Program-made: the position numbers and the translations under genes
Assembly (NCBI RefSeq): GCF_014705615.1
Contig: NZ_JACXJA010000029.1
Span: 62,001-126,000, forward strand
DNA: 64,000 nucleotides
Direction of reading: 5' to 3'
From: Paenibacillus oceani
GTDB lineage: Bacteria; Bacillota; Bacilli; Paenibacillales; NBRC-103111
Notes under the pieces: model-generated
The model's input: only the letters and a program-made list of their open reading frames with translations
The model's database searches: none
Told to the model about the DNA's origin: nothing
Part shown: positions 1-64,000 of the stretch, piece by piece
Layout of the letters: each line of letters opens with the position of its first letter
How positions within the stretch are numbered: the stretch's first letter is position 1

Positions 1-958
1 CGCGCCCGTCGGGAAACAGGACGAGGCGTTCGCCTTCCGGCAGCTCGGCCTTCAGCAGGAACGGGTTGGACTGGATTCGCGCGACGCGTTCCAGTTTTTC
101 TTTCCAATAATCGAGATCGAAGCCGCTGCGGGCCCGGATCTGGATCGTCTCGCGGCCGCACAGCGAAGTCGCGTCATCGAGCCCAATCTCGTCAAGAGCA
201 GGGTAGCGATGACCGCAACATACCGGGCAGTCCGACTTCGAAGAAGGGAGCTTCATCTCGTACGACTGATTGTGCCACGCGTCAAATGTGATCAGCGTGT
301 TCCGGCGGGCAGCGGTATCGCCGACGAGATGCTTCAGCGCTTCGGTTGCCTGATACGAAGCGACGATATCGACGACGGGAGAGATGACCCCGATCATGTC
401 GCATGTCTCCCCGGAGCTGTCTCCGGGCTCGATCAGGCACCGCAGGCAGCCGGTCTGTCCGGGGACGAAGATCGCGCTCATCCCCCGGGAGGCGACCGCG
501 CCGCCGTATACGAACGGAATTTGGTTCTTGAAGCAGGCATCGTTTAATAAGTATCGGGTATGAAAGTTATCCGTCCCGTCCAGCACAAGGTCCATGCCTT
601 CGATCAACTGATCGATATTGGCCGCGGTCGTATCGGCGACGATGGCTTCCAGCTTGACGCCGGAGTTGATCTTGGACAGTCTTTGCTTGGCCGCTATGGC
701 TTTGGGAATGGAAGCCGCTGCATCTTCTTCGTCGTACAGCATTTGCCGCTGCAAATTACTCGCTTCGACGTAATCCCGGTCGACGAACCGGACGGTTCCG
801 AGCCCCGAGCGGACCATATGGTTAGCCAGCACTGTACCGAGAGCGCCCATGCCTACGATCAGTACGGCACATTCGGAGAGTCGGCGTTGTCCGCCGGGGC
901 CGATCGGTTTGAATAACATTTGCCGCGAATATCGGCTGGACGAATCGTTAGTGGTCAT
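1..958 (-). CDS. ThiF/MoeB/HesA-type adenylyltransferase (3' end outside window)
   Basis: The minus-strand reading gives 319 residues that run off the left edge. It begins MTTNDSSSRYSRQMLFKPIG and shows the E1-like ATP-binding glycine motif (VGMGALGTV, about residues 35-43), the VDRDYVEASNLQRQ segment, the DGTDNF motif, and paired CxxC zinc ligands (CLRC and CPVC). This family adenylates the C-terminal Gly-Gly of ThiS or MoaD so that sulfur can be added. The TPP riboswitch and terminator upstream on the same strand point to thiamine (ThiF role) rather than molybdopterin synthesis. The ATG at 958 is preceded by AAGGAGG with a longish 13-base gap. A region after the second CxxC continues past the usual ThiF core, so this is the longer MoeB/ThiF type. 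Confidence 0.85.
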   Translation of the reverse strand, partial: MTTNDSSSRYSRQMLFKPIGPGGQRRLSECAVLIVGMGALGTVLANHMVRSGLGTVRFVDRDYVEASNLQRQMLYDEEDAAASIPKAIAAKQRLSKINSGVKLEAIVADTTAANIDQLIEGMDLVLDGTDNFHTRYLLNDACFKNQIPFVYGGAVASRGMSAIFVPGQTGCLRCLIEPGDSSGETCDMIGVISPVVDIVASYQATEALKHLVGDTAARRNTLITFDAWHNQSYEMKLPSSKSDCPVCCGHRYPALDEIGLDDATSLCGRETIQIRARSGFDLDYWKEKLERVARIQSNPFLLKAELPEGERLVLFPDGR

Positions 959-1092
959 GATGGCGGGTGCGCCTCCTTGGAAATACATAAAAACGGATCT
1001 ACCTCGGAAAGAACGCAGCTGAGCCTATTCCTGCCGCTCGCGGAGGCCGCGTCGGCCGCGGAAAAACGGGTCGCTAAGCCTTCCGCAACAGT

Positions 1093-1117
1093 AAAAAGGC
1101 CGCCTGCCAGGGCGGCC
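1093..1117 (-). terminator. Riboswitch-linked intrinsic terminator
   Basis: On the minus strand a GGCCGCC/GGCGGCC seven-base stem with a six-base loop is followed at once by TTTTT. It lies about 45 bases downstream of the TPP aptamer and upstream of the ThiF-like start codon, which is the place expected for the expression platform of a transcription-terminating TPP switch. Confidence 0.85.
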
Positions 1118-1162
1118 GCATATCGACGCTCGATTTGTTGAAAGAGTCAAGAATCGGTTGCG

Positions 1163-1257
1163 CCACTTCCCTACGCTGGTCTCGCTCCAGTTCAGGTTCA
1201 AAGGGTCCGAAGGTCGTATCTTCATCTCAGCCCAAGACTGGGCACCCCTAGTGATCT
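1163..1257 (-). ncRNA. TPP riboswitch (thi box) aptamer
   Basis: Read on the minus strand the segment contains the conserved landmarks of the thiamine pyrophosphate aptamer in order: CTAGGGGTGCC, GGGCTGAGA, GACCCTTTGAACCTGA and ACCAGCGTAGGGAAG. It leads into the terminator at 1093-1117 and then the ThiF-like gene, so thiamine pyrophosphate should shut off that gene's transcription. Confidence 0.95.
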
Positions 1258-1408
1258 TGAAATATGAGGTTCATCTTTCACCTTACAACGATCGTGCCGG
1301 TTTGTCAACGGCGGCGGCATGCCGCGTTAGGGCACGTCCCGGCCGGTGCTTCCCGACTTGACTGCGCAACGGGGGGAGGCTACCATACGGATAAGGAGGT
1401 CGAATCCA

Positions 1409-1750
1409 GTGAAGGACGAATCGACATTGCAAGCCGAAGGCTCTGCATGCTGCAATACCGGCGGCGAGGAGGAACGCAAGAGCCACCATTCCGACAAATT
1501 AAAAAGCAATCTGATTACCCGGCTGAACCGGATCGAGGGACAAATCCGCGGTGTGAAGGGACTCATCGAGAAAGATACGTATTGCGACGACATCCTCAAT
1601 CAGATCGCGGCGATTCAGGCAGCTCTGAACGGCGTCGGCAAACAGCTGCTGGAAGGTCATCTGAAGTCGTGTGTCGTGGAGCGAATCCGCGAGGGCGATC
1701 AGGATATCATTAACGAGCTGCTCGTCACGGTCAACAAGTTAATGAAATAA
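1409..1750 (+). CDS. csoR: CsoR-family copper-sensing repressor
   Basis: This 113-residue all-helical DUF156 protein carries the Cu(I) ligand set in the exact CsoR spacing: C59, then H84 and C88 (25 and 4 residues apart), within YCDDIL and EGHLKSC. The core motif RLNRIEGQIRGVKGLIE is typical. CsoR binds DNA as a tetramer and lets go when it binds Cu(I). I choose the GTG at 1409 because AAGGAGG sits eight bases upstream; the frame is open further 5'. Residues 12-30 form an extra N-terminal tail with CC and HH pairs that is not part of the standard fold. No copA or copZ lies next to it here, so its targets are elsewhere. Confidence 0.9.
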   Translation: MKDESTLQAEGSACCNTGGEEERKSHHSDKLKSNLITRLNRIEGQIRGVKGLIEKDTYCDDILNQIAAIQAALNGVGKQLLEGHLKSCVVERIREGDQDIINELLVTVNKLMK

Positions 1751-1847
1751 CACAGCGGGACCGAATCCGGAAGCGGAAAGAACCAGGGTATGCGAACTGC
1801 CTGCTTTCCGCTTGCGGATTAATTTCATTTTATTAACAAAATTCTCA

Positions 1848-1875
1848 TTGACTGCCCTACTACCCGAGCTATACT
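1848..1875 (+). promoter_or_regulatory. Candidate sigma-A promoter of the beta-propeller gene
   Basis: TTGACT at 1848 and TATACT at 1870 are separated by 16 bases, 42 bases before the chosen start codon at 1918. Both hexamers are one base from consensus. Confidence 0.65.
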
Positions 1876-1880
1876 TTTAT

Positions 1881-1897
1881 ACAAGTCTTATACTTGT
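1881..1897. promoter_or_regulatory. Palindromic operator candidate
   Basis: ACAAGT-cttat-ACTTGT is a perfect 6-base inverted repeat with a 5-base spacer, just after the -10 element and therefore over or near the transcription start. This is a usual position for a repressor site. No adjacent regulator gene is evident. Confidence 0.45.
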
Positions 1898-1917
1898 GGA
1901 TAAGAGGAGTGATGGCG

Positions 1918-3717
1918 ATGAGCCGGGAACAAGATCAGTTCGAATTAATCGGACGTCCTTGCCGCAATTTCAACATTCTTGCAACCGCAGTAATGACAGA
2001 CCCGCTCGACGGACGGGAGAAGCTGGTGCTGTCCAACTTCGCGGCCGGACAGACCGGCAATCTGATCCTGATCGATACGCGCTCGATGGAAGCCGAGTCG
2101 ATCGAACTTCCGGGGGATGAAGGAGCCTGGGGACTTGTTAACTGGCGCAATGAAAAGCTCGTGGTCGGGACGTGTCCGAACTATGCGTATATGCATGCCC
2201 TGGACTTGAAGACCCGGACTTGGGCGGAGCCGCTGCAGGCGGCAGACGAGAAATATTTCTGGGATATGGCGATCGGCTCCGACGGCAACGTATACGCGGG
2301 AACTTGGCCCGGCTGCTCCTTATACCGCTACGATCCGGCTCTGCATACGCTCGAGAAGCTCGGCAGGGCGTCGGACAACGGTAAAAATTTATACAGCCGC
2401 TACATTAACGGCAGCGCGCCCGGTTATATTTTGTTTACCGGAGGTTACGACGAGCCGTTTTTGAAAGCGTTTCATTTGGAGAGCGGGACGTTTCGCGATT
2501 TCGGAACGCCGGGATTTACCGTGCGCGAAGTAACCGACGAGTACATATGCACCGTACAAGGAGACCGCTTCGAATTTTATCATCCGCAAACGCTGGAGCC
2601 GCTCCCGGATACCGCAGGCTGGAAGGAAAAGCTGACTGTATTGGAAGCGGCGCTGCCGAACGGCAAAAGCTGCAGGGCGATCCCGCTGGCGGACGGGCGG
2701 TATGCGGGGGTGCGCGGTCAAGATCTGTTTATCGCGGACAGCCTGGACGAGGTGCCGGAACTGGTCCGCATTCCGACGGAGGCGCCGGCCACGCGCATCC
2801 ATACGCTCGTATCGGACGAGGCGGGCGGGATATGGGGAGCGTGCGGCTTCGGCCAGACGATCTTCCATTACGATCCGTTGACCGGCTCCGCCTGGAACTC
2901 GTCCTCGGTATGTGATTCCGGCGGAGAAGTGTACGGGATGGTGTTTGTGGACGGTAAATTGTATTTGACGGCTTACGTCGGCGGAGATCACATCGTGTAC
3001 GACCCGGCGAAGCCGTGGGATCAGCTGAACAACCGGAATCCGCAATCGCTTCGGGCGCTGAGACCGGATTATATCCGTCCGGAAGGACGAAGCGTGATCG
3101 GGCCGGACGGCGGGATCTGGACCGGGTGGTCGGCCAAATACGGCACGTATGCAGGGGCGCTGTCCAGAATCGACCCGGTTACGCTGGAGGTGGATTCCTG
3201 GAGCCATCCGATCGCAAACGATCAACAGGTGGCCGGAGTAGCCGCAGACGACCGGTATGTTTATTTTACGACGAACGGCGGTGCCAGCGGACTGCCCTAT
3301 CGCGATGTGATCTGCCATTTCGGCGTATGGGAGCCTGGCAAAGGACTCGTGCACGAGACCCGGTTCGCCGCAGGCGAACGTCCCGGCTCCGCGATTGCGG
3401 CTATGTGCGCCAAAGTATTTGTCAAAGCGGGCAGCGCGATTCTCGTATTCGATCGGGCCCGGTTCCGATTCGAGCAATCGATCCCCGTCGAGGGGGGATG
3501 CAGCTGGATGACGGCCGCCGGTCCGGATTTGCTGGCCGCGTTTTGCGGCAGCAGGCTGCTCTTCATCGACCCGCACAGCGCTGTCGTTATCCGGACCGTC
3601 GAGCTGCCCGGCTCCGTCAGGGCGGCAACGTATACAGCGACATGCGATCTGGCGTTCGCCGTAGAAGAGGCTCTCTATCGCGTGCCGTCCGGATTTTTGC
3701 AGTCGGTTCGTTCTTGA
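1918..3717 (+). CDS. Cytosolic beta-propeller (WD40/Vgb-like) protein
   Basis: The 599-residue product has no signal peptide and no membrane segment. It consists of repeated four-stranded blade-like units with recurring motifs such as GSDGNVYAGTWPGCSLYRYDP, GGIWGACGFGQTIFHYDP and GPDGGIWTGWSAKYGTYAGALSRIDP, which resemble the blades of the streptogramin lyase/SMP-30-like and WD40-like superfamily. Similar two-propeller proteins are common in Paenibacillus and are of unknown function. The start at ATG 1918 is preferred over ATG 1912 because AGAGGAG is eight bases upstream of 1918 but only two from 1912. The gene stands alone with its own promoter and a terminator-like hairpin. I can not assign a substrate or catalytic residues. 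Confidence 0.75.
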   Translation: MSREQDQFELIGRPCRNFNILATAVMTDPLDGREKLVLSNFAAGQTGNLILIDTRSMEAESIELPGDEGAWGLVNWRNEKLVVGTCPNYAYMHALDLKTRTWAEPLQAADEKYFWDMAIGSDGNVYAGTWPGCSLYRYDPALHTLEKLGRASDNGKNLYSRYINGSAPGYILFTGGYDEPFLKAFHLESGTFRDFGTPGFTVREVTDEYICTVQGDRFEFYHPQTLEPLPDTAGWKEKLTVLEAALPNGKSCRAIPLADGRYAGVRGQDLFIADSLDEVPELVRIPTEAPATRIHTLVSDEAGGIWGACGFGQTIFHYDPLTGSAWNSSSVCDSGGEVYGMVFVDGKLYLTAYVGGDHIVYDPAKPWDQLNNRNPQSLRALRPDYIRPEGRSVIGPDGGIWTGWSAKYGTYAGALSRIDPVTLEVDSWSHPIANDQQVAGVAADDRYVYFTTNGGASGLPYRDVICHFGVWEPGKGLVHETRFAAGERPGSAIAAMCAKVFVKAGSAILVFDRARFRFEQSIPVEGGCSWMTAAGPDLLAAFCGSRLLFIDPHSAVVIRTVELPGSVRAATYTATCDLAFAVEEALYRVPSGFLQSVRS

Positions 3718-3775
3718 GTGGAGCGACGATGGCTGGCCATGATTTGTTTACATTTCTGTATAGCGGTGCCCAATC

Positions 3776-3801
3776 TACCCCGTTTCCTTGGAGACGGGGT
3801 A
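3776..3801 (+). terminator. Stem-loop after the beta-propeller gene
   Basis: TACCCCGT and ACGGGGTA form an eight-base stem with a ten-base loop, 60 bases after the stop codon. The downstream T run is weak (ATTTGCCGTTT), so termination may be partial. Confidence 0.5.
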
Positions 3802-3913
3802 TTTGCCGTTTAGGGAGGTAAGTAAGATCAGATAGAACCGTGGTCATCATCGATCCACCAAGCACCGGGAGCAGCAGCGTGGTGTGCGCCGGAATCAATG
3901 CTCACCGATTATG

Positions 3914-4103
3914 TAGCGGAAGCGCGGTTTCCGTTATTCCCGTAACAGGCCTAATTGTTGGGCTATAACGGAAGTTTGGTTTCCGCTATTTCGGCTTATT
4001 AAGGTGAAATGGCCGGTTGCACTGGAAATAACGGAACAAATTGTTCCGCTAAACATCGATTTTCTGCTTCGCACAATAAATAACGGAAGTAAAACTTCCG
4101 ATA
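3914..4103. repeat. Array of four 23-bp palindromes
   Basis: Four copies of TAnCGGAA-N7-TTCCGnTA begin at 3914, 3966, 4029 and 4081. All keep a 7-base spacer of unrelated sequence, and they are 52, 63 and 52 bases apart. They fill the middle of a 716-base gap between the beta-propeller gene and gapB. No coding potential is visible in this stretch. Confidence 0.8.
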
Positions 4104-4334
4104 AGAGGCGTCACAGACACCGTCTGGAGCCGTTTTTGCAGAGATATGCCTCAAATCGGCTGCACGACTGCGGATGCGAATGCGGATGGGGCGGCGGCTG
4201 GAGCAAAACAGCCGTATTCTTCGATGCATTCACCGGAATGTCGGCATACCCAATCATCGTCGGATGTTCTCTCCGGCTGCACGTTATAAGCGTTGTTCAT
4301 CAGAAAGAGAGGGTTCAATATGCAATATTCTCAA

Positions 4335-4354
4335 TAATTAGTATGTACTAATTA
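4335..4354. promoter_or_regulatory. Palindromic operator candidate upstream of gapB
   Basis: TAATTAGTA-tg-TACTAATTA is a perfect nine-base inverted repeat around a two-base centre, about 80 bases before the gap start codon. A further ATTAGTA half-site occurs at 4413-4419 just before the ribosome binding site. The pattern suits a dimeric repressor, but I do not recognise the family. Confidence 0.5.
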
Positions 4355-4371
4355 ATAAATTACCTATTTAA

Positions 4372-4407
4372 AACGATATACTTTATGGTATAGTACGTAT
4401 TATATAA
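4372..4407 (+). promoter_or_regulatory. gapB promoter region with CcpN-like boxes
   Basis: The blocks TTTATGGTAT (4382-4391) and GTATTATATAA (4397-4407) recur in the same order upstream of the SR1P-ppdK unit at 14202-14222. Two 11-mers here (starting 4372 and 4384) match the published CcpN box TRTGHYATAYW at 9 of 11 positions. In Bacillus subtilis CcpN represses gapB, pckA and sr1 during glycolytic growth. A shared regulator is an inference. Confidence 0.5.
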
Positions 4408-4433
4408 ATAACATTAGTAGGGGAGGAATCGGT

Positions 4434-5483
4434 ATGACAGTGGGGATCGGAATTAACGGAATGGGAAGAATCGGGCGCCTGCTCGTCCGGCGGGCTTTTA
4501 CGGAAGGGGAATTGAATATCCGGGCCATCAATGTGCTGCATCCGGCCGACTCGGTTGCGCATTTGCTCAAGTATGATTCCGTTCACGGCCGCTGGGATGC
4601 GGACATTCGTACGGAAGACGGCAATCTGGTGATCAATGGCCATACGGTGCGTCTTTTATCCGAGCGCGATCCGCAGCTTATTTCTTGGAACGACTGCGGG
4701 GTCGATCTGGTGCTGGATGCCACCGGCAAATTTAACGATGTCGCGGGGGCTGCGAAACATCTGGCGGGTGGGGCGCAAAACGTAATTGTTACCGCACCGG
4801 GTTCGGGACTCGATCTGACTGTCGTCATGGGAGTAAACGACCGCAGCTATGACCCGGACCGGCATAAGCTGATATCCGCCGCCTCCTGCACGACAAATTG
4901 CGTGGCGCCCGTGCTCCGGATCGTTGACGAATTGTTCGGCGTTAAACGTGCCTGGGTGACGACTGTTCATGCGTATACGAACGACCAGAATCATCTGGAC
5001 AATCCGCACAAAGATTTGCGGCGCGCCCGTTCCTGTACGCAGTCGATCGTTCCGACGACGACGGGCATCGGCAAAGCGCTGGCCGGCGTATTGCCGCATC
5101 TGGCGCCGGTCGTTGAGGGCGTGTCGCTGCGCGTCCCGGTGCCGAACGTATCGTTGTGCGATATAACGCTGGATCTGGGAGAAGAGATAAGCACGGAGTA
5201 CGCAACCGCCAGATTGCGTTCCGCTTGCATGAGTCCGCAATATTCCCGGTATGTAGGGTGGAGCGAGGAACCGCTGGTTTCCACCGATTACGTAGGGTGC
5301 GACAAATCGGCTACCATCGACGGATTATCGTTGTCTGCGGCCGGAAGGCAGCTCAAGCTGCTCGCCTGGTACGATAACGAATGGGGGTATGCATGCCGTG
5401 TAATCGACACAGCCAAGATGGTGGCGGATGCCGGGCTCAAACGGTTGAAGGAGAGGGAAGCTGCGGTTTTGGAAAATGTGTAG
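4434..5483 (+). CDS. gapB: GapB-type glyceraldehyde-3-phosphate dehydrogenase
   Basis: The 349-residue protein has the Rossmann start GINGMGRIGRLLVRRA, the catalytic cysteine C152 in SAASCTTNC, the catalytic histidine in VTTVHAYTNDQ, and the C-terminal LAWYDNEWGY motif. Several segments follow Bacillus subtilis GapB rather than GapA: VAHLLKYDSVHGRWD, DNPHKDLRRARSCTQSI and EPLVSTDYVG. The acidic residue after the second strand that makes GapA NAD-specific is absent (AINVLHPADS), which fits use of NADP(H) in gluconeogenesis. GGGGAGG lies eight bases before ATG 4434. A second, glycolytic gap gene should exist elsewhere. The gluconeogenic role agrees with the PPDK-CcpN module 10 kb away. Confidence 0.85.
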   Translation: MTVGIGINGMGRIGRLLVRRAFTEGELNIRAINVLHPADSVAHLLKYDSVHGRWDADIRTEDGNLVINGHTVRLLSERDPQLISWNDCGVDLVLDATGKFNDVAGAAKHLAGGAQNVIVTAPGSGLDLTVVMGVNDRSYDPDRHKLISAASCTTNCVAPVLRIVDELFGVKRAWVTTVHAYTNDQNHLDNPHKDLRRARSCTQSIVPTTTGIGKALAGVLPHLAPVVEGVSLRVPVPNVSLCDITLDLGEEISTEYATARLRSACMSPQYSRYVGWSEEPLVSTDYVGCDKSATIDGLSLSAAGRQLKLLAWYDNEWGYACRVIDTAKMVADAGLKRLKEREAAVLENV

Positions 5484-5639
5484 GTTAGCGCGTGCTCGTC
5501 CGTTCATTGGGCATGCGGTTATGGAGCCGCGGCCGATCCGTTGGTTGAATGAATTTATCATGTAACTGCATTACGTTACGTAGGTTATCCGCAGAGCGCC
5601 GGTTTCATACGATAAATAACGATTTACTGTCTGTCTACG

Positions 5640-5719
5640 GACGGAAGAAGATATTCCCTTATCCGCGCGATGAAGTTAGGATCGATCGATAACGGGTTGT
5701 TGCTTCTTCCGTCTTTTTT
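5640..5719 (+). terminator. Long-loop terminator downstream of gapB
   Basis: GACGGAAGAAG (5640-5650) pairs perfectly with CTTCTTCCGTC (5703-5713), followed by TTTTTT. The 52-base loop is itself foldable. A competing small hairpin TCTGTC-TACG-GACGGA overlaps the left arm. The rest of the 5484-6101 gap holds no gene that I can support. Confidence 0.6.
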
Positions 5720-6101
5720 CGATAACAGAAATTTGTCCGCCGCTGCTCCGCTAGAGGTAGGAGATGTTAAGCTTTTTCCCATTAAAATGCGGATTTGGAT
5801 GATGCGAAAGCTGACAACAACCTGACACGAGGCTGGGTGGAGGCACGGTATTGCATGTCGTTGGCGAAAAATCCAAACGGAAGTTGAAGCATATTTTTTT
5901 AGGCCCCCCTCTTCACAAACCGGTATTTTAGTTGTATTATGTACATGTATTATACAGATTCCAATGATGACGAAAGTACGAGTTGAAAGTCTGGGCCATT
6001 ATTTTTTAAGCGGCTTGGAAGCGATTGCAGAAAGGGGTTTCACATTCGGCTTTACAAAGCATTGCACATTCACACTCGACATTACGGGAGGTCAACAGAC
6101 A

Positions 6102-7724
6102 TTGAAAAAACAACTTAGACAACTAGCGGCAATATCGATCGCGTCCGCACTTGTGCTGAGCGCTTGCGGCAAAACGGACAACAAACCGGCAGCCGATCCG
6201 GGTGCGACACCGGGGGGCGAGCAGAAGAAAGAAAAGCTTTCCTTGTACTGGATGACGGCGGCGCTGACAAACAACTCCAACTTGCCGTCCGGGGACAAAG
6301 ACTTTATCAAGAAAACGATCGAAGAGAAGTTTAACGTTGAGCTGAAGCTTGATTATATGGCCATGGGCGAAGAATTCTCCAACAAGCTGAACCTGCTCCT
6401 GGCTGGCGGCAATGCTCCCGATATGTTCCATGCGGACGGCGCCAAATCGAACGGTTACATTATCGACGGTGCGGTTGCTGATTTGACCAAATATGTGACG
6501 CCGGAGAAGATGCCGAACTATTTTAAATGGATAACTCCGGAAGAATTAAAGCGCTATCAGGTTCAAAACGTATTTAAACGCGCTCCGGTTCCGTTCCCTA
6601 AAGATTATTACGGCGTCTACTATGTACGTAAAGACTGGATCGATGCGCTCAACAAAAAAGATCCGAACCTGAAGCTGAAAGTTCCGACCAACTACGACGA
6701 GATGATCGCCGTTATGAAGGCGTTCACATTCAACGATCCGGACGGTAACGGTAAAAACGATACGTACGGCTTCTCGACGGCGGGCAGCGGAACGACGATT
6801 CCGAACGACCTTCCGGAATGGTTCAAAAATGGCATGACCCCGGGTTTTTTTATCGACAAGGATAATAATTTCATCGATAGCGGAACGAACCTGAGAACAG
6901 CAAAAGTATTGGACGACATCCGCAAAACGCTTGATTTGAAAGTTATCGATCCGGACTGGTTCCTGAATAAGGGCGGCGATGTGACGAACAAAGTTCAGCA
7001 GGGCAAGGTCGGTATTTTCTTTAGCGGCGTCCGCGATATTGCATTCGACAACTCGAACAACAGCGTGCAGAAGAAAACCCAAGAGATTACGGGCAACAAA
7101 GACGCGAAGTTCGAAGCGTTCCATATCGCCGGCGACGTTCCGGTCTCGTATTCGCCGCTGCCGGGCGTTCCGTTCATGTTCAACGTAAAAACATCGGAAG
7201 CGAAAATTCAGCGTTCGATCGAGATTCTCGACTGGCTTGCGAGCCCGGAAGGGTGGCTGCTCGCTAACGTCGGTAAAGAAAATGTCCACTACAAAAAGAA
7301 CGGCGGCAAAATCGAGCTGATTCCGGATGCGATCCAAAAAGACATTATCGCCAACGGTAACTTCACGGAAATTTGGGGCGGGGTATTCTCTTATAACGTG
7401 AAAAACCCGGCCGCAATCGGCCTTGAGATCATCGATCCGCGTGAAACGGATCATGACCGGGCGATTCTGGAAGTGTTCAAGAAACTCAAATTCTACACGC
7501 TCGGAACGAACGTCGCTCCTCCGACAGGTCTCGATATCGGCGCGTACCGCAAAGAAATGCGCGCACTGCAAGTGAAGCTGCTGTTCGAAGAGAAAGATTC
7601 GTCCAACTGGCCGAAATATCTCGACGAACTGTTGAACAAATATAAAGCGAAGGCGATCTTCGATTCATATGCCGAGCAAATAACGGCGGCACTCGGCAAA
7701 AAGGTTACGTTTAAATCCGACTGA
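6102..7724 (+). CDS. Extracellular solute-binding lipoprotein (LplA-like, family 1)
   Basis: From the TTG at 6102 the product is 540 residues and starts with a lipoprotein signal, LKKQLRQLAAISIASALVLS followed by AC, so the lipobox is LSAC with C22 as the lipidated cysteine. GGGAGG is ten bases upstream of this TTG; the open frame extends 46 codons further 5' but that stretch does not look like a signal. The rest is a typical large carbohydrate-type binding protein (LYWMTAALTNNSN, DYMAMGEEFSNKLNLLLAGGNAPDM style, and a calcium-loop-like FNDPDGNGKNDTYGF). In Paenibacillus these usually serve LplB/YtcP-type permeases for oligosaccharides. No permease or ATPase gene is adjacent; the next gene downstream is convergent. 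Confidence 0.85.
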   Translation: MKKQLRQLAAISIASALVLSACGKTDNKPAADPGATPGGEQKKEKLSLYWMTAALTNNSNLPSGDKDFIKKTIEEKFNVELKLDYMAMGEEFSNKLNLLLAGGNAPDMFHADGAKSNGYIIDGAVADLTKYVTPEKMPNYFKWITPEELKRYQVQNVFKRAPVPFPKDYYGVYYVRKDWIDALNKKDPNLKLKVPTNYDEMIAVMKAFTFNDPDGNGKNDTYGFSTAGSGTTIPNDLPEWFKNGMTPGFFIDKDNNFIDSGTNLRTAKVLDDIRKTLDLKVIDPDWFLNKGGDVTNKVQQGKVGIFFSGVRDIAFDNSNNSVQKKTQEITGNKDAKFEAFHIAGDVPVSYSPLPGVPFMFNVKTSEAKIQRSIEILDWLASPEGWLLANVGKENVHYKKNGGKIELIPDAIQKDIIANGNFTEIWGGVFSYNVKNPAAIGLEIIDPRETDHDRAILEVFKKLKFYTLGTNVAPPTGLDIGAYRKEMRALQVKLLFEEKDSSNWPKYLDELLNKYKAKAIFDSYAEQITAALGKKVTFKSD

Positions 7725-7744
7725 TAGGATTCGATTGGCAAGCG

Positions 7745-7784
7745 AACGGCTGCGGGACGAGGCAAGTGTCCCCGGCCGTTTTTT
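7745..7784 (+). terminator. Terminator of the solute-binding protein gene
   Basis: AACGGC and GCCGTT close a stem that continues inward as CGGGAC/GTCCC, followed by TTTTG. It starts 20 bases after the stop codon. Confidence 0.8.
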
Positions 7785-7810
7785 GCCGTTTCCGGGCGTG
7801 ACGTACAAAG

Positions 7811-7834
7811 CAAAAGCTCCGCTAAAAGCGGAGC
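7811..7834 (-). terminator. Terminator of the DUF4838 gene
   Basis: GCTCCGC and GCGGAGC form a seven-base stem with a five-base loop. Read on the minus strand it is followed by TTTTGCTTT, 38 bases after the stop codon of the minus-strand gene. Confidence 0.8.
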
Positions 7835-7871
7835 CTTGAATGATCCAGGATCAACTGATTTTTCAGACGGG

Positions 7872-10637
7872 TCAGGGCACTTCTTCGATCGAAACGTCGT
7901 CCAGCCAGGCGGGACCGTCGGTTTGCTGGTCCGACTTGAAATAGATCGACACGTAACGCGCCGTCGGAGCGGCCGTAAACGTTACTGTGTACGGCGTCCA
8001 GTCGGAAGACGGCAACGCGCCGGGGTGCCACGAATAACTGATGCTGCCGTTCGAAGCGTTGATCTGCCTGACACCGAGCGATACGTTGCCATTCGTCGAG
8101 TTGTTTTTGATCCAGCCTTTTACCTGATACTTCTGGCCCGGTACGACCGGAATCCATTTAGTAGCTCCGGTATAGATGACATGAAAGGCGTTTGCCGGTT
8201 CCGGGTTCAGCCGAATCGACCGGCTGCCGCCGTGCGCCGTGCCGGAGTCCCATACGCCTCCCGCCGTCTGCCAGCCGTCGGGGTACGGTCCGCCCGGGGC
8301 TATCGTCTCAAAGCCGGGATTGTACGCCGCAGGCGGCTTCTCCCGGACAGCGACGATACGGTCGACGTACAGGTTGTGAATGGCGCCGGAAGCGGCAGGC
8401 TGGAACCATAAATAGTGAACGGACAATTCGGGATTGAACTTATACACCCATGGCATCTCGATCGCGTGGTATTCACCGTCCGATACTTCGCCGAACGTTA
8501 CGCCGACAGGCGCGGGCTGCGACGGATATAGGCCGAACCGGAAAGCTCCGGCTCCGGACGAGCCGCTGCCGGGGTCCACTCTCACATAGGCGTACAGCTT
8601 CCATCTGCCCTCGCGCGGGAGATTCGTGTGGTTCATCTGGATGCCCCAAGCCGTCGAGCTGCCGCTCAGACGGGCGGCAGCCTGATCGGACGCTTTCACA
8701 TCCTGCACTACGGCCGCACCGGCATGCAGCCGGAAATCGTAATCTTGCAGCTCGATCCAATCCTCATCCGGCAAATTTTGCACGATATCCGGGATGGGGG
8801 ACGAAGAACGCTCCACCTCCAACAGCTGATACAGCTGCGCAAGTTCGCCGTTTTCAATCCGAAAGCTCTGCATGTTTTGCGTGAGGCTTTTGAACCTTTG
8901 CAGTCTATTCGTGGTGTCGAGATTCCAGACGATATTGCGCTCGCCCGCTACTTGGGCAAATTCGGCGCGTCTGTGCAGGATGATCAGATCGACGCCGATT
9001 CGCATTCTCCGCACCCGATCCAGAAGGGCCGGATCTCCGGCAGCGGCGGCTTCCGCTTGCTCGAACAGTCCGTCCGCCTGGTGCATCGTATCGAAGGATA
9101 GATAGGGCGAAGAGATCGGTGTAGAGGTCGTCAGCGATGCGCCGCTATCCTCCAGCGACTGATGTATCGCCTCGATGTATTCACTGACAGACGAAGAAGC
9201 GGCGCCGTAGTAACCGTTTATAAATTCTTCGATTAATGCATTCACGTCCTCATCCGGGTTCCACAGCAATCTCGCTCCGACCCACGTGCGCAGCTCGTCG
9301 AACCCGACGCCGACCGGTCCGCGGGCGCCGCCGGTCTGTTGACCGAAATACCCTTTAACGGCAGGGGATAACGCGAGAAATTGGATCGTATCCGCCATGG
9401 CGTACAGATTCGGATAAGGCTGCAGGTAGCCGCCTCCGCTGAAGTTGGTCAAATAATCCCAAAAGACAAGTTGATCCGAAAGGGCAGCCCATTTTGCGAT
9501 TTGTTGTCCGTCCCGTTCATTCCCGGCACCATCCAGCGATTTCCCGTGATCTTTGTCTATGGGGGCAAGCGTCACTACTACATTGTCCGGAAGTGTCAAG
9601 CCTGTCGGCGCGGGATAACTGAACTGATAAGCCAGCGTGCCGATGCGGGCATCGGGTATTTGCGTCTGGACCCGGCTCGCCACATCGCCCACCATATCCA
9701 GGATAGGAGCGGCCAGCGTGCCGCCGTGCGCGTCCGCAAACGATCGGCTCGCCGGATCGGGGACCCACGCCGCATCCTGCTGGCTGAAGCCGTAGGACGG
9801 GTCGAGTCCGTTCGCTTGCCGCTGTCCGATTCTCGATACTAAAGTTTGGGCGGCGATACGGCGCACCTCCTCGTCCATAGCCAGCAACTGTCCTCCAGAA
9901 TGATAGACCGAATCCGTGACAAGCGCATGAAAATTATGAACCCCGGTCGGCACGTAATCGGACCAGCTGTTGAGACCGGCGGCGGATGGAGTCTGCGTGC
10001 GGTAATGCGACTTCCCGTTCAACAGATTGTGCGCCCGGAACTGCTCGTTATTGCCGTCGTTTACAAACATTTCACGGTATTGGAAACGTGGAATCTGCAC
10101 GTCATAACCAACGGATACTTTCAATTTGGGCTTATCGGGAATGAACGTGTATGTCGGGGAAAACCACTTCACGCCGACATAGCGATCCAGAAAGTAATTG
10201 ACACCGTTCATCGTCCCGCGCGAGCTGCTTCCGATAATTTGAATATAAGGTCCGGCTGATTGAATGATAAATCCGTCTTCTCCGAGCGGCTCGGCATGAT
10301 TCCCCTGCAGCGCAAAGCTGTCCGCCGCGGGGTGTTGTCCCACGAGAAAGGCGGGGCCGATTGGGGTCCCGTCGCTGATCGTAAGATCGAACGGCGCTCC
10401 GGATACCTGTGTCAAATAATCCGCGAGCTCTTGCGCCGCATGCTTCACGATGGCGTCCGCCGACTCACTGACGTACACGCTGTACATCACATTGCCGTTA
10501 TGGGCCAGCACCTTTTTTCCGTTGCCGTTCGTTTTGTTCAGCCAAGCGTTTCCTTCCGCCAATGCCAGGCTGTAAAAAAGGAACGACGCCGCAACTAGCA
10601 TCAGTATACCTGCCGCAATCTTTCTCCTTGTCACCAT
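7872..10637 (-). CDS. Secreted DUF4838 protein with C-terminal carbohydrate-binding domain
   Basis: From the ATG at 10637 the product is 921 residues. GGGAG is five bases upstream, and the N terminus is a clean signal peptide (MVTRRKIAAG, a hydrophobic core, cleavage after ALA). The first mature domain (about 30-160) resembles the alpha-glucuronidase N-terminal domain with AAQELADYLTQVSGAPF and NYFLDRYVGVKWFSPTYTFIP. DUF4838 follows to about residue 450. The last 150 residues (YNPGFETI to WLDDVSIEEVP) have the look of a CBM4/9-type jelly roll. It is probably an extracellular polysaccharide-active protein, but the catalytic activity is not known. It is convergent with a solute-binding lipoprotein gene. 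The open frame reaches 10709, but without a ribosome binding site. Confidence 0.8.
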   Translation of the reverse strand: MVTRRKIAAGILMLVAASFLFYSLALAEGNAWLNKTNGNGKKVLAHNGNVMYSVYVSESADAIVKHAAQELADYLTQVSGAPFDLTISDGTPIGPAFLVGQHPAADSFALQGNHAEPLGEDGFIIQSAGPYIQIIGSSSRGTMNGVNYFLDRYVGVKWFSPTYTFIPDKPKLKVSVGYDVQIPRFQYREMFVNDGNNEQFRAHNLLNGKSHYRTQTPSAAGLNSWSDYVPTGVHNFHALVTDSVYHSGGQLLAMDEEVRRIAAQTLVSRIGQRQANGLDPSYGFSQQDAAWVPDPASRSFADAHGGTLAAPILDMVGDVASRVQTQIPDARIGTLAYQFSYPAPTGLTLPDNVVVTLAPIDKDHGKSLDGAGNERDGQQIAKWAALSDQLVFWDYLTNFSGGGYLQPYPNLYAMADTIQFLALSPAVKGYFGQQTGGARGPVGVGFDELRTWVGARLLWNPDEDVNALIEEFINGYYGAASSSVSEYIEAIHQSLEDSGASLTTSTPISSPYLSFDTMHQADGLFEQAEAAAAGDPALLDRVRRMRIGVDLIILHRRAEFAQVAGERNIVWNLDTTNRLQRFKSLTQNMQSFRIENGELAQLYQLLEVERSSSPIPDIVQNLPDEDWIELQDYDFRLHAGAAVVQDVKASDQAAARLSGSSTAWGIQMNHTNLPREGRWKLYAYVRVDPGSGSSGAGAFRFGLYPSQPAPVGVTFGEVSDGEYHAIEMPWVYKFNPELSVHYLWFQPAASGAIHNLYVDRIVAVREKPPAAYNPGFETIAPGGPYPDGWQTAGGVWDSGTAHGGSRSIRLNPEPANAFHVIYTGATKWIPVVPGQKYQVKGWIKNNSTNGNVSLGVRQINASNGSISYSWHPGALPSSDWTPYTVTFTAAPTARYVSIYFKSDQQTDGPAWLDDVSIEEVP

Positions 10638-11016
10638 GGTCACTCCCGTTCGAGACGAAATGATGGCCTTGCGACTTTCGGACTCCGCTCCAATCAACTT
10701 TCGTTTCACCTGATCGAAGAAAGCGAAGTTTCTTCAGTAGGGCTGCTCGGTCTTTGCTTTTGCTTCTGTTTTTGTTTAGCGCCTCCTTTCTTACTCCCGT
10801 AGATAGTAAAACAAGCCGTATATCGATCGTGCATCATCTACTATATAGAATCGAATGTAGGTGTGCCATTGCCGCGATGGACTTCCCCTTTGCCGATTCG
10901 GTCATGTCAGCAAAAAATGTCCAGCCGGTCTCCTCTGTTGGCATGCAGCAATACACCCGGCCTTATATTATAGAAATCGGGATTTAGGGAGCAGTTATTC
11001 AGAAAGGATGATCGGG
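10638..11016. other. Intergenic region between divergent genes
   Basis: This 379-base gap must contain the promoters of the DUF4838 gene and of the ceramidase-like gene. I see a GAAGAAA/TTTCTTC hairpin at 10715-10735 and an AAAGGAGG on the minus strand near 10790 that has no usable start codon behind it. I can not place convincing promoters. Confidence 0.4.
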
Positions 11017-12306
11017 ATGATCGTAGAAGTCGGATGCGCCAAAGTGGATATTACGCCGGAGATGCCGGTGCCCCTCGCCGGTTTTGCCGTCAGAGGCAAT
11101 GCGCCGTATGAAGGGATTCGAAGCCGGATTTATTTAAGAGCGGTTTATATGCGCCAGCCCGGGGAAGGCGGAGCTGTCCGCACGGCGCTTCTCGTATCGG
11201 CGGATTTGCTGTGGTGGGGCTCGGACCGGGTTCCCGGCTTGTTAGCAAAGCTTAAGGAAAGATGGGGACTCGAGAAGGAAACGGTCGTGCTGCACGGCAC
11301 GCACAGCCATTCCGGCCCTCAGACCGGCTTCGGATTTCACCGTCTGCTCGGTGCGGCGGACGCCGGATATGTCGGGTATTTGGAGGATAAGCTGATGGAG
11401 GCGGTCGAAGCGGCTGCGGCGAACGTTGAACCGGTTACGATCGAGCGCGGAGCGGGCGAGTGCCGGATCGGCGTACAGCGGCGCCGTTATGCGGACGGCC
11501 AGGCGTTCGGCGGGGAATACCCGGACGGGCTGATGGACCCGGAGCTTTCCGTTATCCGTTTCCGGACACGGGCTGGCACGGATAAAGCCATAATCGTTCA
11601 TTACGCCTGCCATCCGGTCACGGCGCATCAGAACTACGTATCTTCCGAGTTCACAGGGACAGCGGCGGAGGAGATGGAGAGACGTCTCGGGGACGGAGCG
11701 TTATGTCTCTACCTGCAGGGAGCTTGCGGGGATATCAATATATTCAAGTCAAGCGCTCCGGCGGCAATGACGGACGACTACGACCAGATCCGGTATTTCG
11801 GGATGAAGTTTGCGGACGCTGCAAGCGCGGTTCTGAACAGCCGGATGAGCGGGGTGAAGCCGGTTCTCCTGCAGGGATGTTCCTACAGCGTACCCTTACC
11901 GCTGAAGCCGCTCGAGTCCAAGGAGGAGCTGGAGGCGATTGCCGGGAAGCGACAGCAGCCATACGACGAATGGGCGGTTGAGATGCTGAGCCGGGGGGAT
12001 ACTAGGGCGACAGAACTCGTATTGGAAATGAACCGGCTCGACATTGCGGACGGATTCGCCATCCTCACGATGAATGCGGAAGTGGTCGTCGAGTACGGGT
12101 TGTATATTAAGGAAATATCGTCCGGCAGCGTATGGCCTGTCCCTTATTCGAACGGCATGATCGGGTATGTGCCGACGAGGGAACAGATCCGTTGCGGCGG
12201 ATACGAGCCGTTGCAGTCGACTTATTATTTTTATATGCCCGGAAGGTTTGAGGAAAGCATTGAGGACACGCTGCGCGGCAAGCTTGACGAGATAGTCGGA
12301 GACTGA
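11017..12306 (+). CDS. Neutral/alkaline ceramidase-like protein
   Basis: This 429-residue protein opens with MIVEVGCAKVDITPEMPVPLAGF, the N-terminal hallmark of the neutral/alkaline non-lysosomal ceramidase superfamily (VGxAxxDITP). The zinc-site-like segment GTHSHSGPQTGF and the HYACHPVTAHQNYVSSEFTG segment contain the conserved histidines. No signal peptide is present, and the protein is shorter than true ceramidases (about 650-700 residues), so it belongs to the short bacterial group of unknown substrate that is often found near sugar-utilisation genes. I choose ATG 11017 since AAAGGA lies eight bases upstream; the ATG at 11008 overlaps that site. Confidence 0.8.
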   Translation: MIVEVGCAKVDITPEMPVPLAGFAVRGNAPYEGIRSRIYLRAVYMRQPGEGGAVRTALLVSADLLWWGSDRVPGLLAKLKERWGLEKETVVLHGTHSHSGPQTGFGFHRLLGAADAGYVGYLEDKLMEAVEAAAANVEPVTIERGAGECRIGVQRRRYADGQAFGGEYPDGLMDPELSVIRFRTRAGTDKAIIVHYACHPVTAHQNYVSSEFTGTAAEEMERRLGDGALCLYLQGACGDINIFKSSAPAAMTDDYDQIRYFGMKFADAASAVLNSRMSGVKPVLLQGCSYSVPLPLKPLESKEELEAIAGKRQQPYDEWAVEMLSRGDTRATELVLEMNRLDIADGFAILTMNAEVVVEYGLYIKEISSGSVWPVPYSNGMIGYVPTREQIRCGGYEPLQSTYYFYMPGRFEESIEDTLRGKLDEIVGD

Positions 12307-12513
12307 AACGCATCGGCGTATTTTATTGGTAATCGATTCGGTCCGGTTCGGTTCGGGAGCTTATCTTTCGAATGTTTTGCTTGACAGGTTCACAACCGGA
12401 TGGTACGTTCTATAACATAGTAAACATATAGGAATTAAGAGAATTATACAAATATACAATAAAGCGGTAGACGAAGCGCAGTAGGGAACACCGCCAGAAG
12501 GAGACGATTTGCG

Positions 12514-13344
12514 ATGGAACGGGCGATTACGATTCAATACGGTTCGATTGAGCTGAGGGCGACTTTGCACTACCCGGCTGCGGCCGGCGAGTCCAAGTGC
12601 TGCGAGGGCGGACAACGTCCGCTCATCGTCATCTGCCACGGCTTTATCGGCAGCAGAATCGGAGTCGACCGCCTGTTCGTGGGCGCTTCGCGCAAGTTCG
12701 CGGAGGCCGGCTATATGGTGCTCCGGTTCGATTATGCGGGATGCGGCGAAAGCACCGGCGAATACGGGGAGAACGGACTCGATTCGATGATCGATCAAAC
12801 CCGCGTCGTCCTCGATTATGCGCTGGGCATCGATTATGTCGACGCGAACCGGGTCATTCTGCTCGGCCACAGTCTGGGAGGAGCGGCCGCCTTGCTTACG
12901 GCCGCTCTGGACCGGCGCGTCAAGACGCTGGTGATGTGGTCGGCAGTCGCTCATCCTTTCAACGATATATTGCGGATCGTCGGGCAGCAGTCGTATGACG
13001 ACGCGGTCCGGTACGGATCGTCCGATCATATGGGCTACACGCTTCGTCCCGCCTTTTTCGAATCGTTGTCCGCCCAGCAGCCGTTCGCCCAAATCCGCAA
13101 ATTTACCGGAGACGTCTTCCTGGCCCACGGTACATCCGACCAGACCATTCCGGCCGACTATTGCTCGTTATACCAGAAGCTGTTCTGGATGCGTTCGTAC
13201 GGGCAATGCGATATGGAGCTGATCTTTCAGGCCGATCACACGTATTCGACCGGGGAAAGCAAGCGGGAGCTGTACGACAAGACGCTGCACTGGCTCACGT
13301 ATAACGAAAAGCGGAAGCGGGAATGGCATAACTGGGAAATATGA
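12514..13344 (+). CDS. Alpha/beta hydrolase (S33/cinnamoyl-esterase-like)
   Basis: The 276-residue cytosolic protein has a full alpha/beta-hydrolase triad: nucleophile S120 in GHSLGG, acid D209 in HGTSDQTIP, and H242 in ADHTYS. The oxyanion-hole segment is ICHGFIGS and the strand RFDYAGCGES is typical for the serine-aminopeptidase-like/cinnamoyl esterase group. The substrate can not be read from the sequence. AAGGAG is ten bases upstream of the ATG. The gene is preceded by a 200-base AT-rich gap with TTGACA at about 12382 but no well-spaced -10 element. Confidence 0.85.
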   Translation: MERAITIQYGSIELRATLHYPAAAGESKCCEGGQRPLIVICHGFIGSRIGVDRLFVGASRKFAEAGYMVLRFDYAGCGESTGEYGENGLDSMIDQTRVVLDYALGIDYVDANRVILLGHSLGGAAALLTAALDRRVKTLVMWSAVAHPFNDILRIVGQQSYDDAVRYGSSDHMGYTLRPAFFESLSAQQPFAQIRKFTGDVFLAHGTSDQTIPADYCSLYQKLFWMRSYGQCDMELIFQADHTYSTGESKRELYDKTLHWLTYNEKRKREWHNWEI

Positions 13345-13403
13345 CGTACGGATACGGGTAATAAGCGTTCGTCCACTCGGTTAGCGGCGCTGGCGGTTCC
13401 GGC

Positions 13404-13907
13404 TTAGGGGTATTGAATGTACATTTCCCGGTAGGACGGAGTCAACCGTTTGCGCAGCCGGATCTGCACGATGCCGTTGTCGTAGGAAGCCTGCCCGGAT
13501 TTTAACCCTACCATCGCAGGCAGTCGTATGATCTGTTTGTTGCCCATCGGGCCTTCGATTTTTAAATATTGTCCGTTCACGAACAATTGCAGCTTGCGGG
13601 CATCTACGTATTCCGGTATCCGAATCCGGACTTTTACGTATTTCCCCGTTTCGGTTATTTCGGTCCTCAGCAGGCCGGAGGATTGGGTTCGCGCCTCGGG
13701 CGGAACGGCCGCCTCCGGTTTTTTCGGATCGGGAACCGCCAGATCCACAACCCCCCGCACGAACCGTCCGATCCGGGAAGCCGTTTCCGTACCCATTCCC
13801 GGTATCGCGTTCGGGAACAAATCGTCGAACAGCCTCTCGAACTTTCTCCAGTCAAAGTCTTGGTCCCCGCTGCGGGACGGTCCTCGCCATTCTTTTTCTT
13901 TGTTCAA
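13404..13907 (-). CDS. Hsp20/alpha-crystallin-fold protein
   Basis: The 167-residue protein starts at a TTG (13907) with a GGGAG site upstream. The C-terminal half (RTEITETGKYVKVRIRIPEY, LFVNGQYLKIEG, QIIRLPAMV) follows the beta-sandwich of small heat shock proteins. The N-terminal half has a helix with DWRKFERLFDDLFPNAIPGM. In Bacillus, divergent Hsp20-fold proteins of this type include spore coat proteins such as CotP and GerT, so either a chaperone or a coat role is possible. It is convergent with the hydrolase gene. Confidence 0.75.
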   Translation of the reverse strand: MNKEKEWRGPSRSGDQDFDWRKFERLFDDLFPNAIPGMGTETASRIGRFVRGVVDLAVPDPKKPEAAVPPEARTQSSGLLRTEITETGKYVKVRIRIPEYVDARKLQLFVNGQYLKIEGPMGNKQIIRLPAMVGLKSGQASYDNGIVQIRLRKRLTPSYREMYIQYP

Positions 13908-14281
13908 GCGTCCTCGCTCCCTTCTGATCTACACCCTTATATGTATAAATATGTGCGTTCGCCCTTAGAAGTTCTTCGCTCCTTGCCGTGAAAACGTCAT
14001 CAAATATAATGTGACGTCATATATATTAGAGTCATTCGGAATGTGCAGATTCCGGACTGCCAGTTCCGGCTTCCTGTTCGACAAAATTAGGCGAATGCGT
14101 CTTGTTTCCTAGGTTTTTCGCCGATTTTTCGACCCGATGCCAAAGAAAGCCGGCGAAACATTTTTGGATTTTGCGCAAATATATATTGTGTCATAAATAA
14201 TTTTATGGTATGTATTATATAAGGAATTCGCAAGTGGCATTTTAATAATGACGAATTATTCGAATATGGAGGCGATCCGGC
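13908..14281. other. Regulatory gap upstream of the SR1P-ppdK unit
   Basis: This 374-base region is AT-rich. It contains a TGACGTCA palindrome near 14011, the CcpN-like blocks at 14187-14222, and a short AATAAT-GACGA-ATTATT inverted repeat at about 14243 before the ribosome binding site. No other gene is evident. Confidence 0.5.
14187..14222 (+). promoter_or_regulatory. SR1P-ppdK promoter region with CcpN-like boxes
   Basis: TGTGTCATAAA (14187-14197) matches the CcpN box TRTGHYATAYW at 10 of 11 positions. TTTATGGTAT (14202-14211) followed at once by GTATTATATAA (14212-14222) repeats the two blocks found upstream of gapB. TATTAT at 14213 could be the -10 element. The transcript would then begin about 50 bases before the SR1P start codon. 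Confidence 0.55.
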
Positions 14282-14446
14282 ATGAAACCGATCGGTCAAA
14301 GCGTTAAGTTAGGTCTTATCGTATGTCAGCATTGCGGCCGTTGGATTGACGAAGTGGAAACCGAAAAGGTGACGGTGCTGTACGGCTGCTGCCGCGAGGA
14401 TTCTTGCCGGAACGGAAAGCGACAGGGGGATATCGAACATGATTAA
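14282..14446 (+). CDS. SR1P-like GapA-binding peptide
   Basis: A 54-codon frame begins at ATG 14282 with GGAGG nine bases upstream. Its core, LIVCQHCGRWIDEVETEKVT followed by VLYGCC, lines up with Bacillus subtilis SR1P (IVCQxC, EKVTxLYG, then Cys pairs), the 39-residue peptide made by the dual-function RNA SR1. In B. subtilis SR1P binds GapA and strengthens its contact with RNase J1. Here the stop codon overlaps the ppdK start (ATGATTAA), so the two are translationally coupled and no separate small RNA with its own terminator is visible. The N terminus is about 10 residues longer than in B. subtilis. The closeness of CcpN, which represses sr1 in B. subtilis, supports the call. Confidence 0.85.
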   Translation: MKPIGQSVKLGLIVCQHCGRWIDEVETEKVTVLYGCCREDSCRNGKRQGDIEHD

Positions 14447-17162
14447 CGGAAACGGACTGGTACAATCGTTTGAGCAAGGACATGCGGGAATGAAGATGGA
14501 GCTGGGCGGCAAAGGAGCGAACTTGGCCGAGATGACCCGGGCCGGGCTTCCGGTGCCTCCCGGATTTACGATAACGACTCAAGCTTGCCGCGACTATTAT
14601 GCTTCCGGCGAACAGCTGCCGGCCGGGCTGATGGACGAAGTGAACGTTGCCCTGCGCGAGCTGGAGAAGAAGCAGAATAAACAGTTCGGCGACGCTGCAT
14701 GTCCGCTGCTCGTCTCGGTTCGATCCGGTTCCGTGTCGTCCATGCCCGGCATGATGGATACGATCCTTAATGTCGGTCTAAACGATGTTACGGTGCACGG
14801 AGTGGCGGAAGCGACACAAAATCCGCGCTTCGCGTACGATTGCTACCGCAGGCTAATCCAGATGTTCGGCAACGTGGTATTCGGCATCGAGCCGATCCGT
14901 TTCGAGAAGCTGCTGCATGAGATGAAAACGAGCTGCGGCGTGGAGCATGACCGGGACGTCAGCGCCGAAGGCTGGAAACAGCTGGTGGACCGCTACAAGG
15001 AGCTGATCGCTTCCAAAAGCGGCAAGCCGTTCCCGCAATCGGCCGACGAGCAGCTGCAGCTGGCTGTGGAAGCGGTATTCCGCTCGTGGAACAACTCCCG
15101 CGCACGCGTCTACCGCAAAGTGAACCGGATTCCCGACGAGCAGGGGACGGCGGTTAACATTCAGGCGATGGTATTCGGCAACAAAGGGGACGATTGCGGA
15201 ACCGGCGTCGTTTTTACCCGCGATCCTTCTACGGGAGAGAAGCAGTTGTACGGCGAATACTTGACGAACGCGCAGGGCGAAGACGTCGTCGCGGGCGTCC
15301 GTACGCCGCTGCCGATCGCCGAATTGGAGCGGGATATGCCGGATGTATTCGCCAGTCTGAAGCATACTGCGGAGCGGCTGGAGCGGCATTACCGCGATAT
15401 GCAGGACATCGAGTTTACGGTTGAGCACGGCACGTTGTACCTGCTGCAGACGCGCACGGGCAAACGTTCCGCGCAGGCGGCGATGAAGATCGGCGTCGAT
15501 CTGGTCGATGAGGGGATCTTGACCAAGGAAGAAGCGATAGCCCGGATCGAGATCGGACATCTCGACCAGCTGCTTCATCCGGCAATACCGGCCGATGCCG
15601 TGCTCGACGTATTGGCTGTAGGGCTTCCAGCTTCGCCGGGAGCGGCGACGGGGGAAGCGGTATTCGATGCGGATACGGCGGAGGAGAAAGCCAAGGCCGG
15701 CCGCCGGGTTATTCTGATCCGGTCGGAGACGACCCCGGAAGATATTCACGGGGTGCTGGCAGCCGAAGGGGTACTTACGAGCCGCGGCGGGATGACGAGT
15801 CATGCCGCCGTTGTCGCCCGCGGTATGGGCAAGCCTTGCGTATGCGGTTGCGAGGAAGTCCGAATCGACGCGGATACGCGCGAGCTTCGCGCAGGAGAGA
15901 CGATTATTCGCGAAGGCGATTCGATATCGATCGACGGCTCTACGGGACGCGTGATCCGCGGCGAGGTGCCGCTGCGGGCGGGAGAGATGTCGGCGGAGCT
16001 GTCCCGTCTGCTCGAATGGGCGGACGGCATCCGGACGCTTCGCGTCGCGGCGAATGCGGACAATCCTGCCGATGCGGCGAAAGCCCGCGAATTCGGTGCG
16101 GAAGGGATCGGCCTGTGCCGAACCGAGCATATGTTCCTGGCGCCGGAGCGGCTGCCGGCTGTCCGCGAGATGATTCTTGCGGAGACGAAGGAGGAGCGGG
16201 AAGCGGCGCTTGTGAAGCTGCTGCCGATGCAGCAGGAAGACTTCGAGGGGATGTTCCGCGTGATGGACGGCTTGCCGGTTACGATCCGGCTGCTCGATCC
16301 GCCGCTGCACGAGTTTCTGCCGAACGCTGATGAGCTTCGGGCGCGTGCCGCGGAACTGGCGGCCGACATCCGCAGCGGCGGCGATTCGTCCGGAGAGCTG
16401 CGCAGCCAGGCGGCGGAGCTGGAGACGATGCTCCGCAAGGTGAGGTCGCTGCACGAGGCGAACCCGATGCTCGGTCAGCGCGGCTGCCGGCTTGGCGTCT
16501 TGTTCCCGGAAATTTACGATATGCAGACGGAAGCGGTGTTCCGCGCCGCTGCGGTATGTATCCGGGAAGGCGTGCACGTATGGCCCGAAGTGATGGTTCC
16601 GCTTGTCGGCCATGTGAACGAGCTCCGGTTTTTGCGGGGGCGTATCGAACATACGGCGGAAAACGTACTGGGCGAGCTGTTAAGCCGCTGCCCGTACAAG
16701 GTAGGCACGATGATCGAAGTGCCCCGGGCCGCTCTGACCGCCGCGCAAATCGCCGAGTGTGCCGATTTCTTCTCGTTCGGAACGAACGATTTGACGCAGA
16801 TGACTTACGGCTGCAGCCGGGACGACGCTGAAGGCAAGTTTTTGACCCACTACGTCGATCATAAGCTGCTCCCGGCCAACCCGTTCCAGACGCTCGACCG
16901 CGACGGCGTCGGCCAGTTGATCGAATGGGCGCTGGAACAAGGTAAAGCGGTACGCGGCGATTTGAAGACAGGAGTATGCGGAGAACATGGCGGCGATCCG
17001 GAGTCGATCTTTTTCTGCCATCAGGCGGGGCTCGATTATGTGAGCTGTTCGCCTTACCGGATTCCGCTCGCCCGCATCGCCGCCGCTCAGGCGCGGCTTG
17101 CTCTAGGGCCGGTGGAGCGACAGCCGGCGGCCGCGCGCGTAGCGGTTGCGGCGGGCAGATAA
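14439..17162 (+). CDS. ppdK: Pyruvate, phosphate dikinase
   Basis: The 907-residue enzyme converts pyruvate, ATP and phosphate to PEP, AMP and PPi, and the reverse. It has the N-terminal nucleotide-binding domain (ELGGKGANLAEMTRAGLPVP, SGSVSSMPGMMDTILNVGLN), the swivelling phosphohistidine domain with GGMTSHAAVVARG where H455 is catalytic and T453 is the regulatory threonine, and the C-terminal PEP/pyruvate barrel (GTMIEVPRAALTAAQIAECA, SFGTNDLTQMTYG, GVCGEHGGDP). Length and H455 agree with well-studied bacterial PPDKs. It overlaps the SR1P gene by eight bases and is followed by ccpN and its own regulatory protein, so the unit should direct carbon toward PEP in gluconeogenesis. Confidence 0.97.
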   Translation: MINGNGLVQSFEQGHAGMKMELGGKGANLAEMTRAGLPVPPGFTITTQACRDYYASGEQLPAGLMDEVNVALRELEKKQNKQFGDAACPLLVSVRSGSVSSMPGMMDTILNVGLNDVTVHGVAEATQNPRFAYDCYRRLIQMFGNVVFGIEPIRFEKLLHEMKTSCGVEHDRDVSAEGWKQLVDRYKELIASKSGKPFPQSADEQLQLAVEAVFRSWNNSRARVYRKVNRIPDEQGTAVNIQAMVFGNKGDDCGTGVVFTRDPSTGEKQLYGEYLTNAQGEDVVAGVRTPLPIAELERDMPDVFASLKHTAERLERHYRDMQDIEFTVEHGTLYLLQTRTGKRSAQAAMKIGVDLVDEGILTKEEAIARIEIGHLDQLLHPAIPADAVLDVLAVGLPASPGAATGEAVFDADTAEEKAKAGRRVILIRSETTPEDIHGVLAAEGVLTSRGGMTSHAAVVARGMGKPCVCGCEEVRIDADTRELRAGETIIREGDSISIDGSTGRVIRGEVPLRAGEMSAELSRLLEWADGIRTLRVAANADNPADAAKAREFGAEGIGLCRTEHMFLAPERLPAVREMILAETKEEREAALVKLLPMQQEDFEGMFRVMDGLPVTIRLLDPPLHEFLPNADELRARAAELAADIRSGGDSSGELRSQAAELETMLRKVRSLHEANPMLGQRGCRLGVLFPEIYDMQTEAVFRAAAVCIREGVHVWPEVMVPLVGHVNELRFLRGRIEHTAENVLGELLSRCPYKVGTMIEVPRAALTAAQIAECADFFSFGTNDLTQMTYGCSRDDAEGKFLTHYVDHKLLPANPFQTLDRDGVGQLIEWALEQGKAVRGDLKTGVCGEHGGDPESIFFCHQAGLDYVSCSPYRIPLARIAAAQARLALGPVERQPAAARVAVAAGR

Positions 17163-17266
17163 GAACGGAATGCTCGCCTTGATACGGGGGAGCTGCAAAA
17201 AGTTGCCGCACGACAGTGGCATTTGTCCCGATTCCAAGCTAACATAAGAGATAGGGATTTCGGATG

Positions 17267-17293
17267 AGCCGAAAGCTTGCGCTTTCGGCTTTC
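17267..17293 (+). terminator. Hairpin between ppdK and ccpN
   Basis: AGCCGAAAGC and GCTTTCGGCT form a perfect ten-base stem with a TTGC loop, ending seven bases before the ccpN ribosome binding site. The following T run is short (TTCC), so this may attenuate transcription or protect the ppdK mRNA end rather than terminate fully. Confidence 0.5.
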
Positions 17294-17312
17294 CGTTCGA
17301 AGGAGGGCTGTT

Positions 17313-17954
17313 ATGCAATTATCTCAGCGCCAGATGGAGATTGTCCGGCTCGTGCGCCAGCACGCGCCGATTACCGGCGAGCAGATCGCCGAGATGCTCA
17401 AGCTGAGCCGGCCGACGATCCGTTCCGACCTGGCCCTTCTCGTCATGCTCGGGACGCTGGACGCGAAGCCGAAGGTCGGCTATTTCCCGGGACAAGCGTC
17501 CTCCCGCGAAGCGAGCGGAACGCCGGACGCCGCGGAGCTGAAAGTGAAGGACGTGCAGTCGCTGCCGGTCATCATCCGCGAATCAGCAACCGTGAACGAT
17601 GCGGTCGTGACGTTATTTATGGAGAACGTGGGCTCTCTGATCGTCGCCGACGAATCGAGCGCGCTGCTCGGGGTAATCTCCAGAAAAGATTTGCTCAAAG
17701 TGACGCTTGGCAATCCGGGTGCTTCCACGATGCCGGTCAGTCTCGTGATGACGCGGCATCCGAACGTCGTGACCGCCTCTCCCGAGGAGACGGTCATCGA
17801 AGCCGGGCGTAAAATGATCGATCATCAGGTGGACAGCCTGCCTGTCGTCGTCCGCCATCCGGACGATGCCGGCAAATGGGAAGTAATCGGCCGCATCACG
17901 AAGACGACGATGACCAAGCTGCTGATCGGCTGGACCGGTACGGTGGAAACGTAA
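17313..17954 (+). CDS. ccpN: CcpN-family transcriptional repressor
   Basis: The 213-residue protein has an N-terminal helix-turn-helix (LSQRQMEIVRLVRQHAPITG, then GEQIAEMLKLSRPTIRSDLA) followed by two CBS domains (about 78-130 and 140-205). This is the architecture of CcpN, which represses gluconeogenic genes (gapB, pckA) and sr1 in B. subtilis and responds to ATP/ADP. The start at ATG 17313 has AAGGAGGG six bases upstream. Its gene lies directly before the PPDK regulatory protein gene, as in B. subtilis where ccpN precedes yqfL. Likely targets in this window are the promoters of gapB and the SR1P-ppdK unit. Confidence 0.92.
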   Translation: MQLSQRQMEIVRLVRQHAPITGEQIAEMLKLSRPTIRSDLALLVMLGTLDAKPKVGYFPGQASSREASGTPDAAELKVKDVQSLPVIIRESATVNDAVVTLFMENVGSLIVADESSALLGVISRKDLLKVTLGNPGASTMPVSLVMTRHPNVVTASPEETVIEAGRKMIDHQVDSLPVVVRHPDDAGKWEVIGRITKTTMTKLLIGWTGTVET

Positions 17955-17972
17955 CAGATAGGAGGAGCAGAG

Positions 17973-18776
17973 ATGACCGGAGAACGCCAACAGGTCATAT
18001 ACATTTGCTCGGATGCGGTTGGTGAGACGGCGGAAGCGGTAGTGAGAGCGACGATTCGCCAGTTTGACGCGCACCAGGTAAAGATCAAGCGGGTAGGGCA
18101 TATCCGCAACGAAGACGAGATTCGTCTTGTGATGGAGGAGGCGGCGGGCAGCGGCGGTTTCGTCGCCTTCACGCTCGTCCAGCCGGAGCTGCGCGAGATG
18201 ATGAAGGAAGAATCGATCCGGCTCGGTGTGCGGGCCGTCGATATTATGGGACCGATGATGCAGGCGTTTATCGATACGTTCAACGATTCGCCGAAGCGGA
18301 AGCCGGGTCTGCTGCATGAGATGGACGACGCTTATTTCCGCCGGGTCGAAGCGATCGAGTTTGCCGTGAAGTGCGACGACGGCCGGGATTCGAACATGCT
18401 GCTGCAGGCGAATATCGTGCTGATCGGGGTGTCCAGAACGTCCAAGACGCCGCTCAGTATCTTTTTGGCTCATAAAGGCTATAAGGTGGGCAATTTCCCG
18501 CTCGTGCCGGAAGTGAAGCCGCCTCAGCAGCTGTTGCAGCTGCCCGGCAACCGGGTGGTCGGACTCACGATGGACGCCGAGCAGCTGCTCAAGATCCGCA
18601 CCGAGCGGCTGCGCGCCGTCGGACTTCCGTACGGAGCCAAATACGCAACGCTGCAGCGCATATCGGAAGAACTCGAATACGCTCACGATATTATGAAACG
18701 GATCGGCTGCCCGATCATCGACGTCACGGATAAGGCGATCGAAGAGACGGCCGGAGTTATACTCGGTTACTTGTAA
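17973..18776 (+). CDS. Pyruvate, phosphate dikinase regulatory protein (YqfL family)
   Basis: This 267-residue DUF299 protein is a bifunctional ADP-dependent kinase and phosphate-dependent phosphorylase that switches PPDK off and on by modifying the threonine next to the catalytic histidine. The P-loop is GVSRTSKT at residues 152-159, and the N terminus IYICSDAVGETAEAVVRA is typical. It starts 18 bases after ccpN behind a GGAGGAG site. B. subtilis has this gene but no PPDK; here the target enzyme (T453 of PpdK) is encoded just upstream, which makes the assignment secure. Confidence 0.95.
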   Translation: MTGERQQVIYICSDAVGETAEAVVRATIRQFDAHQVKIKRVGHIRNEDEIRLVMEEAAGSGGFVAFTLVQPELREMMKEESIRLGVRAVDIMGPMMQAFIDTFNDSPKRKPGLLHEMDDAYFRRVEAIEFAVKCDDGRDSNMLLQANIVLIGVSRTSKTPLSIFLAHKGYKVGNFPLVPEVKPPQQLLQLPGNRVVGLTMDAEQLLKIRTERLRAVGLPYGAKYATLQRISEELEYAHDIMKRIGCPIIDVTDKAIEETAGVILGYL

Positions 18777-18843
18777 TAACGGCGAAAATAAAGGTTGTCT
18801 ATCCCGCCCCTCTCCTTTATCCTAGAAAAGGGTAAAAGTGCGA

Positions 18844-19009
18844 GTTCAAAAAGTCCGGTTTTCAGCACCGAGAAGATGGGATGAAGCAAGGAAATGAGTA
18901 GCGGAGCTAGCGAAAGCTACGCGAGCACCGGAAGTTCCGGCTGAGTTCCATATTCGATGTCGAGTACGCTTCCAGATCGGCTTCGTGATCAAAATCGGAC
19001 TTTTTGAAC
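18844..19009. repeat. MITE-like element with 14-19 bp terminal inverted repeats
   Basis: GTTCAAAAAGTCCG at 18844-18857 is the exact reverse complement of CGGACTTTTTGAAC at 18996-19009. Allowing one G-T position the arms extend to 19 bases. The 166-base element has no coding capacity. It sits between the PDRP gene and the Gfo/Idh gene. I see no clear target-site duplication, though TAAAAG occurs on both flanks. Confidence 0.6.
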
Positions 19010-19051
19010 AACCTCTAAAAGACAATCGGATAAAGCGAGGGATTTTTCGAG

Positions 19052-20110
19052 ATGAGCAAGCTGAAAGTGGGCGTTATCGGCGCCGGATCGATCTCCGAAC
19101 TGCATATGGGTTCTTACAAAAACAACCCGGACGTCGTGATGCACGCCGTATGTGATCTGAATGAGCAGCGGGCAAGAGCGTTGGCTGACAAATACGGGTT
19201 CGCCCGGGTCTACACGAATATTGCGGAGATGATGGCCGACACCGAGCTGGAAGCGGTCAGCATCTGTACCTGGAACAATACGCATGCCGATTTGGCCGTT
19301 GCGGCGCTGAATGCAGGCAAGCATGTGCTGGTGGAGAAACCGCTCAGCACGACGGTGGAGGAGGCTTTGCGCGTCCAGGAGGCGGTACGCCGTACGGGCA
19401 AGCAGGTTCAGGTCGGCTATGTCCGCCGCCATGGGGCCAATACGCAAATGCTGAAGCAGTTTATCGACAACGGCGACTTCGGCGAGATTTATTATGCGAA
19501 GGCGTCGTGCATCCGCCGTCTCGGCAATCCGGGCGGCTGGTTCGCGGACAAGTCCCGCTCCGGCGGCGGTCCGCTGATTGATCTCGGCGTGCATATGATC
19601 GACCTGTGCTGGTACTTGATGGGCCGTCCGAAAGTGAAGTCGGTCAGCGGCAATACGTACTACAAGCTCGGCAACCGCGCCAACGTCCAAAATTTGAATT
19701 TCTACAAGGCGGCCGATTACGATGCCAGCAAAAATACGGTCGAGGATATGGCGAACGCGATCGTACGGTTTGAGAACGGCGCTTCGCTGATGGTTGACGT
19801 CAGCTTCTCGCTGCACGCGAAGGAAAACGAAGTGTCGGTTCGTCTGTTCGGCGAGAAAGGCGGAGCCGAAATCGAGCCGGAGATCACGATCGTAACCGAG
19901 AAATACGATACGATCCTGAATGTGACCCCTCAAGTCAACTCGCTCAAGCTGAACGTAACCGAAGCGTTCCAAAATCAAATCAATCATTTCGTCTCTTGCT
20001 GCCTGAACGGCACGACGCCGGACAGCTCCGTCGACGATGGGGTCGAGATGATGAAAATTTTGTGCGGGATTTACGAATCCGCGGAGCAGGGCAAAGAGAT
20101 TTATTTCTGA
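19052..20110 (+). CDS. Gfo/Idh/MocA-family oxidoreductase
   Basis: The 352-residue protein has the N-terminal Rossmann motif GVIGAGSISELH, the EKPLST motif (residues 95-100) of the family, and the substrate-side segment GGGPLIDLGVHMIDLCWYLM with the conserved aspartate and histidine. Members oxidise or reduce sugars and inositols with NAD(P). The specific substrate can not be read here. GAGGG precedes the ATG by about eleven bases. The gene is monocistronic, ended by a strong terminator. Confidence 0.88.
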   Translation: MSKLKVGVIGAGSISELHMGSYKNNPDVVMHAVCDLNEQRARALADKYGFARVYTNIAEMMADTELEAVSICTWNNTHADLAVAALNAGKHVLVEKPLSTTVEEALRVQEAVRRTGKQVQVGYVRRHGANTQMLKQFIDNGDFGEIYYAKASCIRRLGNPGGWFADKSRSGGGPLIDLGVHMIDLCWYLMGRPKVKSVSGNTYYKLGNRANVQNLNFYKAADYDASKNTVEDMANAIVRFENGASLMVDVSFSLHAKENEVSVRLFGEKGGAEIEPEITIVTEKYDTILNVTPQVNSLKLNVTEAFQNQINHFVSCCLNGTTPDSSVDDGVEMMKILCGIYESAEQGKEIYF

Positions 20111-20162
20111 TCTTGCGGCTCTGTGTCCGCGAATGGCTTCATTATGGAAGAATGAATGTGAG

Positions 20163-20199
20163 AAACGCCCCGATCTTTTTGTGAGATGGGGGCGTTTTT
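20163..20199. terminator. Terminator between convergent genes
   Basis: AAACGCCCC and GGGGCGTTT form the stem, followed by TT G on the plus strand. It ends the Gfo/Idh gene and may also serve the convergent ABC transporter operon. Confidence 0.8.
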
Positions 20200-20342
20200 G
20201 CGTATTGGTTTATGAGGAAAAGCGATTTTGAGCTTTGAAAAGTACAGCGATGGCAGTCGCCAGAGGCTGGCAAAAGAGGCTCGGGTTCGTAAACCAGGAC
20301 CAATTGCCGTACTGCCCATGAGCTTCGCGGGTCCGTCTGGCT

Positions 20343-21164
20343 TCAAGCGGTAGCGTGAGTCTTCTTGCGTTTTCCGATATCGCGTCCCCGGCCGAGCGGG
20401 ATGCACATCGGCGTCCCGAACTCCGGGTCGGGCACGATCCGGCATTCCATCTCGAACACGTGGCGGATCAACTGTTCGTCGACGATCTCCTCCGGCTTGC
20501 CGCAGGCGTATACGGTCTTGTCTTTTACAGCCACGATATGATGCGCATAACGGCAGGCAAGATTAATATCGTGAAGCACCATGACGATCGTCCGGTTCTC
20601 CAGCTCGTTCAGCTCGAACAGCAGGTCGAGCACTTCAATCTGGTGGGTCAAATCGAGATACGTCGTCGGTTCGTCCAGCAGGATCGTCCTTGTCCCTTGG
20701 GCGAGCGTCATCGCGATCCACGCCCGCTGCCGCTGACCGCCTGACAGTGAATCCACCGCTCTTTCCGCCAGTTCCTCCGTACCTGTCGCCTTAAGCGCGC
20801 GCTTCACCATCCGCTCGTCTTCCTCGGACCATGTCTTCAGCCACGACTGATACGGATAGCGCCCTTGCTTCACGAGCTGGAGTACGGTCAACCCTTCCGG
20901 CGCCGAAGGTCCCTGCGGCAGTATCGACAGCTGCCGGGCCACTTCCTTGGTCGACATCGACGAGATATTCGCGCCGTCCAGCAGGACAGCTCCGGAATCC
21001 GGCTTTAAGAGCCGGGCCATCGAACGGAGCAGGGTCGATTTGCCAGAGCCGTTACCGCCGATGAGGACCGTAATTTGTCCTTTCGGAATCGTCAGGTCGA
21101 GATTTTCGATAATCGGCTGCTCGCCGTACGAGAGCGTTAACCGGTTCGTTTCGAGAGCTTTCAT
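20343..21164 (-). CDS. Iron-siderophore ABC transporter ATPase (FecE/FhuC-like)
   Basis: The 273-residue ATPase shows Walker A GGNGSGKST, the signature LSGGQRQRAWIAM, Walker B TILLDEPTTYLDL and the switch histidine in VLHDIN. The YPYQSW segment and the short C-terminal tail match siderophore-type ATPases such as YusV and FecE. It is the last gene of a minus-strand operon with two FecCD permeases, and with the divergent binding protein it forms a complete importer. Confidence 0.92.
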   Translation of the reverse strand: MKALETNRLTLSYGEQPIIENLDLTIPKGQITVLIGGNGSGKSTLLRSMARLLKPDSGAVLLDGANISSMSTKEVARQLSILPQGPSAPEGLTVLQLVKQGRYPYQSWLKTWSEEDERMVKRALKATGTEELAERAVDSLSGGQRQRAWIAMTLAQGTRTILLDEPTTYLDLTHQIEVLDLLFELNELENRTIVMVLHDINLACRYAHHIVAVKDKTVYACGKPEEIVDEQLIRHVFEMECRIVPDPEFGTPMCIPLGRGRDIGKRKKTHATA

Positions 21165-21293
21165 CGTATATCCTCCCGTTTGGTTGAGTAAGCAAGCTTA
21201 GTAACGGTTGCGAAATTCCCGCTTGGTGAATAGCTTGTCAGAGCCGGCAAGCATACGCTGCCAAATAGCAGGTACATGATTTCGCAGCCGTTT

Positions 21294-22331
21294 TTATGCG
21301 TTGCGGTTTTTGTACAACAGGTATAAGAAAAACGGCGCTCCGATCAAGGAGGTGAAGATGCCGACAGGCAAATCGAGCGGCGCAAATGCGGTTCGGCCGA
21401 TCAGATCGGCGGCGGTCACGATGATCCCTCCGATCAAAGCGGACGCCGGCAGCAGTCCTCCGAACGAAGGGCCGACGAGCTTGCGCGCGATATGCGGCGC
21501 CAGCAGGGCGACGAAACCGATCGCTCCGCCGACGGCAACGGCCGCTCCGGCCGTTCCTACGCACAGGGCGAGCAGGAGCAGACGATCGCGTCCGACCCGA
21601 CTGCCGACGCCGGAAGCCGTATCATCCCCAAGCTGCATCACATTCAGCGTTCGTCCCATCGCAAAGGCGAGCGGCAATAATACTGCGGACCAGATTAGCA
21701 GCGTCCAGACGTTGCCCCAGCCGGAGCCGTATACGGTACCGGTCAGCCAGGTGAGCGCTTTGCTCGACGAGTAAAACGGGCTTTTGACGATTAGCAGCGT
21801 CGTTAACGCCTTCATGCTTGCTTCGATCCCGATGCCTACCAGAACGAGCCGCATGGCGGATACGCCTTTTTTCCAGGCGAGGATATAAATGATCACAGTT
21901 GCCGCTACAGCCCCGAGCATAGCGGTGAAAGGCAAGTACACGATGCTGGCCGCTGGCAGTAGCGTAATGAACAGCACGGCCGCTGCCGACGCTCCGCCGG
22001 TAATGCCCATAATATCGGGGGACGCGAGCGGATTGCGGATCATTCCTTGCAGGATGGCTCCGGCTGCGGCAAGCAGCATGCCTACGAGCAGGGCGGTTAA
22101 TATTCTTGGAAGCCGAAATTCGAGGACGACGGTCGCTTCCGCTTCATCGCCCATTCCGAGAAAAATTTGTACGACCGACCACGGGTTTATTTTAAGCGAG
22201 CCGATCGCCGAGCTGACAATAACGACGGCGAAGGCCAGCACAAGCAGAACAGTCGTAACGAGCAAAGCTCTCTTATCCAGCAGCCCCGAAGCGCGGAGCT
22301 TTTTGCTGCGAAATGTGACGTATTTGCTCAT
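21294..22331 (-). CDS. FecCD-family iron-siderophore permease, second subunit
   Basis: From ATG 22331 the product is 345 residues with about nine to ten membrane segments. Family landmarks are LRLPRILTALLVGMLLAAAG-like (here FRLPRILTALLVGMLLAA), GAILQGMIRNPLASPDIMG and the C-terminal GFVALLAPHIAR motif that couples to the ATPase. The start overlaps the stop of the upstream permease gene as ATGA, so the two are translationally coupled and likely form a heterodimeric channel. AAGGGGTGG lies eight bases before this ATG. Confidence 0.92.
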   Translation of the reverse strand: MSKYVTFRSKKLRASGLLDKRALLVTTVLLVLAFAVVIVSSAIGSLKINPWSVVQIFLGMGDEAEATVVLEFRLPRILTALLVGMLLAAAGAILQGMIRNPLASPDIMGITGGASAAAVLFITLLPAASIVYLPFTAMLGAVAATVIIYILAWKKGVSAMRLVLVGIGIEASMKALTTLLIVKSPFYSSSKALTWLTGTVYGSGWGNVWTLLIWSAVLLPLAFAMGRTLNVMQLGDDTASGVGSRVGRDRLLLLALCVGTAGAAVAVGGAIGFVALLAPHIARKLVGPSFGGLLPASALIGGIIVTAADLIGRTAFAPLDLPVGIFTSLIGAPFFLYLLYKNRNA

Positions 22332-23338
22332 CGCTTCGACCACCCCTTACGCGCCGCATAGACGAAAAACGGCGTTCCGACCAGAGCGGTCATGACACCG
22401 ATCGGCATCTCGCCCGGCATGGCGATGAACCGTCCGGCGATATCGGCCGCGATCAGCAGAATCGCTCCGACAAAGGCGGAATAAGGAATGATCCAGCGAA
22501 TATCGTTTCCTATTAAGGTCCGGCAAATATGAGGAGTCACGAGCCCGATGAAGGCGATCGGACCGGCTACGGCGACCGAGGCGGCGCACAAGGTCATAAT
22601 GATCAGGCCGGCAGCGGCTTTCACAAGCAGCGTACGCTGTCCGAGCCCTTTGGCGACGTCGTCGCCGAGCAGCAGCGTATGCACGGGACCGGATACGATA
22701 ATTGCACCGATCCAGGCGGCGGCCATAAAAGGCAGCACGTCCAGCAGCAGCTCCAGCTTGCGGCCTTGAACGGACCCGGCGAGCCAGAACAGAACTTCTT
22801 CCATATTGCGTTTATCGATCAGGAGCAGCGCATGGATCATCGACGAAGCAAGTGCGGTGACGGCGGCCCCGGCCAGCGTAACCTTAAGCGGGGACAAACC
22901 GTCCTTGCCCGCCGAGCCGAGGACGTATACGACGATTCCGCTTGCGACCGATCCGAGGAAAGCGATCCAGGTGTAGTCGCTTAACGAGCTGACGGAGAAA
23001 AAGGTAACGCCGCATACGATCGCCAGCCCCGCTCCCGAGTTGATGCCCATCAGGCCCAGGTCGGCCAGCGGATTTTTCGTCAGCGCCTGCAGCAGCGCCC
23101 CGGCTATCCCGAGACTCGCTCCTACGGCAGCGGCGATAAGCGCGCGCGGGACGCGATGCTCCTTGATGACGATATGTTCGTTGGAGCCATTAAAATGAAA
23201 GTAAGCGTCGACAGCCGTCCGCCAGTTTGTGCTGATTACTCCGTATACGATGCTTGCGTACACTGCTAGAGCAAGCAAGACAAGAGCAACCGCAATCCCG
23301 AACAGCTTGCCGATAACGCTTCTGATTAGCGATGACAT
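22328..23338 (-). CDS. FecCD-family iron-siderophore permease, first subunit
   Basis: From ATG 23338 the product is 336 residues. It has the EHRVPRALIAAAVGASLGIA and GALLQALTKNPLADLGLMG signatures and the ATPase-coupling motif GFIGLVTPHICRTL-like (here FIGLVTPHICRTLIG). AGAGG is seven bases upstream of this ATG; the open frame extends 33 codons further but that part overlaps the Fur box and reads as untranslated leader. It is the first gene of the minus-strand transporter operon. Confidence 0.9.
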   Translation of the reverse strand: MSSLIRSVIGKLFGIAVALVLLALAVYASIVYGVISTNWRTAVDAYFHFNGSNEHIVIKEHRVPRALIAAAVGASLGIAGALLQALTKNPLADLGLMGINSGAGLAIVCGVTFFSVSSLSDYTWIAFLGSVASGIVVYVLGSAGKDGLSPLKVTLAGAAVTALASSMIHALLLIDKRNMEEVLFWLAGSVQGRKLELLLDVLPFMAAAWIGAIIVSGPVHTLLLGDDVAKGLGQRTLLVKAAAGLIIMTLCAASVAVAGPIAFIGLVTPHICRTLIGNDIRWIIPYSAFVGAILLIAADIAGRFIAMPGEMPIGVMTALVGTPFFVYAARKGWSKR

Positions 23339-23421
23339 AGATGGCCTCTTTCTAGTAGGAAAAACCGCATAAAGTCTACATCGTTCAGTGTAGGGGATAC
23401 CGGGTGTTCTGTCAATGAATT

Positions 23422-23436
23422 TGATATTCATTCTCA
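23422..23436 (-). promoter_or_regulatory. Fur box for the permease-ATPase operon
   Basis: On the minus strand TGAGAATGAATATCA matches the 7-1-7 Fur box (TGATAAT-N-ATTATCA) at 12 of 14 defined positions. It lies about 85 bases before the first permease start codon. Confidence 0.75.
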
Positions 23437-23490
23437 CCGGTTAGGGCAACTAAATTTCTCTGATATCCGATAAAAAGGAAACATTTTTAG

Positions 23491-23519
23491 TTGACAAGCC
23501 AAGGGTCGGAGTGTATTAT
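23491..23519 (+). promoter_or_regulatory. Sigma-A promoter of the siderophore-binding protein gene
   Basis: TTGACA at 23491 and TATTAT at 23514 are 17 bases apart. The perfect Fur box follows 14 bases downstream, over the expected transcription start. Confidence 0.85.
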
Positions 23520-23532
23520 AAATTTTTGTTAA

Positions 23533-23547
23533 TGATAATCATTATCA
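23533..23547. promoter_or_regulatory. Perfect Fur box
   Basis: TGATAATCATTATCA is an exact 7-1-7 Fur box palindrome. Binding of Fur-Fe(II) here would block the promoter at 23491-23519 when iron is plentiful. Confidence 0.92.
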
Positions 23548-23595
23548 CTATAGGGTCGGTATTGTACATATCGATATATGTGGAGGGAAAAAGGT

Positions 23596-24582
23596 ATGGT
23601 TCATCATAAAAAACGGCTCGGCAGCCTCGTACTGACAGCTGTCATCGGCGCCGCTGTCGCACTCGCAGGTTGTTCGGATAAAAAAGCGCCGGACCTGGCG
23701 GGAACCGGCTCAGCACCAAGCGGAGGAGCAGCATTGGCCGGTTATACGGTCAAGCACGCGATGGGAGAAACTCCGATTCCGGATACGCCGAAAAAAGTCG
23801 TCATCTTGACCAACGAAGGTACGGAAGCTTTGCTGGCGCTTGGCGTCAAACCTGTCGGAGCGGTGAAATCGTGGGTTGGCGAACCCTGGTACGATCATAT
23901 CAAATCCGAGATGGAGGGCGTCAAAAACGTCGGCACCGAAAGCCAGCCGAACATTGAGGAGATCGCCGCTTTGAAGCCGGATCTGATCATCGGCAACAAA
24001 ATGCGGATCGAGAAAATATATGACCAGCTGAGCAAAATCGCTCCTACCGTTTATTCCACCGATCTGCGAGGCAGCTGGAAAAATAACTTCATGTTGTACG
24101 CCGAGGCGGTGAACAAAAAAGCCGAAGGCGAAAAAGTGATCGCCGACTTCGACAAGCGCGTCGAGGATCTGAAGAAAAAAGCGGGAGACAAGCTGAAGCA
24201 GCAAGTGTCGCTCGTCCGCTTCATGCCGGCGACCGCCCGCATCTATTACAATGATACGTTTGCCGGCATCATCTTCAAGCAGATCGGCATTGCCCGTCCG
24301 GAGAAGCAAAATAAAGAAACGTTTGCGGACGATGTTACAAAAGAACGCATTCCGGACATGGAAGGCGACGTGCTGTTCTACTTCACTTATGAGACGGGAG
24401 ACGGCAAAGCTTCCAAAATGGAAGAAGAATGGATCAAAGACCCGCTCTGGAACAACTTAAATGTCGTCAAAAACAAAAAGGCTTTTAAGGTGAGCGATAC
24501 GATCTGGAATACGGCCGGTGGCGTCAAGGCGGCCAACCTGCTGCTTGACGACTTGTACAAATTTTACGAAGTGCAAAAATAA
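23596..24582 (+). CDS. Iron-siderophore substrate-binding lipoprotein
   Basis: The 328-residue protein has a lipoprotein signal with lipobox LAGC (C26) and a class III binding-protein body: AMGETPIPDTPKKVVILTNE, ALGVKPVGAV, and the IEEIAALKPDLIIGN motif. Such proteins capture Fe(III)-siderophores at the outer face of the membrane and feed the FecCD-type permease. GGAGG is nine bases before ATG 23596. It is divergent from the permease operon with Fur boxes on both sides. Hydroxamate-type siderophores (as for YfiY) are the likely ligands, from family resemblance only. Confidence 0.92.
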   Translation: MVHHKKRLGSLVLTAVIGAAVALAGCSDKKAPDLAGTGSAPSGGAALAGYTVKHAMGETPIPDTPKKVVILTNEGTEALLALGVKPVGAVKSWVGEPWYDHIKSEMEGVKNVGTESQPNIEEIAALKPDLIIGNKMRIEKIYDQLSKIAPTVYSTDLRGSWKNNFMLYAEAVNKKAEGEKVIADFDKRVEDLKKKAGDKLKQQVSLVRFMPATARIYYNDTFAGIIFKQIGIARPEKQNKETFADDVTKERIPDMEGDVLFYFTYETGDGKASKMEEEWIKDPLWNNLNVVKNKKAFKVSDTIWNTAGGVKAANLLLDDLYKFYEVQK

Positions 24583-24775
24583 GGCTGGAAACGAAGGGCG
24601 GTTCCCGGTACGAATCCGGGTTGACCGTCCTTTGCCGTTTCGTTGACCGCCATCTTCGTTGACCGCCATCCGTTTTTCGGGCATTATTAGGTTACGAAGC
24701 AAGACCGGAGAGGAGACGGGGACATTGAGCGCGGATCAGAACCAACATCGGACGGAGAGCAGACGGCGTCTCGTG

Positions 24776-25015
24776 ATGCGCAAATCGCTCCAGCTGCCGA
24801 TCCGGTTTTACCGGAGATGGATATCGCCGCTGAAGCCTCCGACGTGCCGGTTTTACCCGTCCTGCTCCGCCTACGCGCTGGAAGCGATTGAGGTGCACGG
24901 ACCGGCCAAAGGCAGCTGGCTGGCAGTCAAACGCATTTGCAAATGCCATCCGTTTCATCCCGGAGGAGTGGATCATGTGCCTCCGCGGGCGGACAGTGGA
25001 ATAAAACGTTCCTGA
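24776..25015 (+). CDS. yidD: YidD membrane-insertion efficiency factor
   Basis: The 79-residue core reads [39 protein letters not shown] and [18 protein letters not shown], with the three conserved cysteines and the CHPFHPGG motif of YidD. This small membrane-associated protein assists YidC in inserting proteins. I place the start at ATG 24776 by comparison with family members; a TTG at 24725 is an alternative that would add a charged 17-residue tail. The gene is alone, not next to rnpA/yidC, as also in B. subtilis (ytjA). Confidence 0.88.
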
Positions 25016-25167
25016 AATGTCAGGGGCGCCAAGAAGGAGTCGGCCATCTTGCCGCTCCTTTTTTTGTTAGATCGGCGGAATGTTTAAGTTTTTCGCCGTA
25101 CCAAAGGGAGCAAGGGGCAGCCCCCCTTGTCGAGTCGGCATATTCAGAAATTGCCGCAGGTGCCGCA

Positions 25168-25302
25168 TGTTGGAAGTGTTGGAAGTGCTGGAAGTGCTGG
25201 AAGTGCCGGAAGTGCTGGAAGTGCTGCAAGTGCTGCAAGTGCTGCAAGTGCTGCAAGTGCTGCAAGTGCTGGAAGTGCCAGAAGTGCTGCAAGTGCTGGA
25301 AA
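25168..25302. repeat. 9-bp tandem repeat, 15 units
   Basis: Fifteen head-to-tail 9-base units of the type TGCTGGAAG/TGCTGCAAG run from 25168 to 25302, with scattered T/C and G/C variants and a pure block of five TGCTGCAAG units. Because 9 is a multiple of three and the unit has no stop, several frames stay open across it, giving misleading low-complexity reading frames. No ribosome binding site or conserved product supports a gene. Confidence 0.9.
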
Positions 25303-25310
25303 TACTCATT

Positions 25311-25489
25311 GTGGGTGGCCGCTCGACCAGTTGCCCTGATTTTAGCTGGGGGAACCGAGTAAGAGTGGTTTGTACCTCTTATTTTGCCCGAAAACCTGCT
25401 TGGAGTCGAAATAAGAGCGGTTTGGAGCTACTAAAATCCGAGAAAAGGGTGCTGAGCCCATTCGTTGGTTGAAATAAGAGGTACAAACC
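25311..25489. repeat. Dispersed palindromic repeat, copy 1
   Basis: The right part has perfect 18-base inverted ends, GGTTTGTACCTCTTATTT at 25367-25384 and its complement at 25472-25489. Its interior (CTTGGAG, GAAATA, GCGGTTTG, AAAATCCG, GAAAAGGG, GGTTGAAATAAG) recurs in order at 42976-43168. The shared sequence begins at GTGGGTGGCCG (25311). Confidence 0.75.
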
Positions 25490-25593
25490 GCCTCTATTCG
25501 TCGCGGTCATCCGAATATGCCGAAAATAGAGGTTTCCAGAGACTCTTATTGGAGTTATGAAGAGTACTACTTTTGCGATTTTGGCCAAAACCC

Positions 25594-25697
25594 GCAAACC
25601 TGCAAACCTGCAAACCTGCAAGCTCGTAAGCCCGTAAGCCCGTAAGCCCGTAAGCCCAAAAGCCCAAAAGCCCAAAAGCCCGAGGGCCCGCAAGCCC
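25594..25697. repeat. 8-bp tandem repeat, 13 units
   Basis: Thirteen 8-base units are grouped in sub-blocks: three GCAAACCT, one GCAAGCTC, four GTAAGCCC, three AAAAGCCC, one GAGGGCCC and one GCAAGCCC. The unit is not a multiple of three, so no protein repeat is encoded. It lies 170 bases before the start of the (Asn-Gln)-tailed protein gene. Confidence 0.9.
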
Positions 25698-25866
25698 GAA
25701 GCGCCTGAAACAAGCGGCAGATACGGTTTTACATTTGGGCGGATTTGGAATTTCGGGATAAAGAACAAAAACACCGTTCTAAAAAACAAAGAAATGGAAA
25801 ACGGGGCTTGTTATAATGGCTGTAATACCGCGTTATTCGATCATTCGTATAAGGGAGGATTGGAAC

Positions 25867-27780
25867 ATGACGGATAATGGGAACGGAAACCAAAACCAAA
25901 ACCAAAACCAAAACCAAAACCAAAACCAAAACCAAAACCAAAACCAAAACCAAAACCAAAACCAAAACCAAAACCAGGTACACGCCGACGAAAGTGTAGG
26001 GAACAAACTGGCGAAGTCGAAGGCGAAGGCGGAGACCGAAACCAAACCCGGTTGGAGCCGCAGAAGGCTGCTCGCCTCGATCGGGGCGGCGGGTGCAACT
26101 TTCGCTGCGGCGGGACTGCTTGGAAGGAGCGGTGTCGCATACGGCAATAGCCCCAGCGTAACCGATAGCGTATACGAAATTAGCGGCAGGCGGCGTGTAC
26201 CCGACTTGTTGAGCATGAATCTCCTAGTTGCCGTCACGATAGCCGAGTTAAGAGTGATGAGCTCCCCCGAACCGGACGTTGTGTATTACGTGAGCGATTC
26301 CGGGAAAGAGGGACACTTTCATTACGACCCCGCGGATTCCGCAACCCCGGACAATACGGGAACCGTGATCGTCACCTCTAGCGGGGCAAGGTTGAAACGA
26401 ATCCTGGAAGCAGGGACGGTGAATGTCGCCTGGTTCGGTGCCGCAGGGGACGGGATTACAGACGATGCGCCGGCGATTCAGGCCGCCCTCGATGCGATCC
26501 CGCCGGGAGGAGGCACGCTGCTGCTTCCTACAACCGGGTCGTTTTACGCGCTCGCAAGCCAAGGGCTGACGATCGAAAACCGGAATCATCTGGCCCTCTG
26601 CTCATCCGGAGCAACCCTAAAATTCAAGGACGGCACACCCGACATCAAAAACAGGGATATGAAGCAAAGCAACATTTTATTAAAAAATTGCCGCCATATT
26701 CGCTTGGAAGGGCTCATCTTGCACGGCAATGTATCCGGGAGGGTGGCCAATTCGGGATCGGAAAGCTTCCATTCCTGCTTAAGCATCATCAAGTGCGAAG
26801 ATGTCCGAATCAGCCACTGCACCTTTACGGAGGGGATGACTGACGGGATCTACATCGGCGGTATTTATACCGGACCGGCTTCGACCGGCACCGCTGCCGT
26901 CAGCAAACACATCTCCATCGATTTCTGCATCGTCAGCCTGTGCCGGAGAAACAACATCTCGATTGTGGCGGCGGACGGCGTAACGGTGTCGAACTGCCTG
27001 ATCAGCGAAGCCGGCAAAATTCAAGGAACCGCTCCCAGAGCGGGCATCGACGTGGAGCCGAATAAAGGATGGTACGGGACCAGCAAAAACATCGTGCTGC
27101 AAAATAATACGGTGGAATACAGCGAAGGCACCTACGGCGTAACCGTCGGAGGGAGCGGCAACGAAAACGTGGTGATCGACGGCAACCGGATTACAGGCAA
27201 CAAAACGGGATTAAATTTCAACAACAATGCCGATGCTCCAGACAATCGAAATGTGCAGGTCATCAACAATACGGTTACCCGGAATATGACGGGAATGCGG
27301 ATGGTGAGCAAAAACGTGGATACGATCTGCGGCAACCTGTTTGCAGATAATGAAAGCGTCGGTCTGGTCTTGTTCCATAAAACCGACGGGCTAAAAATCA
27401 TCTCGAACAAATTTACCCGCAACGCCAGCTACGGAATTAGCGGAGGGTATCCTTCCGCCAACACCGAAAACAATGTGATTTCCGTTTTCATTTCCGAAAA
27501 CGAGTTCCAGGACAATACGTCCGAGGCGACAGCATCGTCCGGCGGCGCATCGGTCAGGCTTTATATGCGCGATGCATCTTCCAAAGTAATCTTCAATAAC
27601 AACGCTCAATTTAATTCCGAGGATGCCCTGTACAAAATGAAAGGGGTCTGGGTCGACCAGGATTGCATCGCCCGGGCGAACGGCAATACGGCCTGGAACT
27701 TGTACGATAATAATAAACCGCACGAACGCTTTGCCGGCGCTGGCAACTATTCCGCGGATGCCGCCGTGCCGGAATTATAG
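25867..27780 (+). CDS. Tat-exported right-handed beta-helix protein with (Asn-Gln)15 N terminus
   Basis: From ATG 25867 (GGAGG eight bases upstream) the product is 637 residues. Residues 8-37 are fifteen Asn-Gln pairs encoded by AACCAA hexamers. A charged linker follows, then a twin-arginine signal (SRRRLLAS, hydrophobic GAAGATFAAAGLLG, cleavage near AYG). The mature part opens with VAWFGAAGDGITDDAPAIQA, the pectate-lyase-3/phage-tailspike N-terminal motif, and continues as parallel beta-helix coils rich in NN, NxI and GN turns (NNTVEYSEG, DGNRITGNKTGLNF). It is probably a surface or secreted polysaccharide-active protein; the activity is not assigned. The Asn-Gln tail before a Tat signal is unusual. 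Confidence 0.85.
   Translation: MTDNGNGNQNQNQNQNQNQNQNQNQNQNQNQNQNQNQVHADESVGNKLAKSKAKAETETKPGWSRRRLLASIGAAGATFAAAGLLGRSGVAYGNSPSVTDSVYEISGRRRVPDLLSMNLLVAVTIAELRVMSSPEPDVVYYVSDSGKEGHFHYDPADSATPDNTGTVIVTSSGARLKRILEAGTVNVAWFGAAGDGITDDAPAIQAALDAIPPGGGTLLLPTTGSFYALASQGLTIENRNHLALCSSGATLKFKDGTPDIKNRDMKQSNILLKNCRHIRLEGLILHGNVSGRVANSGSESFHSCLSIIKCEDVRISHCTFTEGMTDGIYIGGIYTGPASTGTAAVSKHISIDFCIVSLCRRNNISIVAADGVTVSNCLISEAGKIQGTAPRAGIDVEPNKGWYGTSKNIVLQNNTVEYSEGTYGVTVGGSGNENVVIDGNRITGNKTGLNFNNNADAPDNRNVQVINNTVTRNMTGMRMVSKNVDTICGNLFADNESVGLVLFHKTDGLKIISNKFTRNASYGISGGYPSANTENNVISVFISENEFQDNTSEATASSGGASVRLYMRDASSKVIFNNNAQFNSEDALYKMKGVWVDQDCIARANGNTAWNLYDNNKPHERFAGAGNYSADAAVPEL
25888..25977 (+). repeat. Hexanucleotide AACCAA array inside the coding region
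   Basis: Fifteen AACCAA units (the last one AACCAG) encode (Asn-Gln)15. Gain or loss of units would change the length of the N-terminal tail without shifting the frame. Confidence 0.95.
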
Positions 27781-27861
27781 GTAATCGATTACTACTCATT
27801 ATCACAGTTTAAAATGAAACGTCTGAAAAGCAATATCAAAAAGGGGAGCTGAATTTTAAAC

Positions 27862-29142
27862 ATGAGAAAAAAATGGATAGCGTCAACCGCCGCGCTTATA
27901 CTGCTGTCGGCCTGCTCGGGCCCTAATGAGAGCGCTGTCAACGATCCGGACGCCCGGCCTGCAGCCGAGCCGCCCAAGCCGGTAACGCTAAACGTGTTCA
28001 CCGACGCTTCGGCGGCCATCGATATCGAACAGGAGCTGGTGCAGAAAAAATTTCCTCATATTACGCTTAATGTGATCAAAAACGGCAAGGACACGCGGAT
28101 CGAAAACGTTGTCGGAAGCGGGCAGCGTCTCGATCTGATCAACCACAGCATGGGCTCGATCTGGAAGCTGCTCGATCTTCAGCTGCTGTCCGACTTGACC
28201 CCATATATCGAGAAGTCCAAATTTGATCTGGGCCGGTACGTCCCCGGTGTCGTCGAATCGATGAGAAGCTATTCGACCAAAGGGGAGCTGATCGCGCTTC
28301 CTTACGAGCTGAACAGCAGCGTGCTGTTTTACAACAAATCGATATTCAACAAATTCGGCGTTCCGTATCCGAAAGACGGCATAACGTGGGACGAAGTGTA
28401 CGATCTGGCCAAAAGGCTGACGAAACAGGACGGCGGGGTACAGTATAAAGGTTTTCAGTTCCAGCATCAGAACCTGACTTGGAAAAATCAGCTCGGCCTT
28501 CCGGTCGTTGATGCGGCGACGAACAAGGCGCTCGTCAACACCGACGGGTGGAAACGTTTTTTGGAGACGATGGGCCGGTTTTATATGATCCCCGGCAACG
28601 AATATACGGACTCGGACACCAACAATTTTTTAGTTAAACAAGTATTGGCGATGCGGGTAGGTCCGAACATTTTGTCCTCGATACCGGAAGCCGTTAAGAC
28701 AGGACTGGACTGGGATGTCGCGGCGGTACCGTTGTTCGCGGGGAATACGAGCGGCGGTTCGCAGCTGATCGCGCCGTTTTATTCCATCCCGGTCGGCGGC
28801 GCGAACAGAGAAACGGCGTTTCAGGTGATGGAGTTTCTGCTGTCGCCTGAGGTGCAGCTCCTGAAATCCAGAAGCGGCAAAATGCCGATCGTCAACGATC
28901 CGGCCGCCATAGAGGCGTTCGCTGCGGACATCGACGGAATTCAAGGGAAAAACATGGGGGCGTTTTTCAAGGAAACGATCGGCAAGCCGATTAAAGCGAC
29001 GAGGTTCGACGCGATCGCCAAGGACGAGATTTGGGGCAAAGCGCTAAAAGCTTATTATGAGCAAAGCAAAGACCTGAATACGGTGCTTCGCGAAGCGGAG
29101 GAAGCGGTTAACAAAAAAATTGCGGAGCAGCTGCAAATGTAA
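27862..29142 (+). CDS. Extracellular solute-binding lipoprotein
   Basis: The 426-residue protein has a short lipoprotein signal with lipobox LSAC (C18) and a family 1 solute-binding fold: VTLNVFTDASAAIDIEQELV, GKLIALPYELNSSVLFYNKS-like (GELIALPYELNSSVLFYN), FGVPYPKDGITWDEVYDLAK and a C-terminal PIVNDPAA segment. Such proteins bind sugars or oligosaccharides for ABC import. No permease or ATPase gene is adjacent. It lies between the beta-helix gene and the broken DUF4838 gene on the same strand, which suggests a polysaccharide-related locus. GGGGAG precedes the ATG by 14 bases, a loose fit. Confidence 0.85.
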   Translation: MRKKWIASTAALILLSACSGPNESAVNDPDARPAAEPPKPVTLNVFTDASAAIDIEQELVQKKFPHITLNVIKNGKDTRIENVVGSGQRLDLINHSMGSIWKLLDLQLLSDLTPYIEKSKFDLGRYVPGVVESMRSYSTKGELIALPYELNSSVLFYNKSIFNKFGVPYPKDGITWDEVYDLAKRLTKQDGGVQYKGFQFQHQNLTWKNQLGLPVVDAATNKALVNTDGWKRFLETMGRFYMIPGNEYTDSDTNNFLVKQVLAMRVGPNILSSIPEAVKTGLDWDVAAVPLFAGNTSGGSQLIAPFYSIPVGGANRETAFQVMEFLLSPEVQLLKSRSGKMPIVNDPAAIEAFAADIDGIQGKNMGAFFKETIGKPIKATRFDAIAKDEIWGKALKAYYEQSKDLNTVLREAEEAVNKKIAEQLQM

Positions 29143-29154
29143 GCCGGTCTCCCT

Positions 29155-30306
29155 ATGATCCGCAAACGGGGCGTGAAGAAACGAGTGTTCGGAGTGCGGA
29201 GTAAAACGAGCAAACGGATGTCAACTAAAGGTTGGGGGATCGCGCTTGCGGTTTTTCTGGCTGCAACGGCGGGAGTGGGTTGGATGGTAACCGAGTTTTT
29301 GTCTGGAAAGGACAGCGATCTGTATTATTTGGTGAAGGAAGGGCAGGCCCAGGCAGTCGTCGTTCGGCCCGTCGACGGTTATGGGCAGGAGGCGCTCAAG
29401 GAATTTCAATCCGCTGTGCTTCGGGCGACAGGGATATCCTTGCCGATTGTCGGCGAGGAGGAGCTCCGGAATGTGCCCGAAGAGGTTGTACGCGTACAGA
29501 TCGGTCCCGGGCCGCTACCAGATAATACCGGCAAGGAAGCGGAGATAACGGATCAGGAGACGTATCGGGTCATGGCGGAAGGGAATCGCCTATTGTTTAC
29601 GGGCGGTTCCAACCATGCGATTTTGTGGGCGGTCGTTTATTACCTCGACCGGTACATGGGCGTCCGTTGGCTGTGGCCGGGCGAAACGGGCACGTATGTG
29701 CCCCGCGCAGCCACCATTGCACTCCCGGAGCTCGATATAACGGCTCGACCGAGTCTGGAAATGCGCGAGCTGCGCGTCCGGAAGTCAGCCCCCGCGGAAG
29801 GCCGGCTTTGGCTTCGCATTCACGGGATGGGGAGCCGGACGACGTACAAGTTCGGCCATTCGTTTACGAAATGGTGGGACAAATACGGGAAGACGCATCC
29901 CGACTATTTCGCCGTTCCACCCGAAGGGCAGCAGCAGGTCCGGCCGGACCGGATCAAGCTCGATATTTCCAACGAAGCGGTCGACGAAGCGATTATCCGG
30001 GAATGGATCGAAGCCGGCAAGCCCTCCAACTGGAATGTAGGGCCGAACGACGGAAGCGGCTTCTGTGTCAGCGAAGGCTGTCTGGCTATGGACGAACCGG
30101 CCGGTCAGCTGATCATGTCCATATGGAGAGCGGAAGGCAAACTGACGGCGCGTTACGTCAAGTTTTGGAACCGGCTGCTTCATAAAATGCGGGAGATTCG
30201 TCCCGACGTCACGTTGTCGACTTACGCGTACAGCTCCTACAAAGAGCCCCCTCCACCCGGCATCGCGCTTCGTTCTGACCCGGGAAGTGGTGAGGCTCGG
30301 CTATGA
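29155..30306 (+). CDS. DUF4838-family protein, C-terminally truncated
   Basis: The 383-residue frame has a signal-anchor near residues 25-45, then the same domain order as the long DUF4838 protein at 7872-10637: a glucuronidase-N-like domain (EALKEFQSAVLRATGISLPI, AVVYYLDRYMGVRWLWPGE) and the beginning of DUF4838 (RELRVRK, FGHSFTKWW, DVTLSTYAYSSYKEPPPPG). It then stops within the DUF4838 core, more than 500 residues shorter than its relative. The region after residue about 370 (ALRSDPGSGEARL) is out of family. The N-terminal start is uncertain; ATG 29218 is an alternative. It is probably inactive. Confidence 0.65.
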   Translation: MIRKRGVKKRVFGVRSKTSKRMSTKGWGIALAVFLAATAGVGWMVTEFLSGKDSDLYYLVKEGQAQAVVVRPVDGYGQEALKEFQSAVLRATGISLPIVGEEELRNVPEEVVRVQIGPGPLPDNTGKEAEITDQETYRVMAEGNRLLFTGGSNHAILWAVVYYLDRYMGVRWLWPGETGTYVPRAATIALPELDITARPSLEMRELRVRKSAPAEGRLWLRIHGMGSRTTYKFGHSFTKWWDKYGKTHPDYFAVPPEGQQQVRPDRIKLDISNEAVDEAIIREWIEAGKPSNWNVGPNDGSGFCVSEGCLAMDEPAGQLIMSIWRAEGKLTARYVKFWNRLLHKMREIRPDVTLSTYAYSSYKEPPPPGIALRSDPGSGEARL

Positions 30307-30538
30307 GAAAAGCAGGCCGCCAGGTACGACGAAGGAAGCGTATATCCGTCTGCATGAACAGCTGGATGCGTTCCGGAAAGAGCTGTCCGCCCGTCATGTC
30401 ATCTGGATCGGCACTTTAAACGAGATGGAGGAACTGCGAGGGATTCCGACCCATGAAGGCCGCACGACCGGCTGGGAAGCGGGCGGGGTGAAGGGACTGG
30501 GCGGCAAAGCGATGGACGAACAAGTGCTTGGTATGTAA
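30239..30538 (+). pseudogene. 3' remnant of an unrecognised gene, fused by deletion
   Basis: A second frame, shifted relative to the DUF4838 frame, is open from about 30239 and codes for RFVLTREVVRLGYEKSRPPG and on to a normal-looking C terminus ending GGKAMDEQVLGM at 30538. It has good codon use but no start signal, and its sequence does not continue DUF4838. The simplest reading is a deletion that joined the front of the DUF4838 gene to the tail of another gene. I do not recognise the family of the tail. Confidence 0.5.
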
Positions 30539-30575
30539 CGCACACACTCTGAATGCTAGTCGGCTCCAGATAAAA

Positions 30576-30617
30576 AAAGAGATTGCAAGCCGGGTTGCCC
30601 GGATGCAGTCTCTTTAT
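30576..30617. terminator. Terminator between convergent genes
   Basis: AAAGAGATTGCA pairs with TGCAGTCTCTTT (one mismatch) around a GC-rich inner hairpin, with A and T runs outside. It can act in both directions, for the remnant gene and the LacI-family gene. Confidence 0.75.
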
Positions 30618-30692
30618 TGTTGCGCCAGGCAACATATGCAGCTTTTTCCCGGTCGATAACATTGCCTGTCGTCACTTACGGAGCATGGGACG

Positions 30693-31739
30693 CTAAGCTT
30701 TCAACGGCTTTACCGTATCTCCTTCGAAAAACGTCCCCTGCAGCATGATGTGTTCATACGGCAAATTCGGATTGGCCAAACGCCACAGCATTCGTTCCGC
30801 TCCGCGTACACCGGTTTCCCGGATGGCCAGAGAGGGCCGCGAAAGCTGGGGCAAAAATTCGTCGCGCTCGTGCTGCAAGCTGATCAGGGAGTAATCTTCA
30901 GGAATCCGTTTGCCGAGCGTGCTGCACGCATGGTAAATCCAGGCGAGGTTGTTATGTACCCCGTTCAGGATCGCTGTGGCGCGAAGCGAGACCAGACTGT
31001 CCTGCACGCTGGCGATCCAAGCCTCTTTTTCGGAGATAGCCTTGGTAATATGAAGTTCCGGATTCGCGTCCAGTCCCGCCTCCCGCATCGAGTCCACGAA
31101 AGACTGCCAACGCAGCCGGAACCCCCGTTGATTGTGGATATTGCCTATATACAAAATGCTGCGGTGCCCGTTCGCGATCAGATGACGCACCGATAGGCGG
31201 ACGGCGGTGCCGACATCCCAGATGACGCTGTCCACTTCGGCCGCAGGCGGCGGGAAGTTAAACAGAATGCGTGGAAGGGGCAGCTTCAGGAGCAGCTCCT
31301 CCTTGATCGGATCGGTCATCGGAGGAATGAAGATGCCGTCGGAGTACATCAAGCTGTTCTGGTCCGCCCAGCTGTCGAACGATTCACCCTTGTCGAAGGA
31401 GGAGGGGATCATCAACATGTCGATCGTGTGGCCGTATTCGGCCAGCTTGTCCTGCAGCCCTTCCAGCAAAATTTGATTCAAACGCGAATAAACCGAGTTT
31501 CCCGTAAACATCAGCTTGAATCGGCGCTTGCGGTTCGGAAACAGCGGGATATGCTCGACGGCGAGACTGTGCTCCTGGTCTTTCGTCCGGTACCCGAGCC
31601 TTCTTGCGGCCGACAGCACTTCGTGGCGGGTTTCCTCGGACATGCCCGGCATTCCCCGCAGCGCCCTGGACACCGTATGGATGGACAGGCCGAGCTCCGA
31701 GGCGAGGGTTTGCAGCGTCACACTTTTTCTTCTGGGCAT
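30693..31739 (-). CDS. LacI-family transcriptional regulator
   Basis: The 348-residue protein begins with a LacI helix-turn-helix and hinge (VTLQTLASELGLSIHTVSRA, LRGMPGMSEETRHEVLSAAR), followed by a periplasmic-binding-like ligand domain (FKLMFTGNSVYSRLNQILLE, YSDGIFIPPMTDPIKEELL, GHRSILYIGNIHNQRG). Such regulators usually sense a sugar. GGAGG is five bases upstream of the ATG. It is divergent from the FAD oxidoreductase gene, with a palindrome between them, so control of that gene is likely. Confidence 0.92.
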   Translation of the reverse strand: MPRRKSVTLQTLASELGLSIHTVSRALRGMPGMSEETRHEVLSAARRLGYRTKDQEHSLAVEHIPLFPNRKRRFKLMFTGNSVYSRLNQILLEGLQDKLAEYGHTIDMLMIPSSFDKGESFDSWADQNSLMYSDGIFIPPMTDPIKEELLLKLPLPRILFNFPPPAAEVDSVIWDVGTAVRLSVRHLIANGHRSILYIGNIHNQRGFRLRWQSFVDSMREAGLDANPELHITKAISEKEAWIASVQDSLVSLRATAILNGVHNNLAWIYHACSTLGKRIPEDYSLISLQHERDEFLPQLSRPSLAIRETGVRGAERMLWRLANPNLPYEHIMLQGTFFEGDTVKPLKA

Positions 31740-31804
31740 TGGCGCCTCCGGTAATTAAGGTGAAAGTTACAATTATCTTATTTTAGCTGAAACAAAAATG
31801 CAAC

Positions 31805-31833
31805 TAAATTTAAATTTAAAGTGGAAGTATAAT
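31805..31833 (+). promoter_or_regulatory. Palindrome and -10 element before the FAD oxidoreductase gene
   Basis: TAAATTTAAATTTA (31805-31818) is a perfect 14-base palindrome placed where the -35 region should be, and TATAAT follows at 31828-31833. A repressor or activator bound there could control the gene; the neighbouring LacI- and AraC-type proteins are candidates. Confidence 0.5.
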
Positions 31834-31884
31834 GGAGTTGGTTGGAGCTGAAAGTTCACATCCAAATAAAGGAGATACGCATTT

Positions 31885-33438
31885 ATGACCAAGTTTCATA
31901 CCATAAGCTATTACAAACCGGCAGCGGTATCCGGCAATCCGCAAAACGTCCGGGCGGACGTATGCATCTACGGAGCGTCTTCCGCCGGAGTGGCGGCGGC
32001 GGTTCAAGCGTCCCGCATGGGCCTGAAGGCCGTTATCGTAGAATTCGGCTCGCACATCGGCGGCTTGACGACCGGCGGATTGGGAGCTACGGATATCGGC
32101 AACAAAGCGGCGATCGGCGGCATTTCACGCGAATTTTACCGGGCAGTAGGCGATTATTACGGGTCCGACGAAAACGGCGGCACCCACTGGCTGTTCGAAC
32201 CGGGCTTAGCGTCCCGCATCTATAAGGAGTGGCTGGAAAACGCGCAAATCGACGTTTATACCGAGCGGCATCTGCAGCGTGTCGAGAAAACCGGCGGGCG
32301 TATCACCCGGATCGTGATGGAGAATGGCGATACGTTCGAGGCCGGGATGTTCATCGACGCTACCTACGAAGGCGATCTGATGGCGATGGCGGGCGTATCG
32401 TATCATGTCGGCAGGGAGTCGAACTCCGTCTACAAGGAGACGCTGAACGGAATTCATTTCGGCCATCCGAACCATAACTTCAAAACCTGGGTCGATCCGT
32501 ATGTCGTGCCGGGCAAACCGGACAGCGGACTGCTGAACGGAGTAACCGACGCCGCCCCTGGGGCACAGGGCCAAGGCGACAGTTCCGTTCAGGCGTACAA
32601 TTTCAGAATATGCCTGACGGACGATCCGGCGAGCCGGCTGCCGTTCCCTAAGCCGCCGGCTTATAATCCGGACGACTACACACTGCTGGCGCGGTACATC
32701 GAGTCCGGGATCTGGGATGCGCTGAAGCTGCACAAACGGATGAGTCCGACCCGCAAAACCGATTTGAACAATTTCGGCGCCGTTTCCACCGATTTCATCG
32801 GCCGCAACTATGAATGGCCGGACGGCGATTACGCGACCCGGGAGCGGCTGTTCCAGGAGCATTACAACTATAATTTGGGATTGCTTTACTTTTTGTGCAA
32901 CGACGAGAGGGTGCCGCTTTCCGTCCGTCAGGAAGCGGGGACGTGGGGGCTTCCGGCCGACGAATACGTCCATACCGGACACTGGACTCCGCAGCTGTAT
33001 ATACGGGAAGCCCGGCGGATGGTAGCGGGCGTTGTCATGACGGAGAAACATTGCCGCGGTTATGAGGTTGTCCCGGACTCCGTCGGACTTGCCGCTTATA
33101 CGATGGATTCCCATAATTGCCGCCGGCTGGTCATAGAAGGGCGATGCATCAACGAAGGCAATGTGGAAACCGCCCTGTCGACGCCGTATCCGATCTCTTA
33201 CCGGTCTATCGTACCTTTGGGTGAACAATGCACCAATCTGCTCGTGCCGGTCTGTTTGTCCTCCTCGCATATTGCGTTCGGGTCGATCCGGATGGAACCG
33301 GTGTTTATGATTTTGGGACAGTCCGCCGCTACGGCCGCCGCCTTGGCGCTCGAAGCGCAGTGTGCGGTACAGGATGTCGATTACGGGAAGCTGAGCAGCC
33401 GACTGCAGCAGGACGGACAAATTTTAAGCTGGACTTGA
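31885..33438 (+). CDS. FAD-dependent oxidoreductase (FAD_oxidored family)
   Basis: The 517-residue protein has the dinucleotide-binding motif ADVCIYGASSAGVAAAVQAS with VIVEFGSHIGGLTTGGLGATD, and later IDATYEGDLMAMAGVSYHVG and IREARRMVAGVVMTEKH, all typical of the pfam12831 group found near sugar-degradation genes. It lacks a signal peptide. The substrate is unknown. AAAGGAG precedes the ATG by ten bases. The AraC-type regulator gene follows in the same direction after 47 bases, so the two may be co-transcribed. Confidence 0.88.
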   Translation: MTKFHTISYYKPAAVSGNPQNVRADVCIYGASSAGVAAAVQASRMGLKAVIVEFGSHIGGLTTGGLGATDIGNKAAIGGISREFYRAVGDYYGSDENGGTHWLFEPGLASRIYKEWLENAQIDVYTERHLQRVEKTGGRITRIVMENGDTFEAGMFIDATYEGDLMAMAGVSYHVGRESNSVYKETLNGIHFGHPNHNFKTWVDPYVVPGKPDSGLLNGVTDAAPGAQGQGDSSVQAYNFRICLTDDPASRLPFPKPPAYNPDDYTLLARYIESGIWDALKLHKRMSPTRKTDLNNFGAVSTDFIGRNYEWPDGDYATRERLFQEHYNYNLGLLYFLCNDERVPLSVRQEAGTWGLPADEYVHTGHWTPQLYIREARRMVAGVVMTEKHCRGYEVVPDSVGLAAYTMDSHNCRRLVIEGRCINEGNVETALSTPYPISYRSIVPLGEQCTNLLVPVCLSSSHIAFGSIRMEPVFMILGQSAATAAALALEAQCAVQDVDYGKLSSRLQQDGQILSWT

Positions 33439-33485
33439 CACCGGAACCGTGCCGACGGTTGAAAACCGAAGAGAGGAGAAAGCGA

Positions 33486-34370
33486 ATGGAATCGTCGATG
33501 ATGAGGGTGGACCGTCTTATTGAAATTGGTACCATTGTTGCCTTCCATTACCGGGAGCTTCCGAAGCAGTTTTCGTGCAAGCGGCAGACATACCCGTATT
33601 GGGAGATGGTGTATGTCGACAAGGGCGAGTATGCGGCCGTTTCGGATCGGGGTACGGTGCGGCTTACGCAGGGGGACCTTTTCTTTTATCCTCCAGGCGA
33701 ACGGCAAGAAGGGACGGCGAACGTGCAAACCCCGCCCAATTTGTTAATCGTCGGCTTTGATTGTGTTTCGGATGCGATGTGCGATTTGCAGCAGGGACCG
33801 TTTCGTCTCGGAGACTCCGAACGGCGATTGCTTACCGATATCGTTCGGGAAGGCGCTTTCTCCCTCGATCCGGTCGTACCGTTTCGGCGGGAGGAGCGGG
33901 CCGCCCGGAGCAGCATCTCGTCGATCGGACGGGAGCAGGTCGTCAAAAATCAGCTGGAGATTTTGTGCATTCAGCTGCTGCGCCAAACAACGTCGCTGAA
34001 AGAAGGCGGCAAGCTTTCATCTTTGCAGAAGGAGCATCAGGAAACCGGCATCGCTCAAAACATTATCGATTTTATTGAGCGATCGGACATATCCGAGCTT
34101 TGTCTGGACCGGATCTGCCGCAAGTTTGCGCTAAGCCGGACCCATCTGGGCGACATATTCAAACGTTCGACCGGCTGCAGCGTCATGGAGTACGTCCGCA
34201 AACTGAAAATCGCCAAGGCGAAAGCGCTTATTCGTGAAGAAGCGTACAATTATACGGAAATCGCCGAGCTGCTTGGCTACGGCAGCATCCATTACTTTTC
34301 GAAGGATTTCAAAAAATGGACCGGAACGGCGCCGTCGGAATACGCCAAATCGGTAAAAGCGCGTATTTGA
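33486..34370 (+). CDS. AraC-family transcriptional regulator
   Basis: From ATG 33486 (GAGAGGAG upstream) the product is 294 residues. The N-terminal half is a cupin-like sensing domain (KRQTYPYWEMVYVDKGEYAA, GDLFFYPPGERQEG), and the C-terminal 100 residues hold the two AraC helix-turn-helix motifs (LDRICRKFALSRTHLGDIFK and YTEIAELLGYGSIHYFSKDF). It most likely regulates the FAD oxidoreductase gene or a linked sugar pathway. Confidence 0.92.
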   Translation: MESSMMRVDRLIEIGTIVAFHYRELPKQFSCKRQTYPYWEMVYVDKGEYAAVSDRGTVRLTQGDLFFYPPGERQEGTANVQTPPNLLIVGFDCVSDAMCDLQQGPFRLGDSERRLLTDIVREGAFSLDPVVPFRREERAARSSISSIGREQVVKNQLEILCIQLLRQTTSLKEGGKLSSLQKEHQETGIAQNIIDFIERSDISELCLDRICRKFALSRTHLGDIFKRSTGCSVMEYVRKLKIAKAKALIREEAYNYTEIAELLGYGSIHYFSKDFKKWTGTAPSEYAKSVKARI

Positions 34371-34401
34371 GACCGCGTTCGTACAGCCGGATGCCGCAAA
34401 C

Positions 34402-34431
34402 TTGACACGAGGGACGCCGTTTTCGTATGAT
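34402..34431 (+). promoter_or_regulatory. Sigma-A promoter of T-box-metG
   Basis: TTGACA at 34402 and TATGAT at 34426 are 18 bases apart, directly upstream of the T-box leader. Confidence 0.8.
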
Positions 34432-34439
34432 GGGGGTAA

Positions 34440-34717
34440 CTTGATCGACTTCCATTGAACGGATGAGTACGAAGTGACGTCTATCGCAGAGAGCCGGGAC
34501 AGGTGGGAGCCGGCATAGACAGCTTCCGAACATGGTCCTGGAGGAATCGCAGTCGAGCCGGACGTACGCTCTGCCGGTAAGATTGAGACGCATGCCAGCG
34601 TTACGGGCAAGGTCCGGAAGAGGACCTGACTTAAGCCCCGCGTAAGAAGGCCAGCGGGGGAATTTGGGTGGTACCGCGTGAGCATCGGCTCTCGTCCCAT
34701 GTGGACGGGAGTCTTTT
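34440..34717 (+). ncRNA. T-box leader (methionine)
   Basis: The leader carries the diagnostic T-box AATTTGGGTGGTACCGCG at 34661-34678, an AGTA-type S-turn motif near 34465, and a closing terminator CTCTCGTCCC/GGGACGGGAG-like hairpin followed by TTTTT at 34687-34717. Its position before metG and an ATG in the likely specifier bulge (near 34530, GAACATGG) mean that uncharged tRNA-Met should turn transcription on. Confidence 0.95.
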
Positions 34718-34751
34718 TGTTGTAAATCCATAATTCCACGGAGGATGTTAA

Positions 34752-36764
<2,013 letters not shown>

Positions 36765-36784
36765 CACGATACGATGGAAAGCGA

Positions 36785-36823
36785 ACGCCTCCGCGCCCTT
36801 TGACAAGGGAACGGAGGCGTTTT
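36785..36823 (+). terminator. metG terminator
   Basis: ACGCCTCCG and CGGAGGCGT form a nine-base stem that is followed by TTT, 21 bases after the stop codon. Confidence 0.88.
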
Positions 36824-36868
36824 GTATGGATACGAAGCACAAGCGATGCTTAATCGGTAAAATTACGG

Positions 36869-36898
36869 TTGACACAGTCCGGGTCGGGAGCCTATAAT
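36869..36898 (+). promoter_or_regulatory. Sigma-A promoter of the znu operon
   Basis: TTGACA at 36869 and TATAAT at 36893 are 18 bases apart. The Zur box begins nine bases after the -10 element. Confidence 0.88.
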
Positions 36899-36906
36899 CC
36901 TATTTG

Positions 36907-36929
36907 TAAATAGAAACATTTACGATTTA
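36907..36929. promoter_or_regulatory. Zur box
   Basis: This 23-base site ends in TTACGATTTA and begins TAAATAG, matching the Bacillus Zur palindrome (TAAATCGTAA-TnA-TTACGATTTA) at all but about three positions. It overlaps the expected transcription start, so zinc-loaded Zur should repress znuA. Confidence 0.88.
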
Positions 36930-36973
36930 CACCCAATCCATTTTTCCTGCAAGCGGAAGGAGCATGTACCCGA

Positions 36974-37948
36974 ATGAAAGTCCCTAAACGTATCCTCACA
37001 GCTCTAATAAGTATGCTTATTGTGGCAGCCGTCATGACAGGCTGCGGCACATCGAATGTAACTTTATCCGCGGATAAAGTCAATGTAATGACAACTTTTT
37101 ATACGCTGTATGATTTTGCCGGCCGGATCGGCGGCGATAAGGTGAACGTGATTAACCTCGTGCCGGCTGGGGTCGAACCTCACGACTGGTCGCCGAAGAG
37201 CCGCGATTTGAACCATATGAGCAAGTCGCAGCTGTTTATTTATAACGGCGCCGGTTTTGAAGGCTGGGTCGGCGATTTTCTCGGCAGTCTGAAGAAAGAT
37301 TCCGGCCTGACCGTCATCGAGGCGAGCAAAGGAATCGAGCTGCTGCACGCCGGGCATGAAGACGATCATGGTCTCGATGAAGGCAAGTCGAACGAAAAGG
37401 ACGATCACGGTCATGAACACGATTCGGACGTCGATCCTCACGTATGGGTCAGCCCGAAGTCGGCGCTGAAGATGGCCGAGAACATTAAGGACGGCATCGT
37501 GCAGGCCGATCCGGCCAACAAAGCTTATTACGAATCCAACTACGAGACGCTGAAAAAGCAATTGACCGAGCTGGACGACAAGTTCTCCCGCACGCTCTCC
37601 AAGACGGCGAAAAAGGAAATTGTCGTCTCTCACCAGGCTTTCGGGTATTTGGCCCGCGATTACGGGCTGACGCTGAAGCCGATCATGGGGCTATCGCCCG
37701 GCGCGGAGCCTACGGCGCAAGATTTGAAGGAAATTAACAAGTTCGTCCGGGATCATCAGGTGAAGTACATTTTCTTCGAGGAGCTCGTATCCGATAAGAT
37801 GGCGAAGACGCTGGCCAAGGACGCGGGAATCGAGACGCTGGTGCTGAATCCGCTGGAGGGGCTTACCCATGAGCAGGTTAACGCCGGTGAACATTATGTG
37901 TCGGTGATGGAGAACAATTTGCAAAATTTATTGAAAGCATTACAATGA
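36974..37948 (+). CDS. znuA: Zinc-binding lipoprotein of ABC importer
   Basis: The 324-residue protein has lipobox MTGC (C24) and the cluster-9 metal-binding fold: TTFYTLYDFAGRIGGDKVNV, PAGVEPHDWSPKSRD, a His/Asp-rich loop (HAGHEDDHGLDEG and HGHEHDSDVDPHVW) and SHQAFGYLARDYGL. The His-rich loop and the Zur box mark it as zinc rather than manganese specific. It is the first gene of a znuA-znuC-znuB operon. AAGGAG is about 12 bases before the ATG. Confidence 0.93.
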   Translation: MKVPKRILTALISMLIVAAVMTGCGTSNVTLSADKVNVMTTFYTLYDFAGRIGGDKVNVINLVPAGVEPHDWSPKSRDLNHMSKSQLFIYNGAGFEGWVGDFLGSLKKDSGLTVIEASKGIELLHAGHEDDHGLDEGKSNEKDDHGHEHDSDVDPHVWVSPKSALKMAENIKDGIVQADPANKAYYESNYETLKKQLTELDDKFSRTLSKTAKKEIVVSHQAFGYLARDYGLTLKPIMGLSPGAEPTAQDLKEINKFVRDHQVKYIFFEELVSDKMAKTLAKDAGIETLVLNPLEGLTHEQVNAGEHYVSVMENNLQNLLKALQ

Positions 37949-37983
37949 GAGTAAACGGCCAGTTCGCGAATGGGGAGCCATGC

Positions 37984-38793
37984 ATGCAGCAATCGACCCG
38001 ACCGGCGGGAGAGCGTTGTCACCTGCCGGTCGTTTCTATGGAGAACGTCTCGTTCCAATACGAGCAGCGCAATGTAATCGAAGAGCTGAATTTTCAAATT
38101 TTGCAGCGCGATTTCGTCGGCCTCATCGGCTCGAACGGAGCCGGCAAAACGACGCTGCTGCGGATGATCGTCGGGCTGCTGAAGCCGGACCGGGGCGAGG
38201 TGCGCCTGTTCGGAACGCCGCTCGGGCAATTCCACGACTGGGAGCGGATCGGCTATGTGCCGCAGAAAAATGCGTTTAATCCGCTGTTCCCCGCTACCGT
38301 CAGAGAGGTCGTGCTGTCCGGGTTGTACGGCCGCAAGAAGCTGTTCAAGCGGATGAACCGCGACGACTACAAGAAGTGCGAAGACGCGATGCATGCGCTG
38401 CGCATCGAAGAGCTGGCCGACCGCCGAATCGGGCGTCTGTCCGGCGGGCAGCAGCAGCGGGTATTTCTGGCCCGGGCGCTCGTGAACAATCCGGAGCTGC
38501 TCATTCTGGACGAACCGACGGTGGGCATCGATTCGGAGTCGCAGGAAAATTTTTTTCATATGATCCGGCATATGCACCAGCGGCATAACATCACCTTTTT
38601 GATGGTATCTCACGATATCGAGATGATGCACGCTTACCTTGGGTATGAGCCGGCCCATACGAGCGGAAAGATCAAGTTTTTCGTCAAGCACACGCATGAG
38701 CTGGATAATTGTGCGGAAACGAATCTGGCCCACAGTCTCCGCGGCATTCGGCTGGCGGAAGAGTCGCTCGAAGCCGTGAATAGAGGAGAGTAA
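37984..38793 (+). CDS. znuC: Zinc ABC transporter ATPase
   Basis: The ATPase shows Walker A GSNGAGKTT, the signature RLSGGQQQRVFLARAL, Walker B LLILDEPTVGID and the switch histidine in SHDIEMM. I prefer ATG 37984 (269 residues), which has GGGGAG six bases upstream; ATG 37945 is in frame, overlaps the znuA stop as ATGA, and would add 13 residues. The protein drives zinc import through ZnuB. Confidence 0.92.
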   Translation: MQQSTRPAGERCHLPVVSMENVSFQYEQRNVIEELNFQILQRDFVGLIGSNGAGKTTLLRMIVGLLKPDRGEVRLFGTPLGQFHDWERIGYVPQKNAFNPLFPATVREVVLSGLYGRKKLFKRMNRDDYKKCEDAMHALRIEELADRRIGRLSGGQQQRVFLARALVNNPELLILDEPTVGIDSESQENFFHMIRHMHQRHNITFLMVSHDIEMMHAYLGYEPAHTSGKIKFFVKHTHELDNCAETNLAHSLRGIRLAEESLEAVNRGE

Positions 38794-38796
38794 CGC

Positions 38797-39603
38797 GTGG
38801 ATATTTTTGCCGAATACTTTTTTCAACGGGCTTTGATCGGAGGCGTTCTGATCGGGCTGATGGCGCCTCTGCTCGGCGTTTTTCTCGTTCTAAGACGTCT
38901 GTCGATGATCGGGGATACGCTGGCTCACGTCTCGATCGCCGGGGTGGCGCTCGGGTTTCTGCTCGGGATATACCCGCTTGCCGTCGGACTCGTTTTTTCG
39001 ATTCTTGCTTCTTTCGCCATCGAACGGCTGCGCAGAGCGTACAAGACGTATGCGGAGCTGTCCATCGCGATCATCATGTCGGGCGGGGTAGCGCTCGCGA
39101 CTTTTCTGTTTACATTGGGCAAAGGCTTTAATATGGACGTAACGAGCTATTTGTTCGGAAGCATCTATACGCTCAGTTGGACCGATCTGTGGCTCGTGTT
39201 TGGCGTTACGCTTGTCGTGCTTGTCATGCTGTTCGTGTTCTTCAAAGAAATGTTTCTGATCATGTTCGATGAGGATGCGGCGGCCGTAAGCGGAATCCCG
39301 CTTCGTTTCCTGAACCTGCTGACCACGGTGCTGACGGCGCTCGTCATCGGAGTCGCGATCAAAATCGTCGGGGCGCTGCTCGTATCGGCTCTGCTGACGG
39401 TGCCGGTCGCTTGCAGCCTGGCCGTAGCCAAAAGTTTTCGTCATTCGGTCTGGATCGGCGTGCTTTATTCCGAAGTGGCGGTCGTAGGCGGCCTCGTCGC
39501 AGCGGGAGTATGGAACTGGGCGCCGGGAGCGACGGTTGTTCTTATGCTGATCACGCTGCTGATCGTCACCCTGCTTGCTCGGGGGCGCAGAGCGAGCGTA
39601 TAG
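38797..39603 (+). CDS. znuB: Zinc ABC transporter permease
   Basis: The 268-residue protein begins at GTG 38797, three bases after znuC, with GAGGAG upstream. It has about eight membrane helices and ABC-3 family landmarks: LMAPLLGVFLVLRRLSMIGD, LAHVSIAGVALGFLLG, and DEDAAAVSGIPLRFLN where the ATPase docks. It completes the znuACB importer. Confidence 0.92.
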   Translation: MDIFAEYFFQRALIGGVLIGLMAPLLGVFLVLRRLSMIGDTLAHVSIAGVALGFLLGIYPLAVGLVFSILASFAIERLRRAYKTYAELSIAIIMSGGVALATFLFTLGKGFNMDVTSYLFGSIYTLSWTDLWLVFGVTLVVLVMLFVFFKEMFLIMFDEDAAAVSGIPLRFLNLLTTVLTALVIGVAIKIVGALLVSALLTVPVACSLAVAKSFRHSVWIGVLYSEVAVVGGLVAAGVWNWAPGATVVLMLITLLIVTLLARGRRASV

Positions 39604-39630
39604 TTTTGCCCCGGAAAGGAAGGTATCGCT

Positions 39631-40344
39631 TTGGATCAAGTGAATATTTGGATCGCGCTGTTCGCCGGTTTTGCCTCTTTTATTTCTCCGTGCTGCTTGC
39701 CCTTGTACCCTTCTTACTTGTCCTACATAACCGGTATTTCAGTGCAGCGACTGAAGGAGGAACGGACGAAAAAAGAAATCCGGCTTGCCACAACGATGCA
39801 TACGCTGTTTTTCATTCTCGGGTTTTCGATTATTTTTTATTCGCTCGGCTTTGGCGTTGGTATGGTGGCCGATTGGTTTAACGAATACCGCAACCTGATC
39901 CGCCAATTGTCCGCCATCTTAATTTTTGTGATGGGACTGTTTTTGATCGGCGTGTTCCAGCCGCAATGGCTGATGCGCGAGCGGAAGCTGCAGATCAATT
40001 CGAAGCCGGCCGGTTATTTGGGCTCGGTCGTGGTCGGGATGGGCTTCGCGGCCGGATGGTCGCCTTGCGTCGGACCGATTCTGTCTTCGATTTTGCTGCT
40101 GGCCGCAACGGAGCCGGGCACCTGGTTCCAACTGACGACCGCTTATTCGGTCGGTTTCGCCGTTCCGTTTTTCATCCTCGCTTTCTTTATCGGCTCGACC
40201 AAGTGGATTGTCCGTTATTCCGGCATTCTGATGAAAGTGGGCGGCGGGCTGATGATTGTGATGGCGCTGCTGCTGTACTTCGACAAGATGATTCTGATTA
40301 CGATCTGGCTGCAGGAGCGTACGCCCAGTTGGCTGATCTTCTAA
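39631..40344 (+). CDS. ccdA: CcdA-type cytochrome c biogenesis thiol transporter
   Basis: The 237-residue protein has six or seven membrane helices and the paired cysteine motifs of the DsbD/CcdA family, FISPCCLPLYPSYLSY and GWSPCVGPIL. CcdA carries electrons from thioredoxin across the membrane to keep extracytoplasmic thiols reduced for cytochrome c maturation and, in Bacillus, for spore formation. It starts at TTG 39631 behind AAGGAAGG, only 27 bases after znuB with no terminator between, so read-through from the Zur-controlled promoter is likely. Confidence 0.92.
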   Translation: MDQVNIWIALFAGFASFISPCCLPLYPSYLSYITGISVQRLKEERTKKEIRLATTMHTLFFILGFSIIFYSLGFGVGMVADWFNEYRNLIRQLSAILIFVMGLFLIGVFQPQWLMRERKLQINSKPAGYLGSVVVGMGFAAGWSPCVGPILSSILLLAATEPGTWFQLTTAYSVGFAVPFFILAFFIGSTKWIVRYSGILMKVGGGLMIVMALLLYFDKMILITIWLQERTPSWLIF

Positions 40345-40371
40345 ATCCGGCGGCTGCCGGACGACCCTAAA

Positions 40372-40405
40372 AAACCTCCATTGCCGCTAACGGTAATGGA
40401 GGTTT
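40372..40405. terminator. Bidirectional terminator
   Basis: AAACCTCCATT and AATGGAGGTTT form an 11-base stem with A and T runs outside. It lies between the convergent ccdA and DedA genes. Confidence 0.85.
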
Positions 40406-40435
40406 CGTATGTTTGGAGCCGATTGTACGATTCGT

Positions 40436-41047
40436 TTATTCCACCCGCTTCGGCCGATTAGCCAGAACAAACCGGTAGAACAGCCATAATGCCAAGGCCG
40501 CCAAAGGAATAATAATCAGCAGCTTCACGCCGTAAGCGTAAATCATCGAGCCGACGAACTGCGCCTGATCCCCGACAAACCCTCCGAGTGCAAAAAAAGC
40601 GAGCGTCCATACAAAGCCGATCGAGTAGGAGATGAGACTGTAACGCCAGAACGGCATCTTGTTCATTCCGACCAGGTAAGGGACGACATGCCTGACGACC
40701 GGAAAAAAATAGCTGATCACCAGCGACATGCTGCCGTATTTGTTAATCAGCCTCTCGGAGACACCTATATAATAACCCATATTTTTTTTGCGACGCAGCT
40801 TGCTTAACGCGGGAGTTCCCACATATCGCCCGATCACGTATCCGAGCGACAGGCCCGAGATCACGCCCAGATAGGTCAGGATAAAGGCGGGGACCGTCTG
40901 GAGAATGCCGCTGGCTGCGACGGCCCCACCGGTCATGACGATCACCTCGTCCGGAATCGGCATGCCGACGATCCCGAGCCAGAGGGCAAAGAATAAAGCG
41001 GCATAGCCGAAATGCTCGATCATGCCCATCAACGATTCGTAGTTCAT
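40436..41047 (-). CDS. DedA-family membrane protein
   Basis: The 203-residue protein has four to five membrane segments and the family landmarks MPIPDEVIVMTGGAVAASG, YVIGRYVGTP and the FFPVVRHVVPYLVGM motif with its conserved arginine. DedA proteins are lipid scramblases/flippases (undecaprenyl phosphate or phosphatidylethanolamine recycling). Its ATG overlaps the stop of the upstream methyltransferase gene (ATGA), and a PAP2 phosphatase gene lies before that, so this three-gene minus-strand group is lipid related. Confidence 0.9.
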   Translation of the reverse strand: MNYESLMGMIEHFGYAALFFALWLGIVGMPIPDEVIVMTGGAVAASGILQTVPAFILTYLGVISGLSLGYVIGRYVGTPALSKLRRKKNMGYYIGVSERLINKYGSMSLVISYFFPVVRHVVPYLVGMNKMPFWRYSLISYSIGFVWTLAFFALGGFVGDQAQFVGSMIYAYGVKLLIIIPLAALALWLFYRFVLANRPKRVE

Positions 41048-41625
41048 CCCGCTCCGCCTTCCCCTTTACGGCATACATAGACGAATGCCGGCGGAATATT
41101 CAACGGTACGAAATCGATCCGTTCGATCACAAAGTGGCTCTCCAGCAATTTTTTCATTTGCAGCGAATATTGGAAGGCGATGAACAATCCGCCCGGCTTC
41201 AGCGTCTCGTAAGCCTGGTCAATAATCTCGTTCCTTAGCGACTGCGGAAAGTTGGCGAACGGGAGTCCGCTCAGAATGTAATCGAACTTCCGGCCGTCGC
41301 GGACCGCGTCTATCATATTCCGGGCTTCGGCGTAGTACGAAGCTTGCGCTTCGTATTTGAGCTGCAGCGATTCCCGGAGAGAATCGTCCTTTTCGAACAG
41401 GAACAGCTCGGAACTTTCGGGCATTGTTTTAAGAATATATTTTGTAATTGCCCCGGTCCCCGCACCCAGCTCGGCAATTTTCAAAGCCGGGCCGCCGGGT
41501 TTGGGGGGGAACATTTTTCGGGCGAGAAAAGAGGAGCTGGGAGCGATGCTGCCCACTTGCTGCGGAAATCGGATGAATTTGTTTATAAATACGAAGTGCT
41601 CGGCAATTGCTGAAAATAGTTTCAT
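41044..41625 (-). CDS. SAM-dependent methyltransferase (PmtA/Erm-like)
   Basis: The 193-residue protein has motif I ELGAGTGAITKYIL, an acidic strand end LFLFEKD, and the catalytic-loop-like YILSGLPFANFP. The opening FINKFIRFPQQVGSIAPSSS is typical of the group that includes phospholipid N-methyltransferase and rRNA dimethylase-like proteins. The gene neighbours (DedA, PAP2) favour a lipid substrate. I use ATG 41625, preceded by GGTGGAG; the GTG at 41634 has no ribosome binding site. Confidence 0.8.
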   Translation of the reverse strand: MKLFSAIAEHFVFINKFIRFPQQVGSIAPSSSFLARKMFPPKPGGPALKIAELGAGTGAITKYILKTMPESSELFLFEKDDSLRESLQLKYEAQASYYAEARNMIDAVRDGRKFDYILSGLPFANFPQSLRNEIIDQAYETLKPGGLFIAFQYSLQMKKLLESHFVIERIDFVPLNIPPAFVYVCRKGEGGAG

Positions 41626-41653
41626 TTTCTCCACCCAAACGATTTATTTGAAC

Positions 41654-42307
41654 TTACTCCGAGGACGCACCGAACGCTTTCCCCGGATTGCGGCTGCGGC
41701 TTCTGGCCCATGCCGGTACGAGGCCGATTACGAAATAAGTGATTTCGGCTACGGCAATTCCGCCTGCTATATCGAGCAGCACGTGCTGTTTGACGAATAC
41801 GGTGGATAAGATGATCGACCAGGCCAACAGATGGATCGCCCATCGGAGTCCGGCGTGCGGGAACGCTTGCTTGGACGACTTGATCATGAGATACGTAGTC
41901 AGCACATGAATGCTCGGGAAGCAGTTGTAAGGCGCGTCGTTATGGTAGACGAACTGGACGAGACTGTACAGGAAGCCTTCCCCGAGCTGCGGCCGCGTAA
42001 TGCCCGACTGATAAAAATAAAAGAAAATATAGCTGATAACCAGACCGAGACATAGTGCGAACAAAGTACGGTAGTACGTAGCCCGGTTGCGATAAAACAA
42101 CGTTACCAGACATGCGGCGATAAAAGGATACCAGATCAGGTAGGGGATGACAAATACGGGCAGAAAGGGCAGTATCTCATCAACCCGGGTCGACAAATCG
42201 TAGGTTCTCATCCCGGGACGATTCAAAATCCCGTAAAAAATATTCAAAATCGGTATTGCCAGCATCCATAGCAATGGATAATATTGCCGCAGCTTGCCTT
42301 GGCTCAT
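41654..42307 (-). CDS. PAP2-family membrane phosphatase
   Basis: The 217-residue protein has six membrane helices. The PAP2 active-site motifs are visible as CFPSIHV (motif 2) and STVFVKQHVLLDIAGG (motif 3, with the catalytic histidine). Motif 1 is degenerate, as in the inositolphosphotransferase-like branch. It probably removes phosphate from a lipid such as phosphatidate or undecaprenyl pyrophosphate. It is the first gene of the lipid-related minus-strand group. Confidence 0.85.
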   Translation of the reverse strand: MSQGKLRQYYPLLWMLAIPILNIFYGILNRPGMRTYDLSTRVDEILPFLPVFVIPYLIWYPFIAACLVTLFYRNRATYYRTLFALCLGLVISYIFFYFYQSGITRPQLGEGFLYSLVQFVYHNDAPYNCFPSIHVLTTYLMIKSSKQAFPHAGLRWAIHLLAWSIILSTVFVKQHVLLDIAGGIAVAEITYFVIGLVPAWARSRSRNPGKAFGASSE

Positions 42308-42649
42308 GTCAGTATATAACCCCTTTCATCCGGGTACGTCGTATGCCAAAGCGCGAATCCGATTGCCGAGTTTCCGGCTTGGCCGATCGTAGGTAATATT
42401 AGTATTATATTCATGTTGAAGCTGGGCGCACCCTCCCAAAAGTGGCGATGTTCTGATCATAACAGAAAAGTCAAAAGATCAAAGTATCTAAATTCTAAAG
42501 TTTTTCTGAAGTTGCATCAATATTTTTTTTACAATTGACGTTATTTTGTATGTAAGGGCTTTACATAACCTTCACACTTGCTGTACACGAAGGACTGCTG
42601 AACGCAATCTGCATCGCAATTAAGCCCATAGGCATAGGTAACGACGATC

Positions 42650-42745
42650 GTCTGGAAGTCCGGAAGTCGAAGTTCAGAAGTCGAAGTCCGGAATTGAATC
42701 TCGGAAACTGAAATCCAGAAAATTGAATACCAGAAATTGAGTTCT
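42650..42745. repeat. Degenerate short tandem repeat
   Basis: Units like CTGGAAGTCCGGAAGTCGAA, TTCAGAAGTCGAA, TCCGGAATTGAA, TCTCGGAAACTGAA, ATCCAGAAAATTGAA and ACCAGAAATTGA follow one another. The core is GAA-(5-7)-GAA with AT-rich drift toward the right. Confidence 0.65.
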
Positions 42746-42975
42746 ATACAGCCCATTTGATGGCGCATTGCGGCTGTTGGCTCGCAAAAAAGGAGTATCG
42801 CACCGAGTCCCGAAGATTAGGTTACCCAACCCGGAAACGAGAACGGAGTACTCCTATGTGACATATTCGACAAGAGGAGCTGTTTTCCTTCGAGCCCATT
42901 ACCTTAATTTGGCGGCGGGGATACTTAGGGGTTATCTTCTTGTCGTTAGAGCAAATGTCTCGAGTCGCCATCCTC

Positions 42976-43168
42976 GTGGGTGGCCGTTTGGACCCTCTGC
43001 CCTGCTTCAAGGGGTGAAGCACCGCACCCAATACGAAGGATTACGAGCGGTTTGTACCCTTTATTTCCCCAAAAATCCGCTTGGAGGGTGAAATAGAAGC
43101 GGTTTGAGACTGCAAAAATCCGCGAAAAGGGAGCATCCCCCACCAGTGGGTTGAAATAAGGGGTACGT
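42976..43168. repeat. Dispersed palindromic repeat, copy 2
   Basis: It begins with GTGGGTGGCCG like copy 1 at 25311 and contains the same ordered blocks: GGTTTGTACC (43049), CTTGGAG, GAAATA, GCGGTTTGAG, AAAATCCGCG, GAAAAGGG and GGTTGAAATAAG ending near 43168. The inverted ends are less perfect than in copy 1. Confidence 0.75.
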
Positions 43169-43181
43169 ACAGATTGCACGC

Positions 43182-43218
43182 AAAAGGACCGTCCAGACCA
43201 TCACTGGACGGTTTCCTT
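43182..43218 (-). terminator. splB terminator
   Basis: CCGTCCAG and CTGGACGG form an eight-base stem with a seven-base loop. On the minus strand it is followed by TCCTTTTGC, about 25 bases after the splB stop codon. Confidence 0.75.
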
Positions 43219-43239
43219 AATAATGTCCCACCACACCTC

Positions 43240-44307
43240 CTAAGTAAAATATTCGATCGTGGCCGTCGGAAACCGGAGGAAGATCTGTTCAGTAATAAAC
43301 TCCCGGAGCGCGTTCGCCTGCTCGTCGGGGTATACGTATTTCCCTTGACCCCAGCGCCCCCACTTGTATTTGCGCTTCGCTTCATCCATCTCCAGCTTCG
43401 TTTTCGGATACCGCTGCCCGATTACGGTTTTGGCCGTCTTCGTAAACCGGTGCTGGATCAGCTCGAACGTAAGATCCACAGCGGCTTCCGCCTGCACCGT
43501 CTCACCCAGCTTGCGCAACAATTCGGCGTAGCCGTCCTCCCATCCGTCGTGCCAGATGATCGGAGCGATAATAAAGCCGAGCGGGTAGCCCGCCCTGGCA
43601 ACCTTGCCGGCCGCTTCGATTCGTTCCGCAAACGTGGAGGTCGCCGGTTCGAAATTACGTATGACGTAATCGGCGTTCACACTGAACCGGAAGCGGGTAT
43701 GGCCGTTATGCTCCGCATCAAGCAGCGAATCGACGTGATGGAATTTGGTGACGAATCGAAGCCGTCCGAGCGGTTGTCTGCCCATAAATTCGATGACTTC
43801 CTTCAGGGAGCCGGTAATCGGCTCGAGCCCAACCGGATCGGATGTACATGCCGCTTCGAAACGGGTAATGTCGGGAGCTCTCTCGGCGATATAACCGGCG
43901 GCCGCCTCCAGGATATCGTCCATATTGACATAAACGCGAATGTACGGCTTGGCGCCAAGCGTCGTCTGCAAGTAACAATAATGGCAGTGGCCCATGCAGC
44001 CGGTTGCGATCGGAAGCGCGTATTCGGCGGATGGCTTCGAAGTATCGAACTTCAGCGTCTTGCGCACTCCGACGACAAGGGTTCGCTTGGCGATTTTGTA
44101 CTTCTCCAGCTCGCTCTCTCCGGGAAACCCGGTTATCCGGTTATGCGAGCTCGTCATCCGGATCGGAAGCTGCTGCGATTCGGCCCATTCCATCAGACGC
44201 CGGCCTTTCGGATATTCCAGTGCATCGGGTTCGAAATAGACCAGCTCCGGAACGAATTGCAGCGTATTTTTTCCTTTAGTTTGGCGTTCCAGCATCGTTG
44301 TCGCCAC
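43240..44307 (-). CDS. splB: Spore photoproduct lyase
   Basis: The 355-residue radical SAM enzyme reverses the spore photoproduct (a thymine dimer) during germination. The iron-sulfur cysteines are C104, C108 and C111 in GCMGHCHYC, and C154 in FEAACTSDP is the hydrogen-donor cysteine; the spacing equals that in B. subtilis SplB (C91/95/98 and C141). The start is the GTG at 44307 with AAAGGAG eleven bases upstream; ATG 44295 is an in-frame alternative. No splA gene precedes it. It is divergent from mntR. Confidence 0.95.
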   Translation of the reverse strand: MATTMLERQTKGKNTLQFVPELVYFEPDALEYPKGRRLMEWAESQQLPIRMTSSHNRITGFPGESELEKYKIAKRTLVVGVRKTLKFDTSKPSAEYALPIATGCMGHCHYCYLQTTLGAKPYIRVYVNMDDILEAAAGYIAERAPDITRFEAACTSDPVGLEPITGSLKEVIEFMGRQPLGRLRFVTKFHHVDSLLDAEHNGHTRFRFSVNADYVIRNFEPATSTFAERIEAAGKVARAGYPLGFIIAPIIWHDGWEDGYAELLRKLGETVQAEAAVDLTFELIQHRFTKTAKTVIGQRYPKTKLEMDEAKRKYKWGRWGQGKYVYPDEQANALREFITEQIFLRFPTATIEYFT

Positions 44308-44485
44308 CTGTACATCGGCTCCTTTCCGTTCAGCATTCCCCTGAGATAGGTTTCCCGGATCGGGATGGTTTCAGCTTCTTTTGGAACCGACAGTTTTTGC
44401 CGTGCCTTCGAGGCAAACTTGCTTTGTGTCCGTGAACGGTGTATCATTAGTTAGGTTTGGGAATACGAGAGCAGGGAGGGGTCTT

Positions 44486-44908
44486 ATGGCGGCGACACCA
44501 AGCATGGAGGACTATCTGGAGAAAATTTACAAGCTGATCGACGAGAAAGGCTATGCCAGAGTGTCCGATATCGCCGAAGGGCTAGAAGTGCATCCCTCGT
44601 CCGTGACGAAAATGATTCAGAAGCTGGACAAGGACAATTATTTGATCTATGAGCGTTACCGCGGTCTCGTTTTGACCTCCAAAGGCAAAAAGATGGGGAA
44701 ACGGCTTGTTGAACGGCACCACCTGCTGGAGAGCTTTTTGAAGCTGATCGGCGTGCAGGAAGAAAACATTTATAAGGATGTCGAAGGAATCGAGCACCAT
44801 TTGAGTTGGGATTCGATTACGTGCATCGAAGTGCTGGTCCAATTTTTCGAGCGGCACCCGGAGCGCGTTACGGAATTAATGAACATCCGCGGCGAATTGG
44901 AATCGTAA
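44486..44908 (+). CDS. mntR: Manganese-responsive regulator MntR
   Basis: The 140-residue DtxR-family protein follows B. subtilis MntR closely: [58 protein letters not shown] and [10 protein letters not shown]. The metal ligands D9, E12, the histidine of RHHLLE and the E-x-x-E-H of EGIEHH are present. It represses manganese uptake genes when Mn(II) is abundant. GGGAGGGG precedes the ATG. Confidence 0.95.
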
Positions 44909-44928
44909 TGATCGATTGACCATAATAG

Positions 44929-44967
44929 ACGCTTCGTAAGCCTTGCCGGAGGCTTGCGGGGCGTTTT
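44929..44967 (+). terminator. mntR terminator
   Basis: ACGC...TAAGCCT pairs with AGGCTTg...GCGT, followed by TTT, 20 bases after the stop codon. Confidence 0.8.
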
Positions 44968-45115
44968 CGCTATTTTCAGGCTGCTTCCCGGCATGCATAC
45001 GTACAAACTACTGTCGCATACGTATTAACGGATACCGATATGAGATCGATTTCGGTCTATCGCCCGTAGTAGCGATAACGCGTGTCACTAACGCGCGGGA
45101 AGGTGTGACGGCAGC

Positions 45116-46105
45116 ATGAAAGTGAACGGGGTATTTGAAGGAGGAGGCGTCAAAGCGATTGCGCTGGTAGGGGCGATCAAAGCCGCGGAGGAGCAAAATG
45201 TCCGGTTTCATCAAGTGGCTGGCACCTCCTCGGGAGCGATCGTAGCTTCGTTGCTGGCAGCGGGGTATACGGCGGACGAGTTGAAGAAAATGATGCTGGA
45301 GACACCCTTTACCGACTTCCTGGTCAAATCGTGGCTTCATCAAATCCGTCTGGTCGGCCCCGCCATTCGTCTGTTCGTTAAAAAAGGGCTGTATTCCGGT
45401 CAAAAGCTGGAGCAATGGGTGTCGCAAAAGCTTGCCGCGAAAGGTATCAAAACGTTCGCGGACCTGCCGCGCGACAAGCTGAGAATTATCGCTTCCGATA
45501 TATCAAGGGGCAGACTGCTCGTGCTGCCGCATGATATCCGGCAATACGGAATCGAGCCCGACCGGCTTCCGGTCTCCTACGCGATTCGGATGAGCACGAG
45601 CATCCCGTATTTTTTCGATCCGGTCGTCATTCGCAAGTCGGCGAAAGTGCGTCCCAAAGGCGAGATGTTTTCCGATCAATTCATTTATATTGTCGACGGC
45701 GGGCTGCTCAGCAATTTTCCGCTCTGGATCTACGACCAGCAAAACAGTAAAATTCCGGAAAACGAGCAAATTCCGACGGTGGGCTTCCATCTCGTCGGCC
45801 GGCAGGCGAACACGGCGCGTTCCATCCTAGGGCCGCTGTCGATGTTTCAGGCATTGTTCGCCACCATGATGGAAGCGCACGACGAGCGGTACATCGAGGA
45901 ATGGAACCGGTTCAGGACGATCAAAATCCCGACGCTGGGCGTGCGGGTAACGGACTTTGATATTACACCGGACAAAAGCATGGAATTGTATTATTCCGGC
46001 TATAGCGCCGCAAGCCAATATTTTAAGAAATGGTCGCATGAGCATTATGTCACTTGTTTCAATCAATTCATTCGCGACCGGACCGACAACGGACTGCTCG
46101 CTTAA
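45116..46105 (+). CDS. Patatin-like phospholipase
   Basis: The 329-residue protein has the glycine-rich oxyanion loop GVFEGGGVKAIALVG, the nucleophile elbow GTSSGA and the catalytic aspartate in DGGLLSNFP, the complete Ser-Asp dyad of patatins. It hydrolyses acyl esters of lipids. There is no signal peptide or obvious membrane segment, so it is probably cytosolic or membrane-peripheral. A strong terminator follows. Confidence 0.9.
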   Translation: MKVNGVFEGGGVKAIALVGAIKAAEEQNVRFHQVAGTSSGAIVASLLAAGYTADELKKMMLETPFTDFLVKSWLHQIRLVGPAIRLFVKKGLYSGQKLEQWVSQKLAAKGIKTFADLPRDKLRIIASDISRGRLLVLPHDIRQYGIEPDRLPVSYAIRMSTSIPYFFDPVVIRKSAKVRPKGEMFSDQFIYIVDGGLLSNFPLWIYDQQNSKIPENEQIPTVGFHLVGRQANTARSILGPLSMFQALFATMMEAHDERYIEEWNRFRTIKIPTLGVRVTDFDITPDKSMELYYSGYSAASQYFKKWSHEHYVTCFNQFIRDRTDNGLLA

Positions 46106-46151
46106 GCCGAAAATGCAGCCATAACGGGATGCGCCTGCAAGCGGAAAACGT

Positions 46152-46192
46152 GCCAAAAAGCCCCCGCCTAGTCGGCAAGGGCTTTTTTTGGC
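46152..46192 (+). terminator. Terminator of the patatin gene
   Basis: GCCAAAAAGCCC and GGGCTTTTTTTGGC form the stem with a T-rich right arm, 46 bases after the stop codon. Confidence 0.85.
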
Positions 46193-46202
46193 AGTTGTAC
46201 CC

Positions 46203-46502
46203 TTAATGGTACGTATGCGGCTTGTCGGTATCGTCGTCGTCCCGCTTATTGCCTTGAATGACGCGGAACGGGACATGCTTCTTTTTGGTTTTCGGTTTCG
46301 AGCGGGAAGAGGAGGGCGGCGCAGGTTTCCGGGATTGTGATTTTCTCCAGCGGGCCGGCGGAAATTTATAGAGAAGAAATACGCCTCCGAAGATGATTGC
46401 CGCCACCACCAAATTAAACGGATTGTCCTTTAACGAATAGATGATGCCGACGGCCATCAACACGATCAGGACGATGAAGAGCGGGTCCATGCGCCTTTTC
46501 AA
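46203..46502 (-). CDS. Small membrane protein of unknown function
   Basis: The 99-residue frame starts at TTG 46502, five bases after GGGGGAG. It has two membrane segments (FIVLIVLMAVGIIYSL and NLVVAAIIFGGVFLLY) and a long basic Lys/Arg/Ser/Pro-rich cytosolic tail ending in an acidic DDDDTD stretch. I do not recognise the family. It lies downstream of yqhQ on the same strand, 31 bases apart, and may be co-transcribed. Confidence 0.6.
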   Translation of the reverse strand: MKRRMDPLFIVLIVLMAVGIIYSLKDNPFNLVVAAIIFGGVFLLYKFPPARWRKSQSRKPAPPSSSRSKPKTKKKHVPFRVIQGNKRDDDDTDKPHTYH

Positions 46503-46533
46503 GGAAACTCCCCCTTTTCGGATAATGCTGTCC

Positions 46534-47496
46534 TTATACCGCTTTGCCGGAATCGCGTCCCACGTTAGTCAGCAAAGCCTGATCCAGTTCCAGCATGCGG
46601 TTGAACGAAGCGATCGATACTTCGACCTGCGAATCGTCGGGTTCCTTGGTTGTCAGCTTCTGAAGCCACAACCCCGGATATCCGAGCACGCGAAGCACCG
46701 GTATATCCCGCATCGAATTCGTAATGCGAAGCACTTCATAGGACAGCCCGATGACGAGCGGCAGCAGAGCGATCCGCAGCCATAACCTTTCCCATAAGCT
46801 ATCGTATTCGAAAAACGAATAAACGATCACACCGACAATAACGGTAAATACGATAAAGCTGCTGCCGCACCGGTAATGAAGCGTGTTGAACTTCTGTACG
46901 TTGGCTACAGTCAATTCCTTGCCGGCTTCGTAAGCGCTAATTACTTTATGTTCGGCGCCGTGATACTGGAACAACCGTTTGATGAGCGGGGTAAGCGAAA
47001 TGAAATAAATGTAGCCGATCAGCAGCATAATTTTGATGACGCCTTCCAGCAAGTTGTGCAAAATCTGGTTTTCGAACAAGTTCTGAAACAATAGCTGCTC
47101 GATAAAGGCCGGCACCAGCGTAAAGACGAATTTGCCGAATAAGAACGAAATTACACCAACGACTGCTACTCCGAGGATCAGCGTAAGATTGCCCATTCCG
47201 CCGGACTTCTTTTCTTCCGTCGCTTCTTCCCCTGTCTCATCCTCCGCGTATTTCTCGGCCGAGAAGTTCAAATGCTGCGCCCCTTTGGCGCTGGATTCGA
47301 TAATACCGACGATGCCGCGCAGCAGCGGGATTTTTTTGAGTTTGTTGACCCATGCGACTTCTTGACGGGGCACCTCATAAAAATCGATTTGTTTGTCTTT
47401 TCTCCGGACGGCCGTAACGTTAACCGTTTTGCCGGCGAACATGACGCCTTCCATAACCGCTTGGCCGCCGTAGATAGCTCTCTGATTTTGTGACAA
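46534..47496 (-). CDS. yqhQ: YqhQ-like DUF1385 membrane protein
   Basis: From TTG 47496 the product is 320 residues and starts SQNQRAIYGGQAVMEGVMFA, as does B. subtilis YqhQ. AAAAGGAGGG lies eight bases upstream, which decides this start; the frame is open further 5' without support. Membrane segments surround the conserved QYHGAEHKVISAYEAGKELT and HYRCGSSFIVF motifs. The function is not established. The gene order yqhQ, yqhR, aroQ, Xaa-Pro peptidase, efp is as in Bacillus. Confidence 0.92.
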   Translation of the reverse strand: MSQNQRAIYGGQAVMEGVMFAGKTVNVTAVRRKDKQIDFYEVPRQEVAWVNKLKKIPLLRGIVGIIESSAKGAQHLNFSAEKYAEDETGEEATEEKKSGGMGNLTLILGVAVVGVISFLFGKFVFTLVPAFIEQLLFQNLFENQILHNLLEGVIKIMLLIGYIYFISLTPLIKRLFQYHGAEHKVISAYEAGKELTVANVQKFNTLHYRCGSSFIVFTVIVGVIVYSFFEYDSLWERLWLRIALLPLVIGLSYEVLRITNSMRDIPVLRVLGYPGLWLQKLTTKEPDDSQVEVSIASFNRMLELDQALLTNVGRDSGKAV

Positions 47497-47714
47497 TGAA
47501 GCCGCCCTCCTTTTCGGGAATACCTGATCGGTCATAGGATCGCCAAATCTGCCGTTCGATTGAACAGGAACAGCAGACCGGCCGATTGTTCCCTGTGCGT
47601 TTGTTGTGAATCCTTTCTCTACATTGTAACGAATTCCGGCGTCGAACGCCACCCGATTACTTTGCTTTCTCCTGTGCATAATAAGGAGAGATTGCCGGAA
47701 AGGAACGGGATGAC

Positions 47715-48215
47715 ATGTCGCATCGTCCGCAAATTGAGGAACAGACGAATGTATGGTCGTTCGCTCTGCAGATCGGCTTCTTCGCCGGACTGATCTGGGG
47801 CGGAGTTAAAGCTGTCGAATATTATTTCAAATTTACGAAAATACCTCCCTGGTTTTTGGCCAAGCCGTTTTTTGCAGCTTCCTTTATGAATACACCGGCG
47901 GGTTTCTGGATGGGGTGGCTGACGTTTATCGTCTTCTCCTTGCTGGCCTCGCTGCTCTATGCCGCGCTGCTGCGCAAAGTCAGAGGGCCGTGGGCGGGGA
48001 TCGGATACGGGGCGGCATGGTGGGCGCTTCTCTACTTGCTGGTCGGACCTTCTACGGGGATGATGAGATGGATATACCGGTACGACTGGAATACGATCTT
48101 GACGGAAATTAGCCTGTGGCTGGTATGGGGGCTGTTCATCGGGTTTTCGATCGCCTTCGAATTTACGGACGAGAGGGAGAGAGAGCCGACGCTGCCGGGC
48201 AAATCAAGCGGCTGA
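47715..48215 (+). CDS. yqhR: YqhR-like membrane protein
   Basis: The 166-residue protein has four predicted membrane segments (FALQIGFFAGLIWGGVKAVE, LTFIVFSLLASLLYAALLR, YGAAWWALLYLLVGP, ISLWLVWGLFIGFSIAF). Position between yqhQ and aroQ and general features match YqhR of Bacillus, of unknown function. GGAAAGGA precedes the ATG. Confidence 0.85.
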   Translation: MSHRPQIEEQTNVWSFALQIGFFAGLIWGGVKAVEYYFKFTKIPPWFLAKPFFAASFMNTPAGFWMGWLTFIVFSLLASLLYAALLRKVRGPWAGIGYGAAWWALLYLLVGPSTGMMRWIYRYDWNTILTEISLWLVWGLFIGFSIAFEFTDEREREPTLPGKSSG

Positions 48216-48308
48216 CAGGCGAATCGCGGCCAAAAAAAGGTTCTCAAAGCGGGGAAACTTATGGTAAAATGGCTTCGGTTCGATTCTTCCGATCGGGTGG
48301 TGAATAGC

Positions 48309-48758
48309 TTGTACAACATATTGGTTCTGCACGGCCCGAACTTGAATATGCTGGGCATACGCGAGCCGGGCGTATACGGGACGTCGACGCTGGCCTCGAT
48401 CGAGGAGAGATTATCCAATCTGGCGCAGGCGCTCGGCATCCGGCTCGAATTCCTTCAGTCCAACCATGAAGGGGTGCTGATTGACCGGATTCACGAGGCG
48501 TTCGGGACGAAGGACGGCATATTGATGAATCCGGGTGCCTTTACCCACTACAGCTATGCGCTGCGCGACGCCATTTCTTCCGTTCAGCTGCCGGTTGTGG
48601 AAGTTCATTTATCGAATATTCATAAACGGGAGACGTTTCGTCATACGTCGGTGATCGCGCCCGTCGCGGTCGGCCAGATCGCCGGATTCGGCGCACAGAG
48701 CTATGAGCTTGGGCTGCTGGCGCTTCATCGTTTTCTTGAGGAAAGGGGCGAATCTTGA
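48309..48758 (+). CDS. aroQ: 3-dehydroquinate dehydratase, type II
   Basis: The enzyme removes water from 3-dehydroquinate in the shikimate pathway. It starts [20 protein letters not shown], with the flexible-loop arginine and tyrosine in REPGVYG and the catalytic histidine in [13 protein letters not shown] choose TTG 48309 (149 residues) by comparison with the family length; GTG 48300 and ATG 48261 are in frame and would add 3 or 16 residues. It overlaps the next gene by one base (TGATG). Confidence 0.92.
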
Positions 48759-49825
48759 TGGATCGTCTGGCCCGTCTGCGAGCGTTGATGCAGGAGCGCA
48801 GGCTGGAAGCGCTGTTCGTGACCGGATCGCATAACCGTCACTATTTATCGGGATTTACCGGATCTTCCGGCTATTTGCTTATTACGGCCGACAAAGCCTA
48901 CTTACTTACCGATTTCCGCTATATGACGCAGGCAGCCGATCAGGCCAAAGGGTTTGAGATCGTAGAGCATGCGCCGAAGGTCGGAGAGACAGTCCGTCAG
49001 TTGCTCGATAGTCTGCGCATTCAGGAGGTCGGGTTCGAGCAGCAGCATGTGACCTACGCTTCCTATACCGTGTATGCGGCGGATCTCGGACCGATCAAGC
49101 TGGTGCCCGCCGAGCCGCTCGTCGAACTTCTGCGGATGGTGAAGGATCAGTCGGAGCTTGCGGTGATGCAGGAAGCTGCCGAACTCGCGGACAAGACGTT
49201 CGAGCACGTTCTGACGACCTTGAAGCCGGGCATTACGGAAAACGACGTTGCGCTGACGATCGAATTTTATATGCGCCAGCACGGCGCGGCATCCGTTTCG
49301 TTCGAGACGATCGTCGCTTCGGGCGAACGCTCCGCCCTGCCTCACGGCAAAGCAAGCGGCCGGGTTCTACGCTCCGGCGAGTTCGTGAAGATGGACTTCG
49401 GCGCTTATTATAAAGGGTACTGCTCCGATATTACCCGCACCGTAATGCTGGGCAAACCGACCGAGAAGCACCGGGAGCTGTACGATATCGTGCTGGAAGC
49501 CCAGATGCATACGCTGGAGCACATCCGTCCCGGGATGACCGGAAAAGCGGCGGACGCGCTGGCACGCGACGTCATCCGCAAGTGCGGGTACGGCGACCAT
49601 TTCGGGCACGGCACCGGGCATGGCCTAGGGATGGAAGTTCACGAAGCGCCCCGACTGTCCATGCTGAGCGATACCGTACTGAAACCGGGAATGACCGTCA
49701 CCGTCGAGCCTGGTATCTACTTGCCCGGATTCGGCGGAGTACGCATCGAGGACGACGTTGTCGTCACCGACAGCGGGGTCCGCAGATTGACACAGTCGAC
49801 AAAAGACTTTATTATCATCGATTAG
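48758..49825 (+). CDS. M24-family Xaa-Pro peptidase (YqhT)
   Basis: The 355-residue protein has the creatinase N-terminal domain and the pita-bread metallopeptidase domain with all five metal ligands: aspartates in DFGAYYKGYCSDITRT, histidine in GHGTGHGLG, and glutamates in VEPGIYLPG and VRIEDDV. It cleaves N-terminal residues before proline. ATG 48758 has GAAAGGGG ten bases upstream. It lies directly before efp, which encodes a factor for polyproline translation, as in B. subtilis. Confidence 0.94.
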   Translation: MDRLARLRALMQERRLEALFVTGSHNRHYLSGFTGSSGYLLITADKAYLLTDFRYMTQAADQAKGFEIVEHAPKVGETVRQLLDSLRIQEVGFEQQHVTYASYTVYAADLGPIKLVPAEPLVELLRMVKDQSELAVMQEAAELADKTFEHVLTTLKPGITENDVALTIEFYMRQHGAASVSFETIVASGERSALPHGKASGRVLRSGEFVKMDFGAYYKGYCSDITRTVMLGKPTEKHRELYDIVLEAQMHTLEHIRPGMTGKAADALARDVIRKCGYGDHFGHGTGHGLGMEVHEAPRLSMLSDTVLKPGMTVTVEPGIYLPGFGGVRIEDDVVVTDSGVRRLTQSTKDFIIID

Positions 49826-49890
49826 TGAACCTTTTTTTGCAGATGGACACGCAGAAGACACGACTATCCACATTTTAGGAGGAACCGATT

Positions 49891-50448
49891 TTGATTTCTG
49901 TTAACGATTTCCGCACTGGCTTGACGATCGAAGTAGACGGCGACATTTTTACCGTACTTGATTTCCAGCACGTTAAACCGGGTAAAGGCGCAGCCTTCGT
50001 TCGCTCGAAGCTAAAAAACTTGCGCAACGGCAACACGGTGGAGCGGACGTTCCGCGCCGGCGAAGACGTAGGCCGCGCGCACGTCGAAAACCGTGCGATG
50101 CAATATTTGTATGCGAGCGGTCAAGAACATACGTTCATGGATAACGAAACCTACGACCAGATTACGCTTCCTGCTTCGCAGCTCGAATGGGAGCTGAACT
50201 TCCTCAAGGAAAATATGACGATCAGCATCGTCAGCTACCACGGCGAGATTCTCGGCATTAACCTGCCGAACAGCGTCGAGCTGAAGGTGGTGGAGTCGGA
50301 GCCTGGAATCAAAGGCAATACCGCTCAAGGCGCCACCAAAAATGCGAAGATGGAAACCGGCCTGAACGTTCAAGTACCGCTGTTCATCAACGAAGGCGAC
50401 GTTCTTCTGATCGGCACGGGCGACGGCAAATACATTTCCCGTGCTTAG
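49891..50448 (+). CDS. efp: Elongation factor P
   Basis: The 185-residue three-domain protein relieves ribosome stalling at proline runs. It starts at TTG 49891 with AGGAGG eight bases upstream. The tip lysine that reaches the peptidyl-transferase centre is K32 in [12 protein letters not shown]. The C-terminal signature [20 protein letters not shown] and [20 protein letters not shown] are intact. Confidence 0.97.
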
Positions 50449-50474
50449 CAGCATACTCTCAACGTGTCCCAAAG

Positions 50475-50512
50475 CAGCATCCTGTCACGAATTATCGTGG
50501 GGATGCTTTTTT
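50475..50512 (+). terminator. efp terminator
   Basis: AGCATCC and GGATGCT close a stem around TGTCACG...CGTGG, followed by TTTTTT, about 27 bases after the stop codon. Confidence 0.88.
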
Positions 50513-50529
50513 GGTTTGGAGAGCAATAG

Positions 50530-50554
50530 AAAAAGAGGGGCTTGATGGCCCCTC
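50530..50554 (-). terminator. Aspartokinase terminator
   Basis: GAGGGGC and GCCCCTC form a seven-base stem with a six-base loop; on the minus strand TTTTTC follows, 17 bases after the stop codon. Confidence 0.85.
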
Positions 50555-50570
50555 CGGAATAAGTTCAATA

Positions 50571-51929
50571 TCAGGAATTAAAAAATGCGCCGTGCAAAGC
50601 GACAATCGCCTTGTTCATATCGCTGTTCTGAATGCCGAACATAATGCTGCTTTCGGATGCGCCCTGGTTGATCATCTCCAGGTTTACCCGGGCGTCGGCC
50701 AGTGCTCCGGTAGCGCGCTTGGCCACGCCGATCTGCTTGCTCATCCCGTCGCCGACGATCATAATCAGCGCAATCCCGCGCTGGACGATCAGCTTGTCCG
50801 GCTGCAGCTCCGCACGAATTCTCTGCAGCACTTGCTGTTCGACTTCGCTCGTAAACGTAGATTCCTTAATAATGACCGAGATGTGATCGATGCCCGACGG
50901 CGTATGCTCGTAGGACAGGTCGGCATCCTCGATAATTTGTAGCAGGCGCCGGCCGAATCCTTTCTCGCGGTTCATCAAATATTTGCTTAAGAAGATGGAG
51001 CAGAAGTCCGACGATCCGGCTACGCCGACAACCGGCAGCTCGTGATTGTGACGCTCCAGCGAAATAAGCGTGCCGCGCGACTCGGGGTTGTTCGTGTTCC
51101 GGATATGAACCGGAATTTTCGCGTTGAAGGCCGGCTGCAGCGCCTCGTCGTGAAGGACCGAGAACCCGGCGTAGGACAACTCCCGCATCTCCGCATACGT
51201 CATCTCGTGGATGGCCGCCGGATTGTCCACGATCCGCGGGTCTGCGGCAAAAACGTTGTCGACGTCGGTGAAGTTCTCATAAACGTCCGCCTGAACAGCC
51301 GCTGCGAGAATCGCACCCGTAATGTCCGAGCCTCCGCGTGGGAAGGCGACGAGGTTGCCGTTTTTGGCGTATCCGTAAAAGCCGGGGAAAATGATGCGGT
51401 GCGCGTTGTCCCGCAGCGAACGAAGCAGCTCGTACGATTCCGGCAGCACTTGAGCGTTCCCCGGCTCGTCGCTGAGTACAAGACCGGCTTCCTTCGGATC
51501 TACATATATAAAATCATGCCCCTCCTTGTGCAGGAAAGCGGCAAGCAATCTGGCACTGAATTCTTCACCCAATGCTTTGATCGAATCGGTATAGCGCGCA
51601 CGATGGCTGCGGTCGCCTTCACCTCTGGACTTCAGCAGCCCGGCGATCTGCTCGAACTCTTCCCGGGGCAGCTCCAATCCTTCGATAATGCCGGCGAACC
51701 GGTCGAGAATCGTCTGCGCTACCTGTTCCACTCCCGTACCGTTCAGCTTGGCTTCGGCATAGGCGATCAGCAAATCGGTCACCTTCGTGTCCGGTTTATC
51801 TCTCTTTCCGGGTGCGGATACTACTACAATTTTTCTGTCAGCGTCGGCCAGCGCAATAGCGGCCACTTTGCGGAACTGATCGGCGGAAGCAAGCGATGTG
51901 CCGCCGAACTTGCACACTTTTAAAGCCAT
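50571..51929 (-). CDS. Aspartate kinase (AK III/YclM type)
   Basis: The 452-residue enzyme phosphorylates aspartate, the first step to lysine, threonine, methionine and, in spore formers, dipicolinate and diaminopimelate. It starts LKVCKFGGTSLASADQFRKV, contains AFPRGGSDITGAILAAAV and ENFTDVDNVFAADPRIV, and ends with tandem ACT domains (SVIIKESTFTSEVEQQVLQR, VNLEMINQGASESSIMFG). The long kinase domain and single-chain layout match the monofunctional YclM class rather than the LysC class with its internal start. AGGAGG precedes the ATG. Confidence 0.93.
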   Translation of the reverse strand: MALKVCKFGGTSLASADQFRKVAAIALADADRKIVVVSAPGKRDKPDTKVTDLLIAYAEAKLNGTGVEQVAQTILDRFAGIIEGLELPREEFEQIAGLLKSRGEGDRSHRARYTDSIKALGEEFSARLLAAFLHKEGHDFIYVDPKEAGLVLSDEPGNAQVLPESYELLRSLRDNAHRIIFPGFYGYAKNGNLVAFPRGGSDITGAILAAAVQADVYENFTDVDNVFAADPRIVDNPAAIHEMTYAEMRELSYAGFSVLHDEALQPAFNAKIPVHIRNTNNPESRGTLISLERHNHELPVVGVAGSSDFCSIFLSKYLMNREKGFGRRLLQIIEDADLSYEHTPSGIDHISVIIKESTFTSEVEQQVLQRIRAELQPDKLIVQRGIALIMIVGDGMSKQIGVAKRATGALADARVNLEMINQGASESSIMFGIQNSDMNKAIVALHGAFFNS

Positions 51930-52006
51930 GACGTCTCCTCCTATACGGACTCTTCTGATACACTACCACAAAGAGTGCAGTGGATTCAACGGCAATTCAC
52001 GCCGGT

Positions 52007-52471
52007 TTACTGAATTTTTCCGAACAGAAAGCTGGCAATTTTAAGCAGCAAAGCGGTAATTCCTGCGGCCATCAGGGGTCCGACCGGTATCCCTCTCATA
52101 AAGATGATCCCGAAGATCGAACCGATGACAAGCCCGACGATCAACTGCGGGTCCACCTTAAGCAGATCGAGTCCTTTGCCGTTCATATAAGTGGCTATGG
52201 CGCCGCCGAGCAGGGCGATTACACCCGGCCAGGACGTGAAGACGGCCGTAATGTCCTTGGTCGAGATCCGCTCGCTGGCAAACGGCACCAGCACCCCCAT
52301 GGTCAAAAACAAGAGGCCCAATTCCAGGCCTCTTCGTTCGATAGACGGCAGAAAACGTTCCAGGTGAATCAGCTTCACGATAAGCAGGATGCAGGCAGCG
52401 GTCGTAATGATCGGCGAACGGCCGATCATCCCTACGATAATTAACAGCAATAGCAGCAGTTCGCCGTTCAT
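52007..52471 (-). CDS. DUF441-family membrane protein
   Basis: From ATG 52471 (AAGGGG nine bases upstream) the product is 154 residues with four membrane segments. [33 protein letters not shown] and the end [19 protein letters not shown] are typical of the YtwI/DUF441 family, whose function is unknown. The frame is open much further upstream through the comB gene, but that part has no family support. Confidence 0.88.
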
Positions 52472-52527
52472 AGAATGGCCCCTTGTCCTTCTGGATTCTC
52501 GTACTAGTGTATGAGAGGAAGGGGGGA

Positions 52528-53235
52528 TTAGAACACAATCATTCTTTGATCCTGGAATACGGGGACCAGATCGAACCGGTTCATTTGGGCGCAATACAGC
52601 ACATCGTCCTTTTGCGCGAGCTTGATCAGCTTTTTGCCGCTGGCGCAGGCAAGCAGAATCTGCTCGATCTGCCCGCTTGCCGATTCGAAAGCCAGCTTCA
52701 TCGCCAGGCCCAGATCGTTCATCCCGGTGCGCTCGCCGAGCCGCTCCAGATGATGAAGGAGCAGGCCGGCGCACAAGCCGTCCTCCAGACAGAAGTCGTC
52801 CTGCGTTCCGGCGCAAAGAATCGCGATATCGCGGTTTAGAGCGAATGCGGTTTTGGCGCAGGCTTCGGCGTTCAGCATACTTCCCGCCAGCACCCGGCTT
52901 GCTTTCTGCGATTTCTGGATCGCCCTGGTGCCGTTCGTCGTCGTCAGGATGACGCGCCTCCCCGAACATTCGGAGCCCGTATATTCAAATGGAGAATTGC
53001 CGTAATCGAAGCCTGCGATTTTTTTGCAGTACCGTTCGCCGCCGAGCAGATCGCCAGGCTCCTGCAGCTGCTTCGCCTGATGGACCGTCTCGACGGGAAC
53101 GACGGCGGAACAGCCATGGGCCAGCGCGGTTACGATCGTGCTGGTTGCCCGCAGCACGTCGACGACGATAACCGTCTTATGAATGAAGTCATCCGAACGG
53201 GCTTCGTTCACACTCGCGATGACGTCCACAAACAT
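52528..53235 (-). CDS. comB: 2-phosphosulfolactate phosphatase
   Basis: The 235-residue ComB-family protein dephosphorylates phosphosulfolactate. It has [40 protein letters not shown] and TTNGTRAI, plus the acidic [20 protein letters not shown], all typical. With the comA-type gene 28 bases upstream it makes 3-sulfolactate, which Bacillus accumulates in spores (yitC-yitD there). Its neighbourhood next to the spoIIIA operon fits a sporulation role. Confidence 0.9.
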
Positions 53236-53263
53236 GTTCGATCCCTCGCTTCTTCCATTAATC

Positions 53264-54070
53264 TTATCTTTCCGGCTGTGGATGCAGAAACGTATCGGAA
53301 CGCAGCCCTCTGCGCAGCGATTCCAGCGAATAGACGTCCTGCGGCGCGATATTGCCGAGATTGACCGAGCATCCCGCGATTTTCAGCAGGTGAATCTGCT
53401 GCTGCTTCTGCGGAGCTTCCCATAAAATCCGTCCGGGGTCCGGCAACTGCCCCAGGATGCTTCGCAATTCCTCGTCCCGGCACTCTCCGTCCGCGTCGAA
53501 GATGCCGACCCCCTCGCCGGATTCCCTTGCTTCAATCGTAACGAGCTCCGCTCCGTGCTGAAGGTCGAGCAGAACCGTTTCCAGCAACTGTTCGGTGTTA
53601 ATGACGGAGCCCCACAGCTTTTTTCCGTACTCCGTATATACAGTAAGCCCCGCCTCGCGGGCGCGCCGAATGAGAGAGTTGCGGACCGAACGATCCATCT
53701 CGATGGTGCCGTCGGACACTTCCACGGCGGTAAAGCCGAGGCGGCCGATCGTATCGAAAAAGTCGGTTAATGTATGTTGGGCGACGGCTACTTCGAGGAA
53801 CGTGCCTCCGGGCATCGTGGCAACCTGATATTCCCGGGCGAGCTCGATTTTCCGCTTCAACAGGCCGACCGGATATAGAGGCGTCGTGCCGAACCCGATT
53901 TTCAGCAGGTCGATGTAAGACGCTGACGTTTCGAGCAAATCTTCGAAAGCATGGAGGCCGAGACCTTTGTCGATGACCATCGTTATGCCGCAAGACCGCG
54001 GCTTGAACGTTCGACATCCGGTCGGGTCCCGCAATTGCGGATGCCACTCCAGCTGTGAAGTTACGTCCAT
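53264..54070 (-). CDS. comA: Phosphosulfolactate synthase
   Basis: The 268-residue ComA-family TIM-barrel enzyme adds sulfite to phosphoenolpyruvate. It shows TMVIDKGLGLHAFEDLLETS, YIDLLKIGFGTTPLYP, GGTFLEVAVAQ and EVSDGTIEMD, with the family's metal- and PEP-binding residues. It is the YitD counterpart and is unrelated to competence ComA. GAGGAG is about ten bases before the ATG. It uses PEP, which links it to the PPDK-based PEP supply in this genome. Confidence 0.9.
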   Translation of the reverse strand: MDVTSQLEWHPQLRDPTGCRTFKPRSCGITMVIDKGLGLHAFEDLLETSASYIDLLKIGFGTTPLYPVGLLKRKIELAREYQVATMPGGTFLEVAVAQHTLTDFFDTIGRLGFTAVEVSDGTIEMDRSVRNSLIRRAREAGLTVYTEYGKKLWGSVINTEQLLETVLLDLQHGAELVTIEARESGEGVGIFDADGECRDEELRSILGQLPDPGRILWEAPQKQQQIHLLKIAGCSVNLGNIAPQDVYSLESLRRGLRSDTFLHPQPER

Positions 54071-54300
54071 AAAACAAGTCTCCTCGCTGTAAAGGATTGG
54101 TTAATTGTCTGCAAGCAATATATGCAGCCGCCCGGAGCGTGGTGCCCGGTATGCCTAAACTGGGACGCGCCTGCATAGGATGGGGAGAGGGGCGTCTCGG
54201 ACGAGTTGGCACAGCACAATCGGAGTGCGGCGGAAATGAACGGCATCCGCATTGGAGCTTCCGCGGGGCGTACGGCATCGCCAAGGAAGGAGGGAGAAGG

Positions 54301-54567
54301 ATGATCAATAAAATCGTCATGAGTATGGCTGGTCTAAGGCTGTTTTCCGGCAGTCTGGAAATAGTGGCCGCGCTGATCATGCTCCGGCTTAACCAGGTGG
54401 ACAAGGCGCTGCTGGTCAATTCGGGGCTGGCGATCGTCGGACCGCTGACTCTTCTAGCGACCACCACGATCGGATTGGTAGGATTGGCCGATAAACTGTC
54501 GTTTACGAAGATGCTGTGGGTTGGCGTCGGCGTTACTTTCATTTTCATAGGCATTTTAAAAAAATAG
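54301..54567 (+). CDS. yqhV: YqhV-like DUF2619 membrane protein
   Basis: The 88-residue protein has three membrane segments (SMAGLRLFSGSLEIVAALIM, SGLAIVGPLTLLATTTIGLV, MLWVGVGVTFIFIGILK). It sits directly before spoIIIAA, as in B. subtilis. GGAGGGAGAAGG precedes the ATG. Function unknown. Confidence 0.88.
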   Translation: MINKIVMSMAGLRLFSGSLEIVAALIMLRLNQVDKALLVNSGLAIVGPLTLLATTTIGLVGLADKLSFTKMLWVGVGVTFIFIGILKK

Positions 54568-54568
54568 G

Positions 54569-54597
54569 GAATAAACGCCTTGTCCGGGCATATAGAT
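54569..54597 (+). promoter_or_regulatory. Candidate sigma-E promoter of the spoIIIA operon
   Basis: GAATAAA (54569) and CATATAGAT (54589) are 13 bases apart and resemble the sigma-E -35 (GHATART) and -10 (CATACAHT) elements at most positions. The site lies 38 bases before the spoIIIAA start. The operon is known to be sigma-E dependent in B. subtilis. Confidence 0.6.
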
Positions 54598-54634
54598 GAG
54601 AGTAAACGACTGGACAACCCGGGGAGGAACCGCG

Positions 54635-55639
54635 ATGCAACCGATTCTACTGTTTTTGCCGGCAACGATCCGCAAAATGATAGAGAAGCTGCCTGCGATA
54701 ATGCGAGACAACCTCGAGGAGATCCGAATCCGCGAAGCAAGGCCGCTGGAGCTCGTCGTGGACGGCGAATCCCGGTTCGTGGCGCCGGACGGAAGCTGGG
54801 CTGACGGGCCGGAGCAAAGCTATAAGCCTACGAAAGAAGACGGGCTAAAGCTGCTCGATCTGCTGACCAATCATTCGCTGTATACGTTCGAAGAAGAGCT
54901 GCGGCGGGGATATATCACGATAGCGGGAGGGCATCGGGTCGGCCTGGCCGGAAAGACGGTGCTCGAACGCGGCGAGGTCAAACATATCCGCGATGTGGGA
55001 AGCTTCAACATCCGGATAGCCAAGGCGATCCCCGGCATAGCCCGCACCCTGCTGTCCGCGATCTGGGACGATTCGGCGCGCACCGTGCACCAGACGCTCA
55101 TCATCTCCCCTCCGCGCCAAGGCAAGACGACGCTGATCCGGGATTTGGCGAGAATGGTTAGCAGCGGCGAAGGCTTCGGTGCCCCCCGCCCGCAGGCAGG
55201 ACTTCGGGTAGGCATTGTCGACGAGCGTTCGGAGATTGCGGCCTGCGTCAAAGGGGTGCCGGCTTTCGACGTCGGTCCGCGTACGGACGTGCTGGATGGA
55301 TGTCCGAAAGCGGAAGGCATGATGATGATGATCCGGTCGATGTCGCCCGAGGTGCTGATCGTCGATGAGATTGGACGTTCCGAAGATGCGGCGGCTCTGC
55401 AGGAAGCGCTGCATGCCGGGGTGCGGGTCATCGCCACGGCGCACGGACGCCATGCCGCAGATGTCCGCGACCGGCCGGTCATGAAGCGGATGCTGGAGGA
55501 CCGGATGTTCACGCGTCTGGTCGAGCTGTCGAGGTGCCGCCGTACGGGAGCGAGGTTCACCGTCTGGGACGCCGCCGGCCGCAAGTTGGCCGAGCTGTCC
55601 GCCGGCCGCGCGGAAGCCGCCGGAGGCAGGCCATGCTGA
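54635..55639 (+). CDS. spoIIIAA: Stage III sporulation ATPase SpoIIIAA
   Basis: The 334-residue protein is a secretion-type ATPase of the mother-cell feeding-tube/secretion complex. Walker A is PPRQGKTT with K164, and Walker B-like LIVDEIGRSED follows. The start ATG 54635 has GGGGAGG seven bases upstream; ATG 54596 is in frame but unsupported. It overlaps spoIIIAB by seven bases. Confidence 0.95.
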   Translation: MQPILLFLPATIRKMIEKLPAIMRDNLEEIRIREARPLELVVDGESRFVAPDGSWADGPEQSYKPTKEDGLKLLDLLTNHSLYTFEEELRRGYITIAGGHRVGLAGKTVLERGEVKHIRDVGSFNIRIAKAIPGIARTLLSAIWDDSARTVHQTLIISPPRQGKTTLIRDLARMVSSGEGFGAPRPQAGLRVGIVDERSEIAACVKGVPAFDVGPRTDVLDGCPKAEGMMMMIRSMSPEVLIVDEIGRSEDAAALQEALHAGVRVIATAHGRHAADVRDRPVMKRMLEDRMFTRLVELSRCRRTGARFTVWDAAGRKLAELSAGRAEAAGGRPC

Positions 55640-56151
55640 AGCTGCTGGGCGCGGTGCTGATTTTGGCGGCGGCTACGCTGTACGGCTTCGCCAAAGCTTC
55701 GGTGTACGCGCGCCGACCGCGGCAGATCCGTCAGCTGATCCACGCGCTGCAGCGGCTTGAGACGGAGATGACGTACGGCTTCACGCCGCTGCCGGAGGCG
55801 CTGCTGCGAATCGCCGACCAGCTCGAGCCGCAGATTGCCGCCCTGTTCCGGTCGGCTGCCGAGCCGCTCTCGACCCATTCCGGAATAACTGCCGGAGAAA
55901 GCTTCCGCGATGCGCTGAACACCTGCTGGAAGCAAACGGCCCTGTCATCGAATGAACGGGAAATCTTGAGCCAGATGAGCTATACACTTGGCATCAGCGA
56001 CCGCAGCGATCAGGCGAAACATTTGCGGCTGGCCGTAACCCTGCTGCAGGCCGAAGAGCAGAACGCCTGGGACGAACAGCGGCGCTACGAGAAGATGTGG
56101 AAAAGCCTCGGAGTGCTGGCCGGAGCATTTGTCGTCATTTTGATGTACTAG
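55633..56151 (+). CDS. spoIIIAB: Stage III sporulation protein AB
   Basis: The 172-residue protein has a single N-terminal membrane helix (LLGAVLILAAATLYGFAKA), the family segment RPRQIRQLIHALQRLETEM-TYG, and a C-terminal hydrophobic anchor. It resembles the GspF-type platform proteins of secretion systems. ATG 55633 overlaps the spoIIIAA stop. Confidence 0.93.
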   Translation: MLKLLGAVLILAAATLYGFAKASVYARRPRQIRQLIHALQRLETEMTYGFTPLPEALLRIADQLEPQIAALFRSAAEPLSTHSGITAGESFRDALNTCWKQTALSSNEREILSQMSYTLGISDRSDQAKHLRLAVTLLQAEEQNAWDEQRRYEKMWKSLGVLAGAFVVILMY

Positions 56152-56165
56152 AAGGGGTGCCGCAA

Positions 56166-56369
56166 ATGAACGTGGATGTAAATGCGATCTTCCAAATCGC
56201 CGGCATCGGCATCATCATCGCGATGATCCATACCGTCCTGAAACAGATGGGCAAGGAAGATATGGCGCATTGGGTAACGGTTATCGGCTTCGTCGTCGTC
56301 CTGTTCATGGTGGTGAGCCTGCTGGACGATTTGTTCAAGGAAATCAAAACGATCTTTTTGTTCCAGTAG
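56166..56369 (+). CDS. spoIIIAC: Stage III sporulation protein AC
   Basis: The 67-residue protein has two membrane helices (VNAIFQIAGIGIIIAMIHTV and VTVIGFVVVLFMVVSLL) and the family KQMGKEDMAHW segment between them. It starts at ATG 56166, 14 bases after spoIIIAB. Confidence 0.94.
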   Translation: MNVDVNAIFQIAGIGIIIAMIHTVLKQMGKEDMAHWVTVIGFVVVLFMVVSLLDDLFKEIKTIFLFQ

Positions 56370-56377
56370 GTGGTCCT

Positions 56378-56767
56378 GTGGAGATTATCCAAATTGTCGG
56401 ACTCGGGTTTATCGTAGCGATACTCACGCTTGTCCTGAAGGAACAAAAGCCGTTGTTCGCCTTTTTGCTGGCCGCGATTACGGGAATCTACATTTTCCTG
56501 TTTCTGCTCGGCAAGATCTCGTCAGTCATCCGGGTGCTGGAGGATTTGGCGGCGCAAACGAACATCAACATCATGTTTCTGAAAACGATTCTGAAAATTA
56601 TCGGCATCGCGTATATCGCCGAATTCGGCGCTCAAATCGTGCGGGATTCCGGGCTCGAGTCGGTCGCCTCCAAAATCGAGCTTGCGGGCAAGGTGCTCAT
56701 TATGGTGATGGCGATCCCGATCATCAGCGTCATCATCGAAACGGTGGTCAAATTGCTGCCCGCCTGA
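56378..56767 (+). CDS. spoIIIAD: Stage III sporulation protein AD
   Basis: The 129-residue protein starts at GTG 56378 behind AGGTGG. It has four membrane segments and reads like an extended SpoIIIAC (VEIIQIVGLGFIVAILTLVL, IAYIAEFGAQIVRDSGLES). Confidence 0.93.
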   Translation: MEIIQIVGLGFIVAILTLVLKEQKPLFAFLLAAITGIYIFLFLLGKISSVIRVLEDLAAQTNINIMFLKTILKIIGIAYIAEFGAQIVRDSGLESVASKIELAGKVLIMVMAIPIISVIIETVVKLLPA

Positions 56768-56801
56768 CCGGAAGCGAATTGCCCGACGGGGGAGGAAGCC
56801 A

Positions 56802-57983
56802 TTGATCAAGCTAAGCGTTTACCGGACGGCCGCCGTCTTGCTCCTGGTCTGGATGATGTTCGCAGGAGAGAGCGCCCATGCATCCACCCCGGCCGAGACG
56901 ATTGTGAAGGAACAGGCGGAACGTCTGCCGACGGATAAGGTGGAGAGCTACTGGAACCGGCTGATCAGCGAGTATGGCGGCTATTTTCCGGACAACCGGG
57001 CCCCGAGCTTTATGGAGCTGCTGACGGGCGATGATGAGAAGTTCAGTCTGAAGGCGATCTTCGCCGCCATCGGAAAGTACATGCTTCACGAAGTGCTGGT
57101 TAACGGCAAGCTGCTCGCCTCGATCGTCATCCTGACCGTATTCAGCATGATTCTGGAGTCACTGCAGAGCGCATTCGAGAAAAACAACGTCAGCAAGGTC
57201 GCTTACGCGATCTCTTACATGGTTCTGCTCCTGATCGCGATCAATAGCTTCAGCGTGGCGATCCAGTATGCGAAGTCGGCGATTACGAGCATGATTCAGT
57301 TCATGATAGCAGTAATCCCGCTCATGCTTACGCTGCTCGGTTCGATGGGCAACGTAGCATCGGTGACGGTGCTTCATCCGATTATCGTTTTTATGATTCA
57401 CGCGGTCGGCACACTCATCTATACGATTGTGTTTCCGCTCATGTTTTTCTCCGCCGTGCTGCACATTGTCAGCTCGATCAGCGACAAATACAAGGTAACC
57501 CAGCTTGCCAATCTGCTTCGCAACATCAGCGTTGCCGCGCTCGGTATTACAGTTACCGTATTTCTGGGCGTCATCTCCGTCAAGGGAGGAACCGGCGCTA
57601 TAACGGACGGCGTCACGATCCGGACGGCCAAATACATAACCGGCAACTTCGTTCCGGTCGTCGGCCGGTTGTTCACGGACGCTTCGGACACCGTGATCGG
57701 CGCCTCGCTGCTCGTGAAAAACGCAGTCGGTCTCGCGGGTGTTATCATCATCGTGTTTCTGTGCGCATTCCCGGCGATCAAGATTATGGCGCTCGCCCTG
57801 ATCTACAACGTATCGGCGGCGGTCATGCAGCCGCTCGGCTCGAATCCGATCATCAGCTGCCTGCAGACGATCGGCAAAAGCCTGATCTACGTATTCGCGG
57901 CGCTCGCCGCAGTCGGACTGATGTTTTTCCTGGCGATCACGATCATTATTACGGCAGGCAACGTATCCGTGATGATGAGATAA
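56802..57983 (+). CDS. spoIIIAE: Stage III sporulation protein AE
   Basis: The 393-residue polytopic protein has an N-terminal signal-like helix, an extracytoplasmic segment (EQAERLPTDKVESYWNRLIS) and about eight membrane segments. It starts at TTG 56802, after GGGGGAGG. It is thought to act as the channel core of the SpoIIIA complex. Confidence 0.95.
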   Translation: MIKLSVYRTAAVLLLVWMMFAGESAHASTPAETIVKEQAERLPTDKVESYWNRLISEYGGYFPDNRAPSFMELLTGDDEKFSLKAIFAAIGKYMLHEVLVNGKLLASIVILTVFSMILESLQSAFEKNNVSKVAYAISYMVLLLIAINSFSVAIQYAKSAITSMIQFMIAVIPLMLTLLGSMGNVASVTVLHPIIVFMIHAVGTLIYTIVFPLMFFSAVLHIVSSISDKYKVTQLANLLRNISVAALGITVTVFLGVISVKGGTGAITDGVTIRTAKYITGNFVPVVGRLFTDASDTVIGASLLVKNAVGLAGVIIIVFLCAFPAIKIMALALIYNVSAAVMQPLGSNPIISCLQTIGKSLIYVFAALAAVGLMFFLAITIIITAGNVSVMMR

Positions 57984-58019
57984 CGTCCGCATCAAAGCGA
58001 TTCAGGAGGGTATGGCGCC

Positions 58020-58733
58020 ATGATAGCCTGGCTGCACGGCTGGTTGAAAGAGATCATTCTAATCGTTCTGCTCGCCGCATTTGTCGACCTGCTGCTGCCG
58101 AACAACGCTTTTCAGCGGTATGTGAAAACCGTGCTTGGCCTGTTCATCCTCTTGACGCTGCTGTCTCCGCTGCTGGCCTTGTTCCAGGAAAACTGGGATT
58201 CGCAAAAGCTGCTCGCTTCCATCGAGCAGATCGGAACGGAGAAAACCGGAGCCGGCACGTTCGATACGATGAAATCGCTGCAGGCGATTATGGACGACGC
58301 GGAGCGCTGGCGTCAGGACGACCGGGCGGAGGCGCAGCGGCTGATGGAGAGGCAACTGGCCGCCGAGCTTCAGCAAAGCGTGGCCCTTCCGGCGCAGGTG
58401 GCGGTCAAGCAGGTGCAGCTTCAGATGAATTACGACAATAACGGAACGCCGAGCATCAAACATATGCAGGTGGTCCTTGATCTTATAGATGAAGTTCCGG
58501 CTGCGGGAAATCCGCCGGGCGAAACTGGAGACCGCAAGCCGATCGGCGCCGTCCGGCCCGTTTATATCGAAGTTCAAATCGGCAAGACGGAGCCGAAACG
58601 GACGGACGCCGGGCTGACCCCGGAGCAGTTGAGCGCGAAGAAAATCATCTATGAGCAGTTGAACAGGCAATGGCGATTGAACCGGGATGAAGTGACGCTG
58701 CTGTTCGAGACGGAACTTGGGGAAGAGAGGTGA
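58020..58733 (+). CDS. spoIIIAF: Stage III sporulation protein AF
   Basis: The 237-residue protein has two N-terminal membrane helices (EIILIVLLAAFVDLLLP and FQRYVKTVLGLFILLTLLSP) and a soluble domain with the ring-building fold, rich in Gln, Glu and Ala. CAGGAGG precedes the ATG. Confidence 0.93.
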   Translation: MIAWLHGWLKEIILIVLLAAFVDLLLPNNAFQRYVKTVLGLFILLTLLSPLLALFQENWDSQKLLASIEQIGTEKTGAGTFDTMKSLQAIMDDAERWRQDDRAEAQRLMERQLAAELQQSVALPAQVAVKQVQLQMNYDNNGTPSIKHMQVVLDLIDEVPAAGNPPGETGDRKPIGAVRPVYIEVQIGKTEPKRTDAGLTPEQLSAKKIIYEQLNRQWRLNRDEVTLLFETELGEER

Positions 58734-58737
58734 GCTC

Positions 58738-59376
58738 ATGGCCAAATGGCTGCAATGGCTGGAAAACCGGGTCGGCGGGGGTCCGGGAGGACCGAAGCGG
58801 ATTCATACGTTCCGGTGGCTTTTACTGCTCGGTCTGCTGGGCTTCGCCCTGATGATCCTGAGCTCGTTTCTGAACATCAAGCCGCTCGGACAACCGAAGG
58901 AACAGGGAGGAATCCCGGCCGATCCGGAAACCCGCCAGACATTTATCGGGAAGGAAGCGAACGACAAAGCCGGTTTTCGGGACTACGAAGAATCTTATCA
59001 AGCCGCAATCCGGGACGTTTTGCAAAAAGTGGTGGGCGTCGGTGAAGTGGAGGTGCTCGTCACGATCGAATCGACCGAGGAGACCATGGTTCATTCCAAT
59101 ACGAAGGAAACGCAGCAAATTACGAACGAAAAAGACGTGAACGGATCGACCCGTCACATAACCGAAATAACACGAAGCGGAGAAGTCGTCTTATACGAAG
59201 CATCCGGCAGCGAGACTCCGATCGTGATTAAAAAAATAAAGCCGCGTATAAGGGGGGTCGTCGTCGTTGCCAAGGGCGCTGAAAATTTGACGATTAAACA
59301 AATGATCGCAGAAGCGGTCGGCCGGGGGCTGGACGTACCCGCGCACCGAATCTCCGTCCTGCCCCGCAAGCAGTAA
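58738..59376 (+). CDS. spoIIIAG: Stage III sporulation protein AG
   Basis: The 212-residue protein has one membrane helix (RWLLLLGLLGFALMILSSFL) followed by a ring-building domain (VVGVGEVEVLVTIESTEETM, IKKIKPRIRGVVVVAKGAEN). In B. subtilis SpoIIIAG forms a 30-subunit ring in the space between mother cell and forespore. ATG 58738 overlaps no gene and follows spoIIIAF by four bases. Confidence 0.95.
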   Translation: MAKWLQWLENRVGGGPGGPKRIHTFRWLLLLGLLGFALMILSSFLNIKPLGQPKEQGGIPADPETRQTFIGKEANDKAGFRDYEESYQAAIRDVLQKVVGVGEVEVLVTIESTEETMVHSNTKETQQITNEKDVNGSTRHITEITRSGEVVLYEASGSETPIVIKKIKPRIRGVVVVAKGAENLTIKQMIAEAVGRGLDVPAHRISVLPRKQ

Positions 59377-59435
59377 GAGGGTTGCCGGCAGGCAAACATC
59401 CATTTTCGATCGATCGATAAGGAGGAAACGAAACG

Positions 59436-60119
59436 ATGAATACGAAAAGACAAACGGTATGGCTCGTCTCGATGCTCAGCTTGATGGTGGTATTGTCCGC
59501 TTATTACCTGTTCACCGAAGATGTGAATGAGCTGGATCTGACGGCCCAGCAGGCGGCAGGCAGCGAAATTAAAGTGGACGCGGTCACGACGGGCACGGCT
59601 CCAAAGACGGACACCGTAGATGGCAAGGCGGCAGCCGACAAAGCAGCTGCGGATCAAGCAAATGCTTCCGCAACCCCTCCTGCCGACAAAGCGACAACCG
59701 CTCCGGTAGCGGCCGGCGCCAAGAAAACGGATGAAGAAGTGATCAAGCAAGTGTCGACGGTCACGACTTCGGGCAACGATTATTTCGCGGGTCTTCATAT
59801 GAAACGTACGGAGGAGTTCTCCAAGCAGATGGAAAAGTGGCTGACGATTCAAACCGACTCGAAGAAAACGAACGACGAAGTGACGCTGGCGATGAATGAA
59901 ATTCAAAAGCTTCAGGATATTGACGAGAAAGTGACGAGCATTGAGGACTACCTCGCGAAAGACTTCAAAAATGCGATCGTTCTCCAAGAAAGCGGCAAAT
60001 GGAAGGTCGTCGTGCAAACGGCTAAGCTGGAGAAAAGCCAAGGTGTGAGCATCGTCGATTACGTAATGAACGAACTGGACGTCACTCCGGACAAAGTAAC
60101 GATTCAATATGTGCAGTAA
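59436..60119 (+). CDS. spoIIIAH: Stage III sporulation protein AH
   Basis: The 227-residue protein has an N-terminal membrane helix (TVWLVSMLSLMVVLSAYYLF), an Ala/Thr/Lys/Asp-rich linker of about 75 residues, and a YscJ/FliF-like ring domain (EVTLAMNEIQKLQDIDEKVT, VIDYVMNELDVTPDKV-type end). It binds forespore SpoIIQ across the septum. AAGGAGG precedes the ATG by nine bases. It ends the operon. Confidence 0.95.
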   Translation: MNTKRQTVWLVSMLSLMVVLSAYYLFTEDVNELDLTAQQAAGSEIKVDAVTTGTAPKTDTVDGKAAADKAAADQANASATPPADKATTAPVAAGAKKTDEEVIKQVSTVTTSGNDYFAGLHMKRTEEFSKQMEKWLTIQTDSKKTNDEVTLAMNEIQKLQDIDEKVTSIEDYLAKDFKNAIVLQESGKWKVVVQTAKLEKSQGVSIVDYVMNELDVTPDKVTIQYVQ

Positions 60120-60160
60120 CGGGACCTTCTGCCGGAAATGTCCGGCGGAGCGTGGACGTG

Positions 60161-60196
60161 AAGAGCGGCTGCCGGGTGAACCCCGGGGCCGCTTTT
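60161..60196 (+). terminator. spoIIIA operon terminator
   Basis: AGCGGC...GGGT pairs with ACCCC...GCCGCT, followed by TTTT, about 45 bases after spoIIIAH. Confidence 0.85.
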
Positions 60197-60259
60197 CCTG
60201 TCCGCAGGCAGCGGAAAAGGAGCTCCCGCGATAAACTTGTTTATGTGCGAATGACGGTT

Positions 60260-60268
60260 GTGATATAA
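60260..60268 (+). promoter_or_regulatory. Extended -10 promoter of accBC
   Basis: TGATATAAT is a perfect -10 hexamer with an upstream TGn extension, 56 bases before the accB start. No good -35 hexamer stands at the right distance, and I see no FapR box. Confidence 0.55.
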
Positions 60269-60323
60269 TACTAACGTTGCTCGTCCAAGCAAGCGCTTCA
60301 CAACCGTTGAAGGAGTGGAAACG

Positions 60324-60821
60324 ATGTTTAAATTAAGCGAAATCAAAGAGTTGATCAAGCTGGTTGACTCGACTACCGTGCAGGAGCTGGAAATCGAAAA
60401 CGAAGGCTCGCGCCTTTTAATCCGTAAACCGAATAAAACCGAATCCGTCGTAGTTGCGCATCCTGCCCCGCCTACATATAATCCTTATGTCCAGCAGATC
60501 GCCCCTCCGGCAGTCGTTCCCGCCGCGCCGGGCGCTGCGGCAGCAGAGCCGGAACAGCCGAAGGCCGAGCCGGAAGCCAACTTGCACAAGATTACGTCTC
60601 CGATGGTCGGGACGTTCTACAGCGCATCCTCGCCGGGGGCCGCTCCGTATGTCAATATCGGCGACAGGGTTAACGAGAAGACGACGGTTTGCATTTTGGA
60701 AGCGATGAAGCTGATGAATCCGATCGAAGCCGAAGTGAAAGGCGAGATCGTCGAGATTCTCGTGGAGAACGGTCAGCTGGTCGAATACGGACAAACCTTG
60801 TTCCTCGTTAAACCGGAATAA
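60324..60821 (+). CDS. accB: Biotin carboxyl carrier protein of acetyl-CoA carboxylase
   Basis: The 165-residue protein has a short N-terminal helical region, a Pro/Ala-rich linker (residues 45-85) and a biotinyl domain with EAMKLMN where K129 carries biotin. It moves the carboxyl group from AccC to the transferase AccAD in fatty acid synthesis. ATG 60324 has AAGGAG nine bases upstream. It forms an operon with accC. Confidence 0.97.
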
Positions 60822-60876
60822 CGAGCCGATTTCATAGCATGGATGAAATGGACTCGAATTGGAGGAAAATGCCGAC

Positions 60877-62235
60877 ATGAAGTTTCATAAAGTATTGGTG
60901 GCCAACCGCGGCGAGATCGCGGTACGTATTATCCGCGCCTGCCGGGAGCTGGGCATCTATACGGTGGCCGTCTATTCGGAGGCGGACCGGGACTCGCTTC
61001 ACGTCCGGCTCGCCGACGAAGCCTACTGCATAGGGCCTACCCTGTCAAAGGACAGCTACTTGAATTTCACCAACCTGATGAGTGTGGCGACGTTGACCGA
61101 ATCGGACGCCATCCATCCGGGTTACGGATTTTTGGCGGAGAATGCCGACTTCGCCGAGCTGTGCGAGCAGTGCAACATTACGTTTATCGGCCCGTCTCCG
61201 CTCGCCATCAGCAAGATGGGCGACAAGGCGGTCGCGAAGCAAACGATGAAGGATGCAAACGTGCCGGTTATCCCCGGTTCGGACGGCCTGATCGAAGATC
61301 TCGGGGAAGCGGTACGGATCGCCCGGGAGATCGGCTATCCGGTTATTATCAAAGCGACGGCCGGCGGCGGCGGCAAAGGAATCCGCATCGCCGACGACGA
61401 AGAAATGCTCATCCAGCAAATTACGACCGCCCAGCAGGAAGCCCAGAAAGCTTTCGGCAACTCGGGCGTATACCTCGAAAAATATTTGACGGGCATGAAG
61501 CACGTCGAAATTCAAATATTGGCCGACAAACACGGCAACGCCGTCCATCTGGGCGAGCGCGATTGTTCGGTACAACGGCGCAGGCAGAAGCTGGTGGAAG
61601 AAGCCCCTTGTCCGGTGCTCACGCCGGAAGTTCGGGAAGCGATGGGCCAGGCTGCGGTCCGGGCCGCGCTCGCGGTTAACTATTCGGGCGCCGGGACGCT
61701 GGAGTTTCTGCTTGGTCCGGACGGACAATTTTATTTCATGGAAATGAATACGCGGATTCAGGTCGAGCATCCGGTAACCGAGATGATTACGAATATCGAC
61801 ATCATCAAGGAAATGATTCAGGTTGCGCAGGGCGATCCGCTGTCGTTTCAGCAGGAAGACGTGCAAATCAACGGCTGGTCGATCGAATGCCGGATTAATG
61901 CGGAAGATCCGGAGCGCAATTTTATGCCTTCGCCGGGACAAATTCATTTTTATCTCCCTCCGGGCGGCCCTGGAGTCCGCGTAGACAGCGGAGCGTATCC
62001 GGGGTACACGATCTCGCCGCACTACGACTCGATGATCGCCAAGCTGATCGTCTGGGCCCCTACCCGCGACGAAGCGATTGCCCGCATGCGCAGGGCGCTG
62101 GGCGAATTCGCCGTAGAAGGCATTCATACGACGATCGGTTTCCACCTCAAGCTGATGGATCACAAAATGTTCCAGGCCGGGACGTTCGACATCAAGTTTC
62201 TCGAGGAACATGATGTAAACGATCCGAACTCTTGA
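60877..62235 (+). CDS. accC: Biotin carboxylase of acetyl-CoA carboxylase
   Basis: The 452-residue ATP-grasp enzyme carboxylates biotin on AccB. It has [20 protein letters not shown], the glycine-rich loop [32 protein letters not shown] and the active-site [19 protein letters not shown] precedes ATG 60877 by 11 bases; a TTG at 60859 is in frame but less likely. Confidence 0.97.
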
Positions 62236-62258
62236 CGGCTTTGCCGCATCCGTATCGT

Positions 62259-62287
62259 TTGTCATAAAAATGGCAAAATGGTATAGT
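62259..62287 (+). promoter_or_regulatory. Sigma-A promoter of the asp23 group
   Basis: TTGTCA at 62259 and TATAGT at 62282 are 17 bases apart, directly upstream of the asp23 ribosome binding site. The gene can thus be expressed apart from accBC. Confidence 0.75.
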
Positions 62288-62322
62288 AATAGTATAGACA
62301 AGTCGTCTGGGAGGTGTTACCC

Positions 62323-62739
62323 ATTAGCACTCTAACTACGGAATTTGAGAAAACGGATATCGGAACGATTCAGATTGCTCCGGAAGTGATCGAAGTGATT
62401 GCGGGACTGGCCACTGTGGAAGTTCCCGGCGTTGCCGGTATGAGCGGCGGATTTGCCGGAGGCATCGCTGAACTGCTCGGACGCAAAAATTTATCCAAAG
62501 GCGTGAAAGTCGAGGTCGGACAACGCGAGGCGGCGATCGACGTATCGATCGTCATCGAGTTCGGTCATCGTATTCCGGAGGTGGCGGGCGCCATCCAACG
62601 GAACGTGAAGCAGACGATCGAATCGATGACCGGTCTGACGGTCGTTGAAGTGAACGTACACATTCACGACGTCCAGTTCAAGCCGGCGGACAAAAACCCG
62701 CAAGAAGAGGAAGAAACGACGGCGCACCGCGTTAAGTAA
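62323..62739 (+). CDS. yqhY: Asp23/Gls24-family protein (YqhY)
   Basis: The protein reads STLTTEFEKTDIGTIQIAPE, VIEVIAGLATVEVPGVAGMS, VEVNVHIHDVQFKPADK, a standard Asp23 protein of about 138 residues. In B. subtilis YqhY is linked with acetyl-CoA carboxylase control. No ATG, GTG or TTG stands at the expected place: GGGAGG (62309-62314) is followed eight bases later by ATT at 62323, which fits both spacing and family alignment. The only canonical alternative, GTG 62314, overlaps the ribosome binding site itself. An ATT start, as in infC, is therefore my choice. Confidence 0.88.
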   Translation: MSTLTTEFEKTDIGTIQIAPEVIEVIAGLATVEVPGVAGMSGGFAGGIAELLGRKNLSKGVKVEVGQREAAIDVSIVIEFGHRIPEVAGAIQRNVKQTIESMTGLTVVEVNVHIHDVQFKPADKNPQEEEETTAHRVK

Positions 62740-62833
62740 CGGGCGTGCCCGTCGACTGGGGAAGAAGGTTGCCGGGAGAAACGAAACGGGCAACCTTCCG
62801 AACCTTGCCAATCGCGGAAGGGGACGGACCAGC

Positions 62834-63391
62834 GTGATCAAAGTAATGGACCGGTTGCTGCTATTCCTGTATACGCTGATTATTGGAATCAGCGTCATCT
62901 TTTTTTTGGTCGTTTCGTTCGGCTGGGTGCCGTTCGCCACGTCGGAAAACTTTTTGAACAACCTGTATTATGAAGGGACGGTCGCTTATCCGGCCATCGC
63001 GGTCGGGGTATTCCTGCTGCTGGTCACTTTCCGGTTTTTCTACGTATCCGTCCGCCGCGGACGCGGACAAGTTCCTTCGATCGATCAGCGTACCGATTTC
63101 GGAGATATCCGCATCTCGCTGGAGACCGTCGAAAATTTATCGTTGAAGTCGGCAGGGCGCGTACGGGGAGTTAAAGATTTGCGGGCCCGGGTATCGGTAA
63201 CCGACGCGGGGCTGGATGTGGTCATCCGCGCCGTCGTAGACGGGGAGAACTCGATTCCCGATTTGTCGGAGGAGATCCAACGTTCCGTCAAGACGCATGT
63301 CGAGGACGTTACCGGCATTCCGGTTGCGAAAGTGTCCGTCTTTATCGCCAATGTCGTGCAGTCCCAGACATTTAAAAGCAGAGTCGAATAG
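62834..63391 (+). CDS. amaP: Alkaline shock response membrane anchor protein AmaP
   Basis: The 185-residue protein has two N-terminal membrane helices (LLLFLYTLIIGISVIFFLVV and YPAIAVGVFLLLVTFRFFYV) followed by an Asp23-like soluble domain (VTGIPVAKVSVFIANVV). AmaP anchors Asp23 to the membrane in Staphylococcus. It starts at GTG 62834 behind AAGGGG, 94 bases after yqhY, and is followed by a DUF2273 gene, the usual triad. Confidence 0.9.
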   Translation: MIKVMDRLLLFLYTLIIGISVIFFLVVSFGWVPFATSENFLNNLYYEGTVAYPAIAVGVFLLLVTFRFFYVSVRRGRGQVPSIDQRTDFGDIRISLETVENLSLKSAGRVRGVKDLRARVSVTDAGLDVVIRAVVDGENSIPDLSEEIQRSVKTHVEDVTGIPVAKVSVFIANVVQSQTFKSRVE

Positions 63392-63405
63392 AGGTGGCTG
63401 GCGCC

Positions 63406-63642
63406 ATGTGGAACGAGCTGTGGGAACGGCATAAAGGCCGCCTGATCGGCGTCGCCTCGGGATTGTTTTTGGGAATCATCTATTTAATAAGCGGATTTTG
63501 GGATATGCTCATTGTCGCTTTTCTCATAGCGGTGTGTACATATGCCGGCAACAGGTACGATGCGGGAAAGCTGAAGCTGAACCCGGAAGAATGGACGGAT
63601 AGGCTGAGCAGGCTTGCGGATCGTTGGAAATGGTTTCGGTAA
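63406..63642 (+). CDS. DUF2273 small membrane protein
   Basis: The 78-residue protein has two close membrane segments (LIGVASGLFLGIIYLISGFW and MLIVAFLIAVCTYAGNRYDA), the usual DUF2273 form found next to asp23 and amaP. ATG 63406 follows amaP by 14 bases and has AGAGGTGG upstream. It likely takes part in the membrane anchoring of Asp23 proteins. Confidence 0.9.
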   Translation: MWNELWERHKGRLIGVASGLFLGIIYLISGFWDMLIVAFLIAVCTYAGNRYDAGKLKLNPEEWTDRLSRLADRWKWFR

Positions 63643-63754
63643 CGACGGAAGGCGGTTCCCCCTTGGAAACGGCCTTCTTCTGTTTTGTTTGCAGGTATTT
63701 GTGGTATATTGAACGCATGGACGTTTGGACATCAGGCAGGAGGATGATTCGCGG

Positions 63755-64000
63755 GTGAAGCGAAGACTGGCCAGGGAAATCGCAATGCAAAGCTTGTATC
63801 AAATCGATATGAACGAGGTGACTCCTCAGGCGGCTATCGAGATAGCGCTGGAGGAGGCGCGGAGCGACAATGAAGCGGAACTAGCAATCGGGGAAGACGT
63901 TATTGCAAATACCCCGTATTTGACCGATCTGGTGGAAGGGACTATCCGGCAAAAGCAGCGGATCGACGAGACGCTGGCGGTTTATTTGACCGGCTGGAAA
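63755..64000 (+). CDS. nusB: Transcription antitermination factor NusB (cut by window end)
   Basis: The visible 82 residues start at GTG 63755 and read KRRLAREIAMQSLYQIDMNE, then PYLTDLVEGTIRQKQRIDET, the N-terminal half of NusB. NusB binds BoxA RNA with NusE to support rRNA transcription. AGGAGG is about 11 bases upstream. The gene follows the asp23 triad as in Bacillus. Confidence 0.93.
   Translation, partial: MKRRLAREIAMQSLYQIDMNEVTPQAAIEIALEEARSDNEAELAIGEDVIANTPYLTDLVEGTIRQKQRIDETLAVYLTGWK

Follow-up and report, generated by a model that had tools for sequence, protein, structure and literature searches.

REP elements and BIMEs are short, dispersed intergenic palindromes that occur in clusters and in many copies per genome. 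ParB/Noc-type sites are palindromes scattered over the chromosome and bound by one protein, and the res sites of the Tn3 family consist of three dimer subsites, at near-whole-turn spacing, that adjoin the resolvase gene. An excerpt of one account describes REPs as regularly spaced, alternating in orientation and serving as protein binding sites (PMC2817692). We found no description of four-site phased arrays in the open-licence literature, and a term search of PMC3733652 returned no mention of Paenibacillus.

The array in the window

The window, a stretch of 64,000 nucleotides (G000:C22:62001-126000), belongs to an 8.05 Mb Paenibacillus-like assembly. A first-pass annotation had placed four palindromes of the form TAnCGGAA-N7-TTCCGnTA at 3914, 3966, 4029 and 4081, at distances of 52, 63 and 52 bases and with the centres GCGCGGT, GTTTGGT, CAAATTG and GTAAAAC. 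We recovered all of these, and each unit matched the pattern with 0 mismatches. Allowing up to three mismatches, the window holds nine matches versus 2.96 ± 1.72 in 100 shuffles, and the only perfect ones are the four array units. The features of the locus are as follows.

1894..3717, + strand: left-hand gene, with a weak DUF5074 match (Pfam) below the cut-off
3889..3913, - strand: short outer flank on the opposite side, weakly common to other copies (by eye)
3914..3936, unstranded: unit, a palindrome with a 7-bp centre, the fourth in the family-consensus orientation (perfect match)
3937..3965, unstranded: linker of 29 bp, constrained in length and free in sequence (column information content)
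3966..3988, unstranded: unit, 52 bp past the preceding unit at 3914 (perfect match)
3989..4028, unstranded: central linker of 40 bp
4029..4051, unstranded: unit, 63 bp past the preceding unit at 3966 (perfect match)
4052..4080, unstranded: linker of 29 bp
4081..4103, unstranded: unit, 52 bp past the preceding unit at 4029, the first in the family orientation (perfect match)
4104..4171, - strand: outer repeat flank, with a near-GCAGTCGTGTTG motif (2 mismatches) that starts 68 bp outside the array
4434..5483, + strand: right-hand gene, glyceraldehyde-3-phosphate dehydrogenase

The window copy (L020) lies in reverse orientation relative to the family, and its near-GCAGTCGTGTTG flank motif is common to other copies at 64-78 bp. 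A solitary unit-like palindrome with two mismatches lies at 27438-27460, and a sub-threshold Rfam match to SNORD26 at 4283-4337 is likely due to chance. No unit with a 7-bp centre (class 1) was found within about 1.5 kb of the left-gene orthologues in three relatives (G002, G003 and G004). Because the dehydrogenase gene is also not adjacent to these orthologues, they offer no clean empty site for the window copy.

Copies, distribution and helical phasing

A search of the whole source genome returned 147 CGGAA-N7-TTCCG sites versus nine for the reversed control pattern, so the genome contains many dispersed extragenic palindromes, as do genomes with REPs and BIMEs. The four-unit pattern at exactly 52-63-52 with up to two mismatches occurred 34 times, and its reversed control was absent. 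We took 40 loci around listed sites: 36 contained arrays and four (L013, L033, L043 and L044) a single site. The 36 loci resolve into 38 arrays, 37 of which were measured; 29 are exactly 52-63-52 and eight deviate from this by 1 bp in a single step. Five further listed arrays (on C11, C61 and C71, and two on C89) bring the count to at least 43. According to heuristic gene calls, the arrays are intergenic. At L036 (1515-1580) additional units adjoin the array in 21-bp steps.

The search for clusters and their spacings had been proposed by the first-pass annotation, which named evenly spread spacings as the outcome that would speak against phasing. No such spread was seen. With the spacing left free between 39 and 69 bp, the source genome yielded 109 pairs, 108 of them at 51-64 bp and none at 54-61 bp. 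Summed over the eight genomes rich in class-1 pairs, the same scan gave 855 pairs; five fell at 54-61 bp, all in G002, and the other seven genomes had none. The reversed control gave 18 pairs in total over 103 genomes. Adjacent centre-to-centre spacings of 15-80 bp in the fetched loci numbered 489, a total inflated by class-1 loci of G002, G003, G004, G092 and G098 that were picked by the exact 52-63-52 pattern: 318 fell at 50-53 bp, 148 at 61-64, 11 at 71-73, five at 31-32 and two at 21, and five fell elsewhere (24, 40.5, 43, 47 and 77). L194 and L196, which duplicate the array of L192, were dropped from this set, and L102-L191 and L202-L207 were excluded. Since the class-1 spacings of the five pattern-picked genomes are non-independent evidence, the independent evidence comes from the source genome and from the central gaps of class 2 (below). 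A periodogram of 64 distinct group-by-spacing values had its best period at 10.3 bp with a resultant of 0.80 (99.9% of the null, 0.40). The units are therefore spaced at whole helical turns.

The exact-spacing four-unit pattern with at most one mismatch was found in six of 104 genomes of the family (reversed control, 0), with 33 arrays in the source genome (G000), 2 in G002, 22 in G003, 6 in G004, 30 in G092 and 54 in G098. A scan of 84,980 species, which may omit the source genome, detected the exact pattern in Paenibacillus foliorum (G092), P. radicis (G098), P. hemerocallicola (G003), P. mesophilus (G004) and P. ginsengarvi (G002). With free spacing, class-1 pairs are plentiful in eight of 103 family genomes. 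This presence is patchy: no pair of either class occurs in G001, which belongs to the same genus. Across 392 genomes of the order the same eight were rich, and 383 others held 0-2 pairs. G226, with 18 class-1 pairs, was omitted from the rich genomes; its listed pairs come from a single-contig tandem repeat of 51 bp (C24:18151-18675) that contains GGAACTTTGAGTTCC and is probably unrelated. Among viral contigs the exact patterns of both classes had 0 matches, and the window copy had no blastn match among plasmids or phages, so neither search placed the array with phage or plasmid elements. The view of the first-pass annotation that the array could belong to an intergenic repeat family that spreads is supported by the dozens of dispersed copies in the source genome and its relatives.

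Class 2 consists of units with a 5-bp centre in the same layout, first noticed beside the G003 orthologue. Among 103 family genomes class-2 pairs number, for example, 199 in G003, 169 in G026 and 82 in G006. In the order scan of 392 genomes, 21 had at least six class-2 pairs, versus at most five in the control. These 21 comprise 12 from f1, one from f6 and eight from f10; the class-2 sequences inspected come from f1 and from G118 (f9), and the figures for f6 and f10 are counts alone to which tandem repeats could contribute. At 40 class-2 loci most outer spacings measure 51-52 bp and the central one is 60-63 or 72-73 bp, with none at 64-71 bp, apart from a few side matches of weak units outside the main spacings. 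Overall, the class-2 central gap jumps by one extra turn, from 60-63 to 71-73 bp, with no intermediates.

Layouts vary between genomes. The 51-71/72-51 form was found in G026, where two of three loci are clean and one has a weak extra match inside the gap, and at single loci of G022 and G023; G026 counts 169 class-2 pairs at 39-69 bp versus 255 at 50-74 bp. Two of three G021 loci are 51-51-51, and G037 and G040 have 50-61/62-50. G024 and G025 have 52-64-52 and also contain units with 6-bp centres, in runs of up to eight. Many G002 pairs lie at 53 and 64 bp among the matches listed, and 10 of 20 loci of G003 carry extra units at 31-32 bp. The array layout is thus retained across genera although the linkers are unrelated.

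Class 2 has further peculiarities. The third linker of L209-L221, L234, L241 and L244-L247 (G006, G002 and G004) often holds two GGGAAAT motifs, 10-11 bp apart and conserved across genera. CGTAC often replaces CGGAA in one left half-site at a fixed array place, the third or fourth unit of L210, L211, L218, L221, L226, L227 and L233. In G036 (C7:125238-126563) class-2 pairs recur in tandem about every 290 bp.

Half-sites, selection and turnover

The first-pass annotation had also considered a structured multi-hairpin RNA. Each unit can indeed fold, but the variable arm positions do not covary in either class. Across 86 class-1 arrays, arm pairing at positions 3/21, 4/20 and 9/15 equalled the expectation from arms permuted within each genome; for position 4/20 of units 1-4, 58, 57, 47 and 47 pairs were observed versus 58.1, 56.3, 47.4 and 43.6 expected. 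In class 2, position 4/18 was paired in 112 of 148 units (112.9 expected) from 37 arrays, two of them overlapping arrays contributed by L225. The exception was unit 4 of G003, with 9 of 20 paired at position 4/20 (5.0 expected, p 0.024). As the variable positions show no covariation, the units act as independent double-stranded half-sites rather than RNA stems.

The arms thus lack the compensatory change that would maintain a single-strand stem, as in REPs and BIMEs, with an exception in two places: in G092 the arms extended outside unit 2 covary, as do those outside unit 3 in G098, with T-runs beside them. These extensions (unit 2 of L045-L063; unit 3 of L064 and L085-L093) resemble bidirectional terminators. 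They look like added terminators, and in these two species some copies can therefore form a hairpin as well. Rfam returned no match at gathering score over the arrays of eight loci, only an unrelated 6S RNA (RF00013, L174:1137-1317) near a P. radicis array; the SNORD26 match near the window copy is sub-threshold. In a single strand, nothing would account for length steps of whole turns. We consider the RNA explanation very improbable.

The arms are far more conserved than the DNA between them. Column information in the source genome was 1.38-1.47 bits in the units, 0.47-0.60 in the linkers and 0.12 in the flanks. The linkers are almost random (median divergence 61%), whereas GGAA differs by less than 2%. 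Linker divergence in the source genome was 0.6-0.8 in 240 of 406 array pairs, and these pairs (linker divergence 0.65) differed by 0.017 at GGAA/TTCC and by 0.055 at the inner TA. The flank motif was present in seven of 29 arrays, at 64, 65, 68, 68, 68, 78 and 133 bp; the match at 133 bp has three mismatches and could be fortuitous. These distances indicate that length varies outside the arrays and hardly inside. On the strength of these sequence comparisons, the arms and phasing of resident copies are under selection.

The arrays also appear to turn over. Few array places are shared between species, with one clear shared locus (L045 in G092 and L093 in G098), and 57 of 666 array pairs in P. 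radicis have a linker divergence below 0.15, showing that arrays spread or are copied. The homology of some P. radicis copies spans 600-820 bp and has a recurrent left end; in L103, L118, L174, L175, L170 and L133 the arrays sit in such shared non-coding DNA, and the left end is terminator-like. The long copies contain no ORF of note.

These observations, together with the few neighbour families in common, would fit a selfish repeat, MITE-like or REP-like, in which the array is a recognition piece for a transposase or recombinase and its phasing is selected only for movement. We regard this as unlikely. The ends of the copies, inspected by eye in a single group from P. radicis and in two further subfamilies, gave no clear sign of terminal inverted repeats or of target duplications. 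Moreover, GGAA is no less intact in old copies (linker divergence of at least 0.6) than in young ones, which selection on movement alone would not easily explain. Decayed arrays were looked for at only the four single-site loci; two sites have a TA-like arm, and neither has a recognisable partner unit.

Recombination sites, with conserved arms around a variable centre of 5-7 bp, are another form that such DNA could take, and the succession of arm, short variable centre and arm recalls tyrosine-recombinase core sites. Yet the centres seem, by eye, unmatched between the units of one array, and such a site has no need of four phased units. We consider this reading very improbable.

Palindromes and phasing are typical of operators, and the arrays could be complex four-dimer operators at the promoters of a large regulon. 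Gene orientation, judged with GC-based heuristic calls and no gene finder, did not support the array as a promoter operator in general. Neighbours were called on both sides, with no ORF running across the array, for 81 class-1 arrays: nine have divergent neighbours, but 25 are convergent and 47 tandem; in the source genome 13 of 33 are convergent and one is divergent. In class 2, neighbours were called on both sides of 34 arrays (11 divergent, five convergent and 18 tandem), and six more arrays lie at edges. The neighbours have no common family. The first-pass annotation had advised noting the neighbouring genes; comparing them across genomes as a clue to the binding protein (182 proteins, 12 small clusters) produced no recurrent family, none of the clusters occurring in four or more genomes. 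A promoter function is thus improbable.

A proposed complex and its relation to known systems

Taken together, these results suggest that the array probably belongs to a scattered non-coding family of phased docking platforms, each for four dimers, which turn over and are under selection. Each 21-23 bp unit would be a double-stranded palindromic site, made of TAnMGGAA half-sites, to which one DNA-binding protein would bind as a dimer; we infer this protein, its contacts and the role of the complex. With four units 5-6-5 helical turns apart, all four dimers would sit on the same face of a stretch of about 190 bp. Neighbouring dimers would touch and form a defined nucleoprotein complex, in which the intervening DNA matters mainly by its length. 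Copies would change place in evolution while the arms and phasing of the resident ones stay selected. Rather than switching promoters, such a complex may have an architectural role, in bridging, in looping or in the loading of a protein for chromosome organisation or mobility. The one-face operator array of the first-pass annotation is supported by phasing in several genera, by central gaps that differ by whole turns and by independent half-sites, and its protein is putative. That annotation had set operator array and repeat family against each other, but the two are compatible.

A broader reading, which we put forward tentatively, is that the arrays belong to a nucleoprotein system of the order that extends over the whole chromosome and has so far gone undescribed. 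Its DNA-binding proteins, paralogous or co-evolving, would assemble on dispersed arrays that serve as chromosome-organising anchors; centres of 5, 6 or 7 bp would set the half-site distances, in arrays of 5-6-5, 5-5-5 or 5-7-5 turns.

Strict phasing across genera, whole-turn jumps and randomised linkers amount to a natural experiment, which points to selection on an assembled one-face protein complex at tens of places per genome. The arrays may reveal a new chromosome-organising or mobility protein of Gram-positive soil bacteria. The array is a ready bait for a pull-down, and linker changes of 5 bp versus 10-11 bp would be a clean test.

Among described systems, REPs and BIMEs are likewise short, dispersed, clustered intergenic palindromes in many copies; the arrays differ from them in having four units at whole turns and arms without covariation, and no GTAG/CGTC family tag was seen. 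MITEs resemble the arrays in being non-coding and dispersed, with recent copies in P. radicis, but neither terminal inverted repeats nor target duplications were clearly seen at the array ends inspected. Phased operator or origin arrays, such as the DnaA boxes of oriC (compare PMC4285127), likewise have sites in phase with the helix on which a nucleoprotein complex forms; they occupy one or few loci per genome, whereas the arrays form a dispersed family of at least 43 copies. Tn3-family res sites similarly join several dimer sites, as we propose here, at near-whole-turn spacing, but they have three subsites beside a resolvase gene instead of four units. ParB/Noc-type sites share the scatter of palindromes over the chromosome and, if our proposal is right, the single binding protein. 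The half-site order differs from that of the Noc site, and ParB/Noc-type sites are single, whereas the palindromes described here come as phased fours.
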